Origin: Risungbinella massiliensis
GTDB lineage: Bacteria > Bacillota > Bacilli > Thermoactinomycetales > Thermoactinomycetaceae
Direction of reading: 5' to 3'
NCBI RefSeq assembly: GCF_000942395.1
Contig: NZ_LN812103.1
Location: forward strand, 965,207 to 1,029,206
DNA length: 64,000 bases
Part shown: positions 1-64,000 of the stretch, in pieces
Position numbering within the stretch: the first letter of the stretch is position 1
Layout of the letters: each line of letters opens with the position of its first letter
The notes under the pieces: generated by a model
What the model saw: the letters and a program-made list of their open reading frames with translations, nothing else
The model's database searches: none
Told to the model about the DNA's origin: nothing
Program-made: the position numbers and the translations under genes

Positions 1-1199
1 CATATAGAGTCAAAAACGTCTTCGTTATATCCATATCGATAAAAATTATAATCCCGTCTAATATCTAAAAGGACAAGACTCCCAGAACTATGTACTTGGA
101 TACTGGGAACGAAATTTAAAGTATCAGGAATATCAGATTCATTAATGAGCCAACGTCCAAAATCAAGTTCACGATCACTTATATCATCTATAGAGATTGC
201 TCCACTATTTGTAAATTGATATGAAATTCCCCATGGAAGGCTTATTTGAACTAACGTTTGGTCAACTGTATCTTTGGGTGCCCAATCTATTAAATTGTCT
301 ACATCATAAGGAACATCGTGATCTACTACTAAAACTTCTAATTCATTGACTAAAGTATCGTATGTTTTAATCTGTGAAAGATCCTTAAGTGTAATATAGT
401 CGTAGTCACTAATTGTTTCGCTAGTATCTTTTAGTAATTCATAATTTGTATTATCGGATCCTACTAAGCTTCCACCTGCGGTATAAAAATATGTTGTATA
501 GTCTGGGCTGAAATAAAAGCTGGCTGATTCCTGGATCTTAATATCATCAACTTTTTGCATTTCTCTTGCAATAGAACTTAAAACAGCATTTAAGTACATA
601 TGGGATTGCAGTGTTGGATTTTCTCCTTCAATACTGGAGAGCATAAGAGGATTTTTCGAACCTGTCCCGAAATTAAAACCTATTACTTGATAATTCTCGG
701 GAAGTAAAAGTTGTCGTGGCTTTTCTAGCTTTTCTCTTTTTCTTCTCTCTATCTCTTCTGTTGTCATTGCTTGATCTAAAACTTCAATGGAGTTATCAAA
801 TCCTACCAAGCTCTCAAATTGTTTTGGTGTGACATTTTTTCCGAAGAGGTAAATCTTTTTACCCTCTTTTTTTAGCTTTTTTAGGGTATTCATTAGATTA
901 GCATTGCTAGATACTTGGTCTACATTAATTGCGATATCAGTAAAATCTTTATATTGATCTAACTTATTAACTTTAGTTGGGATTACTTTTAATTTATTGG
1001 TATTTAGCTGCTTATTTATTTCTCCATAGGATTTTTCTTGTCTGTTACTTTGAATATGGTTTATTGCATGCTCTCCTTGCTCATCAATAAATAGTAGTGT
1101 TCTAGTCATAGGATCAATAGAAGTATTTGCTTCTGTTATAAAAGTAGAAGCAGTAAAAACAACCATTAAGACTAAAAGGAAAATACTTTTAAATTTCAT
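1..1199 (-). CDS. Secreted protein of unknown function, C-terminus beyond window edge
   Basis: An open minus-strand frame runs from an ATG at 1199 to base 1 without a stop, giving at least 399 residues, so the C-terminus lies outside the window. The first ~24 residues are a Sec-type signal peptide (MKFKSIFLLVLMVVFTAST followed by FITEA), so the product is probably exported. The rest is hydrophilic, with a charged stretch near residues 145-160 (ERRKREKLEK). I recognise no family. The ribosome site is weak (GGTGGTGA). The upstream lipoprotein gene on the same strand is separated from it by a terminator, so they are probably not one operon. Confidence 0.8.
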   Translation of the reverse strand, partial: MKFKSIFLLVLMVVFTASTFITEANTSIDPMTRTLLFIDEQGEHAINHIQSNRQEKSYGEINKQLNTNKLKVIPTKVNKLDQYKDFTDIAINVDQVSSNANLMNTLKKLKKEGKKIYLFGKNVTPKQFESLVGFDNSIEVLDQAMTTEEIERRKREKLEKPRQLLLPENYQVIGFNFGTGSKNPLMLSSIEGENPTLQSHMYLNAVLSSIAREMQKVDDIKIQESASFYFSPDYTTYFYTAGGSLVGSDNTNYELLKDTSETISDYDYITLKDLSQIKTYDTLVNELEVLVVDHDVPYDVDNLIDWAPKDTVDQTLVQISLPWGISYQFTNSGAISIDDISDRELDFGRWLINESDIPDTLNFVPSIQVHSSGSLVLLDIRRDYNFYRYGYNEDVFDSI

Positions 1200-1329
1200 C
1201 GAGTCACCACCATGTTTTGTTATATTCTGATAACCTATAATAAGAAGTTATCGAAATAATATTCAGAATCTATTATAACATATTTATTAATCAGAAAATT
1301 AATTATTGCTCATGATTGTATTATTCCTA

Positions 1330-1370
1330 AACTCCAAACAAAGCAAAATTCCCTGTCTTTGTTTGGAGTT
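1330..1370 (-). terminator. Hairpin terminator after the 186-aa lipoprotein gene
   Basis: The arms AACTCCAAACAAAG and CTTTGTTTGGAGTT form a 14-bp perfect inverted repeat with a short loop. It lies just beyond the stop of the minus-strand lipoprotein gene. Confidence 0.7.
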
Positions 1371-1403
1371 TGACTTCCTTTATTCTGGATTAATAATTTT
1401 TTA

Positions 1404-1964
1404 TTATGAATTTTTTAGTTTGTTACCTTGCTGACAAACTACTTCCCCTTCCTTAGATAAACATTTAACTGTAGTAAAATTCCCTATTTTAAAATAAAAC
1501 CTCCCATAATTTGATTGAAATATTTGAGCATTTGTAAACCCTCCATTTTCCCCAGCTACTTCCACTGAGCTTATATTTGCATTGTTAATTTCCCCGAATA
1601 TTATAGGTATTACTGCAATTACATGCCCATCACTTTTCTCAATAGTAAAACGTTCTCTATATACAGTTATATTTTTGTTTTCATTGTGAGCCCAACCCTT
1701 ATATTTTTCCAAAACCCATCCGTCTGTGTCATTCCCTTTAAATAAAGAAACAGCCAATGCATTAAAATCAGAGAATGGGAATTTCTCTTTATCCGATTTA
1801 GTTAAAAACATTACTACTGTATATCCATTAATCTGTTCAGTATGGATTACTTTTTGAACTTCGGGAAGTTCTTTCCTTATTGCTTCATTTAGATTATTGG
1901 CTTTGCAACCACCTAGTAGAGAACCCATAATAAGTAATATCACTAAACAAGATAATTTCTTCAA
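1404..1964 (-). CDS. Small lipoprotein, unknown function
   Basis: The 186-residue product begins with a lipoprotein signal peptide; the lipobox LLGGC puts the lipidated Cys at about residue 20, so the mature protein should be anchored to the outer face of the cytoplasmic membrane. The remainder is a compact, beta-rich-looking domain with no motif I recognise. The start is TTG at 1964, chosen because AAGGAG lies about 9 nt upstream. It appears monocistronic, with its own terminator at 1330-1370. Confidence 0.8.
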   Translation of the reverse strand: MKKLSCLVILLIMGSLLGGCKANNLNEAIRKELPEVQKVIHTEQINGYTVVMFLTKSDKEKFPFSDFNALAVSLFKGNDTDGWVLEKYKGWAHNENKNITVYRERFTIEKSDGHVIAVIPIIFGEINNANISSVEVAGENGGFTNAQIFQSNYGRFYFKIGNFTTVKCLSKEGEVVCQQGNKLKNS

Positions 1965-2335
1965 AAGATAAATCTCCTTTTCTATTTAAATTGTTCATCT
2001 TAATGATATCAAACTACTGTAATATCAAGGTATTAATCTTCACACAAAACTCCGACTCTTGATCTAATATATAAAAGCTCCTAAAGAGTTACTACTATTG
2101 ATTTATAGGACCTAATTGTAGCACTGCTCATTGTCCATACTCCCCCCTCCGCCTTTCTCCCAGTCCTGGACCGCGCTCCTCTATCACCTTATCCTTTTGA
2201 ACCGATGCCCTGGATGAATCAACTCCGTGTACATTTATGTTTGGTATATAACTAACATAGAATTGTGGTGAGCAGCCATTGGATCTCCCAGGTCTCTTTT
2301 TGAGATTTTCCCCTGGCGCAAACTCGTTCTTATTT
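1965..2335. other. Intergenic stretch with a GC-rich patch, no confident gene
   Basis: Mostly AT-rich spacer. Bases 2130-2190 form a conspicuously GC-rich patch (runs of C on the plus strand) unlike the surroundings; a minus-strand frame crosses it (2128-2376) but has no ribosome site and no recognisable domain. I see this as a possible relic of foreign DNA at the edge of the mobile region. Confidence 0.35.
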
Positions 2336-2436
2336 ACTTTACAGAATATGAATTCTGTAATATTTTTTATTCCCAAACTATTGAAATTACTTTACAGAAT
2401 ACACTATAATTTAGATATACCTAACTTTACAGAATA
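2336..2436. repeat. Three direct copies and one inverted copy of a recombinase/operator-like site
   Basis: The 13-mer ACTTTACAGAATA occurs at 2336-2348, 2389-2401 and 2424-2436. The first copy is followed by its inverted half (ATTCTGTAA, 2352-2360), giving the dyad TTACAGAAT-N4-ATTCTGTAA. All copies lie immediately upstream of the tyrosine recombinase gene. Such clustered sites are typical of recombinase arm/core sites or an autoregulatory operator; which applies here cannot be decided from one window. Confidence 0.6.
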
Positions 2437-2458
2437 CGTTAGTAAGGAGAGGGTTGTT

Positions 2459-3346
2459 ATTTACTATCTTGATCAGTTCGAAAAGTGGCTTCAGGAAGAT
2501 GGAAAAGGGACGCTAACTATTGAAGTGTACAAAAGATCAGTACAACAGTTTATTAATTGGTTTGAAGAAACAAATGATACGAAGTTTGCTCCTTGCGATG
2601 TAACTACTTTGGATATGCAAGATTGGAAGCAGCATATGCAAGTAGGTGAAAAGATTGCTCCAGCTACGATCAACAAGCGAATTTCCTCATTAAAGGTATT
2701 TTGGAATTTCCTCATTGATTCAAATTTAGCTACTGTAGATATTACAAAAAAGGTTAAAACGAAAAGGTCCTCCAAAGTAAGTGAGGCTCCTCGCTGGTTA
2801 GAGCGAAAAGAGGTAGCTAGAATTCTCCATGCTATTGAGAGCGGGACAAATGAATGGAAAAAAGCAAGAGATATGGCGATGGTCTTATTCATGTTAAAGG
2901 CAGGGTTAAGAATTAGTGAAGTAAAAGATTTAGATCTAATGGCCATAGATGAAAATCATTGGAGAGTAACTATTACTGCTGGTAAGGGTGGAAAATGGCG
3001 GCTTGTACCTATGAACAAGGATCTTATTAATAGTTATGTAGAATGGAAGAAACTACGTGGTGAAGTTGATTGCCAGCAGCTGTTTATTACAAGAAAAGGG
3101 ACACCAATAACCCGACAAGGAATTCATGATCAACTTAGGAAGTATTTCAGAGTGGTGGAGGATAAAGAGGTATCCGCCCACTGCCTAAGACACACATTTT
3201 GTAAATCATTAATTGATCAAGGAATAGATATTCAAAATGTTGCATCGCTAGCAGGTCATGAATCGATCGAGACAACTAGACGATATACCACGCCATCAGA
3301 AAAAGAGTTGAGAAAAGCTGTTGAAATGATAAGTGATATAAGATAA
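2459..3346 (+). CDS. Tyrosine recombinase / integrase (XerC/D-like)
   Basis: A site-specific recombinase of about 295 residues. The N-terminal part is a SAM-like core-binding domain (EVYKRSVQQFINWFE ... ATINKRISSLKVFW). The catalytic domain retains the first Arg (KAGLRISEVKDL), the beta-hairpin Lys (TAGKGGKWR), the HxxR box (SAHCLRHTF), the second His (LAGHESIETT) and the nucleophile Tyr (RRYTTP), so it should be active. The frame is open from a TTG at 2279, but that extension translates the repeated sites at 2336-2436. A strong AAGGAG at 2444-2449 sits 9 nt before an in-frame ATT (2459), which I take as the likely, unusual start. It is followed at once by a serine-recombinase tail, suggesting several layers of mobile DNA. 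Confidence 0.8.
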   Translation: MYYLDQFEKWLQEDGKGTLTIEVYKRSVQQFINWFEETNDTKFAPCDVTTLDMQDWKQHMQVGEKIAPATINKRISSLKVFWNFLIDSNLATVDITKKVKTKRSSKVSEAPRWLERKEVARILHAIESGTNEWKKARDMAMVLFMLKAGLRISEVKDLDLMAIDENHWRVTITAGKGGKWRLVPMNKDLINSYVEWKKLRGEVDCQQLFITRKGTPITRQGIHDQLRKYFRVVEDKEVSAHCLRHTFCKSLIDQGIDIQNVASLAGHESIETTRRYTTPSEKELRKAVEMISDIR

Positions 3347-3535
3347 CGTGAAGGGATTAATTTAGCGAAAAAGGAAGGTAAATACCGCGGAAGAGTCAAG
3401 AAATATCACGATAAACATGCTGGGATTAACTATGCAGTAAAGCTTTATCGAGAAGGAAAAATGACTGTGAAGCAAATTTGTGAAATTACGAATGTTTCAA
3501 GGTCGGCTTTGTACCGAAGATTATCCGAAAGGTAA
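3347..3535 (+). pseudogene. C-terminal fragment of a serine resolvase
   Basis: Directly after the integrase stop an open frame without a start reads REGINLAKKEGKYRGRVKKY ... and ends with a helix-turn-helix (MTVKQICEITNVSRSALYRR). This is the DNA-binding tail of a resolvase/invertase; the catalytic domain with its Ser nucleophile is absent. It is a relic of an older mobile element. Confidence 0.7.
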
Positions 3536-3592
3536 CAATTAAATACTTATTTCTACTCTCGGTAAGGAAAGTTACAAAAAGGAGTGTTTAGT

Positions 3593-4396
3593 TTGTATTT
3601 TAAAAAGAAAGACACACAGCTCTATTACGAAGTCGTTGGCAACGGTGAGCCGTTACTTGTCTTACACGGATTTGCTGTAGACCACAGGATATTATTTAAC
3701 ACCATTGAAAACGTATTAAAACATTCCGCTAAGGAATACAGAAGAATCTATATCGACCTTCCTGGCATGGGTAAATCTCCAGCGCCTTCAAATATCCATA
3801 ACGCTGATGAATTACTGGAATTACTTATTTCCTTTATCGATGAAGTAATTGGAAAAGAGAAGTTTTCTGTCATTGGTAATTCATATGGTGGATATTTATC
3901 GATTGGAATAACTAAAAAACTATCACATCAAGTGAATCGTTTAGTCTTACTAGCTCCCGTAATCGTAGCAGATTTTCAAAAGAGAAAGTTACCTCAAAAA
4001 AAAGTTGCGGTTCGGGAAGAAATTGATTATTCAGGAAATGAAATAGCTTTTGAGGACTATGAATCAATGGCAGTAAATATTACGAAAAATTCTTTCATTA
4101 GATATTTAGAGGAAATCTACCCTGCATTACAAATAGCTCAATTCGACTATTTAAACAACTATCAGTCCAATGGTTATCAATTTTCTTTCGAGTCAATACT
4201 GTTTGATTCAACATACACAACCGAAGTTCTTATGGTTCTTGGTAAGCAAGATAACGTAGTCGGTTTCGAGGATGCGCTATCAATCCAAGATAGCCTTCCA
4301 AATATCCAGACTGTGATTCTGGAAAACGCTGGTCACAATTTACAACTGGATCAACCTGATAAGGTTGAAAAAGAAATTCAATCGTTTCTAAACTAA
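3593..4396 (+). CDS. Alpha/beta hydrolase
   Basis: A 267-residue cytoplasmic alpha/beta hydrolase. The nucleophile elbow is GNSYGG (G-x-S-x-G) around residue 97, an HG oxyanion motif follows the early strand (LLVLHGFAVD), the acid is likely in MVLGKQDNVVG and the catalytic His in LENAGHNLQLDQP. The substrate cannot be told. The TTG at 3593 is preferred as the start because AAAAAGGAG ends 8 nt before it; a GTG at 3584 overlaps the ribosome site. Hairpins follow at 4400 and 4509. Confidence 0.85.
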   Translation: MYFKKKDTQLYYEVVGNGEPLLVLHGFAVDHRILFNTIENVLKHSAKEYRRIYIDLPGMGKSPAPSNIHNADELLELLISFIDEVIGKEKFSVIGNSYGGYLSIGITKKLSHQVNRLVLLAPVIVADFQKRKLPQKKVAVREEIDYSGNEIAFEDYESMAVNITKNSFIRYLEEIYPALQIAQFDYLNNYQSNGYQFSFESILFDSTYTTEVLMVLGKQDNVVGFEDALSIQDSLPNIQTVILENAGHNLQLDQPDKVEKEIQSFLN

Positions 4397-4399
4397 AAA

Positions 4400-4424
4400 G
4401 GTGTGAGGTCAATTCCTCACACCA
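4400..4424 (+). terminator. Hairpin after the hydrolase gene
   Basis: GGTGTGAGG and CCTCACACC form a perfect 9-bp stem four bases after the stop codon. There is no good T-run, so it may stabilise the 3' end rather than terminate by itself. Confidence 0.5.
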
Positions 4425-4508
4425 ATCTAACTTCTGGGGTCAGTCAGTACATTCTTTGCTCATTTTTCCTCAAAACTTATCCTGAGGTAGAGTTTAAAAT
4501 AGCTTAAT

Positions 4509-4544
4509 GGGGTAATGACACGTTCGCTGGTATTACCCCTTTTT
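4509..4544 (+). terminator. Intrinsic terminator
   Basis: GGGGTAAT pairs with ATTACCCC across a short loop and is followed by five Ts, a standard plus-strand terminator. It probably ends the hydrolase transcript ahead of the insertion sequence. Confidence 0.65.
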
Positions 4545-4721
4545 AGCATTCAGCTCTCAAGTAAGCTATTAATCTTTTTATCTTTATTAGTTCTATTCTT
4601 TTTTCATTGGAGAATAACACCCAAACAAAAAACCATAGTGGATAGGTTACAGTTTATTGGACAGAAAAAATAAGGTCAATTACACTTGTTTCAAAGGGAC
4701 ATGAAACGAGGAGAATTGATT

Positions 4722-5006
4722 ATGACAAGAAGAAAAAGACGTACTTTTACCGAGGAGTTTAAACACCAAATTGTTCAATTGCATCAAAGTGGGAAACCAA
4801 GAAGTGAAATTATCAAAGAGTATGATCTTACTCCATCTGCTGTAGATAAGTGGATCAGGCAGAGTCAGAACAGTTGCTCCTTTAAAGAAAAGGACAACCG
4901 AACAACCGAAGAAGCTGAATTAATTCAGCTTCGGAAAGAGCTTCAACGTTTACGAATGGAAAACGATATTTTAAAGCAAGCCGCGCTGATCATGGGACGA
5001 AAGTAA
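4722..5006 (+). CDS. IS3-family transposase OrfA
   Basis: A 94-residue protein of the HTH_Tnp_1 type: RRTFTEEFKHQIVQLHQSGK, a recognition helix (DLTPSAVDKWIRQ) and a C-terminal leucine-zipper coiled coil (LRKELQRLRMENDILKQAAL). It binds the element's terminal repeats. The ATG at 4722 has GAGGAG upstream. OrfB begins 2 bp downstream in the -1 frame, as expected for elements producing an OrfAB fusion by frameshifting. Confidence 0.85.
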   Translation: MTRRKRRTFTEEFKHQIVQLHQSGKPRSEIIKEYDLTPSAVDKWIRQSQNSCSFKEKDNRTTEEAELIQLRKELQRLRMENDILKQAALIMGRK

Positions 5007-5008
5007 AT

Positions 5009-5845
5009 GTGATCCGAAATAATCGTCACAAATACTCAGTATCAGCAATGTGCGAAGTCCTACAACTCCCTAGAAGCACTTACTATTATGAAAAAAAGAA
5101 TAGAAAGTCCTTGAAGGATACGATCACGTCTGTGATCGTAGACATCTTTCAAAAAAGCCGTCTAACCTATGGTACACGAAAAATTAAAGTGGAATTAAAA
5201 AAACGGGGATGGATCATTTCTAGAAGACGAATCGGACGAATCATGAACCAACAAGGGCTTATTTCAAAGTACACCATCGCCCAGTTCAAAAAGAGCCGAA
5301 GTACCTGTAACGAGTCAAATCATGCAAATTTGTTGGATCGAAAGTTTCATCAAGATGAAGCATTAAAAGTGATTGTAAGCGATTTAACGTATGTACGAGT
5401 GAAGCAAACATGGCATTATATCTGTGTTTTTGTTGATCTTTTCAATCGGGAGATTATTGGATATAGTGCTGGTCCTAAGAAAGACGCACAGCTAGTGTAT
5501 CGTGCTCTTTCTTCTATTAAACAAGACCTATGAAAAGTCCAACTTTTCCATACTGATAGAGGAAATGAGTTTAAAAACAAATTAATGGATGAAGCACTCA
5601 AAACCTTCCAGATCCAACGCTCGTTGAGCCTAAAAGGCTCACCATATGATAATGCAGTAGCAGAAGCTATGTTTAAGATAATGAAAACAGAGTTTGTTAA
5701 GAATGCTCGTTTTAAAAGCCTGGAACAACTAGAGTTAGAATTATTTGACTACGTAAACTGGTTTAACAATGTTCGTATTCACAGTACCTTAGACTATCTA
5801 ACCCCTATGGAGTACAAGTTGATACACCTTAAAAAAACTGTCTAG
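5009..5845 (+). pseudogene. IS3-family transposase OrfB with in-frame TGA
   Basis: The frame encodes an IS150-type integrase catalytic subunit: HTH_21 (RLTYGTRKIKVELKKRGW), the first Asp of the DDE triad in VSDLTYV, the second in FHTDRGNEF, and the Glu in DNAVAEAMFK. A single TGA at 5531-5533 interrupts it between residue 174 (KQDL) and VQLFHTDRG; both halves are in the same frame (total about 278 codons). Unless the TGA is read through, this transposase is dead. Only one substitution separates it from an intact gene, so the event looks recent. Confidence 0.8.
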
Positions 5846-5923
5846 TTTACTGTTGACAGTCCATAGATGTAGTTGCTCTGCTACAATAAAATAAATCACT
5901 TTATTATAGAGGAGTCACCATAG

Positions 5924-6168
5924 AGCCGAACTGAAAGAAACCAAATCGCCGAACGGATCAAAGAAGGCATAGAAGCATCCAAATGACGTGTCAAGAAAGT
6001 TGGTCGTCCATCGGTTGATAAGGATAAAATAAAATTAGCTCTATGGATGTATGACTCAGGAGACTACAGCATAAGCGAAATTGTAAAAAGTATTGGAGTT
6101 TCCCAAGGTAGTCTATACAGAGCGATCAACGAAAGAAAAGTCTGTGAATTAGATAAAAAACAAAAATA
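5924..6168 (+). pseudogene. Second serine-recombinase C-terminal fragment
   Basis: An open frame with no start reads TERNQIAERIKEGIEASK, then a TGA, then RVKKVGRPSVDKDKIKLALW and a helix-turn-helix (SISEIVKSIGVSQGSLYRAI). This is the tail of a resolvase/invertase, with one internal nonsense codon and no catalytic domain. It is not a copy of the fragment at 3347. A weak hairpin and a T-run follow at 6170-6200. Confidence 0.7.
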
Positions 6169-6263
6169 ACTACCCTTAGCGGTGGTCTTTTTTGTTTGTA
6201 TTTCCCTTTAATTGTAAATTATTTCGATACCATTAAGTGCTACAATGAGAACAGGTGATAAGA

Positions 6264-7109
6264 ATGTTTGTTCCCCTGATGTTATTACAAAAAACGGAGC
6301 TACATGAAAATAATGGTTATTTAAGTGAACTTAAATTAGATGGTATGAGAATAATACTTTCTACATACAACGATGAAACAAAAATATATTCTAGACATCA
6401 AATAGATTGTACGAACCGATTTCCTGAACTGGTAGCTAATTCCTTACCACCTAACTCTATTTTTGATGGTGAACTAGTAGTTACAGATAGTAAGGGAAAA
6501 CCTGATTTCGAATCTCTCATGAAACGATTTTCAACAACTTCAAAAGGGACAAAGAAATTGTTGCTTTCCAATCTACCAGTACAATTTGTAATTTTCGACG
6601 TAATACATCTACGAGGAAATAATTTCACAAATCTCGCCTTACTTAAACGAAAAGAGATCTTAGAAAAAGTAATTGAAGAGACTGAAACCATATCTAAAGT
6701 TAGATTTATCGAAGGAAGAAGCGAAGATCTATTTTCTCTTGTCTGTCAGCAAGATTTGGAGGGCATTGTTTTAAAACAAAAGGATTCCAAATATGAGATA
6801 GGAAAGAGATCCTGGAGTTGGCAGAAAGTGATTAATTATCACTATGACGATGTAGTGATTACAGGCATAGGAAAAGGAGAACCTGGAGTATTTCTTTCCT
6901 TCCTAGATGGGAAACCTGCTGGAATCATTGAGTTTCCCTTTCCACCAGAAGAAAGAAAGGCTCTTTGGAGTGTGGTAGATCAACTGAAAATAGAGGAGAA
7001 TAAGGATAAGATTCAATTAGATCCACAAATTAAAATAGAAGTAAAATCCAGAGGAAGAACCAAGAATGGATATATCCGTATACCTGTTTTTCAAAGATAC
7101 TTGTTATAA
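6264..7109 (+). CDS. ATP-dependent DNA ligase, short phage/YoqV-like type
   Basis: A ~281-residue minimal ligase sealing DNA nicks with ATP. Nucleotidyltransferase motifs are visible: motif I with the AMP-accepting Lys (ELKLDGMR, ~residue 25), motif III (FDGELVV), motif IIIa (QFVIFDVIHLRG), motif IV (LEGIVLKQ) and motif V (SWSWQKVI). The C-terminal ~90 residues form an OB-like domain. The length matches small ligases of Bacillus phages (SPbeta YoqV) rather than LigD fusions, and it sits among mobile-element relics. Start ATG 6264; an in-frame GTG 9 nt upstream overlaps the AGGTGAT ribosome site. Confidence 0.85.
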   Translation: MFVPLMLLQKTELHENNGYLSELKLDGMRIILSTYNDETKIYSRHQIDCTNRFPELVANSLPPNSIFDGELVVTDSKGKPDFESLMKRFSTTSKGTKKLLLSNLPVQFVIFDVIHLRGNNFTNLALLKRKEILEKVIEETETISKVRFIEGRSEDLFSLVCQQDLEGIVLKQKDSKYEIGKRSWSWQKVINYHYDDVVITGIGKGEPGVFLSFLDGKPAGIIEFPFPPEERKALWSVVDQLKIEENKDKIQLDPQIKIEVKSRGRTKNGYIRIPVFQRYLL

Positions 7110-7129
7110 CAAGATGGGAGCAGCACAAT

Positions 7130-7494
7130 TTGGACGAAGAATATCGTTCTTTTCAGAAAGAGCTAAAGCGTTATATTCATTTAGAGTTACTAATAAAGGT
7201 TCTGGGTCGCGATAGACAACAACTAAGTGAGCTAAAAATGGCAAAGATCTATTTGTTGTTATTGGACTCAATCATGGATCGGATTATAAAAGACTAGCTA
7301 GCATTCGAACCTATTTCAGAAAAACTGGATCTCGGATATTGGATAAGAAACAAGAAGATCAAACTCTTACTGTAAGTTATTTGTATAAAGCATATGAGAA
7401 TCGAGCTGTCTATTTGGGAGAGTTCATGAAAGTTACTTGTGAAGAATTATTTAAGGAGTATATAAACAATGTTTGTCAAGAGAAACAAAAATAA
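7130..7494 (+). pseudogene. Frameshifted hypothetical gene (~120 codons)
   Basis: A TTG at 7130 with GGGAG upstream opens a frame of 55 codons (MDEEYRSFQKELKRYIHLE ... IMDRIIKD) that stops at 7295. The -1 frame continues smoothly as RLASIRTYFRKTGSRILDKK ... up to a TAA at 7492. Restoring one A in the run at 7288-7291 joins them as IIKRLASIRTY. The tail of this gene overlaps the next start. I do not recognise the protein. A programmed frameshift is possible but the A-run is only four bases. Confidence 0.5.
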
Positions 7495-7661
7495 GGCGAA
7501 AGTATAGGGCTTTGAAAAATCGAATATATGAGTTCTTCAAACGTTGTGTAGATATTGCACAGCGTTTTTTCTTTTGTCTAATATCCGTTATATTTTGGAT
7601 CTTTGTTTCTATGCTTGGGATTACAATTGCAGCAGATATTTTTGAGGGGGTAATAAAATAG
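7473..7661 (+). CDS. Small single-pass membrane protein
   Basis: A 62-residue product with a basic N-terminal half (RETKIRRKYRALKNR) and one strong membrane helix (FFFCLISVIFWIFVSMLGI). The start is TTG at 7473, 13 nt after AAGGAG and overlapping the end of the preceding frameshifted gene, so it was probably coupled to it. No family is recognised. Its place just upstream of the DUF262 gene is noted, but nothing links them functionally. Confidence 0.45.
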   Translation: MSRETKIRRKYRALKNRIYEFFKRCVDIAQRFFFCLISVIFWIFVSMLGITIAADIFEGVIK

Positions 7662-7780
7662 CTAATTTTAAATATTAATATGGAAAGTCAATAATAATAT
7701 TCTTGTTAAATATTTAAAAATACTTTATGATATGGAATTGTTGCTAATTATTTCTAGTTAATCATGAAAGGAACATTGAA

Positions 7781-9436
7781 ATGTACTTAGAATTGTATCC
7801 AGAAAACAACAGAGTAAATTTACGTGCAAAAATGATACAGTTAGAAAACAAAGATTTTAAATTTGATCCATTGATTGACGCTATACAAGACGGATCTATT
7901 AAGATTCCACGTTTTCAAAGAGAATTTGTTTGGTCAATAGAAGAATCAGCTAAATTACTGGACTCTATTATTAAAGGATACCCCATAGGTTCATTTACAT
8001 TGTGGGAAACTAAAGAGTATCTATATAGCATAAGAAATATTGGTAATGATAATTTACCTGATACAAAAGAAGGACATGTTTGCCAATATGTTCTTGATGG
8101 GCAGCAAAGGATAACAAGCTTATATGCAGCACTCCAAGGTTTGCAAATAGCAAGAGGAGATAAAATTGATGATTTTTCTCAAATATATGTTGATTTAATT
8201 GCTGAACCAACAGAAGAGATTGTTTTTACAGATATAAGTGAAAGAGATGCAGGTACTTATATCTCAATACAAAACTTAATAAACGGTGGGACTATATGGA
8301 GAAGGTATTCAGAAGATCTTGATGAAAAACTCCAATACTATAAAAATAGAATTATGAACTACTCTTTCTCTGCTATAGTTCTCAAAAATGCCAGTTTAGA
8401 AATAGCAACTGAAGCTTTTACTAGATTAAATGTAGGTGGAAAGCAACTTTCGGTGTTTGAAATAATGTGTGCAAAAACATATGATAGAGCAACTGGATTT
8501 GATTTAGTGGAAAAGCAAGAGATACTAAATAAAAGATTAGAGGATGTGGGTTACGGTGAATTAAGTAACTCAGCCTTATTACAAATAGTAAGTGCAGTTT
8601 TAAATGAAGGTGACACCAGGAAAAAAACAATTTTGGGTTTAGAAAAGCAAAACCTAATTGCAAATTGGGACAAGATTATATCATCTTTAGAGAAAGCGAT
8701 TGATTATATTAAAGCTCAATTCTCTGTTGTATCTTATAAATTGATCCCATACAATCAAATGCTTATTCCGTATGTGTATTTCTTCTATATTCATCCTGAA
8801 AGACCTACGGAATTTCAAAGAAAGTGTTTACAAGAGTTTTTCTGGAGAACAGCACTTACTGAAAGATATTCAAGACATAATGAGCATTTACTATTGCAAG
8901 ATCTTAAAAAGATGCAAGCAATTGCTTCTGGGTATCAACCATTTTATGACGTAGAGCTAGATCTTACTCCTATGTTTCTTATTGAGAAAGGAAAATCCTT
9001 TACTCCAACAAAAGGATTTTCAAAAGCAATTATTTGCCTATTTGCTTCTTATAATCCTAAGTCGTTTGTTGATAATTCAACAGTTGTCTTGGGGAATACA
9101 TGGCTAACTAGAAGCACGAGTAAGAATTATCATCACTTTTTCCCAAAGTCGTATCTTAGAAGAAAAGGATACGAAGATAAAATGGTTAATCATGTATTGA
9201 ACATAACAATGGTAGATGATCATTTAAATAAAAAAGTCATTAGAGACAAATCACCTGCAGATTATATTATGCATTTTGCAGATGAGAACTTGGATTTAGA
9301 GAACTCCTTAAAGTCTCATTTAATCGAAGATGTTACAGAGTTTGGGGTTCTTGATAACGATTATGACAAATTTATTAATGCTAGAGCTGAGATCATTTGT
9401 AGAGAATTACGAAAACGAATCTATTTTAATGAATAA
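7781..9436 (+). CDS. DUF262 / HNH-like nuclease-family protein (GmrSD/SspE-like)
   Basis: A 551-residue protein with an N-terminal DUF262 domain: IPRFQREFVW near residues 42-51 and the DGQQR motif at 106-110, the NTP-binding/hydrolysis signature of GmrS/DndB-like ParB folds. The C-terminal third carries YHHFFPKSYL (about 449-458), then NHVLNITMVDDHLN, resembling the HxxP His-Me finger of DUF1524 nucleases. Known DUF262-DUF1524 proteins (GmrSD, BrxU, SspE) restrict phages with modified DNA or sense DNA phosphorothioation. It starts at an ATG with AAGGAAC upstream and is monocistronic with a terminator. Base composition is AT-rich like its neighbours. Defence is inferred from family and location in a mobile region. 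Confidence 0.8.
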   Translation: MYLELYPENNRVNLRAKMIQLENKDFKFDPLIDAIQDGSIKIPRFQREFVWSIEESAKLLDSIIKGYPIGSFTLWETKEYLYSIRNIGNDNLPDTKEGHVCQYVLDGQQRITSLYAALQGLQIARGDKIDDFSQIYVDLIAEPTEEIVFTDISERDAGTYISIQNLINGGTIWRRYSEDLDEKLQYYKNRIMNYSFSAIVLKNASLEIATEAFTRLNVGGKQLSVFEIMCAKTYDRATGFDLVEKQEILNKRLEDVGYGELSNSALLQIVSAVLNEGDTRKKTILGLEKQNLIANWDKIISSLEKAIDYIKAQFSVVSYKLIPYNQMLIPYVYFFYIHPERPTEFQRKCLQEFFWRTALTERYSRHNEHLLLQDLKKMQAIASGYQPFYDVELDLTPMFLIEKGKSFTPTKGFSKAIICLFASYNPKSFVDNSTVVLGNTWLTRSTSKNYHHFFPKSYLRRKGYEDKMVNHVLNITMVDDHLNKKVIRDKSPADYIMHFADENLDLENSLKSHLIEDVTEFGVLDNDYDKFINARAEIICRELRKRIYFNE

Positions 9437-9444
9437 GAAGAGAA

Positions 9445-9473
9445 ACATCGGATAAATTTCCGATGTTTTTTTA
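9445..9473 (+). terminator. Intrinsic terminator after the DUF262 gene
   Basis: ACATCGG and CCGATGT form a short stem followed by seven or more Ts, 9 bases after the stop codon. Confidence 0.75.
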
Positions 9474-9488
9474 TTAGGAGGTAATACA

Positions 9489-9728
9489 ATGGTTTGGTTG
9501 GAAGATGAAAAACGGTTTATGAATCGAAAGGAAAGACAAGAAAGGATAGAGTTACTTGATAAATACATTGAGAAGATCAAAGTTGAACATGGAGTATTGG
9601 AATTACTTGAACTTGATGAGGAACGGTTGCTTGATGTTCTTCCATGTACTCTTTCCTGGATCATTTTTGCCTCCCATGAGATTTGGTTTTTTTATATTGC
9701 TAATAGTGGCATTTTTAAAATAGGATGA
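9489..9728 (+). CDS. Small hypothetical protein, possibly truncated
   Basis: A 79-residue product with a strong ribosome site (AGGAGG) before its ATG. Residues 1-50 are charged and helical (KRFMNRKERQERIELLDKYIEKIK); the last 25 are hydrophobic and aromatic and read like out-of-frame sequence, so the original protein may have been longer. It has no recognised family. It lies between the DUF262 gene's terminator and another hypothetical gene. Confidence 0.5.
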   Translation: MVWLEDEKRFMNRKERQERIELLDKYIEKIKVEHGVLELLELDEERLLDVLPCTLSWIIFASHEIWFFYIANSGIFKIG

Positions 9729-9764
9729 TACTATATAAGCACCCAATTGTCTTAATGAATTTAA

Positions 9765-10292
9765 TTGATCCATTTTTATTTTCATAATTCTGCTTTAATA
9801 GGGGGACTTATAATAGATAATATTTTTAATCAAAACGTAGATCTAAGGTTGCTAGAGTTTATTTTAAATGTCTCCACAGATGTAGAAGATAAAATTAACG
9901 AACTAAACCCCAATTTAAGTAAAAACAGAGTTTACAATGAAATTGTCGCTCTAAAATTTTTTATTGCTGATTTTATGACATGGGCAAAGTATAAAGATTA
10001 TCCAGATACAAAAGATCAAATTCTTAACTCTGTTCATTATAAATTGAATGAATATCTTAAAAAAATACAAGCCGACAAATTGTATTTATTATTTACTGTA
10101 CGTTTAAAAGAGTATGAAGAGGCAGTTAAAACAGAAGAGAATTTCTTACTTGCCACCATTCTACAATTTTGCATAAATTTAGAATTCGACTTTAAAAATG
10201 GAGATCCAAGTAAATTTAAGACATGTTCAGATATAATACAAAACGATTTTGAAGAAGTAATTAAGATTATAGCATTAACTTCTATTTCCTAA
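9765..10292 (+). CDS. Hypothetical helical protein
   Basis: An open frame of up to 175 residues, mostly alpha-helical and acidic (NRVYNEIVALKFFIADFMTW ... LYLLFTVRLKEYEEAVK). I know no family. The start is uncertain: the TTG at 9765 has no ribosome site, while GGGGGA at 9801-9806 precedes only ATA/ATT codons. The N-terminus may be damaged. As the last gene before an IS remnant it could be an accessory gene of the DUF262 locus, but the intervening terminator argues for separate transcription. Confidence 0.5.
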   Translation: MIHFYFHNSALIGGLIIDNIFNQNVDLRLLEFILNVSTDVEDKINELNPNLSKNRVYNEIVALKFFIADFMTWAKYKDYPDTKDQILNSVHYKLNEYLKKIQADKLYLLFTVRLKEYEEAVKTEENFLLATILQFCINLEFDFKNGDPSKFKTCSDIIQNDFEEVIKIIALTSIS

Positions 10293-10412
10293 GACAAATC
10301 TTTCATTATCTTTTAAAAGATTCGCTTGTCAAAAAGAGATTTTTACAGAGTACTTACAGTTGTTGAGGAAACAGCAGTGTGTTTTAAAAAAGAGTAGACT
10401 TGCACATAGCCC

Positions 10413-10710
10413 TGTCAAGTAGACATTAAAAAAAGAGAATTATGCAGCGGTTTTTTCACGAAATTCTATCGGGGAAAAACCGCTTAGTTTTTCTTGAAAA
10501 CGGGTTTGATTATAAAACGAAATATAATCTTGAACAGCATCATATGCTTGTTCAAACGTTTTTGGGCGCAATAAATATAGCTTCTCCGTTTTTAGATGTG
10601 AGAAGAATGATTCGATACAAGCATTGTCAAAGCAGTTTCCACGTCTTGAGTGACTGCCTTGGATTCGGAGATCCTCAAGACGCTTTGCACATGCTTTAGG
10701 GAGGAGATTA
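10413..10710 (-). pseudogene. IS3-family transposase C-terminal remnant
   Basis: Minus-strand codons encode the end of an IS3/IS150 OrfB: LEDLRIQGSHSRRGNCFDNA, CIESFFSHLKTEKLY (the DDE Glu is in CIESFF), then FYNQTRFQEKLSGFSPIEFREK. The N-terminal two thirds are missing. The terminal-repeat-like sequence TGTCAAGTAGACATT at 10413-10427 marks the surviving right end. It is unrelated in sequence to the intact-length IS at 4639. Confidence 0.75.
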
Positions 10711-10753
10711 AAATTATCCATAGTAATTTTATACAACAATGGGATATATAACA

Positions 10754-10793
10754 AAAAAAGAGCTAGGCAATTATCTCGCTTGGCTCTTTTTTG
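10754..10793 (-). terminator. Terminator, probably bidirectional
   Basis: AAAAAAGAGC and GCTCTTTTTT flank an imperfect stem (GAGCTAGGC / GCTTGGCTC). A-runs and T-runs on both sides allow termination of the minus-strand gene that ends at 10835. Confidence 0.65.
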
Positions 10794-10834
10794 TTGTTAA
10801 TTTCTTGTCCCTCTTTCTGAGAAATAATTTTTAT

Positions 10835-11797
10835 TTATACTGTATAATTCAATGGCAACGAAAACTTTTGATCTCTAAACAACATCTCCCATGCGGTCTC
10901 TAACCCTGTTCTTTTCTGGAAAAAATCCTTTAGGTAATCAAGATTTCCAGATTCCATTGCTTGAAGTACAAGAGTAATTAAAGTAGTACCGCCCCAAAAA
11001 TCTATAAATTTCTTGGTAGGTTCTGTAACAGCACTGTGAAATTTATTTGCTCTAGGTAATGTTGTTGCATCAAAAGGTTGAACCAGTATTTCTTTTAAAA
11101 TCTCATTTTCAAGATGATCTTTCGGAGTTACTTCTTCTTTCAATATATCTTGCAAAATTTCTGCTACAACGAGAACGATTACACCATCCATAAGAAGGTT
11201 AAGGTTTATTGTTTTGGGAGAGTGGATGGTTAGTTCGGGAGAAGAGTAAGAATGTCCATCTTGATTTCTGAAATTTATTCCATACTGTTCGCGATATATT
11301 TCGGGTAAACGATGTTTAGCTACTCGTGGAGATTCTGCTGGAATACGTATTGCTCTTCGAAAAGATCTATATGTTGAGTGATGTAAGCAGTCATGCAAAT
11401 AACTACGCAGTAGCTCAACTGTTCTTAATTCTTTCGAAGCCAAATTTTTATTGAGAGCTAGGACAAATGAGGCGTGATACCAATATTGATAACCAAGACT
11501 ACTTTGATCATGGAATCCTCCAACTACATAAATCTTTTCAGGCAGAGACGTATAGTATTTTTTTGGATTCACAATGGTAGGTTTAAAAGCATATCGCTTT
11601 TCAAATATAGATAACCATTTATCTACGTTTTCCCAAAATAAATCACTGTCAATAACACTATCTAGTTTGTTTCTGTCGTCCAGACTAAGAGGATTTGGTA
11701 GAGTAGCTATTTCGATCGGATCAAGCTTTCTGATATTCTCTAGATAAGTCTTGATATATCTTTGATCACATTCTGGACCCAGGTAAACTTCCTTCAT
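10835..11797 (-). CDS. Unknown protein with an HDxxHH motif, paired with a Nudix gene
   Basis: A 320-residue soluble protein. Residues ~135-155 contain ELLRSYLHDCLHHSTYRSF, whose HDCLHH cluster could bind a metal, but no HExxH protease or HD-phosphohydrolase pattern is complete. The middle has a hydrophobic segment (LNLLMDGVIVLVVAEILQDIL). I cannot assign a family. The ATG at 11797 has GGAGGGAG upstream, and the Nudix gene ends only 21 bp before it on the same strand, so the two are almost certainly one operon. A shared role in nucleotide or cofactor handling is only a guess. Confidence 0.75.
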   Translation of the reverse strand: MKEVYLGPECDQRYIKTYLENIRKLDPIEIATLPNPLSLDDRNKLDSVIDSDLFWENVDKWLSIFEKRYAFKPTIVNPKKYYTSLPEKIYVVGGFHDQSSLGYQYWYHASFVLALNKNLASKELRTVELLRSYLHDCLHHSTYRSFRRAIRIPAESPRVAKHRLPEIYREQYGINFRNQDGHSYSSPELTIHSPKTINLNLLMDGVIVLVVAEILQDILKEEVTPKDHLENEILKEILVQPFDATTLPRANKFHSAVTEPTKKFIDFWGGTTLITLVLQAMESGNLDYLKDFFQKRTGLETAWEMLFRDQKFSLPLNYTV

Positions 11798-11818
11798 CGA
11801 ATCTCCCTCCATTTCTTT

Positions 11819-12280
11819 CTACCATTGGAGATCAATAGATTTCTTTCCTAGCCATTCTTCAATTCGTCGACGTGTTCCAGGCGACACTCCGTTTGGTAAA
11901 TGCTGTGGATCAAAAAAAGAGTATTCTTCTATTTCAAAGTGATTCTTTGGGCTTTGTGTAAATGACTTCACTACGAAGACTGCTATAGTGTCTTTTTTGT
12001 ATTCATAGTTGTTTTGGTATTCTCCAAGCTTTTTAATACTTTTTACTTCTTGAATTCCAAGTTCTTCCCAAAGCTCTCGTAATAACGCTGCTTCGTCTTG
12101 CTCATTTCTATCTACTTTACCACCAGGTATGAACCAGCCTTCTAAATACCGATGTTTCACAAGAAGTACTTTCTTCTCATTGCTTACTACTATTGCTCTA
12201 ACACCTCGGGTTGTTGGTCGAGCTATCCACCAATATAATTTGCGAATAGATTGTACAACCTTTAAAATCGTTTTCATCAT
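11819..12280 (-). CDS. Nudix hydrolase
   Basis: A 153-residue pyrophosphohydrolase of the Nudix superfamily. The Nudix box is complete at about residues 52-75: GG-K-V-D-x3-E...REL-EE-GI (GGKVDRNEQDEAALL then RELWEELGI), with the catalytic Glu residues present, so it should hydrolyse a nucleoside-diphosphate-linked substrate with Mg2+. The N-terminus has a basic amphipathic stretch (VQSIRKLYWWIARPTTRG) that could touch the membrane. First gene of a two-gene operon with the unknown protein downstream. Confidence 0.88.
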   Translation of the reverse strand: MMKTILKVVQSIRKLYWWIARPTTRGVRAIVVSNEKKVLLVKHRYLEGWFIPGGKVDRNEQDEAALLRELWEELGIQEVKSIKKLGEYQNNYEYKKDTIAVFVVKSFTQSPKNHFEIEEYSFFDPQHLPNGVSPGTRRRIEEWLGKKSIDLQW

Positions 12281-12754
12281 AGAAAATCTCTCCCTTTTAT
12301 TTGTTGATACAGTGAATACTGATATTTCTGTTTTTGGAGCCCGTTTTTAAATTATATTTTAAAGGGAGTGCTTATGCGATTTTAAGTTATCTCCTCCTTT
12401 TACAATATGATAAAAAGAAGACAGAACAACGTACTGGATCGAAGTGTCTAGGTGTACGTGATTCTGTCTTAGGTGTTGGGTAGTGAAAGAAGGTTAGAAA
12501 TAATCTAGATTAATAAGTGCGGTTTTCGGTATTACATATCCTTGTGTAGAGGAAGAGTATGGTATTTACTAAGGAATAAAGTCTTGTTATGTATTTTGAC
12601 TATTTTAAATTTACCTTCACTTACGATTATAAATTTAGATTATAGGAAGCACAATACCAAACATACAATATTTTCTGAATGTATAATATAATGGATTTGA
12701 TCTTATAAGTTTAGATTAAAGAGTAGTTGTAACTTAACAAAGGAGTATAAGGAA
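12281..12754. other. Intergenic region with a 17-bp-stem inverted repeat
   Basis: This 474-bp gap has no ORF worth calling. Bases 12418-12470 form an inverted repeat, AAGACAGAACAACGTAC against GTACGTGATTCTGTCTT (15 of 17 paired) around a 19-nt loop, without a T-run. The stretch 12640-12720 before the GntR gene is AT-rich with TATAAT-like sequences (12684 onward) that could be its promoter. Confidence 0.45.
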
Positions 12755-13477
12755 ATGGACGAGAAACCAAAAACAAGATGGGAACAGATTTATTTAGAAC
12801 TCCGAGACCAAATTATTACTGGTGTGTTCCAACCTGGTTCTGAGTTTCCTACAAATGCAGAGTTTATGCAAAAATATGATGTCCATTCGACTACCATTCA
12901 ATCGGCTATCAATGCACTCATAAATGATGGGCTTGTTTTATCTCAAGGTAGGAAAGCTCCACGAATTGTCCGAAAAGCACCGACACGTGCTCGTAATTAC
13001 CGAAAAGGTGGATTTAGTTCTGAGTTTGGGAATGTTTCGAGTAAGAATATCTTAGCTCTACAAATCCTCCAGAAGAAGGAAGAGCTACCCGAATCCTTAC
13101 AACAAGATCTCTCGGCACCAGTTTAGTTTTATCATACGGAGCAATTTCTCAATCAAGAATTAGTGGCAGTATCGAAAGCATATATTCCAAATACTGTTCC
13201 GATTAAGAAGCTCCACAAATTGATGAAACAAGCAGGTGGGTCACTCTATGGATCATTGGAGTATTTAGGATTTAAACCTACTTCCTGTGAAGAAATCGTA
13301 ACCTGCGATTTTGCTACAAGTGAAGAACGAAAAGAATTGCGTCTTCCAAAGAACTCAAATACGCCTGTGGTACGTATCATCCGAAAAACGTTTGATGCCA
13401 ATAAACAATTGGTAGAAATCTGCCCATTAGTCTATCGTGCTGACTTATATGAGTTCGCATATCAATTTGACTTTTAG
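12755..13477 (+). pseudogene. GntR/HutC-family regulator interrupted by a TAG
   Basis: One frame encodes a GntR-type regulator: an N-terminal winged helix (WEQIYLELRDQIITGVFQPG, then SEFPTNAEFMQKYDVHSTTI) and a C-terminal UTRA ligand domain (LEYLGFKPTSCEEIVTCDFA ... PVVRIIRKTFDANKQLVEICPLVYRADLYEF). A TAG at 13124-13126 splits them after SAPV; sequence resumes in the same frame as FYHTEQFLNQELVAVSKAYI. The total is about 240 codons, normal for the family. The upstream part alone could still bind DNA. The ATG at 12755 has AAAGGAG. It precedes and may once have controlled the deaminase gene 10 bp downstream. Confidence 0.75.
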
Positions 13478-13487
13478 GAGGCTACAA

Positions 13488-13943
13488 ATGATGAGAGATT
13501 TTGATTTCATGATGGAAGCGGTTATAGAAGGCAGGAAGGCGCAGGGGAAAACTGGAACGAATCCACCTGTAGGAGCAGTTATTGTGAAGGATGGAGAAAT
13601 TGTAGGTCGTGGACATACTTCTCATCTTGGTGGACCTCATGCAGAAGTAAATGCTCTTACAGATGCAGGCGAGAAGGCAAGGGGAGCGACAGTATACTGT
13701 ACGTTGGAACCATGTGCTCATTGGGGTAGAACAGGCCCTTGTTGTGTTGCACTTACTGATGCGGGAGTTGCTCGTGTTGTTGTTGGTATAGTAGATCCTT
13801 ATTATGAAGTTAACGGGAAAGGGATCGATCATCTGCGGGAACATGGGATCGAAATGAGTATTGGTTTCTGTGAAGAATTGATTCGAGAAGATTTAAAAGA
13901 CTTTCTTGAACGAGTTGCGAAAGAGACTAAGCGATCTACCTAA
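13488..13943 (+). CDS. RibD-type pyrimidine deaminase domain protein
   Basis: A 151-residue zinc cytidine-deaminase-fold protein. HAEVNAL (~residues 51-57) gives the Zn His and catalytic Glu, and PCAHWGRTGPCC (~75-86) the two Zn Cys ligands, in the spacing of RibD, which deaminates the pyrimidine intermediate of riboflavin synthesis. The reductase domain of RibD is absent, so this is a stand-alone deaminase, as in secondary riboflavin-like or antibiotic pathways. Start ATG 13488 with AGGAGG 6 nt upstream. It follows the broken GntR gene. Confidence 0.85.
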   Translation: MMRDFDFMMEAVIEGRKAQGKTGTNPPVGAVIVKDGEIVGRGHTSHLGGPHAEVNALTDAGEKARGATVYCTLEPCAHWGRTGPCCVALTDAGVARVVVGIVDPYYEVNGKGIDHLREHGIEMSIGFCEELIREDLKDFLERVAKETKRST

Positions 13944-13997
13944 ATAATAAACTCCCAGTATTTATGAATCTGAAACGCTGGGAGTTTATTATTTATT
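13944..13997 (+). terminator. Strong intrinsic terminator
   Basis: AATAATAAACTCCCAG and CTGGGAGTTTATTATT form a 16-bp perfect stem directly after the deaminase stop codon. Confidence 0.8.
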
Positions 13998-14118
13998 AGA
14001 ATTAATTTTACAGCCTATAGTTAGAAAAAGTATTATCCTCTTGTTTTTCCTTCTTTTGATTCCATATAGTAATGGGAATCTCTTCACATCTATTATTATT
14101 TTCAGAAGCAGGTGGTTC

Positions 14119-14412
14119 TTAAGCAACTAGAATCATTTCTTTCTTCACGCGACCATCCCAGTTAACTAGGTCAGAGTGGAACTGATCGGCGATCTCCCAC
14201 TTCTGGATCATTTGTATGATGGATTCCGTTGGAGGAATCTTCAAATCAAACCGACGTTTAACGATCGGATCTCTTTTTCGCTTTATACCAAAAATAGTAA
14301 CGGTGACACTTTTTTCATAGATTTCGAGATCGTAGAAATCATCTCCTCTATCCATCCGAACAACAGCTACATAACTTTGTCTCTCCGTGTTGACCACTTT
14401 TTCTAAATACAT
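14119..14412 (-). CDS. Small hypothetical protein
   Basis: A 97-residue soluble, mixed-charge protein (YVAVVRMDRGDDFYDLEIYE ... IIQMIQKWEIADQFHSDLVN). The ATG is preceded by GGGAGAG. No family is recognised. It is monocistronic, facing a decayed ComM fragment. Confidence 0.6.
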   Translation of the reverse strand: MYLEKVVNTERQSYVAVVRMDRGDDFYDLEIYEKSVTVTIFGIKRKRDPIVKRRFDLKIPPTESIIQMIQKWEIADQFHSDLVNWDGRVKKEMILVA

Positions 14413-14536
14413 TTTTCTCTCCCTTTTTCTCTGTGTCTCTCCCTCCCTCTCGATTGTCTGACTCTCTTAATCTATGAAAATAGACTTTAGCGGTAGGGGA
14501 GGGGAGAGGCTGATGTTTGTTATAACCATAGTAATT

Positions 14537-15036
14537 TTACACAAGCTTGTCCGTGTGGCTTTTATGGCTATGAGGAAGATCGCTCTTGCACTTGTACAGC
14601 TCATCAGGTGCAACGTTACCGCTCTAAAATCTCAGGACCATTGCTGGATCGCATTGATATTCAAGTTGAGGTGCCCCGCGTAAATTTTGAGACACTATCA
14701 ATCGAAGAAGAATCTATTACTTCTGAAGTGATTCGAGCAAGAGTAAACCGTGCTCGTGCTATTCAAGCCCAAAGATATGCCTCGAGTCAGATGAACACCA
14801 TTTGCAACAGTTCTATGTCCCCTACGGATTTGAGGGAACACTGCAAACTAGATTCCCACTCTCGCGATATTCTTCGTCAATCTTTTGATGTCCTCGGATT
14901 ATCTGCTAGAGCCCATGATCGAATTTTAAAAGTAGCAAGGACAATTGCGGATTTAGAAGAGAAGGAACAAATACAAATGGAGCACATAGCAGAGGCGATC
15001 CAATATCGGACGCTCGATCGGAAGTTTTGGGAGTGA
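14537..15036 (+). pseudogene. ComM/YifB-family (Mg-chelatase-like) C-terminal fragment
   Basis: The frame reads QACPCGFYGYEEDRSCTCTA, then HQVQRYRSKISGPLLDRIDI, then a C-terminal helical domain (FDVLGLSARAHDRILKVART). This matches the cysteine-rich and C-terminal parts of ComM-type AAA+ helicases, which are ~500 residues; here the N-terminal ~340 residues with the Walker motifs are gone and there is no proper start. A GTG at 14608 could start a shorter product but has no ribosome site. Confidence 0.75.
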
Positions 15037-15157
15037 GAAAAAAACGGAAATAGGATACGTATTGAGTAAATAAAGCATATACTACGAAGTTTTATAGAAA
15101 CTGCTCATAGCAAACAACTATTGTCGCTTCTTCTTTCACTAATTCAATTATGCTCAA

Positions 15158-15925
15158 TTATTGATATAATACTTGAGATTCTTTAGCCTGTACTTGTTTT
15201 CGAAGCCTCAGTAGATGCTGATATAATTTATAGTCTATTTGTCTAAACATACGGAGGCTAGGTCTAATGTTTACCTCATAAATCCATAAATCACCGTTTA
15301 GGTCAATTCCGATATCAACCCCGAATTCAGAGTAAGAGGGATGTTTGGCGCTAATTCTTTGTACAGCACGGGTAGCTAAGTAGGATAACTCTTCTTTTTT
15401 TTGTTCTACTTCAGTTGTTGTATAACCTAAATGTGATGTCAATAGTTCATCAAGATCAATGGGTTCACCACCACTACTCCGATTCGTGACAACGTTTTGA
15501 GTTGGCGCAACACGTGCTGCCATTGCTACCTGTTTCCATACATGATTTAGTCGGAATAGATGAACCCGAATATCTACCATATTGCCCGATGGGGTTTGGC
15601 TGACGATGCCTTGTTGCAGAAGGTATGGTCGTTTCATTTTTATTCGTTGTATATGCTGGTGTAATGGTGCTAGTTTCTTAAAGATATATATTTTTTTGGT
15701 ATCACGTGAGCGGAGGAGATAATGATCGTCTGGATGTTTGTCGATGCGCATAGCACCCTTACCTTGACAGGAATTATCGGGTTTTAGATAGATATTTGAA
15801 TAGTGTAAGAGCATGAGACGTAAGTTTTGTATGGAATAAGGAAGGGTTCTAGGAAGAGATAACGCGATCTTTTTGTCTTTTTGTAACAGAGCGTCATTAC
15901 TTAGCTTACTCATTACACTTCCCAC
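15158..15925 (-). CDS. YheC/YheD-family ATP-grasp protein (spore coat-associated)
   Basis: A ~255-residue ATP-grasp protein. Recognisable parts are the Lys-bearing strand (IYLKPDNSCQGKGAMRI), the central MVDIRVHLFR, and the C-terminal metal/ATP motif SEFGVDIGIDLNGDLWIYEVN followed by PS. Bacillus YheC/YheD are endospore coat-associated members. The frame extends to a TTG at 15985 but GGGAGG lies 7 nt before a GTG at 15925, which I choose. It may be slightly shorter than typical full-length YheC/D, lacking their N-terminal extra domain. Confidence 0.8.
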   Translation of the reverse strand: MGSVMSKLSNDALLQKDKKIALSLPRTLPYSIQNLRLMLLHYSNIYLKPDNSCQGKGAMRIDKHPDDHYLLRSRDTKKIYIFKKLAPLHQHIQRIKMKRPYLLQQGIVSQTPSGNMVDIRVHLFRLNHVWKQVAMAARVAPTQNVVTNRSSGGEPIDLDELLTSHLGYTTTEVEQKKEELSYLATRAVQRISAKHPSYSEFGVDIGIDLNGDLWIYEVNIRPSLRMFRQIDYKLYQHLLRLRKQVQAKESQVLYQ

Positions 15926-16225
15926 GGAGATACCTCCCAGTCTTTTCAGCAAATTGCCCAACTTCGATGTTAAAGCAAATTTCAAAGCACTTTTAGAGCC
16001 AAACGAGCATATTTAGAAATTGATACAAAGGGTATACTATTCAATCCTCCCTTTTGCTAAATTTTTTGCTATCTTACGCTAGGGCGACGTATTTGCTTGG
16101 ATATTCAACCAATTGATCCTAACTTTTATTAGAGATCATATTTGAGGGTGATTTGGATTCAAGAATTTTCTATGACCTTGATCTGATACTGTGTTTCTTT
16201 TAGGATCATATAAGGAGAAGTACAC

Positions 16226-16579
16226 CTATTTCTCCCCTAACGAAACCATAATTGTTTGGCTATCTTCTAAAACCTGGATCTCTTTGGACACGGTCCTATT
16301 TTTAAATGGGGACACAAGTAGATATGTACCTGGAGTCAATGTTAGGCGAAATGTTCCATCTTGCGAAGTGATATTTGCGATTTTCGTGGAAGGACCATGT
16401 TTTGGTGTAAAGGTAAAGGTATGATTGGGGAGTGGATGGTGGTTTTCATCAGTCAATTTGATTACGATGTCAACCGGTTTTAAGTGAGGGAGTTCCGATT
16501 CTGATTGAGGATTCTTAACTGGAGAGGAACAGCCAACAAGAAGTGAACAAAGAAACAATAAGTATATCAGCTTGTTCAA
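16226..16579 (-). CDS. Small lipoprotein with carboxypeptidase-regulatory-like fold
   Basis: A 117-residue product with a lipobox (LLVGC, Cys ~17) followed by one beta-sandwich domain (VDIVIKLTDENHHPLPNHTF ... DGTFRLTLTPGTYLLVSP), the pattern of CarboxypepD_reg/SpaA-like repeats. The start is a TTG at 16579 with AAGGAGG upstream. It is divergent from the secreted protease gene and shares a 99-bp intergenic region with it. Confidence 0.75.
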   Translation of the reverse strand: MNKLIYLLFLCSLLVGCSSPVKNPQSESELPHLKPVDIVIKLTDENHHPLPNHTFTFTPKHGPSTKIANITSQDGTFRLTLTPGTYLLVSPFKNRTVSKEIQVLEDSQTIMVSLGEK

Positions 16580-16678
16580 AAAGAAAATCCTCCTTTTACT
16601 AAATATTATTTTAATATTCCTAATTATATAATATATTAATATTGTACTAAAAATTGAATATGACAGGAGGAAAAGTGC

Positions 16679-17722
16679 TTGAAAAAATGGTTTCTTTCGG
16701 TAGGTTTAGTTACCAATCTTGTAGTTTCAACATGGCTAATCTCGGTAACTGCACAAGCGAAATCCAATGAAAGTCTTCCTAATTCTCAAGATTTGAGGTT
16801 CCCTATTCAAAAGATTAATGGTCCATCCATTCAGTTACCTGTTCCTTTACAAGAAAAAGTGAATCGAGTGAAAGTAGATAAAAATCAGGACCGGTTCTCT
16901 CTTACCCAAGCTGAAACGTCTTCCTCGTATACAACAATGAGTAGTGGTGGAGAGATACTTCCGCTAGATGTGGAGAAAGAAATAAATAAGAACATAAATA
17001 AATACAAAAAGAAGAATTCAGTACTAGATTTACTGACTCCATTTGCTACGGATAACCGTCAACGTATTACAACTACCACTGTTCATCCTTATAATGTGAT
17101 AACTTACATAGAAGTTCAACATGCAGATGGAGATTGGTATCGTTGTAGTGGATTTTTCGTTGACCACAATACGGTCGTGACTGCAGCTCACTGTGTATAC
17201 AATACATATTCGAATCAATGGCATCAAATTGCTTATATCTATCCCGGCAAAAATGGTGGTTTAGAGCCAGGTGGATTAAGTGTATCAGGAGCTTTTAAAA
17301 TTGTGAATAACTATGCAAATTTAACTCCACCAAATAAAGACCAACTGGACTCTGTGTCAGACTCACAATATGACTTTGCTACCATTACCGTTACGAATAA
17401 CAAAGTATCCAATTGGTTTCATTTCTTTAGTACAGCGGGAACAGGGACAGCTGTAAATGCCTCAGGTTATCCAGCAGATAAACAAATAAGTTATCCATAC
17501 TCTATGTGGAGATCATTAGGTAACATAACGGCTACATACAGTACATATTTTCGAAATAATACGTATTCTACTGGAGGGATGAGCGGAGGTCCTGTCTTTA
17601 ACTCTATTAATAATATGTCTGCCGCAAGTTTAATCAGTTATGGTTCACCAGGAGTTGACTATGGTCCCCGTTTTACCGGAGCTACCTTATCTACCCTCCA
17701 AAGCTGGAAAAATGGAGATTAA
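16679..17722 (+). CDS. Secreted V8-like (glutamyl endopeptidase type) serine protease
   Basis: A 347-residue pre-pro-protease. A signal peptide (first ~27 residues, ending VTAQA) and a ~100-residue propeptide precede a trypsin-fold S1B domain. The triad is visible: His in TAAHCVY, Asp in QYDFATI, Ser in GGMSGGPVF. The arrangement matches Bacillus glutamyl endopeptidases and staphylococcal V8, which cut after acidic residues; specificity here is inferred. Start TTG 16679 with AGGAGG 9 nt upstream. Monocistronic with its own terminator. Confidence 0.88.
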   Translation: MKKWFLSVGLVTNLVVSTWLISVTAQAKSNESLPNSQDLRFPIQKINGPSIQLPVPLQEKVNRVKVDKNQDRFSLTQAETSSSYTTMSSGGEILPLDVEKEINKNINKYKKKNSVLDLLTPFATDNRQRITTTTVHPYNVITYIEVQHADGDWYRCSGFFVDHNTVVTAAHCVYNTYSNQWHQIAYIYPGKNGGLEPGGLSVSGAFKIVNNYANLTPPNKDQLDSVSDSQYDFATITVTNNKVSNWFHFFSTAGTGTAVNASGYPADKQISYPYSMWRSLGNITATYSTYFRNNTYSTGGMSGGPVFNSINNMSAASLISYGSPGVDYGPRFTGATLSTLQSWKNGD

Positions 17723-17745
17723 TACAGTATTTGATATAGACAATA

Positions 17746-17782
17746 AAGTGCCTACCAATATTGGTAAGGTACTTATTTTTTT
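17746..17782 (+). terminator. Intrinsic terminator of the protease gene
   Basis: AAGTGCCTACCAATA and TATTGGTAAGGTACTT form a long stem ending in a T-rich tail. Confidence 0.75.
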
Positions 17783-17898
17783 GTACAACCTATACTGAAT
17801 TTCAGATAATTATGGGTTACGATGGAATGATAAGCTGTATTTCAGTTGATCCTAACCAAGATTAACCAAAGTCAATGAGAATAAAAAGGAGGATTATG

Positions 17899-18504
17899 AT
17901 GAGTGACAAAAAAATACAACCTGTTCCATATTCGCTAAAAGAAATAGAACAAGCTGCTAAGGAGCTAGTGGATGAATCTCGTTATCTTTATTCAACTGAT
18001 CCGAATGCATTTGTATCCATTCAAGGAAAGAAAGATGTGACTCAACAACTTATTCAAGTTCTGGAGCAGGTAAAACAAAGGGATACTTTTACGGGAATCA
18101 TCTTGTATGGCAACAGCATAGAAAAATTAGCAATTGCTCAAAAAGCTGCTTCTTATTTAGGGTCTGCTTTTTATGATCTAGTGACAGAGGAAGAGGAGCA
18201 ACACGATCAAGATGATTTAGATCGGGAGTCAGCGGAAGCATTTAGTCGTCGGTTTACCCAGTTTTTGGCAGAAGATATTCAAAAGCAAAATCGAGCTGTT
18301 GTATGTTGGATAGACCGAAAAGATGATATATATAAGCGAAAGAGTAGCTGGGAAGAAGAGCTAGAATATCAGTTTGAGCAAACCATCTTGCAATTAAAAA
18401 ATGTGGTTGCGATTCAAATTCTAGAGTCTGGGGAACTACTTTCAACTGATTATTTTCGACTGATTGATGCAGAATGGAAAATAAGAATAGATGATAAACT
18501 GTAA
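17899..18504 (+). CDS. Unknown protein with a degenerate P-loop-like region
   Basis: A 201-residue acidic cytoplasmic protein. FTGIILYGNSIEKLAIAQKA resembles a Walker-A strand-loop-helix with the GKT replaced, and AVVCWIDRKDD resembles a Walker-B strand, suggesting an inactive AAA-like or NTPase fold; this is shape recognition, not homology. A DEDD-rich segment (EEEEQHDQDDLDRE) follows. The second ATG of an ATG-ATG pair (17899) has AAGGAGG 6 nt upstream. Monocistronic. Confidence 0.6.
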   Translation: MSDKKIQPVPYSLKEIEQAAKELVDESRYLYSTDPNAFVSIQGKKDVTQQLIQVLEQVKQRDTFTGIILYGNSIEKLAIAQKAASYLGSAFYDLVTEEEEQHDQDDLDRESAEAFSRRFTQFLAEDIQKQNRAVVCWIDRKDDIYKRKSSWEEELEYQFEQTILQLKNVVAIQILESGELLSTDYFRLIDAEWKIRIDDKL

Positions 18505-18507
18505 GAA

Positions 18508-18567
18508 CAAAACCACTTGTATCGAATGAAGGGTAGCCCTGTTCCACTTCGACATAAGTGGTTTTAT
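18508..18567 (+). terminator. Hairpin terminator
   Basis: AAAACCACTTGT pairs with ATAAGTGGTTTT around a long loop, ending in T-rich sequence just after the stop of the preceding gene. Confidence 0.55.
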
Positions 18568-18745
18568 TTTTTAGTAAATTCAAGTGGAATTTCGATGAAG
18601 GTTCTTTCGATAGTGTAAAATGAATCTACTTATTGCAGTTTACTCATGAAGTAGTGACAAGAAAAAATGAGGAAACAAAGTGAAATCATTGAAATTATAT
18701 ACGTTTTTTTCAATGAATATATTGAACGAAACGAAGGAGTTACAC

Positions 18746-19315
18746 ATGGATAAAAAAGATATCAAGCGAAGTAAGTTCTTAAGTATGGTTTTGCGCCATC
18801 TACCAGAGAGTGTAGGATTAACATTAGATCAAAATGGTTGGATAGATGTAAGGAAGCTTTTGAGTGCTTGTGCTAAAAAGGGTGTTATCATTAGTCCAGA
18901 ATGTTTAGAGCGTATTGTAGAAACGAATGATAAAAAAAGGTTTGCATTCAATGAGGATCGAACCAAGATCCGAGCTAGTCAAGGTCACTCTGTTTCGGTT
19001 GATTTGCTTTTAAAACCAACAGCACCCCCAGAGTATTTGTACCATGGAACAGCAATGCACTTCTTATCTTCTATTCAAAATCGGGGACTAGTGAAAGGAA
19101 GACGGCAACATGTACATCTGTCACATGATGTTGTAACTGCCATTCAGGTAGGTCGTCGACATGGTGATCCAGTTGTTCTCAAAGTATTGGCAAAAGATAT
19201 GATGGATAATGGTTATCTGTTCTATGTTTCGGATAATGGAGTCTGGTTGACGGATCATGTTCCATCGGTGTATTTGGTTCAAGAAGACAGAAAAGGGACT
19301 CATAGTGATAGATGA
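18746..19315 (+). CDS. kptA: RNA 2'-phosphotransferase (Tpt1/KptA)
   Basis: A 189-residue KptA. It removes an internal 2'-phosphate from RNA using NAD+, forming ADP-ribose 1'',2''-cyclic phosphate. The N-terminal winged helix starts with KRSKFLSMVLRHLPESVGL (conserved RHxP), followed by the ADP-ribosyltransferase fold with LYHGTAMHFLSSIQNRGL and RQHVHLSHDVVTAIQVGRRH. The conserved Arg/His/Arg/Arg active-site pattern appears present. The ATG at 18746 has AAGGAG and is preferred over an upstream extension. Bacteria lack the yeast-type tRNA splicing substrate, so the real role is unsettled. Confidence 0.92.
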   Translation: MDKKDIKRSKFLSMVLRHLPESVGLTLDQNGWIDVRKLLSACAKKGVIISPECLERIVETNDKKRFAFNEDRTKIRASQGHSVSVDLLLKPTAPPEYLYHGTAMHFLSSIQNRGLVKGRRQHVHLSHDVVTAIQVGRRHGDPVVLKVLAKDMMDNGYLFYVSDNGVWLTDHVPSVYLVQEDRKGTHSDR

Positions 19316-19498
19316 GGTATATAAGAGAATTAAGTCAATTTTGTTTATTTTAGGGAACTTCCGTATCTTATGAGAAGATAGGAGGTTTTCTTTGTATTTT
19401 CGTATTCAACTTAACAAGATATTGACAACTTCTCGATAGGATCCTGAAGCCCTCTCGTTAGACTAAGCTCATAACAACAACACTATGAGGTGAGCAAA

Positions 19499-20230
19499 AT
19501 GCAAAATAAATTATTGGTAGCAAAATCCATCACCAAATCGTTTGGCAGTGGAGAAAATCGAGTAGAAGCTCTCAAAGAAGTGGATTTGGAAGTAGATAGC
19601 GGCGAAATGATTGCGATCATGGGTCCATCGGGTTGTGGAAAGACAACGCTACTGAATAGTTTATCTGGTTTAGACTTGATTACATCTGGATCGATTCTCA
19701 TCGAAGGTGTGGAAGTAGGTCAGCTAAAAGAGAAAGAACGTGATAGACTCAGGGCGGAACAGATGGGATTTGTCTTTCAATCATATAATCTAATCCCTGT
19801 CTTAACTGCGATTGAAAATGTAGAACTGCCTTTACTTAGCCAAAAAGTATCCTATAAGAAAGCAAGAGAGCTTGCCACAAATGCACTAACAAAAGTGGGC
19901 TTGTTAGAACGGAGAAATCATTATCCTAGTCAATTATCGGGCGGTCAAGTCCAACGTGTTGCATTGGCGAGAGCACTTGTACACAAACCAAAGATGGTTT
20001 GGGCAGATGAACCTACGGGAGCTTTGGATCGGGAGACGGGTGAGATGATCTTGGATTTATTTGATCATCTCCATCGAACAGAGAAGACCACTTTTTTTAT
20101 TGTGACACATGATCCCAAAGTAGCAGAACGAGCAGATCGCATCATTTATTTAGATAGTGGTCGCATCGTCCAAGAACGAATTCCGCAAGAAAAACAGAAT
20201 CGATCTATGGTTGGTGGAGGAAATAAATAA
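19499..20230 (+). CDS. ABC transporter ATPase (MacB/LolD/BceA type)
   Basis: A 243-residue nucleotide-binding subunit: Walker A GPSGCGKTT (~residue 40), Q-loop FVFQSYNLIP, signature LSGGQVQRVALARAL, Walker B MVWADEPTGALD and switch His in FIVTHDP. The start ATG 19499 follows the ribosome site GAGGTG. It ends at the start of the FtsX-type permease (TAATG overlap), so the two are coupled. With the two-component genes downstream this resembles regulated peptide/lipid-stress exporters. Confidence 0.92.
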   Translation: MQNKLLVAKSITKSFGSGENRVEALKEVDLEVDSGEMIAIMGPSGCGKTTLLNSLSGLDLITSGSILIEGVEVGQLKEKERDRLRAEQMGFVFQSYNLIPVLTAIENVELPLLSQKVSYKKARELATNALTKVGLLERRNHYPSQLSGGQVQRVALARALVHKPKMVWADEPTGALDRETGEMILDLFDHLHRTEKTTFFIVTHDPKVAERADRIIYLDSGRIVQERIPQEKQNRSMVGGGNK

Positions 20231-23001
20231 TGAATACAAGTCTAGTAAATGTAGCAGTCTTGGGTCTATTAGCCGTAATAGTGCTAACACTTCTTACCTC
20301 ATACGTTCGCCATCGATATGAATGGAATATGGCTATTCGTAACCTGAAATTGCATCGAACAACTTCCGTTTTTACCATCGTTGCCTCCACTATCGGTACT
20401 GCACTTATTACTGCTGCTCTCTTATTTCAAAGTTCCATCCAGACAAGTATTGATCACTTCCTGGAGCAAAAATATGGTCAGATCACCATCGTCATTGATG
20501 GAGTGAAGCCGACAAGTGGATTTCAATATCCATTTCAGACGAGAGAGATCAATGAGATTAAAGGAGTAATTCAGAAGCGACCAGAGATATTCCAAGGAAT
20601 TCTACCCACTGTGGCTATATATGGAACTTTACAATCCCAAATAGATGGAAAAGTGAAAAATACACAGCCTAAAGTATATTTACAATCTTTTTCTGCCTCA
20701 GAAGCAAAACGTTTTCAGCCTATAGGCACAAAAGAGATACCAGAAACACTAAGTGAGCAACAGGTCATTGTCTCTGAGAAACTAGCCAACCAGTTACAGA
20801 CGAAGAAAGGTGAGAAAATTTTCCTCCAAGTCCCAAATCAAGAACCAGTGGAGCTTATGATAGAAGTCGTCTTACCGGAAAAAGGACTAACAGGGTTTCG
20901 TGGAGTAGATAAAGGTTCTTCCACTGCGATTATCAGTGAAACACTAGCTCGAAAAATAACAGGCATTTCTTCAGGGTATACACATCTATTAATTGCGAAT
21001 AACCCAGAATTAGGATTAGATTCGATAAGCCTTAGTAATTCACCAGATTCTCCTTGGAATGAACAGTTTACCAAGGCATTTGCCAAAATAGAGTTAGAAG
21101 GTATTGAGAAATTTACTCCTTTTTTCCTCGTTTCCAGTGTGACTGCGATCTTGGTCGGTTTACTCCTAGTACGCAATATTTTTCGGATGATCTTGGAAGA
21201 ACGAAGACAAGAATTAGGAGTATTACGAGCAATGGGATTTACTCGGGGTCAGGTGGCAGGTATTTTGCGAAAAGAAGGGATTCTCTATGCCATCACCTCT
21301 AGTACGCTGGGCGTAGTACTTGGAATTGGTTTTTCTTATGCCGTTTTAGCGATGCTAAAAGACACCTTTGCAATGATTTCTCAGTATGAAAGCTTCTTAG
21401 ATGTTCAGTTTGAGTTTCATCTATCGCTGTTGTCTTGCTCTTTGCCGTTTGGGATTGGACTGTTCTTCATCTATTTTTGTATGCTTCGCGTTTCTCATAC
21501 TGTGACGAAGACAGAGATTATATCATTGCTTCAACCAATCCAAGTAGAATCGATCAAAGTAGAGAAAATTTCGAAAGCCCGGATATTAATCAGCGTTCTT
21601 CTAGGGATCGCTGCTATGACAGTAGCTTATCTAGGTCAATCTAACGACTACCAAACTTGGCTGGCTGAGAAGGATCAAGAGGTAATGCTGTTACTTGGAA
21701 ATCTCATTGTAGGATTGGGAGTTATTGTCCTTACGATTGCATTCGTCTTAGTTGGTTATCCAGTTGTTTTACAATGGATCGAGCGTTGTTTCCGAGGACG
21801 TCCTAAATTGTATCAGACGCTTCGCCTCTTTTTCCGCTACCCTTTGCAAGCAAAAAAGAGGAGTGCTTATCTGCTCATTCTCTTTACCTCGGTGATGTTT
21901 CTACTAGGCCTTTCTAGTGTAGTGAATGGTACTCTTAGTCCATTGTTAGAAGAAATGAGTGGGAAAAATGCCTTGGGTGGATATCATTTGTTAGCACAAA
22001 CAAGGGAAGAAGTCCTGCCCGAAACGAAAGAAGAGATAGCAAGATTAAAGGTAGAGAATCTAAAAACGACAACTCAAGTGACTCAGTGGCAGTTAGAGAA
22101 TTTTATGGGAGCCAATCTCAATGGGGTAGAAAAAGCATTTATGGAGATAGTCCAGATACCACTCAAATCGAAAGCCACTCGTTTCACCACAGATCGTCAA
22201 GCTTGGCAAGAGCTAGGTCATAATCCGAAGGCGATTATCGTATCGGAAATGATGGTAGTGGATGAGCATGGAAACTACCCTAAGGTGGGGGATATCCTAA
22301 AACTAAAGCTTCCTAGTGGGATAGAAGTGGAAAAAGAAGTGATCGCACTAGCCAAGTATGAGGGAACTATGTATGGATATGGGACCTCTTCTGGGATTTT
22401 TCTGCAAAAAGAGGAAGTGGATCGATTAAGCAAAGGATCGAGAGGAATCACAACATATTGGTTATTTGAAGCAGGGAATGAGAAAAAAACAGGAGTCTTA
22501 TATGAAAAGTTACAACAAAAGTTAAATACGCTGGGAATCTATCAATTAAAGAATCCAGAACTCGCATTTGTCGCTGGGCTTTCCTTTACTCAAATCATTC
22601 TAGGATTATTAGAAGCATTTAGCGGATTGGCAACAGTTGTCGGAATCTGCGGTTTAATGACGATTTTATATCGAGTGATACGTGAGCGTAGGCAGCAGTT
22701 AGGTATGCTTCGTGCTGTAGGGATGGAGAAAAAACACATTTGGCTTGGAGTTATAATGGAAGGATCCGTCCTAGCTATGCAGGGGATACTATTAGGCCTT
22801 ACACTAGGAGCTTATGTTGGATACCTCCTATTGACGGCTGTATTTAGTGGGGAACCTGGTTCTACTACGATTGAACTACCAATTTCGAAGCTCGTTCTCT
22901 ATTTTGGAGTAGCATACTTTATTACCATAATATGCTCCTGTTTTCCTGCAAAAGCATCCATGAGGTATACTCCAGCTGAAGCAACAAGATATGCATCGTA
23001 A
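20230..23001 (+). CDS. FtsX/MacB-type ABC permease, duplicated architecture
   Basis: A 923-residue membrane protein with two FtsX-like units. A first membrane helix follows the N-terminus, and there are TM clusters at ~residues 300-420 and ~790-915, each containing the typical ExxxxGxxRAxG motif (ERRQELGVLRAMGFTRGQV and ERRQQLGMLRAVGMEKKHI). Large extracellular domains lie between them. Translationally coupled to the ATPase. Such permeases move lipoproteins, antibiotics or signal molecules, or act as sensors; the substrate is not deducible. Confidence 0.9.
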   Translation: MNTSLVNVAVLGLLAVIVLTLLTSYVRHRYEWNMAIRNLKLHRTTSVFTIVASTIGTALITAALLFQSSIQTSIDHFLEQKYGQITIVIDGVKPTSGFQYPFQTREINEIKGVIQKRPEIFQGILPTVAIYGTLQSQIDGKVKNTQPKVYLQSFSASEAKRFQPIGTKEIPETLSEQQVIVSEKLANQLQTKKGEKIFLQVPNQEPVELMIEVVLPEKGLTGFRGVDKGSSTAIISETLARKITGISSGYTHLLIANNPELGLDSISLSNSPDSPWNEQFTKAFAKIELEGIEKFTPFFLVSSVTAILVGLLLVRNIFRMILEERRQELGVLRAMGFTRGQVAGILRKEGILYAITSSTLGVVLGIGFSYAVLAMLKDTFAMISQYESFLDVQFEFHLSLLSCSLPFGIGLFFIYFCMLRVSHTVTKTEIISLLQPIQVESIKVEKISKARILISVLLGIAAMTVAYLGQSNDYQTWLAEKDQEVMLLLGNLIVGLGVIVLTIAFVLVGYPVVLQWIERCFRGRPKLYQTLRLFFRYPLQAKKRSAYLLILFTSVMFLLGLSSVVNGTLSPLLEEMSGKNALGGYHLLAQTREEVLPETKEEIARLKVENLKTTTQVTQWQLENFMGANLNGVEKAFMEIVQIPLKSKATRFTTDRQAWQELGHNPKAIIVSEMMVVDEHGNYPKVGDILKLKLPSGIEVEKEVIALAKYEGTMYGYGTSSGIFLQKEEVDRLSKGSRGITTYWLFEAGNEKKTGVLYEKLQQKLNTLGIYQLKNPELAFVAGLSFTQIILGLLEAFSGLATVVGICGLMTILYRVIRERRQQLGMLRAVGMEKKHIWLGVIMEGSVLAMQGILLGLTLGAYVGYLLLTAVFSGEPGSTTIELPISKLVLYFGVAYFITIICSCFPAKASMRYTPAEATRYAS

Positions 23002-23035
23002 ACTTTTTTCTTTTCTATCTATTCGTTACAATATG

Positions 23036-23085
23036 GCGGGAGAGAATAATGGCAAAATTTATTCTCCCCTGCTTCTTTTTTTTGG
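23036..23085 (+). terminator. Hairpin between the permease and response-regulator genes
   Basis: GGGAGAGAATAA and TTATTCTCCCC form a stem, followed after a few bases by a run of eight Ts. It would reduce read-through from the transporter genes into the two-component genes, so the four genes may be expressed at different levels. Confidence 0.6.
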
Positions 23086-23095
23086 AGGGAACCTT

Positions 23096-23785
23096 ATGAG
23101 AGAAAAAGTTTTAATCGTAGAAGATGAACAGATCCTTCTGCATTCCATTGCGGAGTATCTAACAGGTGAAGGATATAATGTAGTGCCCGAATCTTCCCCC
23201 ATACGAGCTTTAATACGCATAGAACAGGAGAACTATGATCTAATATTATTGGATTGGATGATGCCAGAACTGACTGGGATCGAGCTATTAAAAAAGTTGC
23301 GGAAGTTTAGTGAGGTTCCGGTTATTTTTCTTACTGCACGTGGAGATGAGGTAGAGAAACTACTTGGTTTGGAGTTAGGAGCAGATGACTATATTACGAA
23401 GCCTTTTTCTTATCGAGAACTAGTAACGAGGATGAGGGTAATCTTTCGTCGTACTAAACCTAGCACAGAGCCAGGATCGGCTACGGTTGTCTATGGAGAG
23501 CTTATTCTCTATGTTGATCAGCATCAGGCGATTTTAGCTGGTAATAAGCTAAATCTGACTCAAACTGAGTTTAAAATTTTATCACTCCTAGTACAGAAGC
23601 CAGGGCGTGTCTGGAGCCGTGCTCAATTGGTTGAAAGTGTATTAGGAGCTGAGTATCTAGGATATGAGCGTTCCATCGATACCCATATTTTTAACTTGCG
23701 GAAGAAATGCAAGGAGATCCAGCCTAATTTCCAATCATTACGAACTGTTTTTGGTGTGGGATATACTTGGGAAGATCGCGTATGA
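23096..23785 (+). CDS. OmpR-family response regulator
   Basis: A 229-residue regulator. The receiver domain has the acidic pair (EDEQ), the phospho-acceptor Asp ~53 (LILLDWMMPELTG), and Thr/Lys (VIFLTARGDE, YITKPFS). The C-terminal winged helix is OmpR/PhoB-like (LTQTEFKILSLLVQKPGRVW, then SIDTHIFNLRKK). ATG 23096 with GGAGGG upstream. Its stop overlaps the kinase start by 4 bp (ATGA). It probably controls the adjacent ABC transporter. Confidence 0.93.
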   Translation: MREKVLIVEDEQILLHSIAEYLTGEGYNVVPESSPIRALIRIEQENYDLILLDWMMPELTGIELLKKLRKFSEVPVIFLTARGDEVEKLLGLELGADDYITKPFSYRELVTRMRVIFRRTKPSTEPGSATVVYGELILYVDQHQAILAGNKLNLTQTEFKILSLLVQKPGRVWSRAQLVESVLGAEYLGYERSIDTHIFNLRKKCKEIQPNFQSLRTVFGVGYTWEDRV

Positions 23786-24798
23786 ATAAGAATAGAGCAT
23801 ATCCTATATTTACAATATCGATGCTCACATTTGTTATTTTAAGTTCTGCTTTTGGTCTTGGTTGGGTATTTGCTACTGCTCCGAATCTATGGTTACAAGG
23901 TGGATTCTTTCTCTTGTTCTTCCTCCTACTAATTGCAATCCTACTAGGATGTATCATTTATTTCCAAAAGCAGCATAGACGATTGGAAGATCTAAGAGAA
24001 AAGATAGAGAGCCTTATAACCCATCCGGACCAATATCTTATTTCGGGGACATTGCCAATAGAGCTTCAGTCGATCTATCAGACGGTGCAAGAGATTAGTT
24101 CTCAACTTCAGCGAGAAAAAGAAGATCATCACAGGATGGTAGCTGATGTCTCACACGAACTACGAACTCCTCTTGCTATTGTTCGAGGGCAACTGGAGAA
24201 CTTGCTACAGGAGGACATACCTCTAGCATTCCAACAGTCTATTCTTCCTGTTTATGATGAAACGCTTCGTATGACTCAACTTATTCAAGATCTTCAAGCT
24301 CTAAGCCTTGCTGAAGGGAATAGACTTCGTTTAGAGAAAAGTTGGTTCCCCATAAGTAGCTTGTTAAAAGAGGTGATTGAAGTGTTTCAGTGGGAAGCAG
24401 AATCCCACGAGATCACCATTACCTTGGAGTGTGATACAGAGCAAGAAGTTTATTGGGATATTGCTCGAATGAAACAGGTACTCATCAATTTGCTTGGCAA
24501 TGCTGTTCAGTATAGTGAGGGAGGCTCTGTCATAGTAAGTGTACAGTTGCTACCTACAGGAAAGATGCAAGTAGAAGTTTCAGATACTGGAAAAGGAATT
24601 CCACCTGAGAAGATACCGTATCTTTTTCAACGATTTTATCGGGGGGAGAAAAGCCGAAATCGTGTGTCTGGTGGAACAGGGCTAGGATTGGCTATTGCCA
24701 AGGAGTTTATAGAGTTGCATGGCGGACAGATGGACGTCTCTAGCGAGATTGGCGTAGGAACCAAATTCAAATTCGAAGTGCCAGTGCTGTCAGAATAA
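23782..24798 (+). CDS. Sensor histidine kinase
   Basis: A 338-residue membrane kinase. Two TM helices near the N-terminus (~10-30 and ~38-60) have almost no extracellular loop, which points to intramembrane sensing of transporter activity or envelope stress. HisKA follows (MVADVSHELRTPLAIV, His ~125), then HATPase motifs: N box (INLLGNAVQYS), G1 (SDTGKGIP), F (FQRFYRGE) and G2 (GGTGLGLAIAKE). ATG 23782 overlaps the regulator's stop. Confidence 0.92.
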   Translation: MNKNRAYPIFTISMLTFVILSSAFGLGWVFATAPNLWLQGGFFLLFFLLLIAILLGCIIYFQKQHRRLEDLREKIESLITHPDQYLISGTLPIELQSIYQTVQEISSQLQREKEDHHRMVADVSHELRTPLAIVRGQLENLLQEDIPLAFQQSILPVYDETLRMTQLIQDLQALSLAEGNRLRLEKSWFPISSLLKEVIEVFQWEAESHEITITLECDTEQEVYWDIARMKQVLINLLGNAVQYSEGGSVIVSVQLLPTGKMQVEVSDTGKGIPPEKIPYLFQRFYRGEKSRNRVSGGTGLGLAIAKEFIELHGGQMDVSSEIGVGTKFKFEVPVLSE

Positions 24799-24910
24799 TA
24801 TGGATAGGTTCAGTGAACTAGATCATCACGATGGATTTTACTAGATGACTCGCTTATTAAGTAATCGATACCATCTAAATCAATTATCTTCCAATGAAGC
24901 TCTATTATCA

Positions 24911-24957
24911 GAAAGCCTTTGGAACGAATCTAAGTTCGTTTCAAAGGCTTAATTTTA
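24911..24957 (+). terminator. Terminator of the two-component operon
   Basis: AAGCCTTTGGAACGAA pairs with TTCGTTTCAAAGGCTT across a short loop, then a T-rich tail. Confidence 0.75.
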
Positions 24958-24970
24958 TCCCTAAAAATAG

Positions 24971-25015
24971 ATCATGCATGCTAGGATAGATCGAGATCTA
25001 CCTAGCATGCATGAT
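24971..25015 (-). terminator. Long perfect hairpin downstream of the 65-aa gene
   Basis: ATCATGCATGCTAGG and CCTAGCATGCATGAT form a 15-bp perfect stem, and inner bases TAGATCGAGATCTA extend the dyad. Read on the minus strand it is followed by ATCTATTTTTA. It is the 3' hairpin of the small GC-rich gene at 25073-25270. Confidence 0.65.
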
Positions 25016-25072
25016 TTCCATCACTCAGTGCGATTTAGCTTACGCTTCATCCACTAAATGATGGACCCATCA

Positions 25073-25270
25073 TCAACGCGAAATCCGTTCCCGAATCCAC
25101 TTGATGATGGACCACGTACCAACGATCATCGTGGGGGTGAGCATGGTCAACACGAGAGCGGTCCCTTCCGGGTCGCTCACGATCGACTGCTCCCACGCCT
25201 TGAAGACCGTGCTCGGGATGAGCACGATGGCGTTGATGATCCACGACAGAACGTCGACGAGCCAGTCCAC
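25073..25270 (-). CDS. 65-aa membrane protein with GC-rich codon use
   Basis: MDWLVDVLSWIINAIVLIPS begins a short protein with two hydrophobic helices (residues ~3-24 and ~37-57) and a basic tail (KWIRERISR). Nearly all codons end in G or C (CTC, GTC, ATC, ACC), in strong contrast with neighbouring genes. GTG start at 25270 with GGAGT upstream; a TATAAT (minus strand, 25305-25310) stands about 35 nt before the start. The 5' leader and hairpin-rich 3' end resemble those of the two genes at 27.6 and 28.2 kb. Small channel, holin-like or toxin-like proteins have this shape; function is unknown. Confidence 0.65.
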   Translation of the reverse strand: MDWLVDVLSWIINAIVLIPSTVFKAWEQSIVSDPEGTALVLTMLTPTMIVGTWSIIKWIRERISR

Positions 25271-25506
25271 TACGGACTCCTAACTACTCGGGTACAGTAT
25301 GTTTATTATACAAAAAATACAGATAAATGGGAAGGGTATATCAATTAATAATATTCCTCTTTAATAAAACTTTGTTATAGGAAAATGTTTATATTAAAAA
25401 CTATCTGATTTTAAGAGGTAGTCAGGATCGTTTTTATAAATTAAATAAAAGCATTTAATTATTTATATAGTTATCTTTGATTGGGAATTAATTAATAATA
25501 GAATTA

Positions 25507-25639
25507 GTTGCATAAATCAAAGTTAAACATAGGTGCGCCGCCGGTTTTCGCGCTTATGATCTGCTCCGGCTCCCTACCGCTCATAGTCGCATTTCAAAAG
25601 GAGAAAACCTCTGGCTTTAGGCTCATTATGCAATATACT
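25507..25639 (-). repeat. MITE-like dispersed repeat, copy 1
   Basis: A 133-bp non-coding element flanked by the 10-bp direct repeat AATAGAATTA (25497-25506 and 25640-25649), with short terminal inverted repeats around TTGCATAA. Its interior, read on the minus strand, matches copies at 38367 and 41357 (GGTTTTCTCCTTTTGAAATG, GCGACTATGAGC, AAAACCGGCGGCGC). It carries no ORF. The rest of 25271-25682 is AT-rich spacer. Confidence 0.75.
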
Positions 25640-25682
25640 AATAGAATTAATATAATGCGTCAAAAAATGTAGGAGGTATTTT

Positions 25683-26486
25683 ATGAGAAAAGAGCAAACT
25701 TTCATATTTAAGGGGTTCGTTTCTATATTGATCATGTTTTTGCTAACGGGTTGCTATGCCCAAAAACATGAGGAAGATTATACGAAGATATATAAACAAT
25801 TTCTCAACTACACCCTTGGAGAGTGGAAGGTCGTTCATTCTGGGGAAGAGATAGCAGAAAGTTATATGCCTCAAATTAAGTACAAAACTTGGGAAATTGT
25901 TTACACAGATAAAAATGGGGCTGAACAAAAAATATTAATAGATAACCTACATCCTATATCAAGAAGTTTAGAAAGGCATCTAGATCAGGTCTATATAAAA
26001 GAGCTATTCAAAAAAGTTACAGACCTTCCTTCAACCTATCTTTCAGATGCACAGATTGAACACCAGACTACCTCAGAGTTAGCTTATGAACAAAATCCGG
26101 ATAAATTTTTTGATAACTATAAGGATATTTATAAGTTTAAAGAGTGGTCTTTACAAAGTGTTTATGAAAACTCAGCAATGTATTTAACGGTTTATTACGA
26201 TTTACGAGATGATAAAAGTTTAACTAAAGAAGAAAAAATAGCGAAAATGGAAGAAAAGGAAAAAGATATTTTAGAACTAATTCCTAATATTAATTTAAAA
26301 ATAGAAGTGAATGAGTATGACGGGGACTTTGTTGCCCATTACTACATGAATGGGAAAAGAGTTAACCCAGAAGAGCAAGAAGGATATGAGAAATTAAAAG
26401 AGAATGGTCATATCGATGAAATATACGAAAATATGCTTACTAATCGAGTTCCACAGCTAAATATTGACCATTTGTATGAAGAGTAA
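25683..26486 (+). CDS. Lipoprotein, unknown function
   Basis: A 267-residue product with a lipoprotein signal (FVSILIMFLLTGCYA, Cys ~24). The mature part is acidic and lysine-rich, predicted helical, with no recognised domain. AGGAGG precedes the ATG. It is monocistronic and followed by a clear terminator. Confidence 0.8.
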   Translation: MRKEQTFIFKGFVSILIMFLLTGCYAQKHEEDYTKIYKQFLNYTLGEWKVVHSGEEIAESYMPQIKYKTWEIVYTDKNGAEQKILIDNLHPISRSLERHLDQVYIKELFKKVTDLPSTYLSDAQIEHQTTSELAYEQNPDKFFDNYKDIYKFKEWSLQSVYENSAMYLTVYYDLRDDKSLTKEEKIAKMEEKEKDILELIPNINLKIEVNEYDGDFVAHYYMNGKRVNPEEQEGYEKLKENGHIDEIYENMLTNRVPQLNIDHLYEE

Positions 26487-26525
26487 TTCTACTATTTCGG
26501 ATCAACGAGACACTTAGAAAGCTAA

Positions 26526-26560
26526 AAATAAAAGGACTTTTGGGTCCTTTTATTTTTTGT
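26526..26560 (+). terminator. Intrinsic terminator
   Basis: AATAAAAGGAC and GTCCTTTTATT form a stem around a short loop, ending in T-runs. Confidence 0.75.
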
Positions 26561-26584
26561 GTAACATAACAAATAGTAAACATT

Positions 26585-27334
26585 CTACTGAACCGAAACC
26601 ATGGTTGATTCTATTCTATCTCCTAGCGTAATAATTTTATTTGATTTCCGATATTCTTTTAGCACGGATTTTGCAAAATGAGTCAAAGAATAGCCACCTG
26701 CTTTGAGCACTTTATAATGGTTTCTCCATACGATCCAGATGGTACTATACATTAGGATTTTTCGAACTGAGTTACGACAGTAGATAGAAAAAGAGGAACG
26801 ATGTCTCCATAATCTATGTAACGTGATGGACTGAAAACGAATATGTTTTTCTTCATCTGATAATATCTGATTACAAATAGCAATCAAAATAGGAGAATTG
26901 GTTGCTTTACGCAATGCTTGGTAGTAAATTATCGCAATAAGTTCTGCAGTAAGTAGGACTGTAACATAAGACTGAATACCATACGTTTTTCTTAGTGAAC
27001 GAAAGAAATTATCCAACCAATGAGATTGGAGCTTGGGTATGTCTTGTTTTACCATAAATTTACCTAATAATCGGGCATGATTTTGTTCTTCTTTTATAAA
27101 AAGCTTGATAGCTTTTACATAACTTTGATCTTCTAAATGGTGTATCTGCCGTTCAGCAGCTGCTAATAATTTTTTTCCATCAGAGCTTTCGCCTTTTTGA
27201 AATTGCTGAATGGATTTATATATCGTTTGGTATTCTTCTTTTGTTAATTGGTAATGATCATTCCAATTGGGGGGACAGAACATCCTACGATTTTTCTCAA
27301 AGATTTGTACCCAATGCTTAAAGTTAAATTCCAT
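26585..27334 (-). CDS. Ferritin-like (di-iron) superfamily protein
   Basis: A 249-residue helical protein. The pairs FIKEEQNHARLLGKF and ILSDEEKHIRFQ give the two ExxH motifs of a carboxylate-bridged di-iron centre, with additional Glu residues in AAERQIHHLED and LLTAELIAI as expected for a four-helix bundle. The C-terminal ~80 residues are basic and aromatic. It may oxidise or store iron or act as a hydroxylase or oxygenase; the specific reaction is not known. Only a weak ribosome site precedes the ATG at 27334. Confidence 0.75.
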   Translation of the reverse strand: MEFNFKHWVQIFEKNRRMFCPPNWNDHYQLTKEEYQTIYKSIQQFQKGESSDGKKLLAAAERQIHHLEDQSYVKAIKLFIKEEQNHARLLGKFMVKQDIPKLQSHWLDNFFRSLRKTYGIQSYVTVLLTAELIAIIYYQALRKATNSPILIAICNQILSDEEKHIRFQSITLHRLWRHRSSFSIYCRNSVRKILMYSTIWIVWRNHYKVLKAGGYSLTHFAKSVLKEYRKSNKIITLGDRIESTMVSVQ

Positions 27335-27553
27335 ACTATTACCCCACTAAGCTGGATTTTGCAAATCAATTATGAAAAAAGTATATCAATCTTTGAAATA
27401 ATAATCGATGGTATATTCTGAACTATGTTATTTATGTATGCATTTGAAAAGTGTATAAAGACATAGATGAAATATAGAGGAACTTGCTGATGTGGATCAG
27501 GGGGCGAAAAAAATATCAGTTATTATTATCAGTAATAACGCATGAATAAAATA

Positions 27554-27623
27554 GAATTCCCCCTGTATTCGAATGAATTCAGGGGGAATTTTGCTAATCG
27601 AAGGAGAGACCAACGATTAGCAA
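27554..27623 (-). terminator. Tandem 3' hairpins of the 122-aa gene
   Basis: Two stems follow the stop codon on the minus strand: TTGCTAATCG / CGATTAGCAA (27591-27623), then AATTCCCCCTG / CAGGGGGAATT (27554-27592). The same two stems, in the same order, follow the gene at 28195. Confidence 0.75.
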
Positions 27624-27630
27624 GTTGCGC

Positions 27631-27999
27631 TTACCGGACTTCGGTGTGGCGGATCATGATGTGCTTGATCGTGACCATCTGCGGGGTCTGGTCGCCCGTC
27701 TGGATGGTCAGGTAGTGGGTGGTGTACGAGATCTCGTGCTGGGTCTTGGGCTGGCGCTGGAACTTCTGCTTGAGCTCGTTGAGCTTGAACTGGAGCATGT
27801 ACTGGAACTTGTTGCGCTTGATCTGGTACTGGAACTTGAACTCGTTGAGCTTGGTCTCGAGCTTGGCGTCGAACTCGCCGAGTCGGGCCATAGCCTCGAC
27901 CTGGACCCTGACGACCAACTGGAGGACCATGTCCACCAGGAGCTGGATCTTGTTCTGAAGGTTCTGGGGCAGCTTGGACTGGATGTTGAGCTTCGACAT
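27631..27999 (-). CDS. 122-aa basic helical protein with almost exclusive G/C-ending codons
   Basis: The protein is Gln/Lys-rich and amphipathic. Residues ~55-85 contain an internal repetition (NEFKFQYQIKRNKFQYMLQF, then KLNELKQKFQRQ). The C-terminus is beta-like (ISYTTHYLTIQTGDQTPQMV). Third codon positions are nearly all G or C, while the flanking UTRs are AT-rich. A TATAAT lies at 28050-28055 (minus strand) with a GAGACA-TGTCTC dyad in the leader. There is no strong ribosome site (AAAGAAG only). No family recognised. The plus-strand frames across it are shadows. Confidence 0.75.
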   Translation of the reverse strand: MSKLNIQSKLPQNLQNKIQLLVDMVLQLVVRVQVEAMARLGEFDAKLETKLNEFKFQYQIKRNKFQYMLQFKLNELKQKFQRQPKTQHEISYTTHYLTIQTGDQTPQMVTIKHIMIRHTEVR

Positions 28000-28060
28000 G
28001 TGCTGCTTCTTTCGTTCGGGAGACAGTGTCTCTCGGTCAGTGTATGATTATTATATTATA
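28000..28060 (-). promoter_or_regulatory. -10 box and conserved 5' leader dyad of the 122-aa gene
   Basis: On the minus strand TATAAT is followed after 8 nt by ACTGACCGAGAGACACTGTC, whose GAGACA-C-TGTCTC part is a perfect dyad. The same block follows the -10 box of the gene at 28195. It is either an operator at the start site or a hairpin at the 5' end of the mRNA. Confidence 0.65.
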
Positions 28061-28120
28061 AGGAAAAAAAATATTCCATTTTAAATAGTCAGATTATGTG
28101 ACAAAAACAATAACAAATAA

Positions 28121-28188
28121 AATTCCCCCTGTTTGTAAAAACACAGGGGGAATTTGCTAATTTGATTGGATTACCAACAAATTAGCAA
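28121..28188 (-). terminator. Tandem 3' hairpins of the 82-aa gene
   Basis: TTGCTAATTTG / CAAATTAGCAA (28154-28188) is followed on the minus strand by AATTCCCCCTG / CAGGGGGAATT (28121-28154). The outer stems match those of the 122-aa gene. Confidence 0.75.
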
Positions 28189-28194
28189 CTCTCG

Positions 28195-28443
28195 TCACCG
28201 TCGCTTGAGTTCGTCGAGAATGTCCTCAACGTGCGCCTTCATCTTCTTGCTCAGGAGCTCCTCAGTGGACTGGAGGTCTTCGCTAAGGTTCTTGACCTTT
28301 CGCTCGACATTCGAGAGGGTGGACTGGAGTTCATTGTTCTGAACTTCGATCCGGGTGACCTTTTCAAGCAGCTGGAAGATCATAGATTCCAGACGGTCGA
28401 TCTGCTGGTTGTGGTTCTGCTGCGACTCAGAGTTGGTGTACAT
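28195..28443 (-). CDS. 82-aa coiled-coil protein with GC-rich codon use
   Basis: From an ATG at 28443 the product (MYTNSESQQNHNQQ start) is one long heptad-repeat coiled coil: IDRLESMIFQLLEKVTRIEV, then LQSTLSNVERKVKNLSEDLQ, ending in DELKRR. The frame is open further upstream, but that part crosses the promoter and leader dyad, so the later ATG is chosen. Codons end mostly in G or C, like the 122-aa gene next to it. Function unknown; a small oligomerising or adaptor protein is plausible. Confidence 0.7.
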   Translation of the reverse strand: MYTNSESQQNHNQQIDRLESMIFQLLEKVTRIEVQNNELQSTLSNVERKVKNLSEDLQSTEELLSKKMKAHVEDILDELKRR

Positions 28444-28507
28444 AATGGTAATTTGCCTTATCTTTTGCTCGGAGACGAATGTCTCATGGTCAGTTATCAA
28501 AATTATA
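28444..28507 (-). promoter_or_regulatory. -10 box and conserved 5' leader dyad of the 82-aa gene
   Basis: On the minus strand TATAAT (28502-28507) is followed after 7 nt by ACTGACCATGAGACATTCGT, with the stem GAGAC-ATTC-GTCTC. Layout and sequence parallel the leader at 28000-28060. Confidence 0.65.
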
Positions 28508-28663
28508 TCATAAATATAACTCATTGTTTTGTTTATATTTGCCTTTCACATATTATTCGATAAAAAAGGATTTATTTCTAATTAAGAGCTTTCATAGTGG
28601 ATTAATAAGTGAGGCAATCATAATCAAATAAAAATAAAGTCCGTATTTTTTTATTTATCTGAA

Positions 28664-28692
28664 TTGACAAAAGGGAACGTTTGTTCTAATAT
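28664..28692 (+). promoter_or_regulatory. Sigma-A promoter with a LexA (DinR) box in the spacer
   Basis: TTGACA (28664-28669) and TAATAT (28687-28692) are separated by exactly 17 bp. The spacer contains GAAC-GTTT-GTTC (28675-28686), matching the core of the Bacillus SOS operator, GAAC-N4-GTTC. LexA bound there would block RNA polymerase. Confidence 0.75.
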
Positions 28693-28732
28693 GATGAGTG
28701 TCCTCATAAATTTATTCATCAAGGAGAACATC

Positions 28733-29785
28733 ATGAAAAAAATAACGGAAAAAGATACAAAAGCTACTATTATAACTGCACTACGAGAAGCAGAGAAAAA
28801 AATTGTTGAATTAGAAAAAGGCAAGTTAAATGCTATTGCAGAGACAACAGCTAAAAAAGAAACCGAAACCATCACCAAAGCAAATGAAATCGTAGAAGTA
28901 AGTATTGAAGAAAAAATATCTGACTTATCTAAATCGATTACTGGATTGCTAGGCCAAGTTAGTACAGATATTACTACACAAGCTACAAATTTAGAGACGA
29001 TTCAAGATGCAATCACCATAAAGGAAGCAGAATTAAAGGAACTCTTTGGTATTGAGAAGCATGCACATACGCTAGCAGGTTTAGTCAATGCTCATCAAGA
29101 ACTCAAATTGGCACAAGAAAAAGAGTTGACTGAATCAAAAGAAGAAGCTACAGTGCAACTGAATGAGATCAAGGAGACCATTAAAAAGTCCAAAGAGCAG
29201 TATGAGGTAATGGTCAAAGAACAAAATGAAAAGTTACTCCAAGGGAAAAAACGCAACGAAGAAGAATTCCAATACGATTTTGAACGTCATAAAAAACAAG
29301 CACATGATCATTTAGAAGATGAGTTGACCAGTAAGCGGAAAATGTTTAACGAAGAAATCGAAAAGAAAAACGCTGAGTTAGCTGAATATAAAAAGTCTCT
29401 TACAGAGAGAGAAGTTTTGATTGAAAAACGAGAAGAGAAAATGGAAACGTTGGAAGCGGAAGTAGCATCTATACCAGCGAAGATCGAAGAAACGAAAGCA
29501 GAAGCTCAATCCAAAGCAGATGCTGAGATTAAAAAAGTGTTAGCTATCCGTGAAAATGCATTACGTAAAGAAGTGGAAGCAGACAAGCGTATCTTAGAAT
29601 CAGAGCGCGATCAAATGAAAACACAGTTAGAAAAAGCGAATGAAACGATCGGAACATTACAAGCTAAATTGGATGAAGCGTACAAACGTATTCAAGAGAT
29701 GGGGATTCAGATGGTATCAAGCTCCAATGAATCAAAAGCGTTCGATAAGATCGCAGCCCTCGTAACAGAAAAAAATAGTAAATAG
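28733..29785 (+). CDS. Long coiled-coil protein, predicted SOS-regulated
   Basis: A 350-residue, Glu/Lys-rich protein. Residues ~1-100 are helical with a small Thr-rich part (GLLGQVSTDITTQATN). From ~110 to ~335 it is an almost unbroken coiled coil (LTESKEEATVQLNEIKETIK ... LEKANETIGTLQAKLDEAYK). No nuclease, ATPase or membrane motif is seen. The ATG at 28733 has AAGGAG. The promoter carries a LexA box, so DNA damage should induce it. It might be a structural or DNA/chromosome-associated factor; function is unknown. Its codon use is ordinary, unlike the two small genes upstream. Confidence 0.8.
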   Translation: MKKITEKDTKATIITALREAEKKIVELEKGKLNAIAETTAKKETETITKANEIVEVSIEEKISDLSKSITGLLGQVSTDITTQATNLETIQDAITIKEAELKELFGIEKHAHTLAGLVNAHQELKLAQEKELTESKEEATVQLNEIKETIKKSKEQYEVMVKEQNEKLLQGKKRNEEEFQYDFERHKKQAHDHLEDELTSKRKMFNEEIEKKNAELAEYKKSLTEREVLIEKREEKMETLEAEVASIPAKIEETKAEAQSKADAEIKKVLAIRENALRKEVEADKRILESERDQMKTQLEKANETIGTLQAKLDEAYKRIQEMGIQMVSSSNESKAFDKIAALVTEKNSK

Positions 29786-29856
29786 AAATAGATAGATGAT
29801 GATAACGTGACACTCGACACTTGGTATACATAAAGATAAAAATATTTGTACATGAT

Positions 29857-29907
29857 ACAGCGTGTTCCTCTAAGTATTGTATGAAGAGGAACACGCTGTT
29901 TTATTTT
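29857..29907 (+). terminator. Strong intrinsic terminator
   Basis: ACAGCGTGTTCCTCT and AGAGGAACACGCTGT form a 15-bp stem followed by TTTTATTTT. It separates the coiled-coil gene from pyruvate carboxylase. Confidence 0.85.
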
Positions 29908-30059
29908 GAGCCAAAGCGTTTTTAAATAGGAAGCTAATAGCATTTTTTACTGATTAATAGGTGAAAAGTTCCTTCTTGTTTCGAAGCTTCTCCCGATACA
30001 CAAAATAATGGTACTATTATGTGAGAGATGCCATTTATCATTGGAGGAGGGTGTTAATA

Positions 30060-33000
30060 TTGCATTTGCGAAAGCGTTTTCAACGGGTGTTGGTAGCTAA
30101 TCGTGGCGAAATTGCGATTCGTATTTTTCGAGCTTGTACAGAATTAGGTCTTAGTACGGTTGCTGTTTACTCGGAAGAAGATAGTGTTTCGTTACACCGA
30201 TTTAAAGCAGATGAAGCCCATTTGATCGGTCAAGGGAAAGGTCCTGTAGAAGCGTATCTAGACATCGAGAATATTTTAGATGTAGCAAAACGTACTAATG
30301 CCGATGCGATTCACCCAGGATATGGTTTTTTGGCGGAAAATACTCTTTTTGCTAGGAGATGTGAAGAGGAAGGGATTACGTTTATTGGCCCTTCTGCAAA
30401 GCATATCCAGATGTTTGGAGACAAAGTAGAAGCAAGACAGACGGCAATCCGCGCAGGGATCCCGGTTATTCCAGGTACCCCAGAACCGATTCAAACATTC
30501 CAAGAAGCAGAAAGCTTTGCAGAGGAACATGGTTATCCTATTATCATTAAGGCGATCTCAGGTGGCGGTGGACGTGGAATGCGCATTGTCCATCATGCTG
30601 ATGAACTCGTAGAATCGCTAGATCGTGCTCGATCGGAAGCTAAATCTGCTTTTGGGAATGCAGCGGTATATCTAGAAAAATTTTTAGAGTGTCCCAAACA
30701 TATTGAGGTGCAAATATTGGGGGATCGAGCCGGACGTTTAGTTCATTTATTAGAGAGAGATTGCTCGATCCAGCGTCGTCATCAAAAGGTGGTAGAGGTT
30801 GCACCCAGTCTGGCGCTTTCTCAACAATTAAAAGAACAGATGTATGAAGCAGCATTAAACTTAATGAGAGCAGCTGGTTATTACAATGCAGGTACTGTGG
30901 AGTTTCTTGTTACTCCAGAAGAGCAGTTTTATTTTATAGAGGTCAATCCACGTGTACAGGTAGAACATACTATTACAGAGTTGGTCACTGGTATTGATAT
31001 TGTTCAGTCTCAAATTATGATTGCACAAGGATACCGCTTGGAAGATCCCGAGATTGGGATTTTCCAACAGAGTGACATTACTTCCCGTGGTTATGCTATT
31101 CAAAGTCGAGTTACAACAGAAGATCCAGCTAATAATTTTTTACCTGAAACTGGACGATTATTGGTGTATCGTTCTGGTGGTGGATTTGGTATCCGACTTG
31201 ATGCGGGAAATGGTTACAGAGGAGCTGTGATTACTCCACACTATGACTCACTGTTAGTGAAAGTCTCTTCTTGGGCGCTTACCTACGAACAGGCAGCAAG
31301 CAAAATGCTTCGTTCCCTGAAAGAATTTCGAATCCGTGGGGTAGCAACCAATATTCCTTTTCTAGAAAACGTAATTCAACATCCCGATTTTCAGAAAGGC
31401 ACCTATGACACATCATTTATCGATCGTACTCCAGAATTATTCCAATTCCCAGAACGGAAAGACAGAGCTACCAAACTACTCAATTATTTAGGACAGACTA
31501 TTGTGAACGGACATCCAGGTCTTGTCCAAACAAAGAAGCCCACCTTTGCTATTCCACGTGTCCCCATCATCACCTCGGAACAGGAGTTTCCAAAAGGAAC
31601 CAAACAAGTATTGGAAGAGTACGGTGTAGAAGGTTTGATGAAATGGATTCAGGCAAGTAAGAAGTTACTTGTAACCGATACAACATTCCGAGATGCTCAC
31701 CAATCTTTATTTGCTACTCGTGTTAGATCCTATGATTTATATCGGATCGCAGAAGCAACAGGGAAGTTAGCACCGAATCTTTTTTCTTTGGAAATGTGGG
31801 GAGGAGCTACCTTTGATACAAGTATGCGTTTCCTTAACGAAGATCCTTGGGAAAGATTAAGCCATCTACGCAAAAAAATACCGAATATATTATTTCAAAT
31901 GCTATTCCGTGGAGCCAATGCAGTAGGGTATAGCAATTATCCAGATAACGTGATTCAAAAGTTTATCCAATTAGCTGCGGATGGAGGAATTGATGTATTC
32001 CGCATTTTTGATAGCCTAAATTGGATCGAAGGTATGCGTGTTGCAATTGATTCCGTTCGGGAAGTAGGCAAAATTGCAGAAGCAACTATTTGTTATACAG
32101 GTGACATACTTGATCCAAAAGAAGATAAGTATACTCTTCGCTATTATGTGAATTTGGCTAAAGAATTGGAGAAAGCAGGATCTCATATTTTAGCGATTAA
32201 AGATATGGCAGGCCTGTTAAAGCCATACGCAGCTTATCAGCTTGTGAAAGCACTCAAAGAAGAGATTGGTATCCCCATTCACTTGCATACACACGATACA
32301 AGTGGGAACCAAATGGCCACTTTGCTCAAAGCCCAAGAAGCTGGTGTAGATATTGTTGATGTTGCGCTTAGTCCGATGGCGGGACTTACTTCGCAACCAA
32401 GTTTAAATGGGTTAGTCGACGCAATGATCGGTGAGCCAAGGGATACAAAACTAGATCGATCTCATCTTCAACAACTCGCTAATTACTGGGAAGATGTACG
32501 ACCTTATTATGCTGGTTTTGATACTGGGATGAAATCTCCTAGCTCTGAAGTTTATCAACATGAGATGCCAGGAGGGCAGTATACCAATCTTCTTCAGCAA
32601 GCAAAAGTGGTTGGATTGGGGCATCGTTGGGAAGAGATAAAACGTGTTTACGCAATGGTAAACCAAATGTTTGGCAATATTGTAAAGGTAACACCTTCTT
32701 CGAAAGTGGTAGGTGATATGGCTTTGTTTATGGTACAGAATAACCTGACAGAGCAAGACATCTATGATAAAGGAGATCAGTTGGATTTCCCGGATTCTGT
32801 CATTCAGTTTTTTCAAGGTTATCTAGGGCAGCCTCCTGGTGGTTTTCCTGCTAAATTACGTGATGTCATACTACAAGGTCGAGATTATTTTACTTGTCGT
32901 CCTGGTGAACTTCTAGCCCCAATCGATCTAGAAGCAGTAGCAAGTGAATTGACCGAAAAAATTGGTTGCCCCGTTCGTGAACAAGACGTTATGAGTTATG

Positions 33001-33515
33001 TCATGTATCCAAAAGTCTTTTTGGATCAAGTGAATAACAGTAATCAGTTTGGAGATATATCTGTTTTGGACACGCCTTCGTTTTTTTATGGATTACGTTC
33101 AGGTGAAGAGACCAAAGTGGAGATCGAACGTGGGAAAACACTTATTATCAAATTAGTAGCGATAGGACCATTGTCTGCTACGGGTACGAAAACGATCTAT
33201 TTTGAGTTAAATGGACAACCTAGAGAGGTTACAGTTCGCGATCTATCCGCCAATGTATCAGTTGATATTAGACAAAAAGCAGAGCCAGGGAATCCAGCAC
33301 AAATTGGGGCTACTATGCCTGGAAAAGTACTAAAGGTATTAGTAGATGAAGGCGACACAGTGCAAAAAGGGGAGCACCTACTCATTACGGAAGCGATGAA
33401 AATGGAGACTACCATACAAGCTTCTTATCTAGCCAAAGTGAAAAGGCTCCATGTGAAGGCAGAGGAGACGATCGAGGCAGGGGATCTACTTCTAGAACTA
33501 GAGAAAATAGAGTAA
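30060..33515 (+). CDS. pycA: Pyruvate carboxylase
   Basis: A 1151-residue biotin enzyme that carboxylates pyruvate to oxaloacetate to refill the TCA cycle. Order: biotin carboxylase with ATP-grasp loop (KAISGGGGRGMRIV) and ERDCSIQRRHQKVVE; carboxyltransferase with the TTFRDAHQSLFATRVR motif and metal HTHDTSGN; C-terminal biotinyl domain with the acceptor Lys in EAMKMET (~residue 1112). Length is normal. The best start is the TTG at 30060, 7 nt after GGAGGAGGGTG; an extension to 30021 crosses this ribosome site. Monocistronic. Confidence 0.97.
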   Translation: MHLRKRFQRVLVANRGEIAIRIFRACTELGLSTVAVYSEEDSVSLHRFKADEAHLIGQGKGPVEAYLDIENILDVAKRTNADAIHPGYGFLAENTLFARRCEEEGITFIGPSAKHIQMFGDKVEARQTAIRAGIPVIPGTPEPIQTFQEAESFAEEHGYPIIIKAISGGGGRGMRIVHHADELVESLDRARSEAKSAFGNAAVYLEKFLECPKHIEVQILGDRAGRLVHLLERDCSIQRRHQKVVEVAPSLALSQQLKEQMYEAALNLMRAAGYYNAGTVEFLVTPEEQFYFIEVNPRVQVEHTITELVTGIDIVQSQIMIAQGYRLEDPEIGIFQQSDITSRGYAIQSRVTTEDPANNFLPETGRLLVYRSGGGFGIRLDAGNGYRGAVITPHYDSLLVKVSSWALTYEQAASKMLRSLKEFRIRGVATNIPFLENVIQHPDFQKGTYDTSFIDRTPELFQFPERKDRATKLLNYLGQTIVNGHPGLVQTKKPTFAIPRVPIITSEQEFPKGTKQVLEEYGVEGLMKWIQASKKLLVTDTTFRDAHQSLFATRVRSYDLYRIAEATGKLAPNLFSLEMWGGATFDTSMRFLNEDPWERLSHLRKKIPNILFQMLFRGANAVGYSNYPDNVIQKFIQLAADGGIDVFRIFDSLNWIEGMRVAIDSVREVGKIAEATICYTGDILDPKEDKYTLRYYVNLAKELEKAGSHILAIKDMAGLLKPYAAYQLVKALKEEIGIPIHLHTHDTSGNQMATLLKAQEAGVDIVDVALSPMAGLTSQPSLNGLVDAMIGEPRDTKLDRSHLQQLANYWEDVRPYYAGFDTGMKSPSSEVYQHEMPGGQYTNLLQQAKVVGLGHRWEEIKRVYAMVNQMFGNIVKVTPSSKVVGDMALFMVQNNLTEQDIYDKGDQLDFPDSVIQFFQGYLGQPPGGFPAKLRDVILQGRDYFTCRPGELLAPIDLEAVASELTEKIGCPVREQDVMSYVMYPKVFLDQVNNSNQFGDISVLDTPSFFYGLRSGEETKVEIERGKTLIIKLVAIGPLSATGTKTIYFELNGQPREVTVRDLSANVSVDIRQKAEPGNPAQIGATMPGKVLKVLVDEGDTVQKGEHLLITEAMKMETTIQASYLAKVKRLHVKAEETIEAGDLLLELEKIE

Positions 33516-33595
33516 CTGTGTAATGCTGGTTGGAAAATATGATATGCATATAATTAGAAATTCTTCTAATTACAATCGGGATTTCCATAAACTAT

Positions 33596-33634
33596 CAGCA
33601 GGTTCCCTCAAAATGAGGGAATCTGCTTTTTTAA
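33596..33634 (+). terminator. Terminator of pycA
   Basis: AGCAGGTTCCCTC and GAGGGAATCTGCT form a stem, followed by six Ts. Confidence 0.8.
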
Positions 33635-33677
33635 AGATGAATATTGGATTGACGAAAATAATGCACTTTCAATAAAA

Positions 33678-33706
33678 AATACCCTATCAAATTGCGATAG
33701 GGTATT
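33678..33706 (-). terminator. Terminator of the 85-aa gene
   Basis: ATACCCTATC and GATAGGGTAT form a 10-bp stem just beyond the minus-strand stop codon, with an A-run upstream on the plus strand that reads as Ts on the minus strand. Confidence 0.7.
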
Positions 33707-33721
33707 GGAAAGGTCTAATCC

Positions 33722-33979
33722 TTAATCACGGCGATATTGATAATAATCGTTAATGTAATTAAGAACCGACTTTCCCTTGTTTGACCATTTGTCTGTTAGT
33801 CTAGCTAGTTCTTGGTCTACTTTTTGTTTTGTGTGGATTTGTCCAGATTTGATCGCTTCCCAAACCTTAGACATTTCTAGATATTCTTCGTATTTAAGAA
33901 GTCTACGATTATTAGTGCTAAATTCCTCTACTTTGTCCAAAAAGTATCGTACCAATTTTCCTGTGTTTTTTTCCGTCAT
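33722..33979 (-). CDS. Small hypothetical protein
   Basis: An 85-residue basic, helical protein starting MTEKNTGKLVRYFLDKVEEF, containing SGQIHTKQKVDQELARLTDK and ending in a Tyr-rich tail (YINDYYQYRRD). AAAGGAGG precedes the ATG at 33979; the longer frame to 34036 crosses this site and a hairpin. No family is recognised. Confidence 0.65.
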   Translation of the reverse strand: MTEKNTGKLVRYFLDKVEEFSTNNRRLLKYEEYLEMSKVWEAIKSGQIHTKQKVDQELARLTDKWSNKGKSVLNYINDYYQYRRD

Positions 33980-34014
33980 AATGAGTGCCTCCTTTGGCCA
34001 AAAAGAAAGCACCC

Positions 34015-34041
34015 ACAGGTGCCATCTTTTTGGCACCTGAT
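34015..34041. repeat. Perfect hairpin upstream of the 85-aa gene
   Basis: CAGGTGCCA and TGGCACCTG make a 9-bp perfect stem around a six-base loop, some 35 nt before the 85-aa gene's start. It could be a leader hairpin or an operator. Confidence 0.5.
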
Positions 34042-34203
34042 TTTTATTAAGAACATTATCATAACAGAAATGAAAAAAGAAACTAGATAGTTATAATGTA
34101 ATTTTGTGAATAATTTGTTAACTATTATTAGGTTCCCTGAAATCTCTTGTTCGGACTTCTCGCAGTTATTTTATACTGCTACTAGTATACTCCTATCTAT
34201 AGA

Positions 34204-34247
34204 CAAAGCTCCTTATACCGTTAGGTGAAGGGTATAAGGAGCTTTCG
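34204..34247 (-). terminator. Terminator of the metNIQ-M20 operon
   Basis: AAAGCTCCTTATACC and GGTATAAGGAGCTTT form a 15-bp perfect stem downstream of the peptidase stop codon. Confidence 0.8.
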
Positions 34248-34269
34248 TTATAAATAGAGGAAATTTTCT

Positions 34270-35478
34270 TTATCGTACGTTTTTGGCTTTTTCCTTCCGA
34301 AAATCTTTTTGAATCGTACTAAGTAACTCTGGCTCTGTTAGTAGCCGATAGCCTGATAAGGCAAGGGCTTTGGCTGATTTCAGCAAAGCTGCATCTCCCA
34401 GTGGAGATTTAGCTGCTTCACGGAATTCATCTGTATGACCGACTAAGTCAGATGGTCCGATTTTGATATAAGCGTGAACAGTAGGAACTACTTGGCTCAC
34501 GTTTCCAGCATCGGTAGATCCAATCCCTTTGGTACTGTTACGTGCAACTGTCTCACCAAGGAGTTCGAGCTCTTGAGCAACAACTTCATCAAAAGAGGCA
34601 ATAGGAAGTAGTTCGTCCACTTCATTTTGTAGTGGTTTGATTTCTACTCTGGCACCAGTAGCCAGCGCAGCACCTTCAGCGATTGCTTTTACCTTACGTG
34701 TTACTTTATTAAGGGTAGAACGTTTGGCGGCTCGAAGAAAAAAGCGAGCTTCTGCATAAGCTGGAACAATATTTGGTGCTTCACCACCATTGCTGATAAT
34801 TCCATGAATACGTACATCGTCTGTCAGATGTTGGCGTAGAGCATTAATTCCATTATAAAGCTGGATTACTCCATCTAGAGCATTGATTCCTTCTTCTGGT
34901 GCTGCTGCGGCATGAGCAGGTTTGCCGTAGAAGGAAAAGATTAGAGGATCAACAGCAAGTGATGGGGTAGTGGTGGAGCTATCTGCACTAGGATGAATCA
35001 TCGCACATGCATCCACTCCTTGGAGATAACCTGCTTTGACAAAGCTTCCTTTAGCGCTTCCGTTGGGTCCCCCTTCTTCAGCAGGAGTTCCAAAAACAAC
35101 TACCTCGCCACCTATATTTTCAATTAATTCCCCAAGCGCAATTCCAGCTGCAACACTTGCTGTTCCGATAATATTATGCCCGCAAGCATGACCAAGCCCA
35201 GGTAGAGCATCGTATTCTGCTAAGAATCCAATAATAGGGCCGGTTTTCGTACTTTTTTTTCGTGCAATAAATCCTGTCTCATGACCAGCAATGCCTACTT
35301 CCACCTCAAATCCATACTCACGCAGGGTTTTGGTATGGGTTTCACAAGCAAAGAACTCTTGATTTCCAATCTCAGGCCGATCATGAATCGCATGGCTTAC
35401 CTGAATCCATTTGTCTTTAGTTGCATCTAAAAACTGATTGATAATTTCACGAGTTTGGCTTTGTACGGGAATACTCAT
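34270..35478 (-). CDS. M20-family amidohydrolase/peptidase in the methionine operon
   Basis: A 402-residue M20D-type metallo-amidohydrolase. Metal ligands are visible in GHACGHNIIGTASV, in the double Glu of TPAEEGGPNGS and in a late His (HTDEF); the dimerisation domain lies between. Relatives hydrolyse N-acyl amino acids or p-aminobenzoyl-glutamate. As the last gene behind an S-box and a methionine importer, it may release Met or Cys from N-acylated forms; this is context inference. ATG 35478 with AAGGAGG, 14 bp after metQ's end region. Confidence 0.88.
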   Translation of the reverse strand: MSIPVQSQTREIINQFLDATKDKWIQVSHAIHDRPEIGNQEFFACETHTKTLREYGFEVEVGIAGHETGFIARKKSTKTGPIIGFLAEYDALPGLGHACGHNIIGTASVAAGIALGELIENIGGEVVVFGTPAEEGGPNGSAKGSFVKAGYLQGVDACAMIHPSADSSTTTPSLAVDPLIFSFYGKPAHAAAAPEEGINALDGVIQLYNGINALRQHLTDDVRIHGIISNGGEAPNIVPAYAEARFFLRAAKRSTLNKVTRKVKAIAEGAALATGARVEIKPLQNEVDELLPIASFDEVVAQELELLGETVARNSTKGIGSTDAGNVSQVVPTVHAYIKIGPSDLVGHTDEFREAAKSPLGDAALLKSAKALALSGYRLLTEPELLSTIQKDFRKEKAKNVR

Positions 35479-35491
35479 CTTGTGTTCCTCC

Positions 35492-36322
35492 TTAGAAATT
35501 CTCGATTTCACTTACAGGGGTTACGACTGGAATAGTTCCGCCTTTATAAATTTGTTCAATGTATTTATGAACATCTTCTGATTGATAGAGTTCTACTAGT
35601 TTTTGTAATGCAGGTTCATTGGCACGTTTGGTTTGTGCTGCAATTACATTAATATATGGTTTAGCAGTTTCGTCCTCGCGGAAAATTGGATCATTTACAG
35701 GGCTTAGTCCTGCACTTACCGCAATTCCATTGTTGATCACAGCTGCTGCTGCATCATCCATAGAACGAGGGGTTTGAGGAGCAGCGACTGGAACTATTTT
35801 CAGGTTTTTTGGGTTACTTTCAATCGATTCGGTCAAGCCTTTTCCATTAAAGTCTGCTTTCATTTTAATTAATCCTGCTTTTTCTAAGAGGAGTAAAGCT
35901 CTACCACCATTGGTTAGGTCGTTTGGAATCGTAATGGTAGAACCATTTGGAATATCATTTATATTTTTATATTTTTTAGAGTAGATTCCCATCGGTGCGA
36001 TAACAGTAGTACCAATCGGTTTGATGTCTAGTTTACGTTCGTTTTTAAATTGGTTCAGGTAAGCGATTGTTTGGAAAGCATTGGCATCAATACTACCATC
36101 AGCTAGAGCTAAGTTTGGTTGGACATAATCAGAGAAGGTGACGACTTCGATCTTGACTCCCTCTTTTTCCGCTTTTTTGGCGATGAAATCCCATACTTGT
36201 GTATCGGAACCGCTAATTCCTACTTTGACAGTGGTCTCTTCTGCATTACTGCTACATCCTACTAGGCTTCCGAGTGCGAGTAATATGGTAAAGGTGAGTA
36301 AAATCCATTTTTGTTTTTTCAT
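35492..36322 (-). CDS. metQ: Methionine ABC transporter substrate-binding lipoprotein
   Basis: A 276-residue NlpA/MetQ lipoprotein: signal peptide with lipobox SLVGC (Cys ~23), then a periplasmic-binding fold (TTVKVGISGSDTQVWDFIAK, DYVQPNLALADGSIDANAFQ, ITIPNDLTNGGRALLLLEKA). It captures methionine outside the cell for MetNI. ATG with GAGG upstream, 3 bp after metI's end. Confidence 0.95.
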   Translation of the reverse strand: MKKQKWILLTFTILLALGSLVGCSSNAEETTVKVGISGSDTQVWDFIAKKAEKEGVKIEVVTFSDYVQPNLALADGSIDANAFQTIAYLNQFKNERKLDIKPIGTTVIAPMGIYSKKYKNINDIPNGSTITIPNDLTNGGRALLLLEKAGLIKMKADFNGKGLTESIESNPKNLKIVPVAAPQTPRSMDDAAAAVINNGIAVSAGLSPVNDPIFREDETAKPYINVIAAQTKRANEPALQKLVELYQSEDVHKYIEQIYKGGTIPVVTPVSEIENF

Positions 36323-36325
36323 CGA

Positions 36326-36988
36326 TTATTTCCTCCGAATTTTTTGAGATAGATAGTTTCCTAGTGACTGTACACCTTGTACTAGAACAACGAGAAGTAG
36401 TACTGTGATGATCATTACTTCGACTTGAAATTGGTTATATCCATAGGTAATTGCTAAATCACCTATTCCACCACCACCTACTGCTCCTGCCATGGCACTA
36501 GCTCCGATAAGGCCAATAGTAGCAATGGTAATAGCGAGAACCAGAGATCCTAGTGCTTCAGGTAATAGGAAGCGCCAGATGATTTGCCAAGAGGTAGCAC
36601 CCATTGCTTTGGCAGCTTCTAAAACACCATCGTCTACTTCTAATAAAGAGTTTTCTATCAATCTTGCAACATAAGGTGCAGCATAGCAGATAAGGGGTAC
36701 AATTGCTGCCGCTGTCCCAATGGAAGTACCAGTGATCATTCGAGTAAATGGAATGATGGCAACAAGCAAAATGATAAACGGAACGGAACGTAATACATTG
36801 ATTATGGCATTCAGTATTTGAAAAATCCCTTTATTTTCGACGATATGGCCAGGTCTTGTGATAACAAGTACAACACCTAGTGGAAAACCAATTAGTACTG
36901 AAAAGAGAAGGGAGACTACCACCATGATTAAGGTTGCAATACTTTCTTCCCACAACTGTGGTAAAAATGTGTTCCAATCAAACGGCAT
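36326..36988 (-). CDS. metI: Methionine ABC transporter permease
   Basis: A 220-residue BPD-type permease with five to six TM helices and the EAA loop (LEAAKAMGATSWQIIWRFLL). It overlaps the end of metN by 11 bp, so translation is coupled. Confidence 0.95.
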   Translation of the reverse strand: MPFDWNTFLPQLWEESIATLIMVVVSLLFSVLIGFPLGVVLVITRPGHIVENKGIFQILNAIINVLRSVPFIILLVAIIPFTRMITGTSIGTAAAIVPLICYAAPYVARLIENSLLEVDDGVLEAAKAMGATSWQIIWRFLLPEALGSLVLAITIATIGLIGASAMAGAVGGGGIGDLAITYGYNQFQVEVMIITVLLLVVLVQGVQSLGNYLSQKIRRK

Positions 36989-37997
36989 GGAGTTTCACCT
37001 CCTCTACCAGTACTTTTTTCTCTTTAAAATAGGTAAGTACTTGCGCGATAGAAGTGGGTTCTCCCCGAAGTCCAATGATTAAATTACCAAATGGCTTTCC
37101 TTGGAGTTCGGTAATATTGCCTTGTAGAACATTTAATTGAATCGGAAATTTCCGAATTACATCTGTCACGATTGGATCAGCCGCACTCTCACCGGAGAAA
37201 ACAATTCTAAAAAGCTGTTCTTCTGGAGGTAACTTTTCTTGTACAGATTTGGGTAGCTGATCTGAGAAGATCGTACGAACAAATCGCTTAGCAGTAGGAG
37301 ATTGAGGTTTGGCAAAGACCTCGTACACGGAACCTTGTTCGACGATTCTACCAGATTCCATAACTGCTACTCGATCGCAAAGATCTCGAATTACCTCCAT
37401 CTCATGAGTAATGAGCAGGATGGTAACTCCAAAGGTATCTCGCACTCGGCGAAGTAGATGTAAGACAGCCTGTGTGGTGTCTGGATCCAAAGCCGAGGTA
37501 GCTTCATCACAAAGCAAGATGTCAGGGTCATTTGCTAAGGCACGAGCAATTCCGATTCGTTGTTTTTGTCCCCCAGAAAGTTGATCCGGATAGTTGGATA
37601 TTTTATCGGACAAATCCACAAATTGGAGTAACTCCTTCACCTTGGTCTCTATTTCACTAGAAGATTTACCAATCAGCCGTAAAGGCATGGCAATATTTTC
37701 GAACACAGTAAGTGAACTAAGTAGATTAAATTGTTGAAAGATCATCCCAATTTTTTGTCTTGTTTTTCGTAATTCAAATGGACTTAGGGATGACAGAGGA
37801 GTTCCTTGGATTAATACTTCTCCTCCTGAGGGCTCTTCTAAGTAATTTACACATCGGATTAATGTGCTTTTTCCAGCTCCGCTTAGACCAACGACGCCAA
37901 ATATTTCACCTTTGGAAACATGGAGTTGAATATCTTGTAATGCCTGAACGGGTGGGTCGCCTGGATAGGTTTTTTGGATGTCTACGAGTTGAATCAT
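36978..37997 (-). CDS. metN: Methionine ABC transporter ATPase
   Basis: A 339-residue ATPase: Walker A GLSGAGKST, signature LSGGQKQRIGIARAL, Walker B DILLCDEATSALD, H-switch LITHEM. The C-terminal ~90 residues are the NIL/ACT-like domain that binds methionine and inhibits transport in E. coli MetN. AAAGGAGC precedes the ATG. First gene of the S-box operon. Confidence 0.95.
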   Translation of the reverse strand: MIQLVDIQKTYPGDPPVQALQDIQLHVSKGEIFGVVGLSGAGKSTLIRCVNYLEEPSGGEVLIQGTPLSSLSPFELRKTRQKIGMIFQQFNLLSSLTVFENIAMPLRLIGKSSSEIETKVKELLQFVDLSDKISNYPDQLSGGQKQRIGIARALANDPDILLCDEATSALDPDTTQAVLHLLRRVRDTFGVTILLITHEMEVIRDLCDRVAVMESGRIVEQGSVYEVFAKPQSPTAKRFVRTIFSDQLPKSVQEKLPPEEQLFRIVFSGESAADPIVTDVIRKFPIQLNVLQGNITELQGKPFGNLIIGLRGEPTSIAQVLTYFKEKKVLVEEVKLHAV

Positions 37998-38028
37998 TAC
38001 AGGGCTCCTTTCAAAAATTGATCAGACG

Positions 38029-38086
38029 AAAAAAACGCCTCCTTCGTCGATGGAAAGAGGCGTTTTACAAAAATAGTCCGGACTAT
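38029..38086 (-). terminator. Riboswitch expression platform: hairpin terminator(s)
   Basis: On the minus strand the aptamer is followed first by the palindrome AATAGTCCGGACTATT with Ts (38071-38086), then by AAACGCCTC...GAGGCGTTTTTTT (38029-38066), a standard terminator about 30 nt before metN. Confidence 0.8.
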
Positions 38087-38098
38087 TTTTTAAAACTA

Positions 38099-38217
38099 CT
38101 CTTCCTATCTTCCAAGCAATATGCTTGCAGGAATTGGCACAGTTTCTATATATAGTGCATATAGATCCGCTGCCGAGACATCAAAGGGCCAGTCCCTCCG
38201 TCTCTCTGGATAAGAAG
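38099..38217 (-). ncRNA. SAM-I (S-box) riboswitch upstream of metN
   Basis: Minus-strand sequence holds the S-box signatures: CTTATCCAGAGAGACGGAGG, GACTGGCCCTTTGATGTCTC, GGCAGC, CTGTGCCAATTCCTGCA and the closing P1 strand GGAAGATAGGAAG. When SAM binds, transcription should stop at the downstream terminator, so metNIQ and the M20 gene are made when methionine/SAM is low. Confidence 0.95.
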
Positions 38218-38366
38218 TAAGTCTTATATAATTATTTTCCATACTAAATGATTTTTTGTAACATGTCAAACGTTTTTCATAAAATTGTTCATCTATAGTC
38301 TATTCATAGTTGATCTACCAAATGATAAATAAAAACTTTTTACATATTATTATTTTTGTTTATATA

Positions 38367-38455
38367 TAGCATGTTGCATAATGAGCCTAAAGCCAGAGGT
38401 TTTCTCCTTTTGAAATGCGACTATGAGCTTAACTTTGATTTATCTACAAGCTCTA
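38367..38455 (+). repeat. MITE-like dispersed repeat, copy 2 (internally deleted)
   Basis: It starts AGCATGTTGCATAATGAGCC and ends CTACAAGCTCT, so both ends match copy 3, but the central GC-rich ~70 bp between TATGAGC and TTAACTT are absent. Confidence 0.75.
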
Positions 38456-38469
38456 TAAAGAAAATAAAA

Positions 38470-38735
38470 TAGACACACCTAGTAAATTAGATGTGTCTTA
38501 ACTATTTAGCGGGGAGAGAAGCAGGCTTTTTTCAGATTATGAATAGTTTTTTCTAGTAGCCCCCAAAACCTTCTAATTTGCCTGATTTCATCACATGAAC
38601 TTTACCCCACGGAGGCTTTTTTTATTTCCCATACTGCATCTCGCTCCTTTTTATGAATTTAGATGCAGCACGAAAGCTACATCTCTCTGGTCCCCTTGTT
38701 TGAGAAAAAGAGAGATATAGCTTTTTCCAAATAGT
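38470..38735 (-). ncRNA. Orphan minus-strand transcription unit: leader hairpins, tiny ORFs, terminator
   Basis: This gap holds ordered signals on the minus strand. First a long hairpin (AAAAGCTATATCTCTC / GAGAGATGTAGCTTT, 38677-38733). Then CTGCATCT...AGATGCAG, which encloses AAAAAGGAGCG so that the ribosome site sits in its loop. Then short ORFs: ATG-CAG (5 codons), ATG-GGA (MGNKKSLRGVKFM) and, by ATGTGATGA overlap, MKSGKLEGFGGY. Finally the terminator AGACACA...TGTGTCTATTTTATTTT (38471-38501). It could be a regulatory RNA, an attenuation leader or a peptide gene. Confidence 0.4.
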
Positions 38736-38818
38736 TTCTAATTAGTATATCGACTTTTTTTTAATTTGGAACAAGAAGCCTGTATAAACTTTGAATTTCT
38801 CAGAATGAAAAATAAATA

Positions 38819-38857
38819 AATCCCCCTAGTTGCAAATAGAAACTAGGGGAAATTTTC
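38819..38857 (-). terminator. Terminator of the CDF-like gene
   Basis: CCCCCTAGTT and AACTAGGGG form a stem immediately downstream of the minus-strand stop codon, with AAT-rich flanks (Ts on the minus strand). Confidence 0.7.
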
Positions 38858-38861
38858 CTAT

Positions 38862-39755
38862 CTAATCACTCTTTTCAGATGGATAGGAATCAGAGTTTTT
38901 CCAGTCATCATAGATAAAATGGGCAAACTCTATCGAACGTGATCGAACAATAGATAACGCACGTTTCATATAGTACAGAGAGATCACACCGCCAAGAAAA
39001 TGATCGATTGGTAGTGTGGTATTTAAGTTGAGCAATGAAAAAATGAGATGGGTTCCAGCGATAACCAAATGCATTGCAAGGTCATTTTCTAGATGGATCA
39101 GCTGATCTTGATGATATTTAGAAGTTCCTAGTTTAATCGATTGATAAAAGACGATATAAGTTACGAATAGCAGGAGTGAAGCTAACAGCGCAAACTTCGC
39201 TACTTCTGTGTGAACGATCCCTACATTCTTGTCCATTTTCACAAGCGATTCATAGATCGACCAGCAGTTGACCCCTAAAAACAATAACGCATTGATAACA
39301 GCGGAAAGTTTTAGCAAACACCACCAGTGCTTTTTGCGACTCATAGTGAAGCATATGAATATAATGAGGAACAAAATTAAACCTGCAGAATCGGTTAGAA
39401 AATGCAGTAGCTCTGTAAAAAGACTCGAACTCGCTGTCCGAGCTTCTCCAATGCTATGCAATATTACAAGCCCAGCTAACCCTATTAACGCCATACCATA
39501 GCTACATACATAACGATAAATATTTGCTAGCTTCTCTGGTGTGATTTTGTGACCAATGAATGTTGTGAACATCATTTCAATCCAGATAAATAGCCAGTTT
39601 AAGTTCAAATGGTGAGACATATTTTCCAACCACTTACGGAGTCTACTAGGATTGGCATGCTCCTCTCCATGATTGCCCCCACAAGCACAACCAAAGCCAT
39701 TCTCAAATTTGCGCAACTCTGCATCCACTGGAAAATCAGTCAATCGATTTCTCAT
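38862..39755 (-). CDS. Cation diffusion facilitator-like membrane protein
   Basis: A 297-residue protein with a possible metal-binding N-terminus (GCACGGNHGEEH) and five to six TM helices. LLHFLTDSAGLILF carries an HxxxD in a membrane helix, IHLENDLAMHLVI another His/Asp helix, and PIDHFLGGVISLYYMKRALS resembles the last TM segment of CDF metal/proton antiporters. The order fits the CDF fold but the classical DxxxD/HxxxD pairs are imperfect, so transport of Zn/Co/Fe-type cations is inferred. Preceded by an unusual leader (39776-39876). Confidence 0.6.
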   Translation of the reverse strand: MRNRLTDFPVDAELRKFENGFGCACGGNHGEEHANPSRLRKWLENMSHHLNLNWLFIWIEMMFTTFIGHKITPEKLANIYRYVCSYGMALIGLAGLVILHSIGEARTASSSLFTELLHFLTDSAGLILFLIIFICFTMSRKKHWWCLLKLSAVINALLFLGVNCWSIYESLVKMDKNVGIVHTEVAKFALLASLLLFVTYIVFYQSIKLGTSKYHQDQLIHLENDLAMHLVIAGTHLIFSLLNLNTTLPIDHFLGGVISLYYMKRALSIVRSRSIEFAHFIYDDWKNSDSYPSEKSD

Positions 39756-39775
39756 TTTAATGGTCCCCTTTCTTT

Positions 39776-39876
39776 GGGAACCAAGGCGGTGTAAGGATCA
39801 ACTCCATACATTCCAACCTTGGTTCCCATGTTTTGATGGTAGTTTCCCATAGAAACCAAGGTTGGGTGTTCGACCC
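39776..39876 (-). promoter_or_regulatory. 5' leader with mutually exclusive hairpins
   Basis: In minus-strand RNA order: GGGTCGAACACCC (small hairpin), segment 1 CCAACCTTGGTTTC, segment 2 GGGAACCAAGGTTGG, segment 3 GCCTTGGTTCCC, then the start codon ~20 nt later. Segment 2 can pair with 1 or with 3, the logic of an attenuator or riboswitch. At DNA level the same repeats could be operator half-sites. The remaining DNA to 40160 is AT-rich spacer. Confidence 0.5.
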
Positions 39877-40160
39877 AATAAAATAGTACTCTTTTATTTG
39901 AAGATTGTAAATAGGTATTATTATTATTTAATAGAGGTATTTTATTAATAATTAAACATCTAAATTGATATGATTATTATTTGTTGGGTGTGTGAGTGAT
40001 ATTGGTTATTCGTTCGAAATAAAGCAGTATCATTTGCCAATGGGAGAAAATCCTTTATATCCCAACGATTTCGGAAAAATTAGTCAATAGATGTTACATC
40101 GTCGTTGGTTAAGTTATAATATTCTGAAAAATGACATGGTGTCTAAAAAGAGGGGTGCTT

Positions 40161-41219
40161 TATTAAGTATCGCTTGAAGATACGGAACCTCTTGTGGAAC
40201 TATCGACAGACAATGAGGGTTATTTTGGCTTCCATTTTTATCTCAAGTGGTGCTCGGTTATTCAATCCTTGGGTGATGAAAATCATTGTGTATCGGTATT
40301 TTATTTGCTGTAGGGGCTTGGCTCATCTTTCAAAAACAACTAAGCTAAGGAGAGCTTGTTGCTTTTACCCTATATGTGCCACAACTTTATCAGGCATTGG
40401 ATTCGTTAATGGATTTTTATTTCGAGGCGATTCGTATACGTCCAGAGAAAGAACGCTATGAGGATTTAATGAATCTCACTAGCTCTAACATAGATGAACT
40501 GGAAGCAAACCATACCAAAACCCAGTTGGGAAAGTAGAGTTCCAACATGTTCACTTTTCTTATCAGGACGATCGTCCTATTTTGCGAGATGGTAGCTTTA
40601 TGATTGAACCTGAGCAAGTGGTTGGAATCGTAGGTCCATTTGATTCAGGAAAATCCATGATGCTGGATCTTCTGCTAAGGTTTTATAAGCCTGAAAGAGG
40701 GAATATCCTATTGGATGATAAACCAATAGAGTCGTATCAAGTAAGTAGTGTTCGCAGAAGAATGGGAATGTATCTCAGGATATTTTTCTTTGGAGTCGAT
40801 CGATTCGTGATAATCTTCTTTTTGTGGCACCTGATAAGACAGAAAAAGAATTGTGGGATGTGTTAAAGGTTGCTCAATTAGAAGAGTTAGTAAAAAGATT
40901 TCCTAAAGGAATAGAGACAGAGATAGGGGATCGTGGAGTACGATTATCTGGTAGGGAGAGACAGCGTCTGGGGATTGCTCGTATACTCTTAATGGAGCCA
41001 GAAATTCTTCTGTTAGATGAACCTACATCGGTACTAGATGCGAATACGGAAGCAAAACTGCAAAATTTTTATAATCCCGTCTACCAACGAAAGACTGTGA
41101 TCATTGTGGCTCACCGTCTAACGACCGTTCAGAATGCAGACCAGATCCTGGTAATGGAGAACGGGTATTTGATTGAAAAAGGAACTCACAACGAATTAAT
41201 GCAAAACAAAGTTATTTAG
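40161..41219 (+). pseudogene. Decayed ABC exporter (TM-ATPase half-transporter)
   Basis: Pieces of one exporter lie in several frames. An N-terminal membrane part (LLWNYRQTMRVILASIFISS) is followed by scrambled, shortened TM sequence; then KVEFQHVHFSYQDDRPILRD and Walker A GPFDSGKSM. A one-base loss near 40772 breaks the Q-loop (restoring it gives VSQDIFLWSRSIRDNLL). The rest is intact: LSGRERQRLGIARIL, ILLLDEPTS, VIIVAHRLTTVQNADQILVM. The TM domain is far too short for function. Confidence 0.8.
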
Positions 41220-41356
41220 TAGACAGATGAGAGAATTAGAGGAGCATCCAAAAATGGAAACGTAAGAAAATTTGAATCTAGAGAATAAATATATTTCTCT
41301 TTGGTAGTTAACTCGATCTAATGAAAAAATACTTTATATACCTGGATTTAATTATT

Positions 41357-41516
41357 AGAGCATGTTGCATAATGAATCAAAAGCCAGATTCTCCTTTTGA
41401 GATACGACTATGAGCTGTAGGGAGTCGGAGCAGATCCCTCGGGACAGGCAGGACAAGCAGAAGCGGGAAAACCGGCGGCGCTCCTACGCTTAACTTGTAT
41501 TAATGCAACAAGCTCT
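41357..41516 (+). repeat. MITE-like dispersed repeat, copy 3 (longest)
   Basis: A 160-bp element with ends AGAGCATGTTGCATAAT and ATTAATGCAACAAGCTCT (terminal inverted repeats) and the flanking direct repeat ATTATT (41351-41356, 41517-41522). The interior matches copy 1 but contains ~25 extra bases (CCCTCGGGACAGGCAGGACA...). No ORF. The rest of 41220-41591 is spacer. Confidence 0.75.
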
Positions 41517-41591
41517 ATTATTGTAAATGAAATTTACTTACCAAGACATGTTTTGAAAATAGTACGGGAAACAAAAAGGAGTAGAATTAGA

Positions 41592-42575
41592 TTGATCCAA
41601 ACAGTAGAATACCGAAACTTAGGAACATCTCAGATTCAAATTTCTCCACTTGGGTTAGGATGTTGGCAATTTAGCAAAGGAAACGGACTAGTTGGGAAGT
41701 TTTGGCCAGTCCTAGAAGAATCCGAGATTAAGCAGATTATTAAACTCAGCTTAGAAGGTGGAATCAATTGGTTTGATACAGCAGAGGCATATGGTTGGGG
41801 AGAGTCGGAAAAAGCACTTGACCAGGCTTTAAAGGACATAGGAAAGCCTGCTAAAGATGCACTCATTGCTACGAAGTGGTGGCCAATGTTTCGTTCGGCG
41901 AGTTCCATTACTCGAACGATACAAGATCGTATCAATTGCCTAGGTGGTCGTACCATTCATCTTTATCAAATCCATCAACCATATTCACTATCAAGTGTCG
42001 AAAACCAAATGAAAGAGATGGCAAAGCTAGTTCAAGAGGGGAAAATTGTAACTGCCGGTGTAAGTAACTTCTCTGAAAAACAGATGCGGGAAGCTCATCG
42101 TGTGTTGGCAGAAGAAGGGATCCCGTTAGTATCTAATCAAGTGAAATACAGCCTATTAGATCGTCGTATAGAACATAACGGGGTTATGGAAGCCGCAAAA
42201 GAACTAGGAATTACCATTATTGCATACTCGCCTTTGGAACAAGGAATTCTCACAGGAAAGTTTCATCATAATCCTACTCTAGTAAGAGAGGCAAAAGGTC
42301 CTAGAAGATATATGTCCTCTTTCCGCTCACAAGGGTTGTATCAAACTTTTCCATTTATCCAACTACTAGAGGAAATTGCCAAAAAAAGAGAAGTCAGTGT
42401 AAGTCAAGTTGCATTGAATTGGCTCATTCATGCCCATAATGAGACCGTTGTAGCTATTCCAGGTGCGTCCAAAGTAAGTCAAGCGAAAGATAATATTGGA
42501 GCACTTCAGTTCCGTCTTACACCTGATGAGATGGAGGAGATAGATGCTGCTTCCAAAAAAGTTGCCAAGAAATAG
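41592..42575 (+). CDS. Aldo/keto reductase
   Basis: A 327-residue NAD(P)H-dependent oxidoreductase with the (beta/alpha)8 pattern. Asp and Tyr of the tetrad lie in FDTAEAYGWGESE, the Lys in ALIATKWW and the His in LYQIHQPY; the cofactor site is in AIPGASKVSQAKDNIGAL. Substrate unknown. The TTG at 41592 with AAAAAGGAG about 11 nt upstream is preferred to the longer frame. Confidence 0.9.
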   Translation: MIQTVEYRNLGTSQIQISPLGLGCWQFSKGNGLVGKFWPVLEESEIKQIIKLSLEGGINWFDTAEAYGWGESEKALDQALKDIGKPAKDALIATKWWPMFRSASSITRTIQDRINCLGGRTIHLYQIHQPYSLSSVENQMKEMAKLVQEGKIVTAGVSNFSEKQMREAHRVLAEEGIPLVSNQVKYSLLDRRIEHNGVMEAAKELGITIIAYSPLEQGILTGKFHHNPTLVREAKGPRRYMSSFRSQGLYQTFPFIQLLEEIAKKREVSVSQVALNWLIHAHNETVVAIPGASKVSQAKDNIGALQFRLTPDEMEEIDAASKKVAKK

Positions 42576-42627
42576 GGATAGAAGCAAATATAATAAAGGA
42601 TTGATAGTAAACGATTTTTAGTGAAAA

Positions 42628-42668
42628 AAGGGGTAGAACAGTATGTACTGTTCTACCCCTTTTTATTT
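42628..42668. terminator. Bidirectional terminator between convergent genes
   Basis: AAAAAAGGGGTAGAACAGTA and TACTGTTCTACCCCTTTTT form a near-perfect stem with A- and T-runs on both sides. Confidence 0.9.
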
Positions 42669-42669
42669 T

Positions 42670-44022
42670 TTATACGATGGAAGCGGTTGGTGTTTCCCCT
42701 TGAAGTCTATTTCTTCTCTGTTGCCACCAAAAAATGGGGAGACCTATGACGGTGAGCAAAATAGAGAAGATCGCATAATTGGTCTGTTCGATGGCTGTAT
42801 TCACAATAATGAAGCTAGAGCCAAGAATAGCAACGATCGGGATTACGGGATAAAAAGGTACACGATACTCCCCATTACTAGAAGATGAGGAGTTCTTACG
42901 CATTTTGAAAACGGCAAAGAAAGAAAGAATATAGAACAGGAAAATCGTAAAAGTACAGACATCTGTTAACCAGTTTGGATCACTAAAAAACATATATAAA
43001 ATACTAAAGGTCACAATCCCTAGTATTGAAACGATTGGTGTATTCCATTTAGAAGATACCTTTGCTAGATAACGAGAAAAAGGAAGTTGACTCCGCTGAG
43101 CCATGGCAAATGGAATACGTGGATAACTTAGTATTTTCCCATTCAAGCTTCCAAATATAGAGATCATAATCCCAACAGTAAGGATTTTGCCGCCCAAATC
43201 GCCGAAAAGAATTCCGGCAGCTGTGCTCGCAGCATTTTCTCCTAAATCTACTACTGTTTGTGCTGGTAGTACTTTTAAGATAGCAATATTGATGAATAGA
43301 TAACTGGCTGTTACGATGAGAAGCCCAGCGGTGATTGCTTTTGGAAGAGTTTTCGCAGGGTTTTTCAATTCTCCTGCAACAGAACCTACTAAAATCCAGC
43401 CATCATAAGCAAATAGAGTTGCTAAAACAGCGGCAGAAAAGCTCATTTCCTCTGTTGATTTTGCAATAGCATGGAGTACTTGGGCGTCGCCTTTCCAGAG
43501 ACCAAAAATGATGATCAGCAGGATTGGAATTAATTTGGCAAAAGTGGTAAGGCTCTGAACCAAGCCACCGTATTTGGCTCCCAGAATATTGACCGATGTT
43601 AAGAATAATACAGTGAGGATAGCGATCCAAACTTCATACGAAACTGGAAGTGAAAAAAAGTGTACAAACAAAGAAGAAAAATAAAGTCCGAGTGCTGCGA
43701 TAATGCCAGGTGCGTAGATGACGGATTGCATCCAGCCGCTTAAGAACCCCAATGTTTTTCCGTACGTTTCTTCTATATATGTGTATAGACCGCCTGTTTT
43801 CGGTATACGAGCTGCTAATTCGGCAATGGTAAGCCCACTTGCGATGGTGATGATTCCCCCAACAAGCCAAGCTAACAAAGCTGTCGTTGTATTACCTGTA
43901 CTGCCTAATACCACACCAGGTTTGAGAAATACCCCTGAGCCAATGACACAACCGATTACGATGGACATGGCACTGATGAATCCCAGATCTCTTTTCAATG
44001 TTGCTTGCTGCAATTTTTTCAC
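42670..44022 (-). CDS. Amino-acid permease/exchanger, APC superfamily (SteT/LAT-like)
   Basis: A 450-residue protein with 12 TM helices. TM1 has the substrate-binding unwound motif (VIGCVIGSGVFLKPG) and TM3 follows TYIEETYGKTLGFLSGW. The sequence resembles SteT-type serine/threonine exchangers of the LAT group. The C-terminus ends in a basic tail (WWQQRRNRLQ). Confidence 0.88.
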   Translation of the reverse strand: MKKLQQATLKRDLGFISAMSIVIGCVIGSGVFLKPGVVLGSTGNTTTALLAWLVGGIITIASGLTIAELAARIPKTGGLYTYIEETYGKTLGFLSGWMQSVIYAPGIIAALGLYFSSLFVHFFSLPVSYEVWIAILTVLFLTSVNILGAKYGGLVQSLTTFAKLIPILLIIIFGLWKGDAQVLHAIAKSTEEMSFSAAVLATLFAYDGWILVGSVAGELKNPAKTLPKAITAGLLIVTASYLFINIAILKVLPAQTVVDLGENAASTAAGILFGDLGGKILTVGIMISIFGSLNGKILSYPRIPFAMAQRSQLPFSRYLAKVSSKWNTPIVSILGIVTFSILYMFFSDPNWLTDVCTFTIFLFYILSFFAVFKMRKNSSSSSNGEYRVPFYPVIPIVAILGSSFIIVNTAIEQTNYAIFSILLTVIGLPIFWWQQRRNRLQGETPTASIV

Positions 44023-44159
44023 CTCATCTATTTCTGTGTATCATATTGGTTTTATTAGTTGGAATGAAACGAACGTTTTCTATGTTACATTAGCGATTTA
44101 GCAAAGTAAAGTGTTTGTATATTGGGATATTATTCTTAATTGACATTTTTGAGCAAACA

Positions 44160-44197
44160 AAAAAGGCATCTCCTATTTAGAAGCAGAGAATGCCTAA
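44160..44197. terminator. Hairpin in the permease upstream region
   Basis: AAGGCATCTC and GAGAATGCCT form a stem about 140 bp upstream of the permease start. It may terminate the 99-aa gene on the minus strand. Confidence 0.5.
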
Positions 44198-44304
44198 GCC
44201 TTTATAGTAGATAACAAATAAATATTCATACAAAATCCTTTTCAAATTTTTTTAAAATGATAGAATATGGAAAAATAGACAGATTGTAAGAATAGGAGGG
44301 GTGA

Positions 44305-44604
44305 TTACGAAAAAATGTCGTAAGAATATCCACTGATGATAGTGGTTCCGTTCCCCATGTCTGTTTTTCTTCCATCTAATAAATCGAGAGTAATGGATTT
44401 ACCATTTAATGTAGTTAGTTGAATTCGTTGTGTTTGGCGTTTTGGCGGCTCATATTGAAAGTAACAGATTACTTTTCCTTTTCTATCTGAAGGGAATTGA
44501 TCGATATCATACTCATAGTAGAGATTTACAGAGCGGGTTGTGCGAAACTCTTTGATTACCGAGGCAACTTCTTCATAAGTACCGTCTAGACGCATTCTCA
44601 TCAT
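44305..44604 (-). CDS. Small hypothetical protein
   Basis: A 99-residue soluble, beta-rich-looking protein (YEEVASVIKEFRTTRSVNLY ... IQLTTLNGKSITLDLLDGRK). The start is an ATG-ATG pair with AGGTGATAA upstream. No family recognised. It is divergent from the XRE-TPR gene, separated by 266 bp of AT-rich DNA. Confidence 0.6.
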   Translation of the reverse strand: MMRMRLDGTYEEVASVIKEFRTTRSVNLYYEYDIDQFPSDRKGKVICYFQYEPPKRQTQRIQLTTLNGKSITLDLLDGRKTDMGNGTTIISGYSYDIFS

Positions 44605-44870
44605 TTACATTATCACCTTCTAGTGGTTTTTTTGGTAAATCATGGATTAGTTAGGAGAATCACCTCTTTTATTGTATTCATGTATCCCGAATTTATCAAA
44701 TAATTAATATTTTCTAATTATGATAGTTCCGTATTGAAATTTCCTCTGCAAATCCTTTGATTGAATCAAATTTTTTTAATGTTTTAATCATTTTTACCAA
44801 AATAAAGTAAAAGATTAAATTTTGGATTATTATTCCTACCGGTATATTATTAAATTGAGGTGAAAAAAGT

Positions 44871-46178
44871 TTGGAAAATTTGGATCAAATCCAATTAGGA
44901 AAACTACTTCGACAACGTCGTAAAGAGATGGGTATGAGAATTGAGGATCTAGCGGATGTCAACATCAGTCCCGCCACTATTAGTAATATCGAACGAGGAA
45001 AATCTAGTACGCAACAAAAGAACAAACTTCTATATCTATGTGAGAAGTTAGGACTGGATTTACAGATGCTTCCGACGCTGATTGAAAACAATGTACTACA
45101 AAAAAAGAATATCAAGATGAAATTGGAGTCGCTAGAAGGAATTTTAGAATTTAATCCGGAACAAGTGCTAAAAGAACTGGATGCGATCTCATTACATAAT
45201 TTAGATTTATTGTATGCTTTTAGCGAATATCTAAAAGGAAAATGTTATGTAATACGTGGTAGTTGGACCAATGCCAAGAATCATTTTGTGGAATGTATTC
45301 GAATTGTAGATAAAAACCAATCAACGCTTTTAAGGACAAACTTGAAAGCAGCTAGTTTAAACGAATTGGGACGTGTTTTTTATTTCAGCAACGATTTAAA
45401 ACAGGCTTTGACTTGTGTTGAACAAGGAATTGAATCATTTGATTTAGAAGGAGAACGTCGTTATTGTTGGCATGTACTTTATATATGTAAAGCGACCTAT
45501 TTGGATCAATTAGATGAAACACAAGAATCGTTAAAAGCATTGGAAATATTATGGGAAGAGATTGACCAGATCCAAAAGTTAGACGTGCTCCTCAATATGT
45601 ACGAACTAAAAGCAAGTCTATTATCTAAGCACAAACTATATTTAGAAGCGATGAAAGTAGCAAGGATGGGACTTGGAATTGCTCGGCTTAATCTACAGCA
45701 TGAACGAGCTCTTGAACTCTGTAACGAAATTGGAAGAATTCATATGGCATTGGAAGAATGGGAAGAAGCGCGTCATTCTTTTGAAACAGCTTGTAAGTAT
45801 GAATCGGTTCTCAAGAATCACTCACTGCTGATCCCGTCTTATATTCAGATTGGTCTATTGAATTTGAGGTTACAGAATTTAACCCAAGCAGAATATTATC
45901 TCCTAAAGGCGGTTTCTTTAACGAGAAATGAAACGGAAATTTGGAAGTATATTGAAGCTCATAAGGCACTTGGGGATTGTTATTTGCAAAAAGGTGATCT
46001 TGCAACTGCACTGTGCACTTATCAGAAGGCATTGGCAAAATGCCGAGAACAAAAGCTTTTACGTAAACAGAACGACCTATTAGTTAAAATGTGTAAATGC
46101 GTGGAAAAATCAGACAAAAAATTATTTAACCAATATATTGAAAAGTTATACAAGATTCAGGTAGAATTAGTAAAATAA
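44871..46178 (+). CDS. XRE-TPR transcription regulator (RRNPP type)
   Basis: A 435-residue regulator. Residues ~9-63 are an XRE/Cro helix-turn-helix (LGKLLRQRRKEMGMRIEDLA, then ISPATISNIERG). From ~110 to the end it is all helical with TPR-like repeats (SYIQIGLLNLRLQNLTQAEY, then ALGDCYLQKGDLATALCTYQ). This is the architecture of RRNPP quorum-sensing receptors (PlcR, NprR, AimR, PrgX), in which the TPRs bind a short peptide. TTG start at 44871 with GAGGTG. An 11-codon ORF follows 17 bp downstream in the same transcript. Confidence 0.85.
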   Translation: MENLDQIQLGKLLRQRRKEMGMRIEDLADVNISPATISNIERGKSSTQQKNKLLYLCEKLGLDLQMLPTLIENNVLQKKNIKMKLESLEGILEFNPEQVLKELDAISLHNLDLLYAFSEYLKGKCYVIRGSWTNAKNHFVECIRIVDKNQSTLLRTNLKAASLNELGRVFYFSNDLKQALTCVEQGIESFDLEGERRYCWHVLYICKATYLDQLDETQESLKALEILWEEIDQIQKLDVLLNMYELKASLLSKHKLYLEAMKVARMGLGIARLNLQHERALELCNEIGRIHMALEEWEEARHSFETACKYESVLKNHSLLIPSYIQIGLLNLRLQNLTQAEYYLLKAVSLTRNETEIWKYIEAHKALGDCYLQKGDLATALCTYQKALAKCREQKLLRKQNDLLVKMCKCVEKSDKKLFNQYIEKLYKIQVELVK

Positions 46179-46195
46179 GTCAGGAGGTGATTGTA

Positions 46196-46231
46196 GTGAC
46201 TCAACCACCAAGCACAAATCCAGTTCGCTAA
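46196..46231 (+). CDS. Putative 11-residue peptide downstream of the XRE-TPR gene
   Basis: GTG-ACT-CAA-CCA-CCA-AGC-ACA-AAT-CCA-GTT-CGC-TAA encodes MTQPPSTNPVR. AGGAGG (46182-46187) lies 8 nt before the GTG, as good as any ribosome site in this window. The ORF sits between the regulator's stop and an intrinsic terminator. It has no secretion signal, unlike PapR or AimP precursors. A leaderless signalling peptide, a regulatory mini-ORF or a remnant are all possible. Confidence 0.45.
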   Translation: MTQPPSTNPVR

Positions 46232-46273
46232 TTTCCCTAACACCAAGACTTTACATAAGAAAACCCAGTAATC

Positions 46274-46299
46274 GGCGACCACAGAGGGTCGCCTTTTTT
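46274..46299 (+). terminator. Terminator of the XRE-TPR operon
   Basis: GGCGACC and GGTCGCC form a GC-rich stem followed by six Ts. Confidence 0.85.
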
Positions 46300-46321
46300 C
46301 ATGCAAAAAAAGACCCCAATT

Positions 46322-47326
46322 TTAATGGGATCCGTTTTCATTTGGATAATGTAAATATAAATTTCCAGATGTTGTTACAATCTGGAGTTTGGGAGCCTTG
46401 GAAGGAGAACCTATGTAATAAAAGTGATGCTTTTCGCTCTTCTCCTTTACTTCATAATCTGGAAAGTCAGACTGTAACATTCCTGATGTAGTTCGGGCTT
46501 CTATGGTCATATGAGGAATTTCTGATGAAAAAATAACTTCTATATCTCCATTTAACGAACTAATAGAGCTGCCATCATGTATTTTTTGAAAATAGATAGG
46601 TTGTATTGTCCCGTTTGTCGTATCTGCTTGTAGCTTGGCATCAATATGTTGGAAATTCATATTGCCACTTACGGTTTTAGCCGAGATTTTTTTTGCCGTT
46701 ACTTCTGAGATTTCTAATTCACCATTTGAACTACTCAGGTCCAGCTCATCAGATAACTTCACTCGAGATAATGATTGTTTTCCCGTCACTGTATAGACTT
46801 TGAGAGAATTCGCCGAAATTCCTTTTGCTGTTACTGTTCCATCGATTGACCGAAGATTTGCATTAGTAATGTGCCAAGGGGCATCTTGAAATGTAATATT
46901 ACCAGTCGTACTCCGTACTTCTAATTGTTTCATCGTTATAGGTAATTTTATCTCTAACTGTGCTTTTTTTGTGGAAGTATAGTTAGGTAAGTTCGCTGAC
47001 AAATGAGCCTTTTCTTGAACTTCTAAGAGAATTTGATCATCATTTAATTGGTATTCCAATTTTTCTTGTGCTTGGTTCGAATAAGTTGTATAGCGAATTT
47101 GGATCTGGGATGAGCTGTTTGGTAAGATAATCACATCTGGTACATCTGTTTGTATACTAATATTCTGGATGCCATCAAGTGGGATCGTTTTGGTTACCAC
47201 CTGAGGCGTACCTTTTGTATTGGTATCACTTTGTAGGAACCATAGAATGGATCCGCTTAAAGTGAGAGCAACTCCTAATACAGTCGTGAGAGTCCAGAAC
47301 ATGCGTGGCTGACTACTAGTACGCAT
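46322..47326 (-). CDS. DUF4097-family adhesin-like membrane-anchored protein
   Basis: A 334-residue protein with one N-terminal TM helix (TLTTVLGVALTLSGSILWFL) and an extracytoplasmic right-handed beta-helix-like repeat region (LEVRSTTGNITFQDAPWHIT, LDLSSSNGELEISEVTAKKI, ADTTNGTIQPIYF). This is the DUF4097 pattern, found in LiaX-type envelope-stress proteins. The ATG at 47326 has AGGAGG; the longer frame crosses it. Confidence 0.8.
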   Translation of the reverse strand: MRTSSQPRMFWTLTTVLGVALTLSGSILWFLQSDTNTKGTPQVVTKTIPLDGIQNISIQTDVPDVIILPNSSSQIQIRYTTYSNQAQEKLEYQLNDDQILLEVQEKAHLSANLPNYTSTKKAQLEIKLPITMKQLEVRSTTGNITFQDAPWHITNANLRSIDGTVTAKGISANSLKVYTVTGKQSLSRVKLSDELDLSSSNGELEISEVTAKKISAKTVSGNMNFQHIDAKLQADTTNGTIQPIYFQKIHDGSSISSLNGDIEVIFSSEIPHMTIEARTTSGMLQSDFPDYEVKEKSEKHHFYYIGSPSKAPKLQIVTTSGNLYLHYPNENGSH

Positions 47327-47490
47327 GAAGAATCCTCCTAAAGTAACCTTTTTCACCCTCAGTGTAACATTTGGAAATGGACTGTGAAAGAGAAGTACTA
47401 CGTAATAGTCGGTTTCGCACATTTTTCATAGTATTTTAGATAGATCTATGTTAGGCTATGAAAGTTGAAAAAATGAATGGAGAGATGTCC

Positions 47491-49353
47491 ATGAAGATGA
47501 TGCGACAAGAGACCACGAAAATATACCTTTTGTACCTCGTATTCTCTTCTATCATTTGCTTTCTTCTCCTAATGCTAGAGTTGCCGAGTGAACGATTTTT
47601 TCTAGTTCTAATACCGAAAACACTGCTTTTTGTAGCGCTATTTTTAGTTGCGTTCCTTTATTTCGTCAAACATCCTCACTTTAGGCGAAATCGTGATCTA
47701 TACATAGTTTTAACCGTGGGCTTGTTCTTGTCGAGTGTAATGGCTTACCTCTATCAAGATACTTACTTTGGATTTGATGCTCGCTCTATTGATAGCGAAT
47801 TTGTATATGCCATTATTACGAAGTACGCAAATTTCTGGCCTTTGGTTGACTTTACGTACCAAGATCTATCTGCCTTTTACCCGCCATTGTTTTTTTATGT
47901 CGCTGGTAAATTAGCATGGTTGTTTGGGATGGAACCTTATCATATTTTGCGCTTTATTAATGTTTGGACCCCAATAATGGTAGTACCATTGATCTACTTT
48001 GCTTGGCGACACATTACCAATTCTAGGGTAGGGATGTTAGTCGCAATCACCAGTTCACTTGCTTTTATGTCTGAGATGTATTTTAAGCCTTATGAATTTC
48101 TAAGTCTTATGTTCATCTTGCCTTGGTGGTTTTCCTTTGTAGACCGTCCAAAAGATCAACCTCTTCCACAAGAAACATCAAAATATCGTAGATTTGTTGT
48201 TTTAGCTGGTTTTCTTGGGGCGCTTATCTTTTTGACATTCTACTATTGGTTTTTCCTATTAGTGATTTACACATTGATTCGTCTCGTTCTCTATCTAGTT
48301 GAAACCCGATCTTTGGTTCAAGTCTGGAATCGTTTCCGCCATTGGTTTTATGTTGCAGGTACTGTATTCCTATTTGCGTTGGTTTACTTTGTTCCACTCT
48401 TTATAAGCATTGCTAAATATGGGATCAAGACTTATCAAAATCGATATTTTACCTTTGATATGTTAAAGATCTTTGCACCTCACCTCGAGAATTTAGTAGA
48501 AGAACCTACACAACTTTTTTATCTTATAGGGTTGATTGCAGTCATTTTACTAAGTAAGAAATATGACTTTGTACAGAAGCTCCTATTTCTAGTACTGGGT
48601 ACTTATGTATGGCAATTTTTAGGGAATATCACTGTTGCTTTAAAAAAGCCTATACTGCACTTTAAAATGGAATGGATGATTCATCTTCTCCTAATGGTGG
48701 CTTTTTCTTATGCTATCTACTATCTGATCAATCGAATTGTAGAGTATAAAGAACAAATATACTTTGGGGCAATTATTTTTGTGATCTTGATATTGGGACA
48801 ATACTCTTTACAAGTTCATGATATAGCGATTACCAAAGGATTTAAAAAGGTATCTCAAGATATTCGATCCTTAGAAACAGTAGATCATAAAGGAAAAGTA
48901 TTTCTAACTTCTAGACGTGATATGTATATGCATTATCCAGTGTTTTACTTTGTAGCACCTGAACCAACTTTTACACATCATGCCAGTAGGCGGGATGATC
49001 GGATTCAATTGTTACGTGAGTTAACCAAACAAAGCGACCCGAAATTTATGGCTTGGATGCTCACTTATAATAAATTTGATAAGGTAGACTATCTCTGGTT
49101 GGAGAACAAATACCAAATCTACTTAGTACAAGATCATTTTTTGAAGCTACCAAATGCAGTGTATGAGGAATTTACGTTTGAACCTTCTATGTTCCAGAGT
49201 CGTTATTTTGAACAGAAGACAAAAGGAAAAATGTTCTATGAGGTTCAACCAATTGATAAAACGGAATTTCAATCGTTTACCCCAGCTCAGAAAGCACTTG
49301 CAGAGAAATACGGAGATCCAGAAGTGATAGAGAATCTATCCGAAAAATCTTAA
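47491..49353 (+). CDS. AftA-like GT-C membrane glycosyltransferase
   Basis: A 620-residue protein with about 12 TM helices, then a ~160-residue soluble C-terminal domain. The first extracellular loop has the acidic GT-C motif (DTYFGFDARSIDSEF) and SAFYPPLFFYVAGKLAW, as in galactan arabinofuranosyltransferase AftA, which uses a polyprenyl-phosphate sugar. The sugar and acceptor in this organism are unknown; a cell-envelope polymer is likely. The ATG at 47491 with GGAGAG is preferred over 47458. Divergent from the DUF4097 gene. Confidence 0.75.
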   Translation: MKMMRQETTKIYLLYLVFSSIICFLLLMLELPSERFFLVLIPKTLLFVALFLVAFLYFVKHPHFRRNRDLYIVLTVGLFLSSVMAYLYQDTYFGFDARSIDSEFVYAIITKYANFWPLVDFTYQDLSAFYPPLFFYVAGKLAWLFGMEPYHILRFINVWTPIMVVPLIYFAWRHITNSRVGMLVAITSSLAFMSEMYFKPYEFLSLMFILPWWFSFVDRPKDQPLPQETSKYRRFVVLAGFLGALIFLTFYYWFFLLVIYTLIRLVLYLVETRSLVQVWNRFRHWFYVAGTVFLFALVYFVPLFISIAKYGIKTYQNRYFTFDMLKIFAPHLENLVEEPTQLFYLIGLIAVILLSKKYDFVQKLLFLVLGTYVWQFLGNITVALKKPILHFKMEWMIHLLLMVAFSYAIYYLINRIVEYKEQIYFGAIIFVILILGQYSLQVHDIAITKGFKKVSQDIRSLETVDHKGKVFLTSRRDMYMHYPVFYFVAPEPTFTHHASRRDDRIQLLRELTKQSDPKFMAWMLTYNKFDKVDYLWLENKYQIYLVQDHFLKLPNAVYEEFTFEPSMFQSRYFEQKTKGKMFYEVQPIDKTEFQSFTPAQKALAEKYGDPEVIENLSEKS

Positions 49354-49393
49354 ACAAATGCACTCTGTATTACAGAGTGCATTTGTTTTATGA
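49354..49393 (+). terminator. Intrinsic terminator
   Basis: CAAATGCACTCTGTA and TACAGAGTGCATTTG form a 15-bp stem with a T-rich tail. Confidence 0.85.
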
Positions 49394-49635
49394 AAAAGTA
49401 TATAATTATACAAAAAGAAATCGCTTACATCTAAAAAGATGAAATTATTTTAAGTAGATAACAAAAATTTTCATATGATGATAGTGATCTAACTATTTTG
49501 TCAATATCTTACACAAGTTTCCTAGTTTCGGGTACAATAAAGATGTTGAGTATTTAGGCATTGTCTACCGTTCATCTTTTGTAAGATTGAGCATATATTG
49601 GCAATGGTAACTTCTGTGTAAAGGAGGTACAGCAA

Positions 49636-49803
49636 TTGTTTCAACTACTTTTAAAAGCGAAGCAAGAGTATGTTACCAAGACGCAGACAGATCAGACCTT
49701 TGAAAAGTTCCTAAAATCTTTTCAGGAGTTTGAGAAGCAGATGCGAGTAATGGAAGTAAAACCAAGTAAAGAAAGCCTTTATGGAAGGCCTTTTCGAGGT
49801 TGA
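49636..49803 (+). CDS. 55-aa hypothetical protein upstream of the ClpP-like protease
   Basis: A TTG at 49636 with AAAGGAGG 8 nt upstream opens a 55-codon frame: MFQLLLKAKQEYVTKTQTDQ, TFEKFLKSFQEFEKQMRVME, then a basic tail. It is amphipathic and helical. It ends 29 bp before the protease gene on the same strand, so the two are probably cotranscribed. No family recognised; a protease cofactor is only a thought. Confidence 0.6.
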   Translation: MFQLLLKAKQEYVTKTQTDQTFEKFLKSFQEFEKQMRVMEVKPSKESLYGRPFRG

Positions 49804-49832
49804 AAATTTTAGAAAAGTAAGGGGTTGTGCCC

Positions 49833-50726
49833 ATGAATCAAGGACAAACCCCCGGCTTCTCTTTCCAGTCTCCCAATCAGCCGCTCTATCATGCGGTGCA
49901 TCGTGATCGTTATGATAGACAAGCTTTGATTCGGGAAATAGAGAAGGTGACGGGACGTAGATTAATTATCTATATGTCGAATCTAAATCATCATGAAAGT
50001 TCGATTACAAGAGATGATATCGCCCCGTTTCACGAATTAGTCGGAAATCTGGATCGGAATAGCGATGTAGATTTGCTCATTCAAAGCCCTGGTGGGGATC
50101 CTAATGCAGCTGAAATTATTGTTCATACCTTGCTCTCGCGAACTAAGCATTTACGTGTTGTGGTTCCGCAAGCTGCCAAGAGTGCAGCTACACTCATTAG
50201 CTTAGCGGCGGATGAGATAGTGATGAGTGATACCTCTGAGCTTGGTCCAATTGATCCACAGGTTACGATTCCCACTTCATATGGGTTAGCTTTTCGTCCA
50301 GCCCAAGCTTTTCTAAACGGACTCGAAATGATTAAAAAAGAACATGTAGACGGACAAGCGCTGAATCCTACGTACTATCCATTTCTAAAAGGAGTAGATG
50401 CAGCTTTAATCGATTACTGCTACAAATCGATTGAACATTCCAAACGTTTAGCAGTAAAATGGCTCTCGCGCTCCATGAAAAAGAATCAACCAAAAGAAGC
50501 TGCTCGGATTGCAGAAGAGTTAATTAATATTGAGAAGTATCCAAATCACGGTCAAGTGATTAACTACCAGGATGGATTACGCATAGGGCTACGCATTACG
50601 TATCAATCATTTGATGATCCGATATGGCGTGCTTTTTGGAGGCTATATGTGAACTACATTGTGGTAATGAAAGAGCAACAAGCGGTGAAAATTTTTGAAA
50701 ATACGAATGCTTCCGTCATGTTATAA
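49833..50726 (+). CDS. SDH-type (ClpP/SppA-fold) serine protease
   Basis: A 297-residue cytoplasmic protein of the serine dehydrogenase proteinase family, which has the ClpP/crotonase fold. LLIQSPGGDPNAAEIIVHTL gives the SPGG oxyanion region, and PQAAKSAATLISLAADEIVM has the nucleophile Ser and neighbouring Lys. No membrane segment. Family members degrade peptides; the physiological target is unknown. ATG 49833 with AAGGGG; a GTG 6 nt upstream is possible. Confidence 0.82.
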   Translation: MNQGQTPGFSFQSPNQPLYHAVHRDRYDRQALIREIEKVTGRRLIIYMSNLNHHESSITRDDIAPFHELVGNLDRNSDVDLLIQSPGGDPNAAEIIVHTLLSRTKHLRVVVPQAAKSAATLISLAADEIVMSDTSELGPIDPQVTIPTSYGLAFRPAQAFLNGLEMIKKEHVDGQALNPTYYPFLKGVDAALIDYCYKSIEHSKRLAVKWLSRSMKKNQPKEAARIAEELINIEKYPNHGQVINYQDGLRIGLRITYQSFDDPIWRAFWRLYVNYIVVMKEQQAVKIFENTNASVML

Positions 50727-50775
50727 ATTCCATTAGTGTGTGATTTTTAGTTCATTAAAGAGTACAGTAAAATGG

Positions 50776-50814
50776 AAAAACCTCTCTTAGAGAAATCTAA
50801 GAGAGGTTTTTTGT
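50776..50814 (+). terminator. Intrinsic terminator
   Basis: AAAAACCTCTCTTAG and CTAAGAGAGGTTTTTT form a perfect stem with T-run. Confidence 0.9.
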
Positions 50815-50965
50815 TAGATTGTAAAATGAAAAACTATTAAAAATCAAGTATTAAATTTAATGTATTAAAAATAAATTTATGTATTTTTATTGAAATAGTT
50901 TTTTGAATAATGATATAATTTCTTTTGCCAGACCTATTTGTCCACTAACACTTAGGGGGTATTCA

Positions 50966-52180
50966 ATGAGTGTTCTCATTTTGAGCCGTGTCGCCCATCA
51001 GTATTATCCATATGAAGAATGGATGAAAGATTTGGGAGAAGACTTGGTTCTACTAGTCGCGGAGGAATTTCGCTCAGACTATCCAGCAGAACAATATGTA
51101 CACATTGAATCCTTTCCCAACTATGAACGGAATGGAAATGTAGAGTTGCGTGCCCTTCAATTACATGAAGAATATCAGTTTGGGTGTATTATCGCCTGTT
51201 CGGAAGTAGATATTATTCGGGCAGCAGTACTGAGGGAGAGGCTAGGAATTGAAGGCCAACATACCCAAAGTGCAATCCATTTCCGGGACAAGACAGTAAT
51301 GAAAGAGATCGCCGCTCAGAAAGGAGTAACCGTTCCTATTTTTCGGAGAGTAGATCACTCTTTTGACCTACTCGATTTTGTGACAGAACATGGCTATCCA
51401 GTCGTGGTAAAACCAGTGGATGGAGCTGGATCTGTCAATACTAGTGTGCTTCGTTCGGAAAGAGATCTCGCAGAGTTACTAGTAGGAGGTCTAACATCTC
51501 ATCTAGAGGTAGAAACTTTTGTCGAAGGAAATATGTATCATGTGGACGGACTCGTGGCAAATGGCAAGCTCGCTTTTATCTCTGCTTCTCGGTATGCAGA
51601 AGAGAGTGGTTGTCTAGCTTTTCAAGGCGGCGGGTACAATGCTAGCTATCTATTAGAACACGATAATCCTCTCTTTCACCGCTTTGTATCCTTTACTAAA
51701 AATCTCCTACATGCACTCGATACCCCACATCATACTTCTTTTCATTGTGAAGTTTTCCATACTCCAGATGACAAAATTTATTTATGTGAAATAGCTAGTC
51801 GAACCGGTGGTGGACGTTTAAACACGTATTTAGAAGAAGCCTATGGTTTTCACCTTAGTCGTAATTGGGTAAGAGCCCAATGTGGCTTACCATTGGATTT
51901 GCCAGAATATCATCAGATTCGACAAGCAAAAATGACCGGAGATATATTGGTTCCTCCTAAAAAAGGTACATTTTTATCTGGACCGAAAACATCGCCACCA
52001 GAGTGGGTATGTGAATATCGCGTAGTCGGAAATCCTGGTGATTCATACGGAGGAGCCCAGACCAGCGTTGATCATATCGCTTCTTTCGTGGTGCATGGAA
52101 AGTCTGAGTCAGAAGTAAAGAAACGTTTATTTCAAGCAGCAGAGTGGTTTGAGAATGAAGCGCAGTGGCAATTGTTCTAG
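50966..52180 (+). CDS. ATP-grasp ligase, first of a tandem pair
   Basis: A 404-residue ATP-grasp enzyme. The N-terminal pre-ATP-grasp domain begins MSVLILSRVAHQYYPYEEW. The nucleotide part has VVKPVDGAGSVNTSV and EVETFVEGNMYHVDGLV, and the metal-binding end is CEIASRTGGGRLNTYLEEAY. Such enzymes join a carboxylate to an amine (amino-acid ligases, biosynthetic peptide ligases). Substrates unknown. ATG 50966 with AGGGGG; the longer frame is not supported. The next gene is a clear paralogue. Confidence 0.8.
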   Translation: MSVLILSRVAHQYYPYEEWMKDLGEDLVLLVAEEFRSDYPAEQYVHIESFPNYERNGNVELRALQLHEEYQFGCIIACSEVDIIRAAVLRERLGIEGQHTQSAIHFRDKTVMKEIAAQKGVTVPIFRRVDHSFDLLDFVTEHGYPVVVKPVDGAGSVNTSVLRSERDLAELLVGGLTSHLEVETFVEGNMYHVDGLVANGKLAFISASRYAEESGCLAFQGGGYNASYLLEHDNPLFHRFVSFTKNLLHALDTPHHTSFHCEVFHTPDDKIYLCEIASRTGGGRLNTYLEEAYGFHLSRNWVRAQCGLPLDLPEYHQIRQAKMTGDILVPPKKGTFLSGPKTSPPEWVCEYRVVGNPGDSYGGAQTSVDHIASFVVHGKSESEVKKRLFQAAEWFENEAQWQLF

Positions 52181-52406
52181 TAATCTGCTGCGTATAGTTG
52201 GTGCTAAATGAAGTTCTTGATTAGAATACATTTCCATATCAATCCAAAAATATGGACTATGACAAGTTTTCGTTAGATGATCCTATGCTCCCTAAAGGAA
52301 GGTTCTAGTGTTTCTATTTTTGGATGAATTCTACTAGGGATTAAGACAGTTCTTCTCTAAATTGCATCCAACCTTTCAAAAAAAGAGAAAAGAAAGGGTG
52401 TTGGGG

Positions 52407-53630
52407 ATGAGTATCTTAATTTTAAACCGTGTACCTCATGATTTGTGTCCTTATGAGGAGTGGTTAGCAGAAACAGGGGAAGAGCTCCTTTTGTTGTCTT
52501 CCGATGAGTATGCGGAGGGATTTCCAAAAGATCGTTATACTTATGTGGAATCATTCTCTAACTATATTCATAATGGGAATGTAGAGCGTCGAGCGATTGA
52601 GTTATATGAAAAATATCAATTCCACACGATCATAGCAGTAGCAGAACGGGATATTTACCGTGCGAGTCAATTGAGAGAAAGATTTGATTTGAAGGGGCAA
52701 AGCTACGCTAGTGCAAGTGAGTATCGCAATAAGGTTTTGATGAAAACCATAGCTAGAAAAGGTGGAATTCTGACTCCTGAATTTGCAGAGTTGAAATCCA
52801 ACTTTGATCTTGTTGAGTTTGCATCTCAACATGATTTTCCGCTCGTAGTAAAACCAATTGATAGTGCAGGATCGATGGGAACAGTAGTACTGGAGAATCA
52901 TAAGGATTTAGAGAGAATGTTGGCAGAGGGTGTTCCTGACAAATCGGAAGTAGAAACATTCGTGGATGGAGAAATGTACCATATTGATGGATTGGTATAC
53001 GAAGGGAAAGTAGTATTTATTGCTGCGTCTAAGTATACTAGTAGCTGTTTATCCTTCCATGAAGGAGGGTATACAGGCAGTTATATTGTGGATCAAGAGA
53101 GTCCACTCGCAAAACGCCTCATTCGAGAGACCGAAAAGCTCATTTCTGTTTTAGATACACCACAGCATACTACGTTTCATTGTGAATTCTTCCATACAGT
53201 AGACGATGAGATTGTTTTATGTGAGATCGCTAGTCGAACAGGTGGTGGACGTGTTAATGTCATCTTAGAACAGGCTTTTGGGATTAATATTACACAATCG
53301 ATGATTTTGGCCCAGTTAGGACTACCTGTTCAACTTCCTGCACATCAAAAGGAAGTAAATCCTCCTACTTTTTGTGGACATGCTCTCTTACCTCCACGCC
53401 AAGGGGTATTCTTAACAGTGGAGACTACTTCGATGCCAAGTTGGGTGTTGGAGTATCGGTTACTTGCAAAACCGGGTGAAATTTATGATTCTCCTAAATC
53501 TAGTGTTGATCATATCTGCTCTATTGTAGTAGGTGGAGCCTCGATCCAAGAAGTGAATGAAAGGATGGAGAAAGTAGCGGATTGGTTCCGTGCTGCCTCC
53601 AGATGGGGAGAAATCCGTTCTGTATCTTAA
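52407..53630 (+). CDS. ATP-grasp ligase, second of a tandem pair
   Basis: A 407-residue paralogue of the upstream gene, alike over its whole length (MSILILNRVPHDLCPYEEW; VVKPIDSAGSMGTVV; EVETFVDGEMYHIDGLVYEG; CEIASRTGGGRVNVILEQAF). ATG 52407. The 226-bp gap between the two has no terminator and no other feature I can see, so cotranscription is possible. Duplication followed by divergence suggests related but different substrates, or successive ligations. Confidence 0.8.
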   Translation: MSILILNRVPHDLCPYEEWLAETGEELLLLSSDEYAEGFPKDRYTYVESFSNYIHNGNVERRAIELYEKYQFHTIIAVAERDIYRASQLRERFDLKGQSYASASEYRNKVLMKTIARKGGILTPEFAELKSNFDLVEFASQHDFPLVVKPIDSAGSMGTVVLENHKDLERMLAEGVPDKSEVETFVDGEMYHIDGLVYEGKVVFIAASKYTSSCLSFHEGGYTGSYIVDQESPLAKRLIRETEKLISVLDTPQHTTFHCEFFHTVDDEIVLCEIASRTGGGRVNVILEQAFGINITQSMILAQLGLPVQLPAHQKEVNPPTFCGHALLPPRQGVFLTVETTSMPSWVLEYRLLAKPGEIYDSPKSSVDHICSIVVGGASIQEVNERMEKVADWFRAASRWGEIRSVS

Positions 53631-53649
53631 ATAAGTAAATAATGTTTTT

Positions 53650-53677
53650 AGCCTGTTCTAATGGGAACAGGCTCTTT
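53650..53677 (+). terminator. Intrinsic terminator
   Basis: AGCCTGTTC and GAACAGGCT form a 9-bp stem followed by TCTTTATG. Confidence 0.6.
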
Positions 53678-53779
53678 ATGTATTTCGTATGGGAAAATTA
53701 TTTTTTGTATTATGGAAAATTGTTTCTTTTCATTATAATGAGAGTATCTGAAGTTGTTGGCTAGAAGGAGGAATAAAGT

Positions 53780-54268
53780 TTGCCTAGAGATATCTTTTTT
53801 CAACCAAGTAAAAAAGAAAATCTGCATATAGTCGAACGAAAGATTACTCCTATTCAAGGGGGATCAGAAAAGACGAGGCAGGATGAAATATTACGTCGAT
53901 CAAGATCAAACGAATACATGAAAGCGGTAAAACAATTGGATGCAACTGGACAAAAATTAGATCCTAGTCTGTTACAATCACTACAGGATCAATTGAAGAT
54001 GGAATTTCCTGAGGTACCTATTTATGCCCTTTTGTTAGGAATTGTGAGTAAATGTTATCTCGGTGATCCATATGAAGTGCATACATTGGATACGAGTGGG
54101 CAATGGATTCTGGAACATTATAAACGTGGTGAAACTTTACCAGTCTCACTAGAGAAGGCTCGAAAACTTGCAATGCATGGAAGTTATGAGTTTATAGAAG
54201 TGTATAGCGACTGTTTACGGGCAATTCGGGAAAATGGGGAGGTCTCCGTGATCGGGGGAATAAAATGA
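53780..54268 (+). CDS. Operon gene 1: hypothetical protein of the AAA+ cluster
   Basis: A 162-residue soluble protein starting MPRDIFFQPSKKENLHIVER, with helices at 45-90 (NEYMKAVKQLDATGQKLDPS) and a core EVPIYALLLGIVSKCYLGDP. No family recognised. TTG start at 53780 with AAGGAGG. Its stop overlaps the next start by 4 bp, so it is made with the membrane protein that follows. Confidence 0.75.
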   Translation: MPRDIFFQPSKKENLHIVERKITPIQGGSEKTRQDEILRRSRSNEYMKAVKQLDATGQKLDPSLLQSLQDQLKMEFPEVPIYALLLGIVSKCYLGDPYEVHTLDTSGQWILEHYKRGETLPVSLEKARKLAMHGSYEFIEVYSDCLRAIRENGEVSVIGGIK

Positions 54269-55875
54269 GTTTACAAGATAATCTACAACTTGCAGAAATA
54301 CGTTTAGTACGAATTCGACAGGAGCGACAAGAGAAGTTTCAGCATCTTCAACAGTTGCGGCGAACTGCAACTGGAGTGTTGCAGGCGTTGGATTTGGGGA
54401 TCGTTCGTTCGGAAGTGTTTCAGAATGTCAGTGAAGAACTAATGATCACCATTCCAAAATATTGGTTAGCTCCTGCTGTGGTTGCTTTAGTAGCATGGGT
54501 AAACGATCAAAAAGAGGTCGCAGATCGTGCATTGGCTGAAGCACTACGACGTGACGAAAAGAAAACCTCTTTATTTATGGCTTTAGTTACGAGACGATAT
54601 GGGAGATTAGATGCGAGTAGACGTTGGTTTGAACATTACTTCACCCTTTTAGACCCTAAAAACTTAGAAACAGAGTTTATCACGTTACTTGAAGGGATTA
54701 CGAATGGGGTTTTTGCTTATGATGTAAGAATGGCGTTCCAAAACCAATTGAAACACTGGTTAGATGAATGTATGGAAGACGCTTCGCTTACAAAAGAGAC
54801 TCGTGATCAATGGAAAGAGAGTCTTTGGGCGATTGGCACTGACCGAGAGATAAGTTTAGAAGAATTAGGTGAAGAGGAATACCAAAGGCGATTCGAAGAA
54901 TTATTTAGTGATGACAAATATGATTTATTAAGAAAGTATTGCACTAACTGGGATGAAATCAATGAATCTATTTCAAATCACCAATATTATGAACATATTG
55001 CTGAGACAATCAAAAGTTGGCTTGAACAAAATACATCACTAGAACCAAAGATTGAATCAGCAGTAGATAATTTATTGGATCAATTAGTATCGCAAGTAGT
55101 GGGTGAAGAACTAGAGTTAAAAAGAGAAGAGCGGAAGCTAGAATTAGTAATTAAATATCATGGTGATTGGACAAAAGCCAATCAAAATTGGAGTGCGGAA
55201 GAGCAACATTACCAACCAGCACGGTCTCTTTTGGAGATCATTCGTATGGGGGCTACAAAAGTTGGGTTTAGTGCTGCTACACAAAAATATTGTCTGGCAA
55301 TTTCTAAAGATTGGATCAAGGAGGCCCATGAAGATATAACAGGAGGTATACGCTACCAGGTTCCAGAAAAGGCCGAACTAGAAGTTCCACTCATTGAGAA
55401 CTCCGATTTTTGGGCATGGTCCTATTCTTTAAATGATGGTTCGGAAGAAACCGAATGTGTCCAACATTTTATGCAACATTTTCAACGATGGAGCAAAAGT
55501 ACAATAAAAGCAAACATGAAGGAGAAAAGAGAATACTCCCGTCGGATCAAATATATCGTGTTTTTAGTTTTATCAGGGATGATTGGGATTATAACAGGTT
55601 CTTGGATTGTTTTTTTCCTTAGTTTTGGCGGACTCTTTTTGTTGCGCCGTTGGCAAGTCAAACGTCCAATGAAAAAACAAAATAAACAGTATCGAAATCA
55701 GATGGTTCCCGTTGTCAAAGCTGCCATAGCAGACGTTGTAGATTGGCGTCGTGAGCTAAAAGCAAAAGATCGTCATGCAGAAGATCTGCCGACATTACTT
55801 AAAGATTTGAAAGCAGATGAGATGTTGACTGCACAATATGAACCTAATCGTCTAGTAATGACGGAGAGGAGATAG
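54265..55875 (+). CDS. Operon gene 2: large helical protein with C-terminal membrane hairpin
   Basis: A 536-residue, mostly helical and highly charged protein with repeat-like (TPR/HEAT-like) segments in the first 150 residues (ALAEALRRDEKKTSLFMALV). Near residues 430-460 a hydrophobic pair (YIVFLVLSGMIGIITGSWIV, then FFLSFGGLFLL) crosses the membrane as a hairpin, followed by a basic cytosolic tail. It may anchor the complex to the membrane. The ATG overlaps gene 1; gene 3 begins directly after its stop. Confidence 0.75.
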   Translation: MSLQDNLQLAEIRLVRIRQERQEKFQHLQQLRRTATGVLQALDLGIVRSEVFQNVSEELMITIPKYWLAPAVVALVAWVNDQKEVADRALAEALRRDEKKTSLFMALVTRRYGRLDASRRWFEHYFTLLDPKNLETEFITLLEGITNGVFAYDVRMAFQNQLKHWLDECMEDASLTKETRDQWKESLWAIGTDREISLEELGEEEYQRRFEELFSDDKYDLLRKYCTNWDEINESISNHQYYEHIAETIKSWLEQNTSLEPKIESAVDNLLDQLVSQVVGEELELKREERKLELVIKYHGDWTKANQNWSAEEQHYQPARSLLEIIRMGATKVGFSAATQKYCLAISKDWIKEAHEDITGGIRYQVPEKAELEVPLIENSDFWAWSYSLNDGSEETECVQHFMQHFQRWSKSTIKANMKEKREYSRRIKYIVFLVLSGMIGIITGSWIVFFLSFGGLFLLRRWQVKRPMKKQNKQYRNQMVPVVKAAIADVVDWRRELKAKDRHAEDLPTLLKDLKADEMLTAQYEPNRLVMTERR

Positions 55876-56082
55876 ATGATGGAATCCAAACTATCAGGTA
55901 ATTCATCGCCATTTGCTCGGACACAAAAAGAAGCTATTACGAAATCGGAGAAACAAACGGAAGATAAGTCAACTAATGTGGAATCCAATCTCTCTACGCC
56001 CCAACACAAAATGGCAAAAGACCTACCGAGTTGGGACTTGTTACCGCCAAATACATTTATTAAAAGAGGTGGAAGACGATGA
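55876..56082 (+). CDS. Operon gene 3: 68-aa disordered adaptor-like protein
   Basis: A short protein, low-complexity and charged for ~45 residues (KEAITKSEKQTEDKSTNVES), ending in a compact motif (DLPSWDLLPPNTFIKRGGRR). The end looks like a short linear docking motif, so the protein may tether partners in the cluster. It starts where gene 2 ends (GAGGAGATAG upstream) and overlaps gene 4 by 4 bp (ATGA). Confidence 0.7.
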   Translation: MMESKLSGNSSPFARTQKEAITKSEKQTEDKSTNVESNLSTPQHKMAKDLPSWDLLPPNTFIKRGGRR

Positions 56083-56567
56083 GAAAGCCACCTGTTATTT
56101 ATTTTGATTGGATGCAACTTCTAGATGAACTAGAGACTGCAGATAACAAGCTAGAGTTGATGACTCTACTTCATCAAGGTATTGCGCCTGATACAGAGAA
56201 TGTACGTGGTCGAGTAGCAGTCCGAGTGGTTGAAATTATCCATAAATGGCTTGATCAGGCAACAAAATATTTTCAAGAACAAACTCAGCAAGGGTTTGCG
56301 GAATCGGAGTGGATTAAAGCTATCAATCTGCTTCGTAAACGGTTAACTACAACCTGGCAATTAGGCCAGATGCCTTTTTTGCCTGGTAATATTGTAGATC
56401 AAATAGACCAAGAGATAGAAAAATATGTTCAAAATTTACAACAAAATATGGTGGAGTCGGCTGCGAAGCATGAAATCACTGGAAGACTTGCTTCTTTTCT
56501 TCGGAATAACCCTATCTCCCTTATAAAAGAGCCATTTATGATCCCCAAACAGGAGGTTCCTAATTAA
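56079..56567 (+). CDS. Operon gene 4: helical hypothetical protein
   Basis: A 162-residue soluble helical protein (WMQLLDELETADNKLELMTL, VRGRVAVRVVEIIHKWLDQA, SEWIKAINLLRKRLTTTWQL). No family recognised. Its start overlaps gene 3, and the AAA+ gene begins at the base after its stop, with AGGAGG inside its last codons. Confidence 0.75.
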   Translation: MRKPPVIYFDWMQLLDELETADNKLELMTLLHQGIAPDTENVRGRVAVRVVEIIHKWLDQATKYFQEQTQQGFAESEWIKAINLLRKRLTTTWQLGQMPFLPGNIVDQIDQEIEKYVQNLQQNMVESAAKHEITGRLASFLRNNPISLIKEPFMIPKQEVPN

Positions 56568-58124
56568 ATGAGTGATTATAAAACATTCCGTTCGACACTG
56601 ACTAGGTATCTCAAAGCGCGAATCCCCTTTATCTCCATCCGAAGTGGGGAACGTGCAAGAGTTCTAGAAGTTTTAAAAGAGATTGGAACAGAGCTAAATG
56701 TCCCGATCTATACACATACCCTCTCACAAGGAATGAGAGAGATTGTTTCGAATCGTTCCGTACACGATGATCGGTCTGTCTTTGGTGCGTTAGATTTTAT
56801 GAGTCAGCAGATGACACAAAGACAAAACCTAACATTTTGTCTGACAGAAGTTTCGGATTTAGATAATGACACGCAAGCAGCTCGCCATTTTTATGACGCA
56901 GCATTGCTTGCTTCTGATCCTAATTCGAGTGGTTCCATCATTGTGATCACCTCTGATCCGATCTGGGCACCGCTTCAACGTTTAGGGCTGTCGGTTACAT
57001 TAGATCATCCCAATGAAGATGAGATGTTGCGCATCGTCCAAGAGCAAATTCATCCTTATCAAGGACATATGCCAATTGATTGGAAAGTAGAGCAAGAAAA
57101 AGAAGCAGCCAATATTCTTGCTGGAATTAGTCAGATCGAAGCAGAGAATGTATTGGCTACCTTACTTGCCAAAGGGGAGATTCGTACCGACGATCTGGAC
57201 GAGCTTCGGCATGCCAAAGATCGAATCTTTGCAGATATTTCTGGTTTAGAGCGGATTCCTGTTCGAGATAAGGATCTCTCTGTTGGAGGACTAGAAGGGC
57301 TAAAGGCTTGGCTTGATCAAGAGCGTCCGCTTTTGACCGCGGATCTCAGAGAGCGCGGAATCCGCCCTCCACGTGGAGTATTGCTTGTTGGAGTACCGGG
57401 ATGTGGAAAATCACTCTCCGCTAAAGCGATTGCTTCTAGTTGGAAGCTTCCATTATACCGTTTGGACCTAGCTACGATACAAGGCCAGTATGTGGGTCAG
57501 AGTGAAAATAATCTCAAGCAGGCACTGTCCACAGCGGATCATATCTCACCGTGTGTACTTTGGATCGATGAGATCGAGAAAGGCCTAGCAGGTGGAGGAA
57601 GTGGTTCATCCGGTGTTACAACTCGACTAATTGGTCAGTTCCTATTTTGGTTACAAGAGGCAACTGCTCGTGTCTTTGTCGTAGCCACTGCGAATGATGT
57701 TTCTCAATTGCCAGGTGAATTGCTTCGTCGTGGACGTTTTGATGAACTATTTTTCATTGATCTGCCTTCTCCTGAAGAGCGACGTGATATCATTTCGATT
57801 TATGTGAAAAAAGGGTTGAAGCAAAGTCTCGATGAGCAGCTGATGGATGAGTTAGTCCAGCTGTCTGAAGGTTTTGCTGGAGCTGATATTGAAGCGGCGG
57901 TAAGAGAAGTGGTCAAACGAGCTTATCTCAATGGAGACGATTCGATTACAGTGGATCTCTTTCGCCGTAGTTTCCAAAATATCGTGCCGTTATCCAAGAC
58001 AAGTCCAGAGCGAGTCGAAGCGATTCAAAACTGGGGGAGAGAGCGTGCAGTTCCTGCCTCAGGCAGACCAATCGCTGGTGGAGATGAGCAGACGATTAAG
58101 GCAAGGAGAACCGTATTATTGTAA
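56568..58124 (+). CDS. Operon gene 5: Ycf46-like AAA+ ATPase
   Basis: A 518-residue ATPase. The first ~200 residues look like a degenerate ATPase domain without a P-loop. The second is a full AAA+ module: Walker A GVPGCGKSLSAKA (~residue 275), pore-loop-like QGQYVGQSE, Walker B VLWIDEIEKG (~337), sensor 1 VVATAND, arginine finger RRGRFDELF and a C-terminal lid. The layout matches the Ycf46 family, whose role is poorly defined. No protease domain is fused. As the last gene of a tightly coupled operon it is probably the motor of a complex with genes 1-4. Confidence 0.88.
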   Translation: MSDYKTFRSTLTRYLKARIPFISIRSGERARVLEVLKEIGTELNVPIYTHTLSQGMREIVSNRSVHDDRSVFGALDFMSQQMTQRQNLTFCLTEVSDLDNDTQAARHFYDAALLASDPNSSGSIIVITSDPIWAPLQRLGLSVTLDHPNEDEMLRIVQEQIHPYQGHMPIDWKVEQEKEAANILAGISQIEAENVLATLLAKGEIRTDDLDELRHAKDRIFADISGLERIPVRDKDLSVGGLEGLKAWLDQERPLLTADLRERGIRPPRGVLLVGVPGCGKSLSAKAIASSWKLPLYRLDLATIQGQYVGQSENNLKQALSTADHISPCVLWIDEIEKGLAGGGSGSSGVTTRLIGQFLFWLQEATARVFVVATANDVSQLPGELLRRGRFDELFFIDLPSPEERRDIISIYVKKGLKQSLDEQLMDELVQLSEGFAGADIEAAVREVVKRAYLNGDDSITVDLFRRSFQNIVPLSKTSPERVEAIQNWGRERAVPASGRPIAGGDEQTIKARRTVLL

Positions 58125-58146
58125 AGAAAAGGTGAATAAGAAGCCT

Positions 58147-58180
58147 CCTTCCCTGTTAGCTGTGGAAAGGAGGCTTTTGT
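58147..58180 (+). terminator. Terminator of the AAA+ operon
   Basis: AAGCCTCCTTCCC pairs with GGAAAGGAGGCTT, followed by TTGTTTG. Confidence 0.8.
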
Positions 58181-58305
58181 TTGAAATGATACAATCTCCA
58201 GTGATAATCAAGTTCCTGTGATGAGATCAATTAATAAATCTATGAGATACAATAAGAAAAAAACTTTTATTATGAGTAACTGAAACTTATAAAAGAGGGT
58301 ATTTT

Positions 58306-58557
58306 CTAGTTTTTTACGGTTTTCCAGAATGCTTCCAATACGATAAATGCTAGATAAAATATAACAAAAATTAAAGAGTAGACCAAAGGGAGACGGAATT
58401 CGAAATAGGATTTAGTCAAGATGTATATAAAAGAAAGGTTAAATGTTAGGTAATAGACAAAGATTCTCTTATAAGAATTTGGATAGACATCTTTTACTTC
58501 TGATAGAATTTGGTTTGCCAGGTATTTAATAGGGATTTTTTCCTTTATATGATCCAT
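58306..58557 (-). CDS. Small two-TM membrane protein
   Basis: An 83-residue protein with a charged N-terminal ~30 residues, then two membrane helices (FVYYLTFNLSFIYILT and LVYSLIFVIFYLAFIVLEAF) and a short basic tail. No family recognised. The ATG has no clear ribosome site, so confidence is moderate. The stretch 58558-58757 upstream shows nothing else. Confidence 0.5.
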   Translation of the reverse strand: MDHIKEKIPIKYLANQILSEVKDVYPNSYKRIFVYYLTFNLSFIYILTKSYFEFRLPLVYSLIFVIFYLAFIVLEAFWKTVKN

Positions 58558-58757
58558 TATAATTGTAGGAAAAATACAAGTGATACATTTGGACTAATAC
58601 AAGGATCAATATTCACGTATTAAATCCTGATTCCTTCTAGAATAAATGATGATTTTGTGAAAAAATATGTTCGTAATGCTTGCGTCTATACTATAAATCT
58701 AGTAAACTATGTTTTACCAGCATTGTTAAAAATGAATAAAATCTCTCATCCGTATTG

Positions 58758-58940
58758 TGGTGAGTAGAGGTGCGACTTTTAAGAGTAAGCTGTTGGAGAT
58801 CAGAGTCGATCGTTGAGAACATGCCCAAAGGAAAAGCCGCCGAAGTCCAAATCCTGTCTCTAGGATATGGGCTGGGGTTGTTACCGAATAGGAACAACAC
58901 TGTCATGGCAGATTATGATTTGTCATGGGGAGCTACTAAA
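58758..58940 (+). ncRNA. Lysine riboswitch (L-box)
   Basis: The conserved L-box blocks occur in order: GAGTAGAGGTGCGACTTTTA, AGAGTAAGCTGTTGGAGATC, GGAAAAGCCGCCGAAGTCCA, GGCTGGGGTTGTTACCG, ACACTGTCATGGCAG and GGGGAGCTACT. A terminator follows 25 nt later. Lysine binding should stop transcription of lysP. Confidence 0.95.
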
Positions 58941-58964
58941 CAAAGAGGATGGAGCGGAGATACA

Positions 58965-58996
58965 GGCCGTCCCATTTCATTTGGGCGGTCTTTTTG
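58965..58996 (+). terminator. L-box expression-platform terminator
   Basis: GGCCGTCCCA and TGGGCGGTC form a stem followed by TTTTTG, located between the aptamer and lysP. Confidence 0.85.
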
Positions 58997-59035
58997 TTTT
59001 TTCGCACCTCCTTAATTAAAAGGGGAGTAAGAAAA

Positions 59036-60484
59036 ATGGCTCAAGAACAACAACTACAACGAGGACTAAAAGCGCGACATCTTCAGATGATTGCGATCGG
59101 TGGATCGATTGGGACGGGTCTATTCCTAGCAAGTGGAGCGACGGTTGCCGAAGCAGGTCCAGGAGGAGCAGTTCTTGCTTATCTCGCAATTGGAATTATG
59201 GTGTACTTCTTAATGACAAGTCTTGGAGAAATGTCTGCATACCTACCTGTATCTGGTCCGTTTAGTACCTATCCAACACGGTTTGTCGATCCTGCGCTCG
59301 GATTTGCAATGGGGTGGAACTACTGGTATAACTGGGCAATCACGATCGCAGTTGAATTGGCTGCTGGATCATTAATTATGAAATACTGGTTCCCAGAGAG
59401 TTCTTCACTACTATGGAGTGCACTTTTCCTTGTTATTTTAGTTGGACTTAATATTTTATCAGTCAAAAGTTTTGGAGAAGCGGAATATTGGTTTGCGATG
59501 ATTAAAGTAGCGGTCGTCATTTTCTTTATTATAACTGGTGTTCTGATGATCTTTGGTATTTTTACTGGAGATGCAGTAGGTTTAACCAACTTTACCATAG
59601 CAGAAGCGCCATTTAATGGTGGATTCTTTGCCATACTAGGTGTTTTTATCGTAGCGGGGTTCTCCTTCCAAGGTACAGAATTAGTGGGTGTGGCTGCTGG
59701 TGAAAGCGAAAATCCAGAGAAAAACATACCACGTGCAATCCGTTCTATCTTCTGGCGTATTCTTTTATTTTACGTCTTTACCATGCTGGTCATTGGCTTG
59801 TTGATTCCATATACAGATCCTTCGCTGATTCGAGGGGCAGAACAGGAAAGCATTGCACTAAGTCCTTTTACCTTAGTATTTGAACGTGCAGGACTTGCTT
59901 TTGCAGCTTCTGCAATGAATGCAGTAATCTTGACATCTGTTTTATCTGCAGGCAACTCAGGTATGTATGCTTCCACTCGGATGCTCTGGGCATTAGCAAA
60001 AGAAGGGAAAGCACCAATAATATTCAGCAAATTAACCAAGAATGGAATTCCGATCTATGCATTGATTGCTACTGCTGCTGTGGGGGCGCTGTGCTTCTTG
60101 ACTTCTTTATTTGGCGACCAAGTAGTATATACCTGGCTCCTTAGTGCATCTGGTCTTTCTGGATTTATCGCTTGGCTTGGGATTGCGATTAGTCACTATC
60201 GCTTCCGGAAAGCATATGTTGCACAAGGCCGTAGTCTGTCGGATTTACCTTATGTTTCGAGATTCTACCCATTTGGTCCTATCTTTGCTTTTGTAGTCTG
60301 TCTATTTGTTATCCTAGGACAAGATTACAATTCCTACTTAGGTGGATCAATAGATTGGCAAGGTTTTCTCGTCTCATACTTGGGAATCCCTCTCTTCGTA
60401 GCCTTGTGGCTTGGATATAAAATCGTTCACAAAACAAAAGTAGTCCCTCTCGAACAGTGTGACTTCTCGAAAGACGGGAATTAA
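59036..60484 (+). CDS. lysP: Lysine permease
   Basis: A 482-residue, 12-TM APC-family permease. TM1 has the substrate motif IAIGGSIGTGLFLASG, then PGGAVLAYLAIGIMVYFLMT and GFAMGWNYWYNWAI. The sequence closely follows LysP-type lysine:proton symporters, and the L-box riboswitch upstream makes lysine the confident substrate. ATG 59036 with AGGGGAG. Confidence 0.92.
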   Translation: MAQEQQLQRGLKARHLQMIAIGGSIGTGLFLASGATVAEAGPGGAVLAYLAIGIMVYFLMTSLGEMSAYLPVSGPFSTYPTRFVDPALGFAMGWNYWYNWAITIAVELAAGSLIMKYWFPESSSLLWSALFLVILVGLNILSVKSFGEAEYWFAMIKVAVVIFFIITGVLMIFGIFTGDAVGLTNFTIAEAPFNGGFFAILGVFIVAGFSFQGTELVGVAAGESENPEKNIPRAIRSIFWRILLFYVFTMLVIGLLIPYTDPSLIRGAEQESIALSPFTLVFERAGLAFAASAMNAVILTSVLSAGNSGMYASTRMLWALAKEGKAPIIFSKLTKNGIPIYALIATAAVGALCFLTSLFGDQVVYTWLLSASGLSGFIAWLGIAISHYRFRKAYVAQGRSLSDLPYVSRFYPFGPIFAFVVCLFVILGQDYNSYLGGSIDWQGFLVSYLGIPLFVALWLGYKIVHKTKVVPLEQCDFSKDGN

Positions 60485-60504
60485 GCGAATAAATTCATCA
60501 AATG

Positions 60505-60539
60505 GGCACCTTTGCTTACTAGCAGAGGTGCTTTTTTTG
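60505..60539 (+). terminator. Terminator of lysP
   Basis: GGGCACCTTTGC and GCAGAGGTGCTTTTTTT form a stem and T-run. Confidence 0.85.
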
Positions 60540-60576
60540 ACTCTTTTACAAAGAAAATATAAAATGGTACTAGTTA

Positions 60577-60593
60577 TTAGGACTAGATACTAA
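60577..60593 (+). promoter_or_regulatory. FapR-like operator upstream of fabH
   Basis: TTAGGACTAGATACTAA matches the Bacillus FapR operator pattern TTAGTACCTnnTACTAA closely, with intact outer arms. It lies 38 bp before fabH. FapR represses fatty-acid synthesis genes and is released by malonyl-CoA. Confidence 0.7.
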
Positions 60594-60630
60594 TACTTGA
60601 TCATAAAAATGGTTAACTGGAGGTATTGTT

Positions 60631-61626
60631 ATGAAAGCTAGAATTACAGCTATTGGTGGATTTGTCCCAGAGAAGCGTTTAACCAACCATGATTTGGAGC
60701 AAATGGTAGAGACATCTGATGAGTGGATTGTTCAACGGACAGGAATCAAAGAAAGACGGATTGCAAGCGAAAGTGAATTCACTAGCGATTTGGCAGTGAA
60801 GGCAGTAGAAAATTTGGTTGCTTCTTTTGCGGTAGAGATAAAAGATGTGGATTTTTTACTCGTGGCTACGACAACTCCTGATATGCCAATGCCAAGTGTG
60901 GCTTCTAGAATCCAAGCTAGACTTGGCATTCCACATGCTGGTGCAATTGACATCAGTGCCGCATGTGCTGGGTTCGTTTATGCACTTAACATTGCTAATA
61001 GTCTTATTGTTTCTGGGGCACATCGGAAGATCTTGGTGGTAGGTGCTGAAACTCTTTCGAAGGTGACGGATTATCAAGACCGTACTAGTTGTATTTTGTT
61101 TGCAGATGGTGCAGGAGCATTTCTCGTCGAACGAGATGATGAAGTCTCTTCTTTTATTGCCCAGTCGCAAGGGGCTGATGGAGAAGCTGGTATTCATCTC
61201 TATTGTTCCGGACTTAGTGAACAAATAGAGGGTGTCCAGCTAGATGGGAAGCAAAAAATTGTCCAAAATGGGCGGGAAATATTTAAAAAGGCCGTCCATA
61301 CTCTTACACAAGAAGTTCCAGAAATCCTAAGAAAAGCGAATCTATCCCTTTCTCAATTAGATTGGTTTGTCCCCCACAGCGCCAATTTGCGCATAATCGA
61401 AGCTGCCACCAAGCGGATCGATTATCCAATGGAACGAGTCTTGTTTAGTGGTACTTACTATGGTAATACTTCTTCTGCTACTATTCCGCTCGCTATTTGG
61501 GATGCTTATCATGCAAATCGATTAGAAAAAGATCAGACCATTCTATTGTCAGGTTTTGGGGGAGGATTTGTTTACTCCAATGTACTGATCCGTTGGGGAT
61601 TGGAAAAGAAAAAGGAAGGTTCCTAG
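60631..61626 (+). CDS. fabH: Beta-ketoacyl-ACP synthase III
   Basis: A 331-residue KAS III, which condenses acyl-CoA with malonyl-ACP to start fatty-acid synthesis. The triad is in place: Cys ~112 (DISAACAGFVYA), His ~248 (VPHSANLRI), Asn ~278 (YYGNTSSATIPLA). The N-terminal SDEWIVQRTGIKERR is typical. GGAGG precedes the ATG. No other fab gene adjoins it, so it may be an additional branched-chain-primer FabH copy. Confidence 0.95.
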   Translation: MKARITAIGGFVPEKRLTNHDLEQMVETSDEWIVQRTGIKERRIASESEFTSDLAVKAVENLVASFAVEIKDVDFLLVATTTPDMPMPSVASRIQARLGIPHAGAIDISAACAGFVYALNIANSLIVSGAHRKILVVGAETLSKVTDYQDRTSCILFADGAGAFLVERDDEVSSFIAQSQGADGEAGIHLYCSGLSEQIEGVQLDGKQKIVQNGREIFKKAVHTLTQEVPEILRKANLSLSQLDWFVPHSANLRIIEAATKRIDYPMERVLFSGTYYGNTSSATIPLAIWDAYHANRLEKDQTILLSGFGGGFVYSNVLIRWGLEKKKEGS

Positions 61627-61655
61627 ACGATCTAGGCCTTCCTATAAAAAATTTT
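61616..61655 (+). terminator. Terminator overlapping the fabH stop codon
   Basis: GGAAGGTTCCTAG and CTAGGCCTTCC form a stem that begins inside the last codons of fabH, followed by an A/T-rich tail. Confidence 0.6.
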
Positions 61656-61786
61656 CTATCATTATCTTGCTCTTAACGGGTAGTATGCTTCCAAAGAAGA
61701 TAGGGGGACAACTGCCCGTTAAAGTCTACTACGTTCAACTTCATTTATCTTGGAAGGTGAAAAATGCTATTGGTAAAATGATCATC

Positions 61787-62497
61787 TTATTTAGCGATGA
61801 ATAGTTGAGTCCAGTAGGTTCCATATGAACCACCTTCGACAAATCCTACACCAATATGGGTATAAGATGCATTCAGGATATTAGCCCGGTGACCTTCGCT
61901 ATTCATCCAACCTTTGACTACTTCTGCGGCAGTTTTTTGACCAGCTGCAATGTTTTCTCCAGCGGAACTAAATTTCACATCAAACTTTCTTAACATATCA
62001 AATGGAGAACCATATGTAGGTGATTGGTGATCAAAGTAGCCTTTGTCTTTCATATCCTGAGATTTCTTGTCAGCTACAGAGGAGACTTTTTCATCTATTG
62101 TTAGAGGTTTTAGCCCTTGCTTGGAACGTTCTATATTGACAAGACGTACTACTTCTTTTTCTATTGCAGAGACGGTATCGGAAGTAGAGGATTCGGTAGC
62201 ATTCGTGTTCTTGGTTGTATTGGTGTTTTGCTGACTCGTTTGCTTAGACTCAGTAGTGACCTTTTTCTTCACTGTATCCACTTTTGGAGCAGACTTTTTA
62301 GGCTTGATCCGCTCACATTTTTTAGGTTTTGCAGCAAGAGCCTTTACCTCATGAACTTCGATTGGTACTGCTGCTACTGGTAAAGTAGTGGAGGTCTCCT
62401 TTGAAAGTGTTAGTGCTGATTCTTCAGTGGAAAATGCGGTAACTCCAACAGTTAGAGTGAGGAGAAAGATAGAGGTCGTAGTTAATAGTTTCTTCAA
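61787..62497 (-). CDS. Secreted CAP (SCP/YkwD-like) domain protein
   Basis: A 236-residue exported protein: signal peptide (~1-21), a basic Lys/Pro-rich part (KPKKCERIKPKKSAPKVDTV), a Ser/Thr/Asn-rich linker, then a CAP domain from ~residue 110 (VRLVNIERSKQGLKPLTIDE, then HQSPTYGSPFDMLRKF, SAGENIAAG, WMNSEGHRANILN, THIGVGF). Bacillus YkwD and related proteins have this layout. Function in the envelope or spore is not fixed. Confidence 0.9.
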   Translation of the reverse strand: MKKLLTTTSIFLLTLTVGVTAFSTEESALTLSKETSTTLPVAAVPIEVHEVKALAAKPKKCERIKPKKSAPKVDTVKKKVTTESKQTSQQNTNTTKNTNATESSTSDTVSAIEKEVVRLVNIERSKQGLKPLTIDEKVSSVADKKSQDMKDKGYFDHQSPTYGSPFDMLRKFDVKFSSAGENIAAGQKTAAEVVKGWMNSEGHRANILNASYTHIGVGFVEGGSYGTYWTQLFIAK

Positions 62498-62689
62498 GGT
62501 TCATACTCCCTTCCGTTTATTTCTTCCATTGTAACAATTCATACTCGAATACAGTTCTGTAAAATTATTGTAATTTTGGTTTGTGATGAATTGATAGAAT
62601 GTTTCTTATATAGGCCCTCCTTGCTATGTAAAGTTAGCAAGAGTAAACTCGATGCGAGAGACCAAGATCGAAAAGAGGGAGTATAAACC

Positions 62690-63139
62690 ATGGCAAAACA
62701 TCACTTTCATCTCACCGCACAGTGGAGCGGAGGTCGTAATGGAGAAGGAACGATCTCAGCGGGCAACCTTCAAACAAAAATATCGATCCCTACTCCAATG
62801 GACGGACCAGGAACCGGTACCAATCCTGATGAAATGTTGATTGGAGCAGCTGCTACCTGTTACTTGATCACACTAGCTGCGATGGTCGAGCGTGGTCAGA
62901 TGGCTGTTTTGGACTTATCTCTTCAGACAGAAGGGGTGGTGGATGTGACCAATGGAAAGTTTACCTTTGAGCAGATTATCCATCGTCCAACTGTTGTTCT
63001 GGATCCTCAAGCGAGTGAGCGAGAGCGCAAACGGATAGAGCGAGTTGTTTATCTGGCAGAGGAAAGATGTATGATCTCGAATGCGATGAGAGGGAATGTG
63101 GAATTGGTAGTGGTACCTACATACGTGTTAGGGAAATAA
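62690..63139 (+). CDS. OsmC/Ohr-family protein (SACOL1771-like)
   Basis: A 149-residue OsmC-fold peroxidase-like protein. The conserved Arg is in SGGRNGEGTI, one redox Cys in LIGAAATCYLITLAAMVERG and the second in LAEERCMISNAM, the two-Cys pattern that reduces organic hydroperoxides with thiols. The frame reads MAKHHFHLTAQW from ATG 62690 after GAGGGAG. Confidence 0.9.
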   Translation: MAKHHFHLTAQWSGGRNGEGTISAGNLQTKISIPTPMDGPGTGTNPDEMLIGAAATCYLITLAAMVERGQMAVLDLSLQTEGVVDVTNGKFTFEQIIHRPTVVLDPQASERERKRIERVVYLAEERCMISNAMRGNVELVVVPTYVLGK

Positions 63140-63184
63140 AGAGGAAAGTGCAATTATCATGCTGATCTCATATCTGAATAAAAC

Positions 63185-63229
63185 GGAACCCCCCTGTGAG
63201 GACAGGCTGTTTCTCACAGGGGGGTTTTC
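63185..63229. terminator. Bidirectional terminator between convergent genes
   Basis: AACCCCCCTGTGAG and CTCACAGGGGGGTT form a 14-bp perfect GC-rich stem. It lies between the OsmC gene and the permease on the other strand. Confidence 0.85.
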
Positions 63230-63230
63230 G

Positions 63231-64000
63231 TTATTGAGATGGTTTTGATAAGGAATCTTGGTTGGTAAACTTTTGGTTTGTTCTAAGAAAGAAAGAGCAA
63301 ACAATAAGGATTGCCATGATCCCAAAAGCGATAACACTATGCATTATATTTGGATTGGTTATGACTACTGCAACGAGAATTGCTCCAAGTGAACCGACAG
63401 CAATCCATGAGACAATAGGATGGAAAGACAGATATAATGCTGTTTCTTGATAGGTTTTCCGTAGGCGAATTTGAGAGAGAATGATCAACATCCAGATAAT
63501 GATAACGGAAGAACCTGGGATTCCCATTAGATAGGAAAAGACTTTCTCTTGTGCTACAAAGCTCAGGTAAACTCCTATGCATAAAAAGACAGTGCTAGCA
63601 AAGATTCCATAGATCGGTACATTACGACGGGAGAGCTTGGTGAAAAATCTCGGAGCTTCTCCATCTTTTGCCAGCGAATATAGTAGACGCGAAGTAGCAT
63701 ACATCCCTGAGTTGGCTGCAGACAAAAGTGCCACTAACATAACGAAGTTCATCACACTGGCTGCTCCATTTAGACCAACTGTTGAGAGAACTTGGACAAA
63801 TGGACTTTCCCCATTTCCTACCTCATTCCAAGGGACTAGACCCACAATGATGAGGACTGGGAAGATGTAAAACAAGGAAATTCGTACGATCACGCCTCGC
63901 AGTACTTTTGGTAAGACAAGCTGGGAATCTTTTACCTCAGATAAGGTAAGACCGATCATTTCACTGCCACCAAAGGAAAAGATCACGATGACTAAGCAAG
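63231..64000 (-). CDS. Amino-acid permease, APC superfamily (partial at window edge)
   Basis: The minus frame is open to base 64000, so the N-terminal half is missing. The visible ~256 residues hold the conserved GGSEMIGLTLSEVKD motif with neighbouring FSFG, then ANSGMYATSRLLYSLAKDGE and several TM helices, as in AAT-family transporters for amino acids. Substrate is unknown. Confidence 0.88.
   Translation of the reverse strand, partial: CLVIVIFSFGGSEMIGLTLSEVKDSQLVLPKVLRGVIVRISLFYIFPVLIIVGLVPWNEVGNGESPFVQVLSTVGLNGAASVMNFVMLVALLSAANSGMYATSRLLYSLAKDGEAPRFFTKLSRRNVPIYGIFASTVFLCIGVYLSFVAQEKVFSYLMGIPGSSVIIIWMLIILSQIRLRKTYQETALYLSFHPIVSWIAVGSLGAILVAVVITNPNIMHSVIAFGIMAILIVCSFFLRTNQKFTNQDSLSKPSQ

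Follow-up and report, generated by a model that had tools for sequence, protein, structure and literature searches.

Why does an 11-codon open reading frame (ORF) lie between the stop codon of an XRE-TPR regulator and the terminator that follows it in Risungbinella massiliensis? The initial annotation proposed that regulator and ORF form an RRNPP-like receptor and peptide, with the leaderless peptide as a new type of signal, or alternatively that the ORF is a translated spacer. The window analysed here is the whole stretch of 64,000 nucleotides in which the locus lies. The regulator, the AGGAGG, the GTG-started ORF and the terminator had all been placed and spelled correctly:

44871..46178, + strand: XRE-TPR regulator, 435 aa, with a TTG start at 44871 and a TAA stop at 46176-46178
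46138..46167, + strand: promoter-like site within the 3' end of the regulator gene, which could drive the tiny ORF independently of the regulator (a lead only)
46182..46190, + strand: Shine-Dalgarno sequence AGGAGGTGA, with AGGAGG at 46182-46187, ending 8 nt before the GTG
46196..46231, + strand: leaderless 11-codon ORF MTQPPSTNPVR, candidate peptide ligand, with a GTG start and a TAA stop
46274..46299, + strand: intrinsic terminator, a stem at 46274-46293 followed by a T-tract

The regulator stop is three bases from AGGAGGTGA and 17 bases from the tiny ORF, which reads GTG-ACT-CAA-CCA-CCA-AGC-ACA-AAT-CCA-GTT-CGC-TAA; because of this 17-base gap and the shared terminator, the two genes are probably carried on one transcript. 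RNA folding over 46170-46310 gave a z of -1.88, and the nine promoter-like sites in the stretch are not above chance (shuffle mean 7.5). No Rfam RNA element matched within 42000-50000 at gathering thresholds. The long flanking ORFs (42670-44022, which appears permease-like by eye; 44305-44604; and 46322-47422, 366 aa) are opposite in orientation to the regulator, with no obvious regulatory target among them. The 11-mer itself has no hydrophobic stretch and few aliphatic or aromatic residues.

Sequence searches alone returned matches of the window regulator to HTH_31, HTH_3 and several general TPR families, placing the HTH at about residues 8-67. None of its NCBIfam matches at E 0.001 was to the Rgg family, and the solved chains 4yv6/4yv9 and 5w4m matched it in the HTH only, over residues 8-65. 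An AlphaFold2 model (mean pLDDT 94.5, pTM 0.86) predicts a TPR superhelix of eight to nine helix pairs, as counted by eye. The first ranks in Foldseek went to LGN-type and other long TPR proteins; NprR and several Rap proteins were among the longest structural matches, with LGN-type TPRs at equal or slightly higher Z. NprR (5dbk) aligned over 346 residues with a Z of 27.2 and an rmsd of 5.1, in an alignment that begins at about residue 73 and leaves the HTH uncovered, and NprR with NprX (4gpk) gave a Z of 25.5. In its modelled fold, the window receptor resembles NprR and Rap.

The same genome (G000) holds 17 such regulators, the one in the window and 16 relatives, one of which is split over two matches. 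At 13 of the 17 (L002-L011, L013, L015 and L016) there is a tiny ORF or an in-frame tail with the motif [D/E/N/Q]PP, hereafter xPP. Tiny ORFs of the paralogs that combine a ribosome site with the motif near the end include MFLFDSDPPEE, MRRVVEHEPPDS and MTFESDPP, and in MAKQFLVNEPPIDSPLSYFVNEPPGDGPINFFATEPPEQSP the xPP unit is repeated. At eight of the 13 (L003, L006, L007, L008, L010, L011, L015 and L016), the ORF shares the reading frame of the regulator's end and constitutes its C-terminal tail. Nothing clear was seen at the 3' ends of L012, L014 and the split paralog. Three further observations belong to this genome: the L006 regulator is broken by an in-frame stop and its xPP ORF is intact; the L013 regulator has its C-terminal part in another frame, again with an intact xPP ORF; and L017, on the 43-kb contig C4, carries MYNIPDPEES with AAGGAGG, out of frame inside the 3' end of the regulator.

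The regulator family was present in 41 of 41 genomes of the sample of its order, the R. massiliensis genome included. Our survey of regulator 3' ends comprised 299 distinct sequences. The window's own family, f1, contributed 242 of them (23 genomes), and five other families together contributed 57. The 299 derive from 334 loci, being the best-scoring matches in the 23 f1 genomes and part of those in the other families rather than all matches; L001, L189, one locus without a usable match and L323, the 3' end of which was too short, were left out, and 31 duplicates were collapsed. ORF classes were assigned without using the [DENQ]PP motif, and leaders were called by a hydrophobicity rule, not by SignalP. 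Among the 242 f1 ends, 69 had a free leaderless ORF, 47 an ORF nested in frame and 17 a leadered one; at 109 no small ORF was found under this stricter rule, which counts against a ligand function. The other families gave 28 leadered, four free and one nested ORF, and none at 24. Only in f1 did the chosen ORFs contain [DENQ]PP, namely 45/47 of those nested and 26/69 of those free, and most xPP peptides in the survey are polar by eye. Several leadered precursors from the other families of the order end in short D/E/N-P motifs, also by eye. The rule erred at L011, called leadered owing to an unrelated downstream ORF while its in-frame tail ends in NPPDN, and L007 and L015 were not called nested under the stricter rule, their ribosome sites being weaker.

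One f1 genome (G009) is that of Staphylospora marina, of the Thermoactinomycetaceae, with 2096/2096 bases identical to NZ_CP034119.1, and we infer that f1 as a whole belongs to this family. Within the class, scoring five candidates per genome gave matches at E 1e-90 in 27 of 299 genomes, and all 27 fall in the same order. A phage origin was rejected after tblastn against 50,697 phage records gave no match and a pattern scan of viral contigs with the window protein returned no relative. One plasmid relative of the regulator was found, at 21% identity, and a search of the contigs of named genomes with the window protein found nothing. A search with L003 returned a single weak stretch in Fimbriimonadia (31% over residues 292-347), which was set aside.

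A short ORF near the stop with a Shine-Dalgarno match of at least 6 occurred at 89/173 family loci and at 11/224 unrelated control genes. With [DENQ]PP added, the counts were 51/173 at family loci, 0/224 at controls and 3/3460 in block-shuffled 3' regions, so that the control genes and shuffles rule out a chance ORF. The motif itself is rare at protein ends, being found in the last 14 residues of 1/255 non-family control proteins.

The in-frame tails provided a separate measure. In all 59 f1 regulators with an in-frame xPP tail, an in-frame start and a ribosome-site match of at least 4 precede the motif. The match reaches at least 6 in 47 of the 59; 200 synonymous shuffles gave a mean of 12.0 such tails and never more than 19. 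The start codons at these 47 strong sites are 44 ATG, two GTG and one TTG. Their ribosome-site core falls in three reading frames (37, 5 and 5), the 37 being the Gly-Gly frame; since this comes on top of the excess over synonymous expectation, it is the nucleotides of the ribosome site, and not the residues they encode, that are kept. We regard this as strong evidence, although not proof, of internal initiation at the nested starts. Double-glycine cleavage was considered as a route of release and is disfavoured by the 10/47 strong sites that lie in other frames. Two separately started xPP ORFs were found in 16 members of the clade defined below, and ten of these pair a nested with a free ORF, some of the ribosome sites being weak; this argues that nested tail and free peptide are the same thing. 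Furthermore, the xPP unit is repeated two to three times in five ORFs (L005, L009, L073, L258 and L270), and such repeats in single leaderless ORFs suggest trimming. In the AlphaFold2 model of L008, which has a nested tail, pLDDT falls under 50 at 435-442 and averages 58 over the last nine residues; at this low confidence the model reveals no docking of the tail, a point against the ligand interpretation.

Protein-level conservation was observed for several of the free ORFs. MRKTTSEPIHT is identical in three genomes: two pairs each show four synonymous and no other changes, the third pair is unchanged, and 16-17 of the 28 bases that follow the ORF differ. Relative to the regulator stop the ORF lies at -1, +2 and +1, which represents two frames, one genome of the three differing in frame from the others. 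M[K/T]RLFGGEPPAV shows five synonymous changes and one other, M[A/T]YFGRKDPIGK four and two, and MD[S/G]EPP three and two; MLFTFGDPPLE, in three genomes at +136, +139 and +211, shows at most one synonymous change and no other. Taken together, the five sets from the window clade contain 22 changed bases, 17 of them synonymous (p 2e-7 relative to an assumed 0.24). The ortholog sets were chosen for a matching peptide, and pairs with diverged or missing peptides (L283/L299, L165/L171 and others) were left out of this count, which thus establishes that such conserved ORFs exist rather than how frequent they are. Outside the clade, three of four sets have one synonymous and no other change each, and the fourth, a GDDDD-type pair, is reversed, with three synonymous and 15 non-synonymous changes, which counts against the ligand interpretation.

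These results bear on two other accounts of the motif. In the first, xPP is a C-terminal segment of the regulator, for instance auto-inhibitory or used for docking, and the separate ORFs are remnants that have split off from it. The 59 regulators ending in xPP and the 37 of 47 strong nested sites in the Gly-Gly frame fit this account; yet protein-level conservation is seen in several copies that are separate or downstream and have a ribosome site of their own, nested and free copies occur together at ten loci, the ribosome sites exceed synonymous expectation and the window copy is a separate ORF, so we consider it improbable. In the second, which takes up the translated spacer of the initial annotation, the ORF spaces the regulator from the terminator or couples translation, and its product has no function as a peptide. 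That the ORF is short and adjoins the terminator fits such a device, but absence of the motif from the 224 control genes, the repeated units and tandem copies, and the protein-level conservation of several free copies leave this the least probable of the readings by far.

The regulators were placed in an unrooted FastTree of 294 sequences, with five short rows of the 299 left out; it carries local support only, and some long branches meet. The window regulator falls in a set of 145 members, all f1, with a local support of 98. As labelled on the tree, where any regulator with [DENQ]PP in its last 14 residues counts as nested (the stricter 47 having been assigned regardless of the motif), the clade comprises 57 nested, 25 free xPP, 26 other free and 36 with none, as well as the one false leadered call at L011. 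Among the other 149 rows, 44 are leadered, 16 of them f1. With a looser ribosome site and a longer reach, an xPP ORF or tail was found in 91/145 inside the clade compared with 3/149 outside. Even by this measure none was found in 54 of the 145, which counts against the ligand interpretation; some of these members carry other short leaderless ORFs (EPIHT, DPT and GDD endings) and some have none visible. The initial annotation had named loss or frameshift of the small ORF beside an intact regulator as the finding that would speak against it, and this does occur in part, in those 54 members and at L283, where the tail meets a stop at which its ortholog L299 reads on.

In a group of 33 rows outside the clade (L133, L173, L300, L307, L315 and others), leaderless ORFs ending in GDDDD or DDDTD overlap the regulator stops. 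From their sequences, these Asp-run ORFs are possibly a second leaderless peptide class. Their presence in a group separate from the window clade raises the possibility of more than one loss or gain of the leader.

PP-type and leadered receptors are best told apart at positions 319, 168, 282, 242 and 279. Separating positions lie preferentially on the A helices, as assigned from the model: 9/10, 11/15, 14/20 and 18/30 for increasing numbers of positions, against a background of 137/324. The p value weakens from 0.0023 for the top 10 to 0.03 for the top 30, and describes a single clade contrast uncorrected for descent. The window regulator, with R168, N242, R279, E282 and L319, has the residues typical of PP types. 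Several receptors of non-PP peptides change position 319 (Trp with EPIHT and with some GDD types); the L084/L090/L253 group, with DPT peptides, keeps Leu319, so this position is not strictly linked to PP. Set against the covariation of peptide and groove that had been proposed, this contrast, in which groove positions differ between PP-type and leadered clades, amounts to a weak check rather than a controlled test of co-evolution.

How far does this extend to the window copy? Its peptide is atypical for the clade, with Gln preceding PP and a further six residues following. The nearest regulator, L020, is 44% identical and has the tiny ORF MVRFFDVEPPDN; place, ribosome site and PP are common to both loci, and the peptide sequence differs. 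Of the conservation anticipated for the 11-mer, position and design were therefore retained but not the exact sequence. The genus is absent from the other 22 f1 genomes, and the 11-mer has no close ortholog. The atypical peptide and the distance to the nearest relative weigh against the ligand interpretation. A function for the window copy is argued from its place, ribosome site, PP and receptor signature. It is accordingly conceivable, if unlikely, that the clade system is real and that this 11-mer has decayed or diverged strongly and has no function: QPP in place of acidic-PP, a long C-terminal part, a GTG start and the lack of a close ortholog would all agree with decay. The intact ribosome site of the window copy argues otherwise, as does a receptor that retains the PP-type groove residues and E286, the latter common to the nearest relative.

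Two published classes invite comparison. RRNPP(A) receptors are described as having 250-500 aa, TPRs and mostly an HTH, a description that fits the 435-aa window regulator, with an adjacent ORF of 10-100 aa and a ribosome site; the window ORF, at 11 aa, falls within this range, and some clade peptides, such as MTFESDPP, are shorter. The Sec or SHP/PptAB-type leader of the class was not found, the sole leadered call in the 145-member clade being an error of the hydrophobicity rule. With LCP/RopB systems, the clade has in common an ultrasmall, leaderless ORF that has a ribosome site and lies close to the receptor; by sequence, however, the receptor is not of the Rgg/RopB type, and MTQPPSTNPVR is not a highly hydrophobic peptide of 8-10 residues. 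Judged in this way, the window-clade system would function like RRNPP and LCP systems yet is a strict member of neither, on account of the leader in one case and of receptor and peptide type in the other.

Leaderless peptide signals have already been published for the SIP/LCP class of RopB-type receptors (PMC10518010), so such a signal is not the new type that the initial annotation supposed. As described in excerpts of that paper, the LCP/SIP peptides of the RopB clan, like those of the window clade, are encoded by an ultrasmall ORF with a ribosome site beside a TPR regulator and lack a leader, and one longer form is suspected of being trimmed, as we propose for the window clade. LCPs are mostly 8-10 residues long and highly hydrophobic, whereas window-clade peptides are hydrophilic and contain proline, and LCP genes are divergent in three characterised cases, whereas window-clade peptides lie downstream of the regulator or nested in it (PMC10518010). 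Thermoactinomycetaceae is not among the families listed for LCP in those excerpts.

NprR-NprX and Rap-Phr belong to the nine-TPR clan B (PMC12700828, in excerpt). NprR, like the window regulator, combines an HTH with a long TPR superhelix and has its peptide ORF just downstream, but NprX and Phr precursors are reported to be exported through Sec (excerpts of PMC10075063 and PMC9765709), while the window clade has no credible leader. Tandemly duplicated Phr propeptides have repeated mature units like those of the five repeat-containing ORFs, with a signal sequence that the clade ORFs lack (PMC11343458, in excerpt). The AloR-AloP systems of Paenibacillus also form large paralogous sets per genome with downstream peptide ORFs, and the Alo12 ORF is leaderless as in the window clade, the other AloP being leadered and secreted (PMC7425212). 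Their taxonomic range is different, an AloR-like search having found essentially only Paenibacillaceae, and in-frame nesting, as seen in the window clade, is not described in the excerpts of that paper.

At its strict level, a genome screen for RRNPP systems required a secretion leader or an SHP match; its excerpts mention Thermoactinomycetaceae a single time, in connection with four gene clusters that neighbour candidate systems (PMC10075063). A lineage-specific leaderless class may have escaped screens of this kind. Among the matches listed in a search of the open-licence literature, none concerned a leaderless peptide in Thermoactinomycetaceae or a pheromone encoded within the gene of its receptor.

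Taken with these comparisons, the data suggest the following mechanism. The regulator would be an NprR-like receptor in which a DNA-binding HTH at the N-terminus precedes a TPR superhelix, the concave face of which would hold a short peptide centred on an acidic residue (Gln in the window) and two prolines. Either the whole peptide or a C-terminal unit trimmed from it would bind the TPR groove and thereby alter DNA binding. The source of the peptide would be a separate downstream ORF, the arrangement of the window, or else a ribosome site and start codon nested in frame within the 3' end of the regulator gene. No secretion leader would be present on clade peptides, in contrast to NprX, Phr and most AloP precursors. 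Translation, trimming, groove binding, and release and re-import via an oligopeptide permease are the steps that we infer. Release with re-import is, on balance, favoured by analogy, because SIP and LCPs, although leaderless, are exported and taken up again by routes as yet unknown (PMC10518010, in excerpt); how leaderless peptides leave and re-enter the cell is an open question even for LCPs. The R. massiliensis genome encodes four oligopeptide-binding proteins and one EcsB relative, which make a re-import route possible.

An overlapping variant of this mechanism would keep the ligand inside the cell, where it would report the expression of its own operon and send no signal between cells. The clade lacks a credible secretion leader, and nesting in frame couples the synthesis of receptor and peptide, as such a reporter would need. 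Constant co-synthesis, though, might be expected to saturate the receptor, and the secreted and re-imported LCP peptides, the leadered precursors of related receptors and the permease-binding proteins in the genome all speak for exchange, leaving the variant a serious rival, though less likely than release and re-import.

Overall, it is likely that the tiny ORF is translated and supplies the cognate leaderless peptide ligand of the adjoining NprR-like XRE-TPR regulator, in a clade system that looks like a stripped-down, little-known form of bacterial peptide signalling. This is supported by the enrichment of xPP in the clade and at family loci, the nested ribosome sites and the protein-level conservation of free ORFs. 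It is also supported by the double xPP ORFs, the repeated units and the leadered precursors in other families of the order, and by the A-helix positions, the NprR/Rap matches and the oligopeptide-binding proteins with EcsB. The first proposal of a receptor of RRNPP type with a leaderless peptide ORF is supported by these controls, clade counts, nested sites and the predicted fold. To a broader reading we give an even chance: that NprR-like receptors of the Thermoactinomycetaceae support a second leaderless signalling class, and that in about four in ten clade members (57/145) receptor and ligand are one gene, in which a nested start would free the C-terminal acidic-diproline tail while the full-length receptor keeps a tethered copy. 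With leadered and leaderless systems on related receptors in one order, leader loss or gain and the one-gene receptor and ligand become directly testable.

Some other arrangements were seen along the way. An ORF beginning MKPGN, with a GGAGG site, starts at +86 to +116 after the stop in L075, L114, L116, L118, L132, L151 and L274, regulators at which neither a leadered precursor nor a PP peptide turned up. A divergent regulator relative lies on a Staphylospora marina plasmid (L335/L371; NZ_CP034119.1, 29577 to about 31200), and 3' of it a leadered precursor, MRKTLAFLIASIL...SDPKCC, is followed at once by the leaderless 8-mer MSGEPIGG with a TAAGGAGGTG site. The extreme in repeat number is L024 (G029), a leadered precursor with four GNPGEY units.
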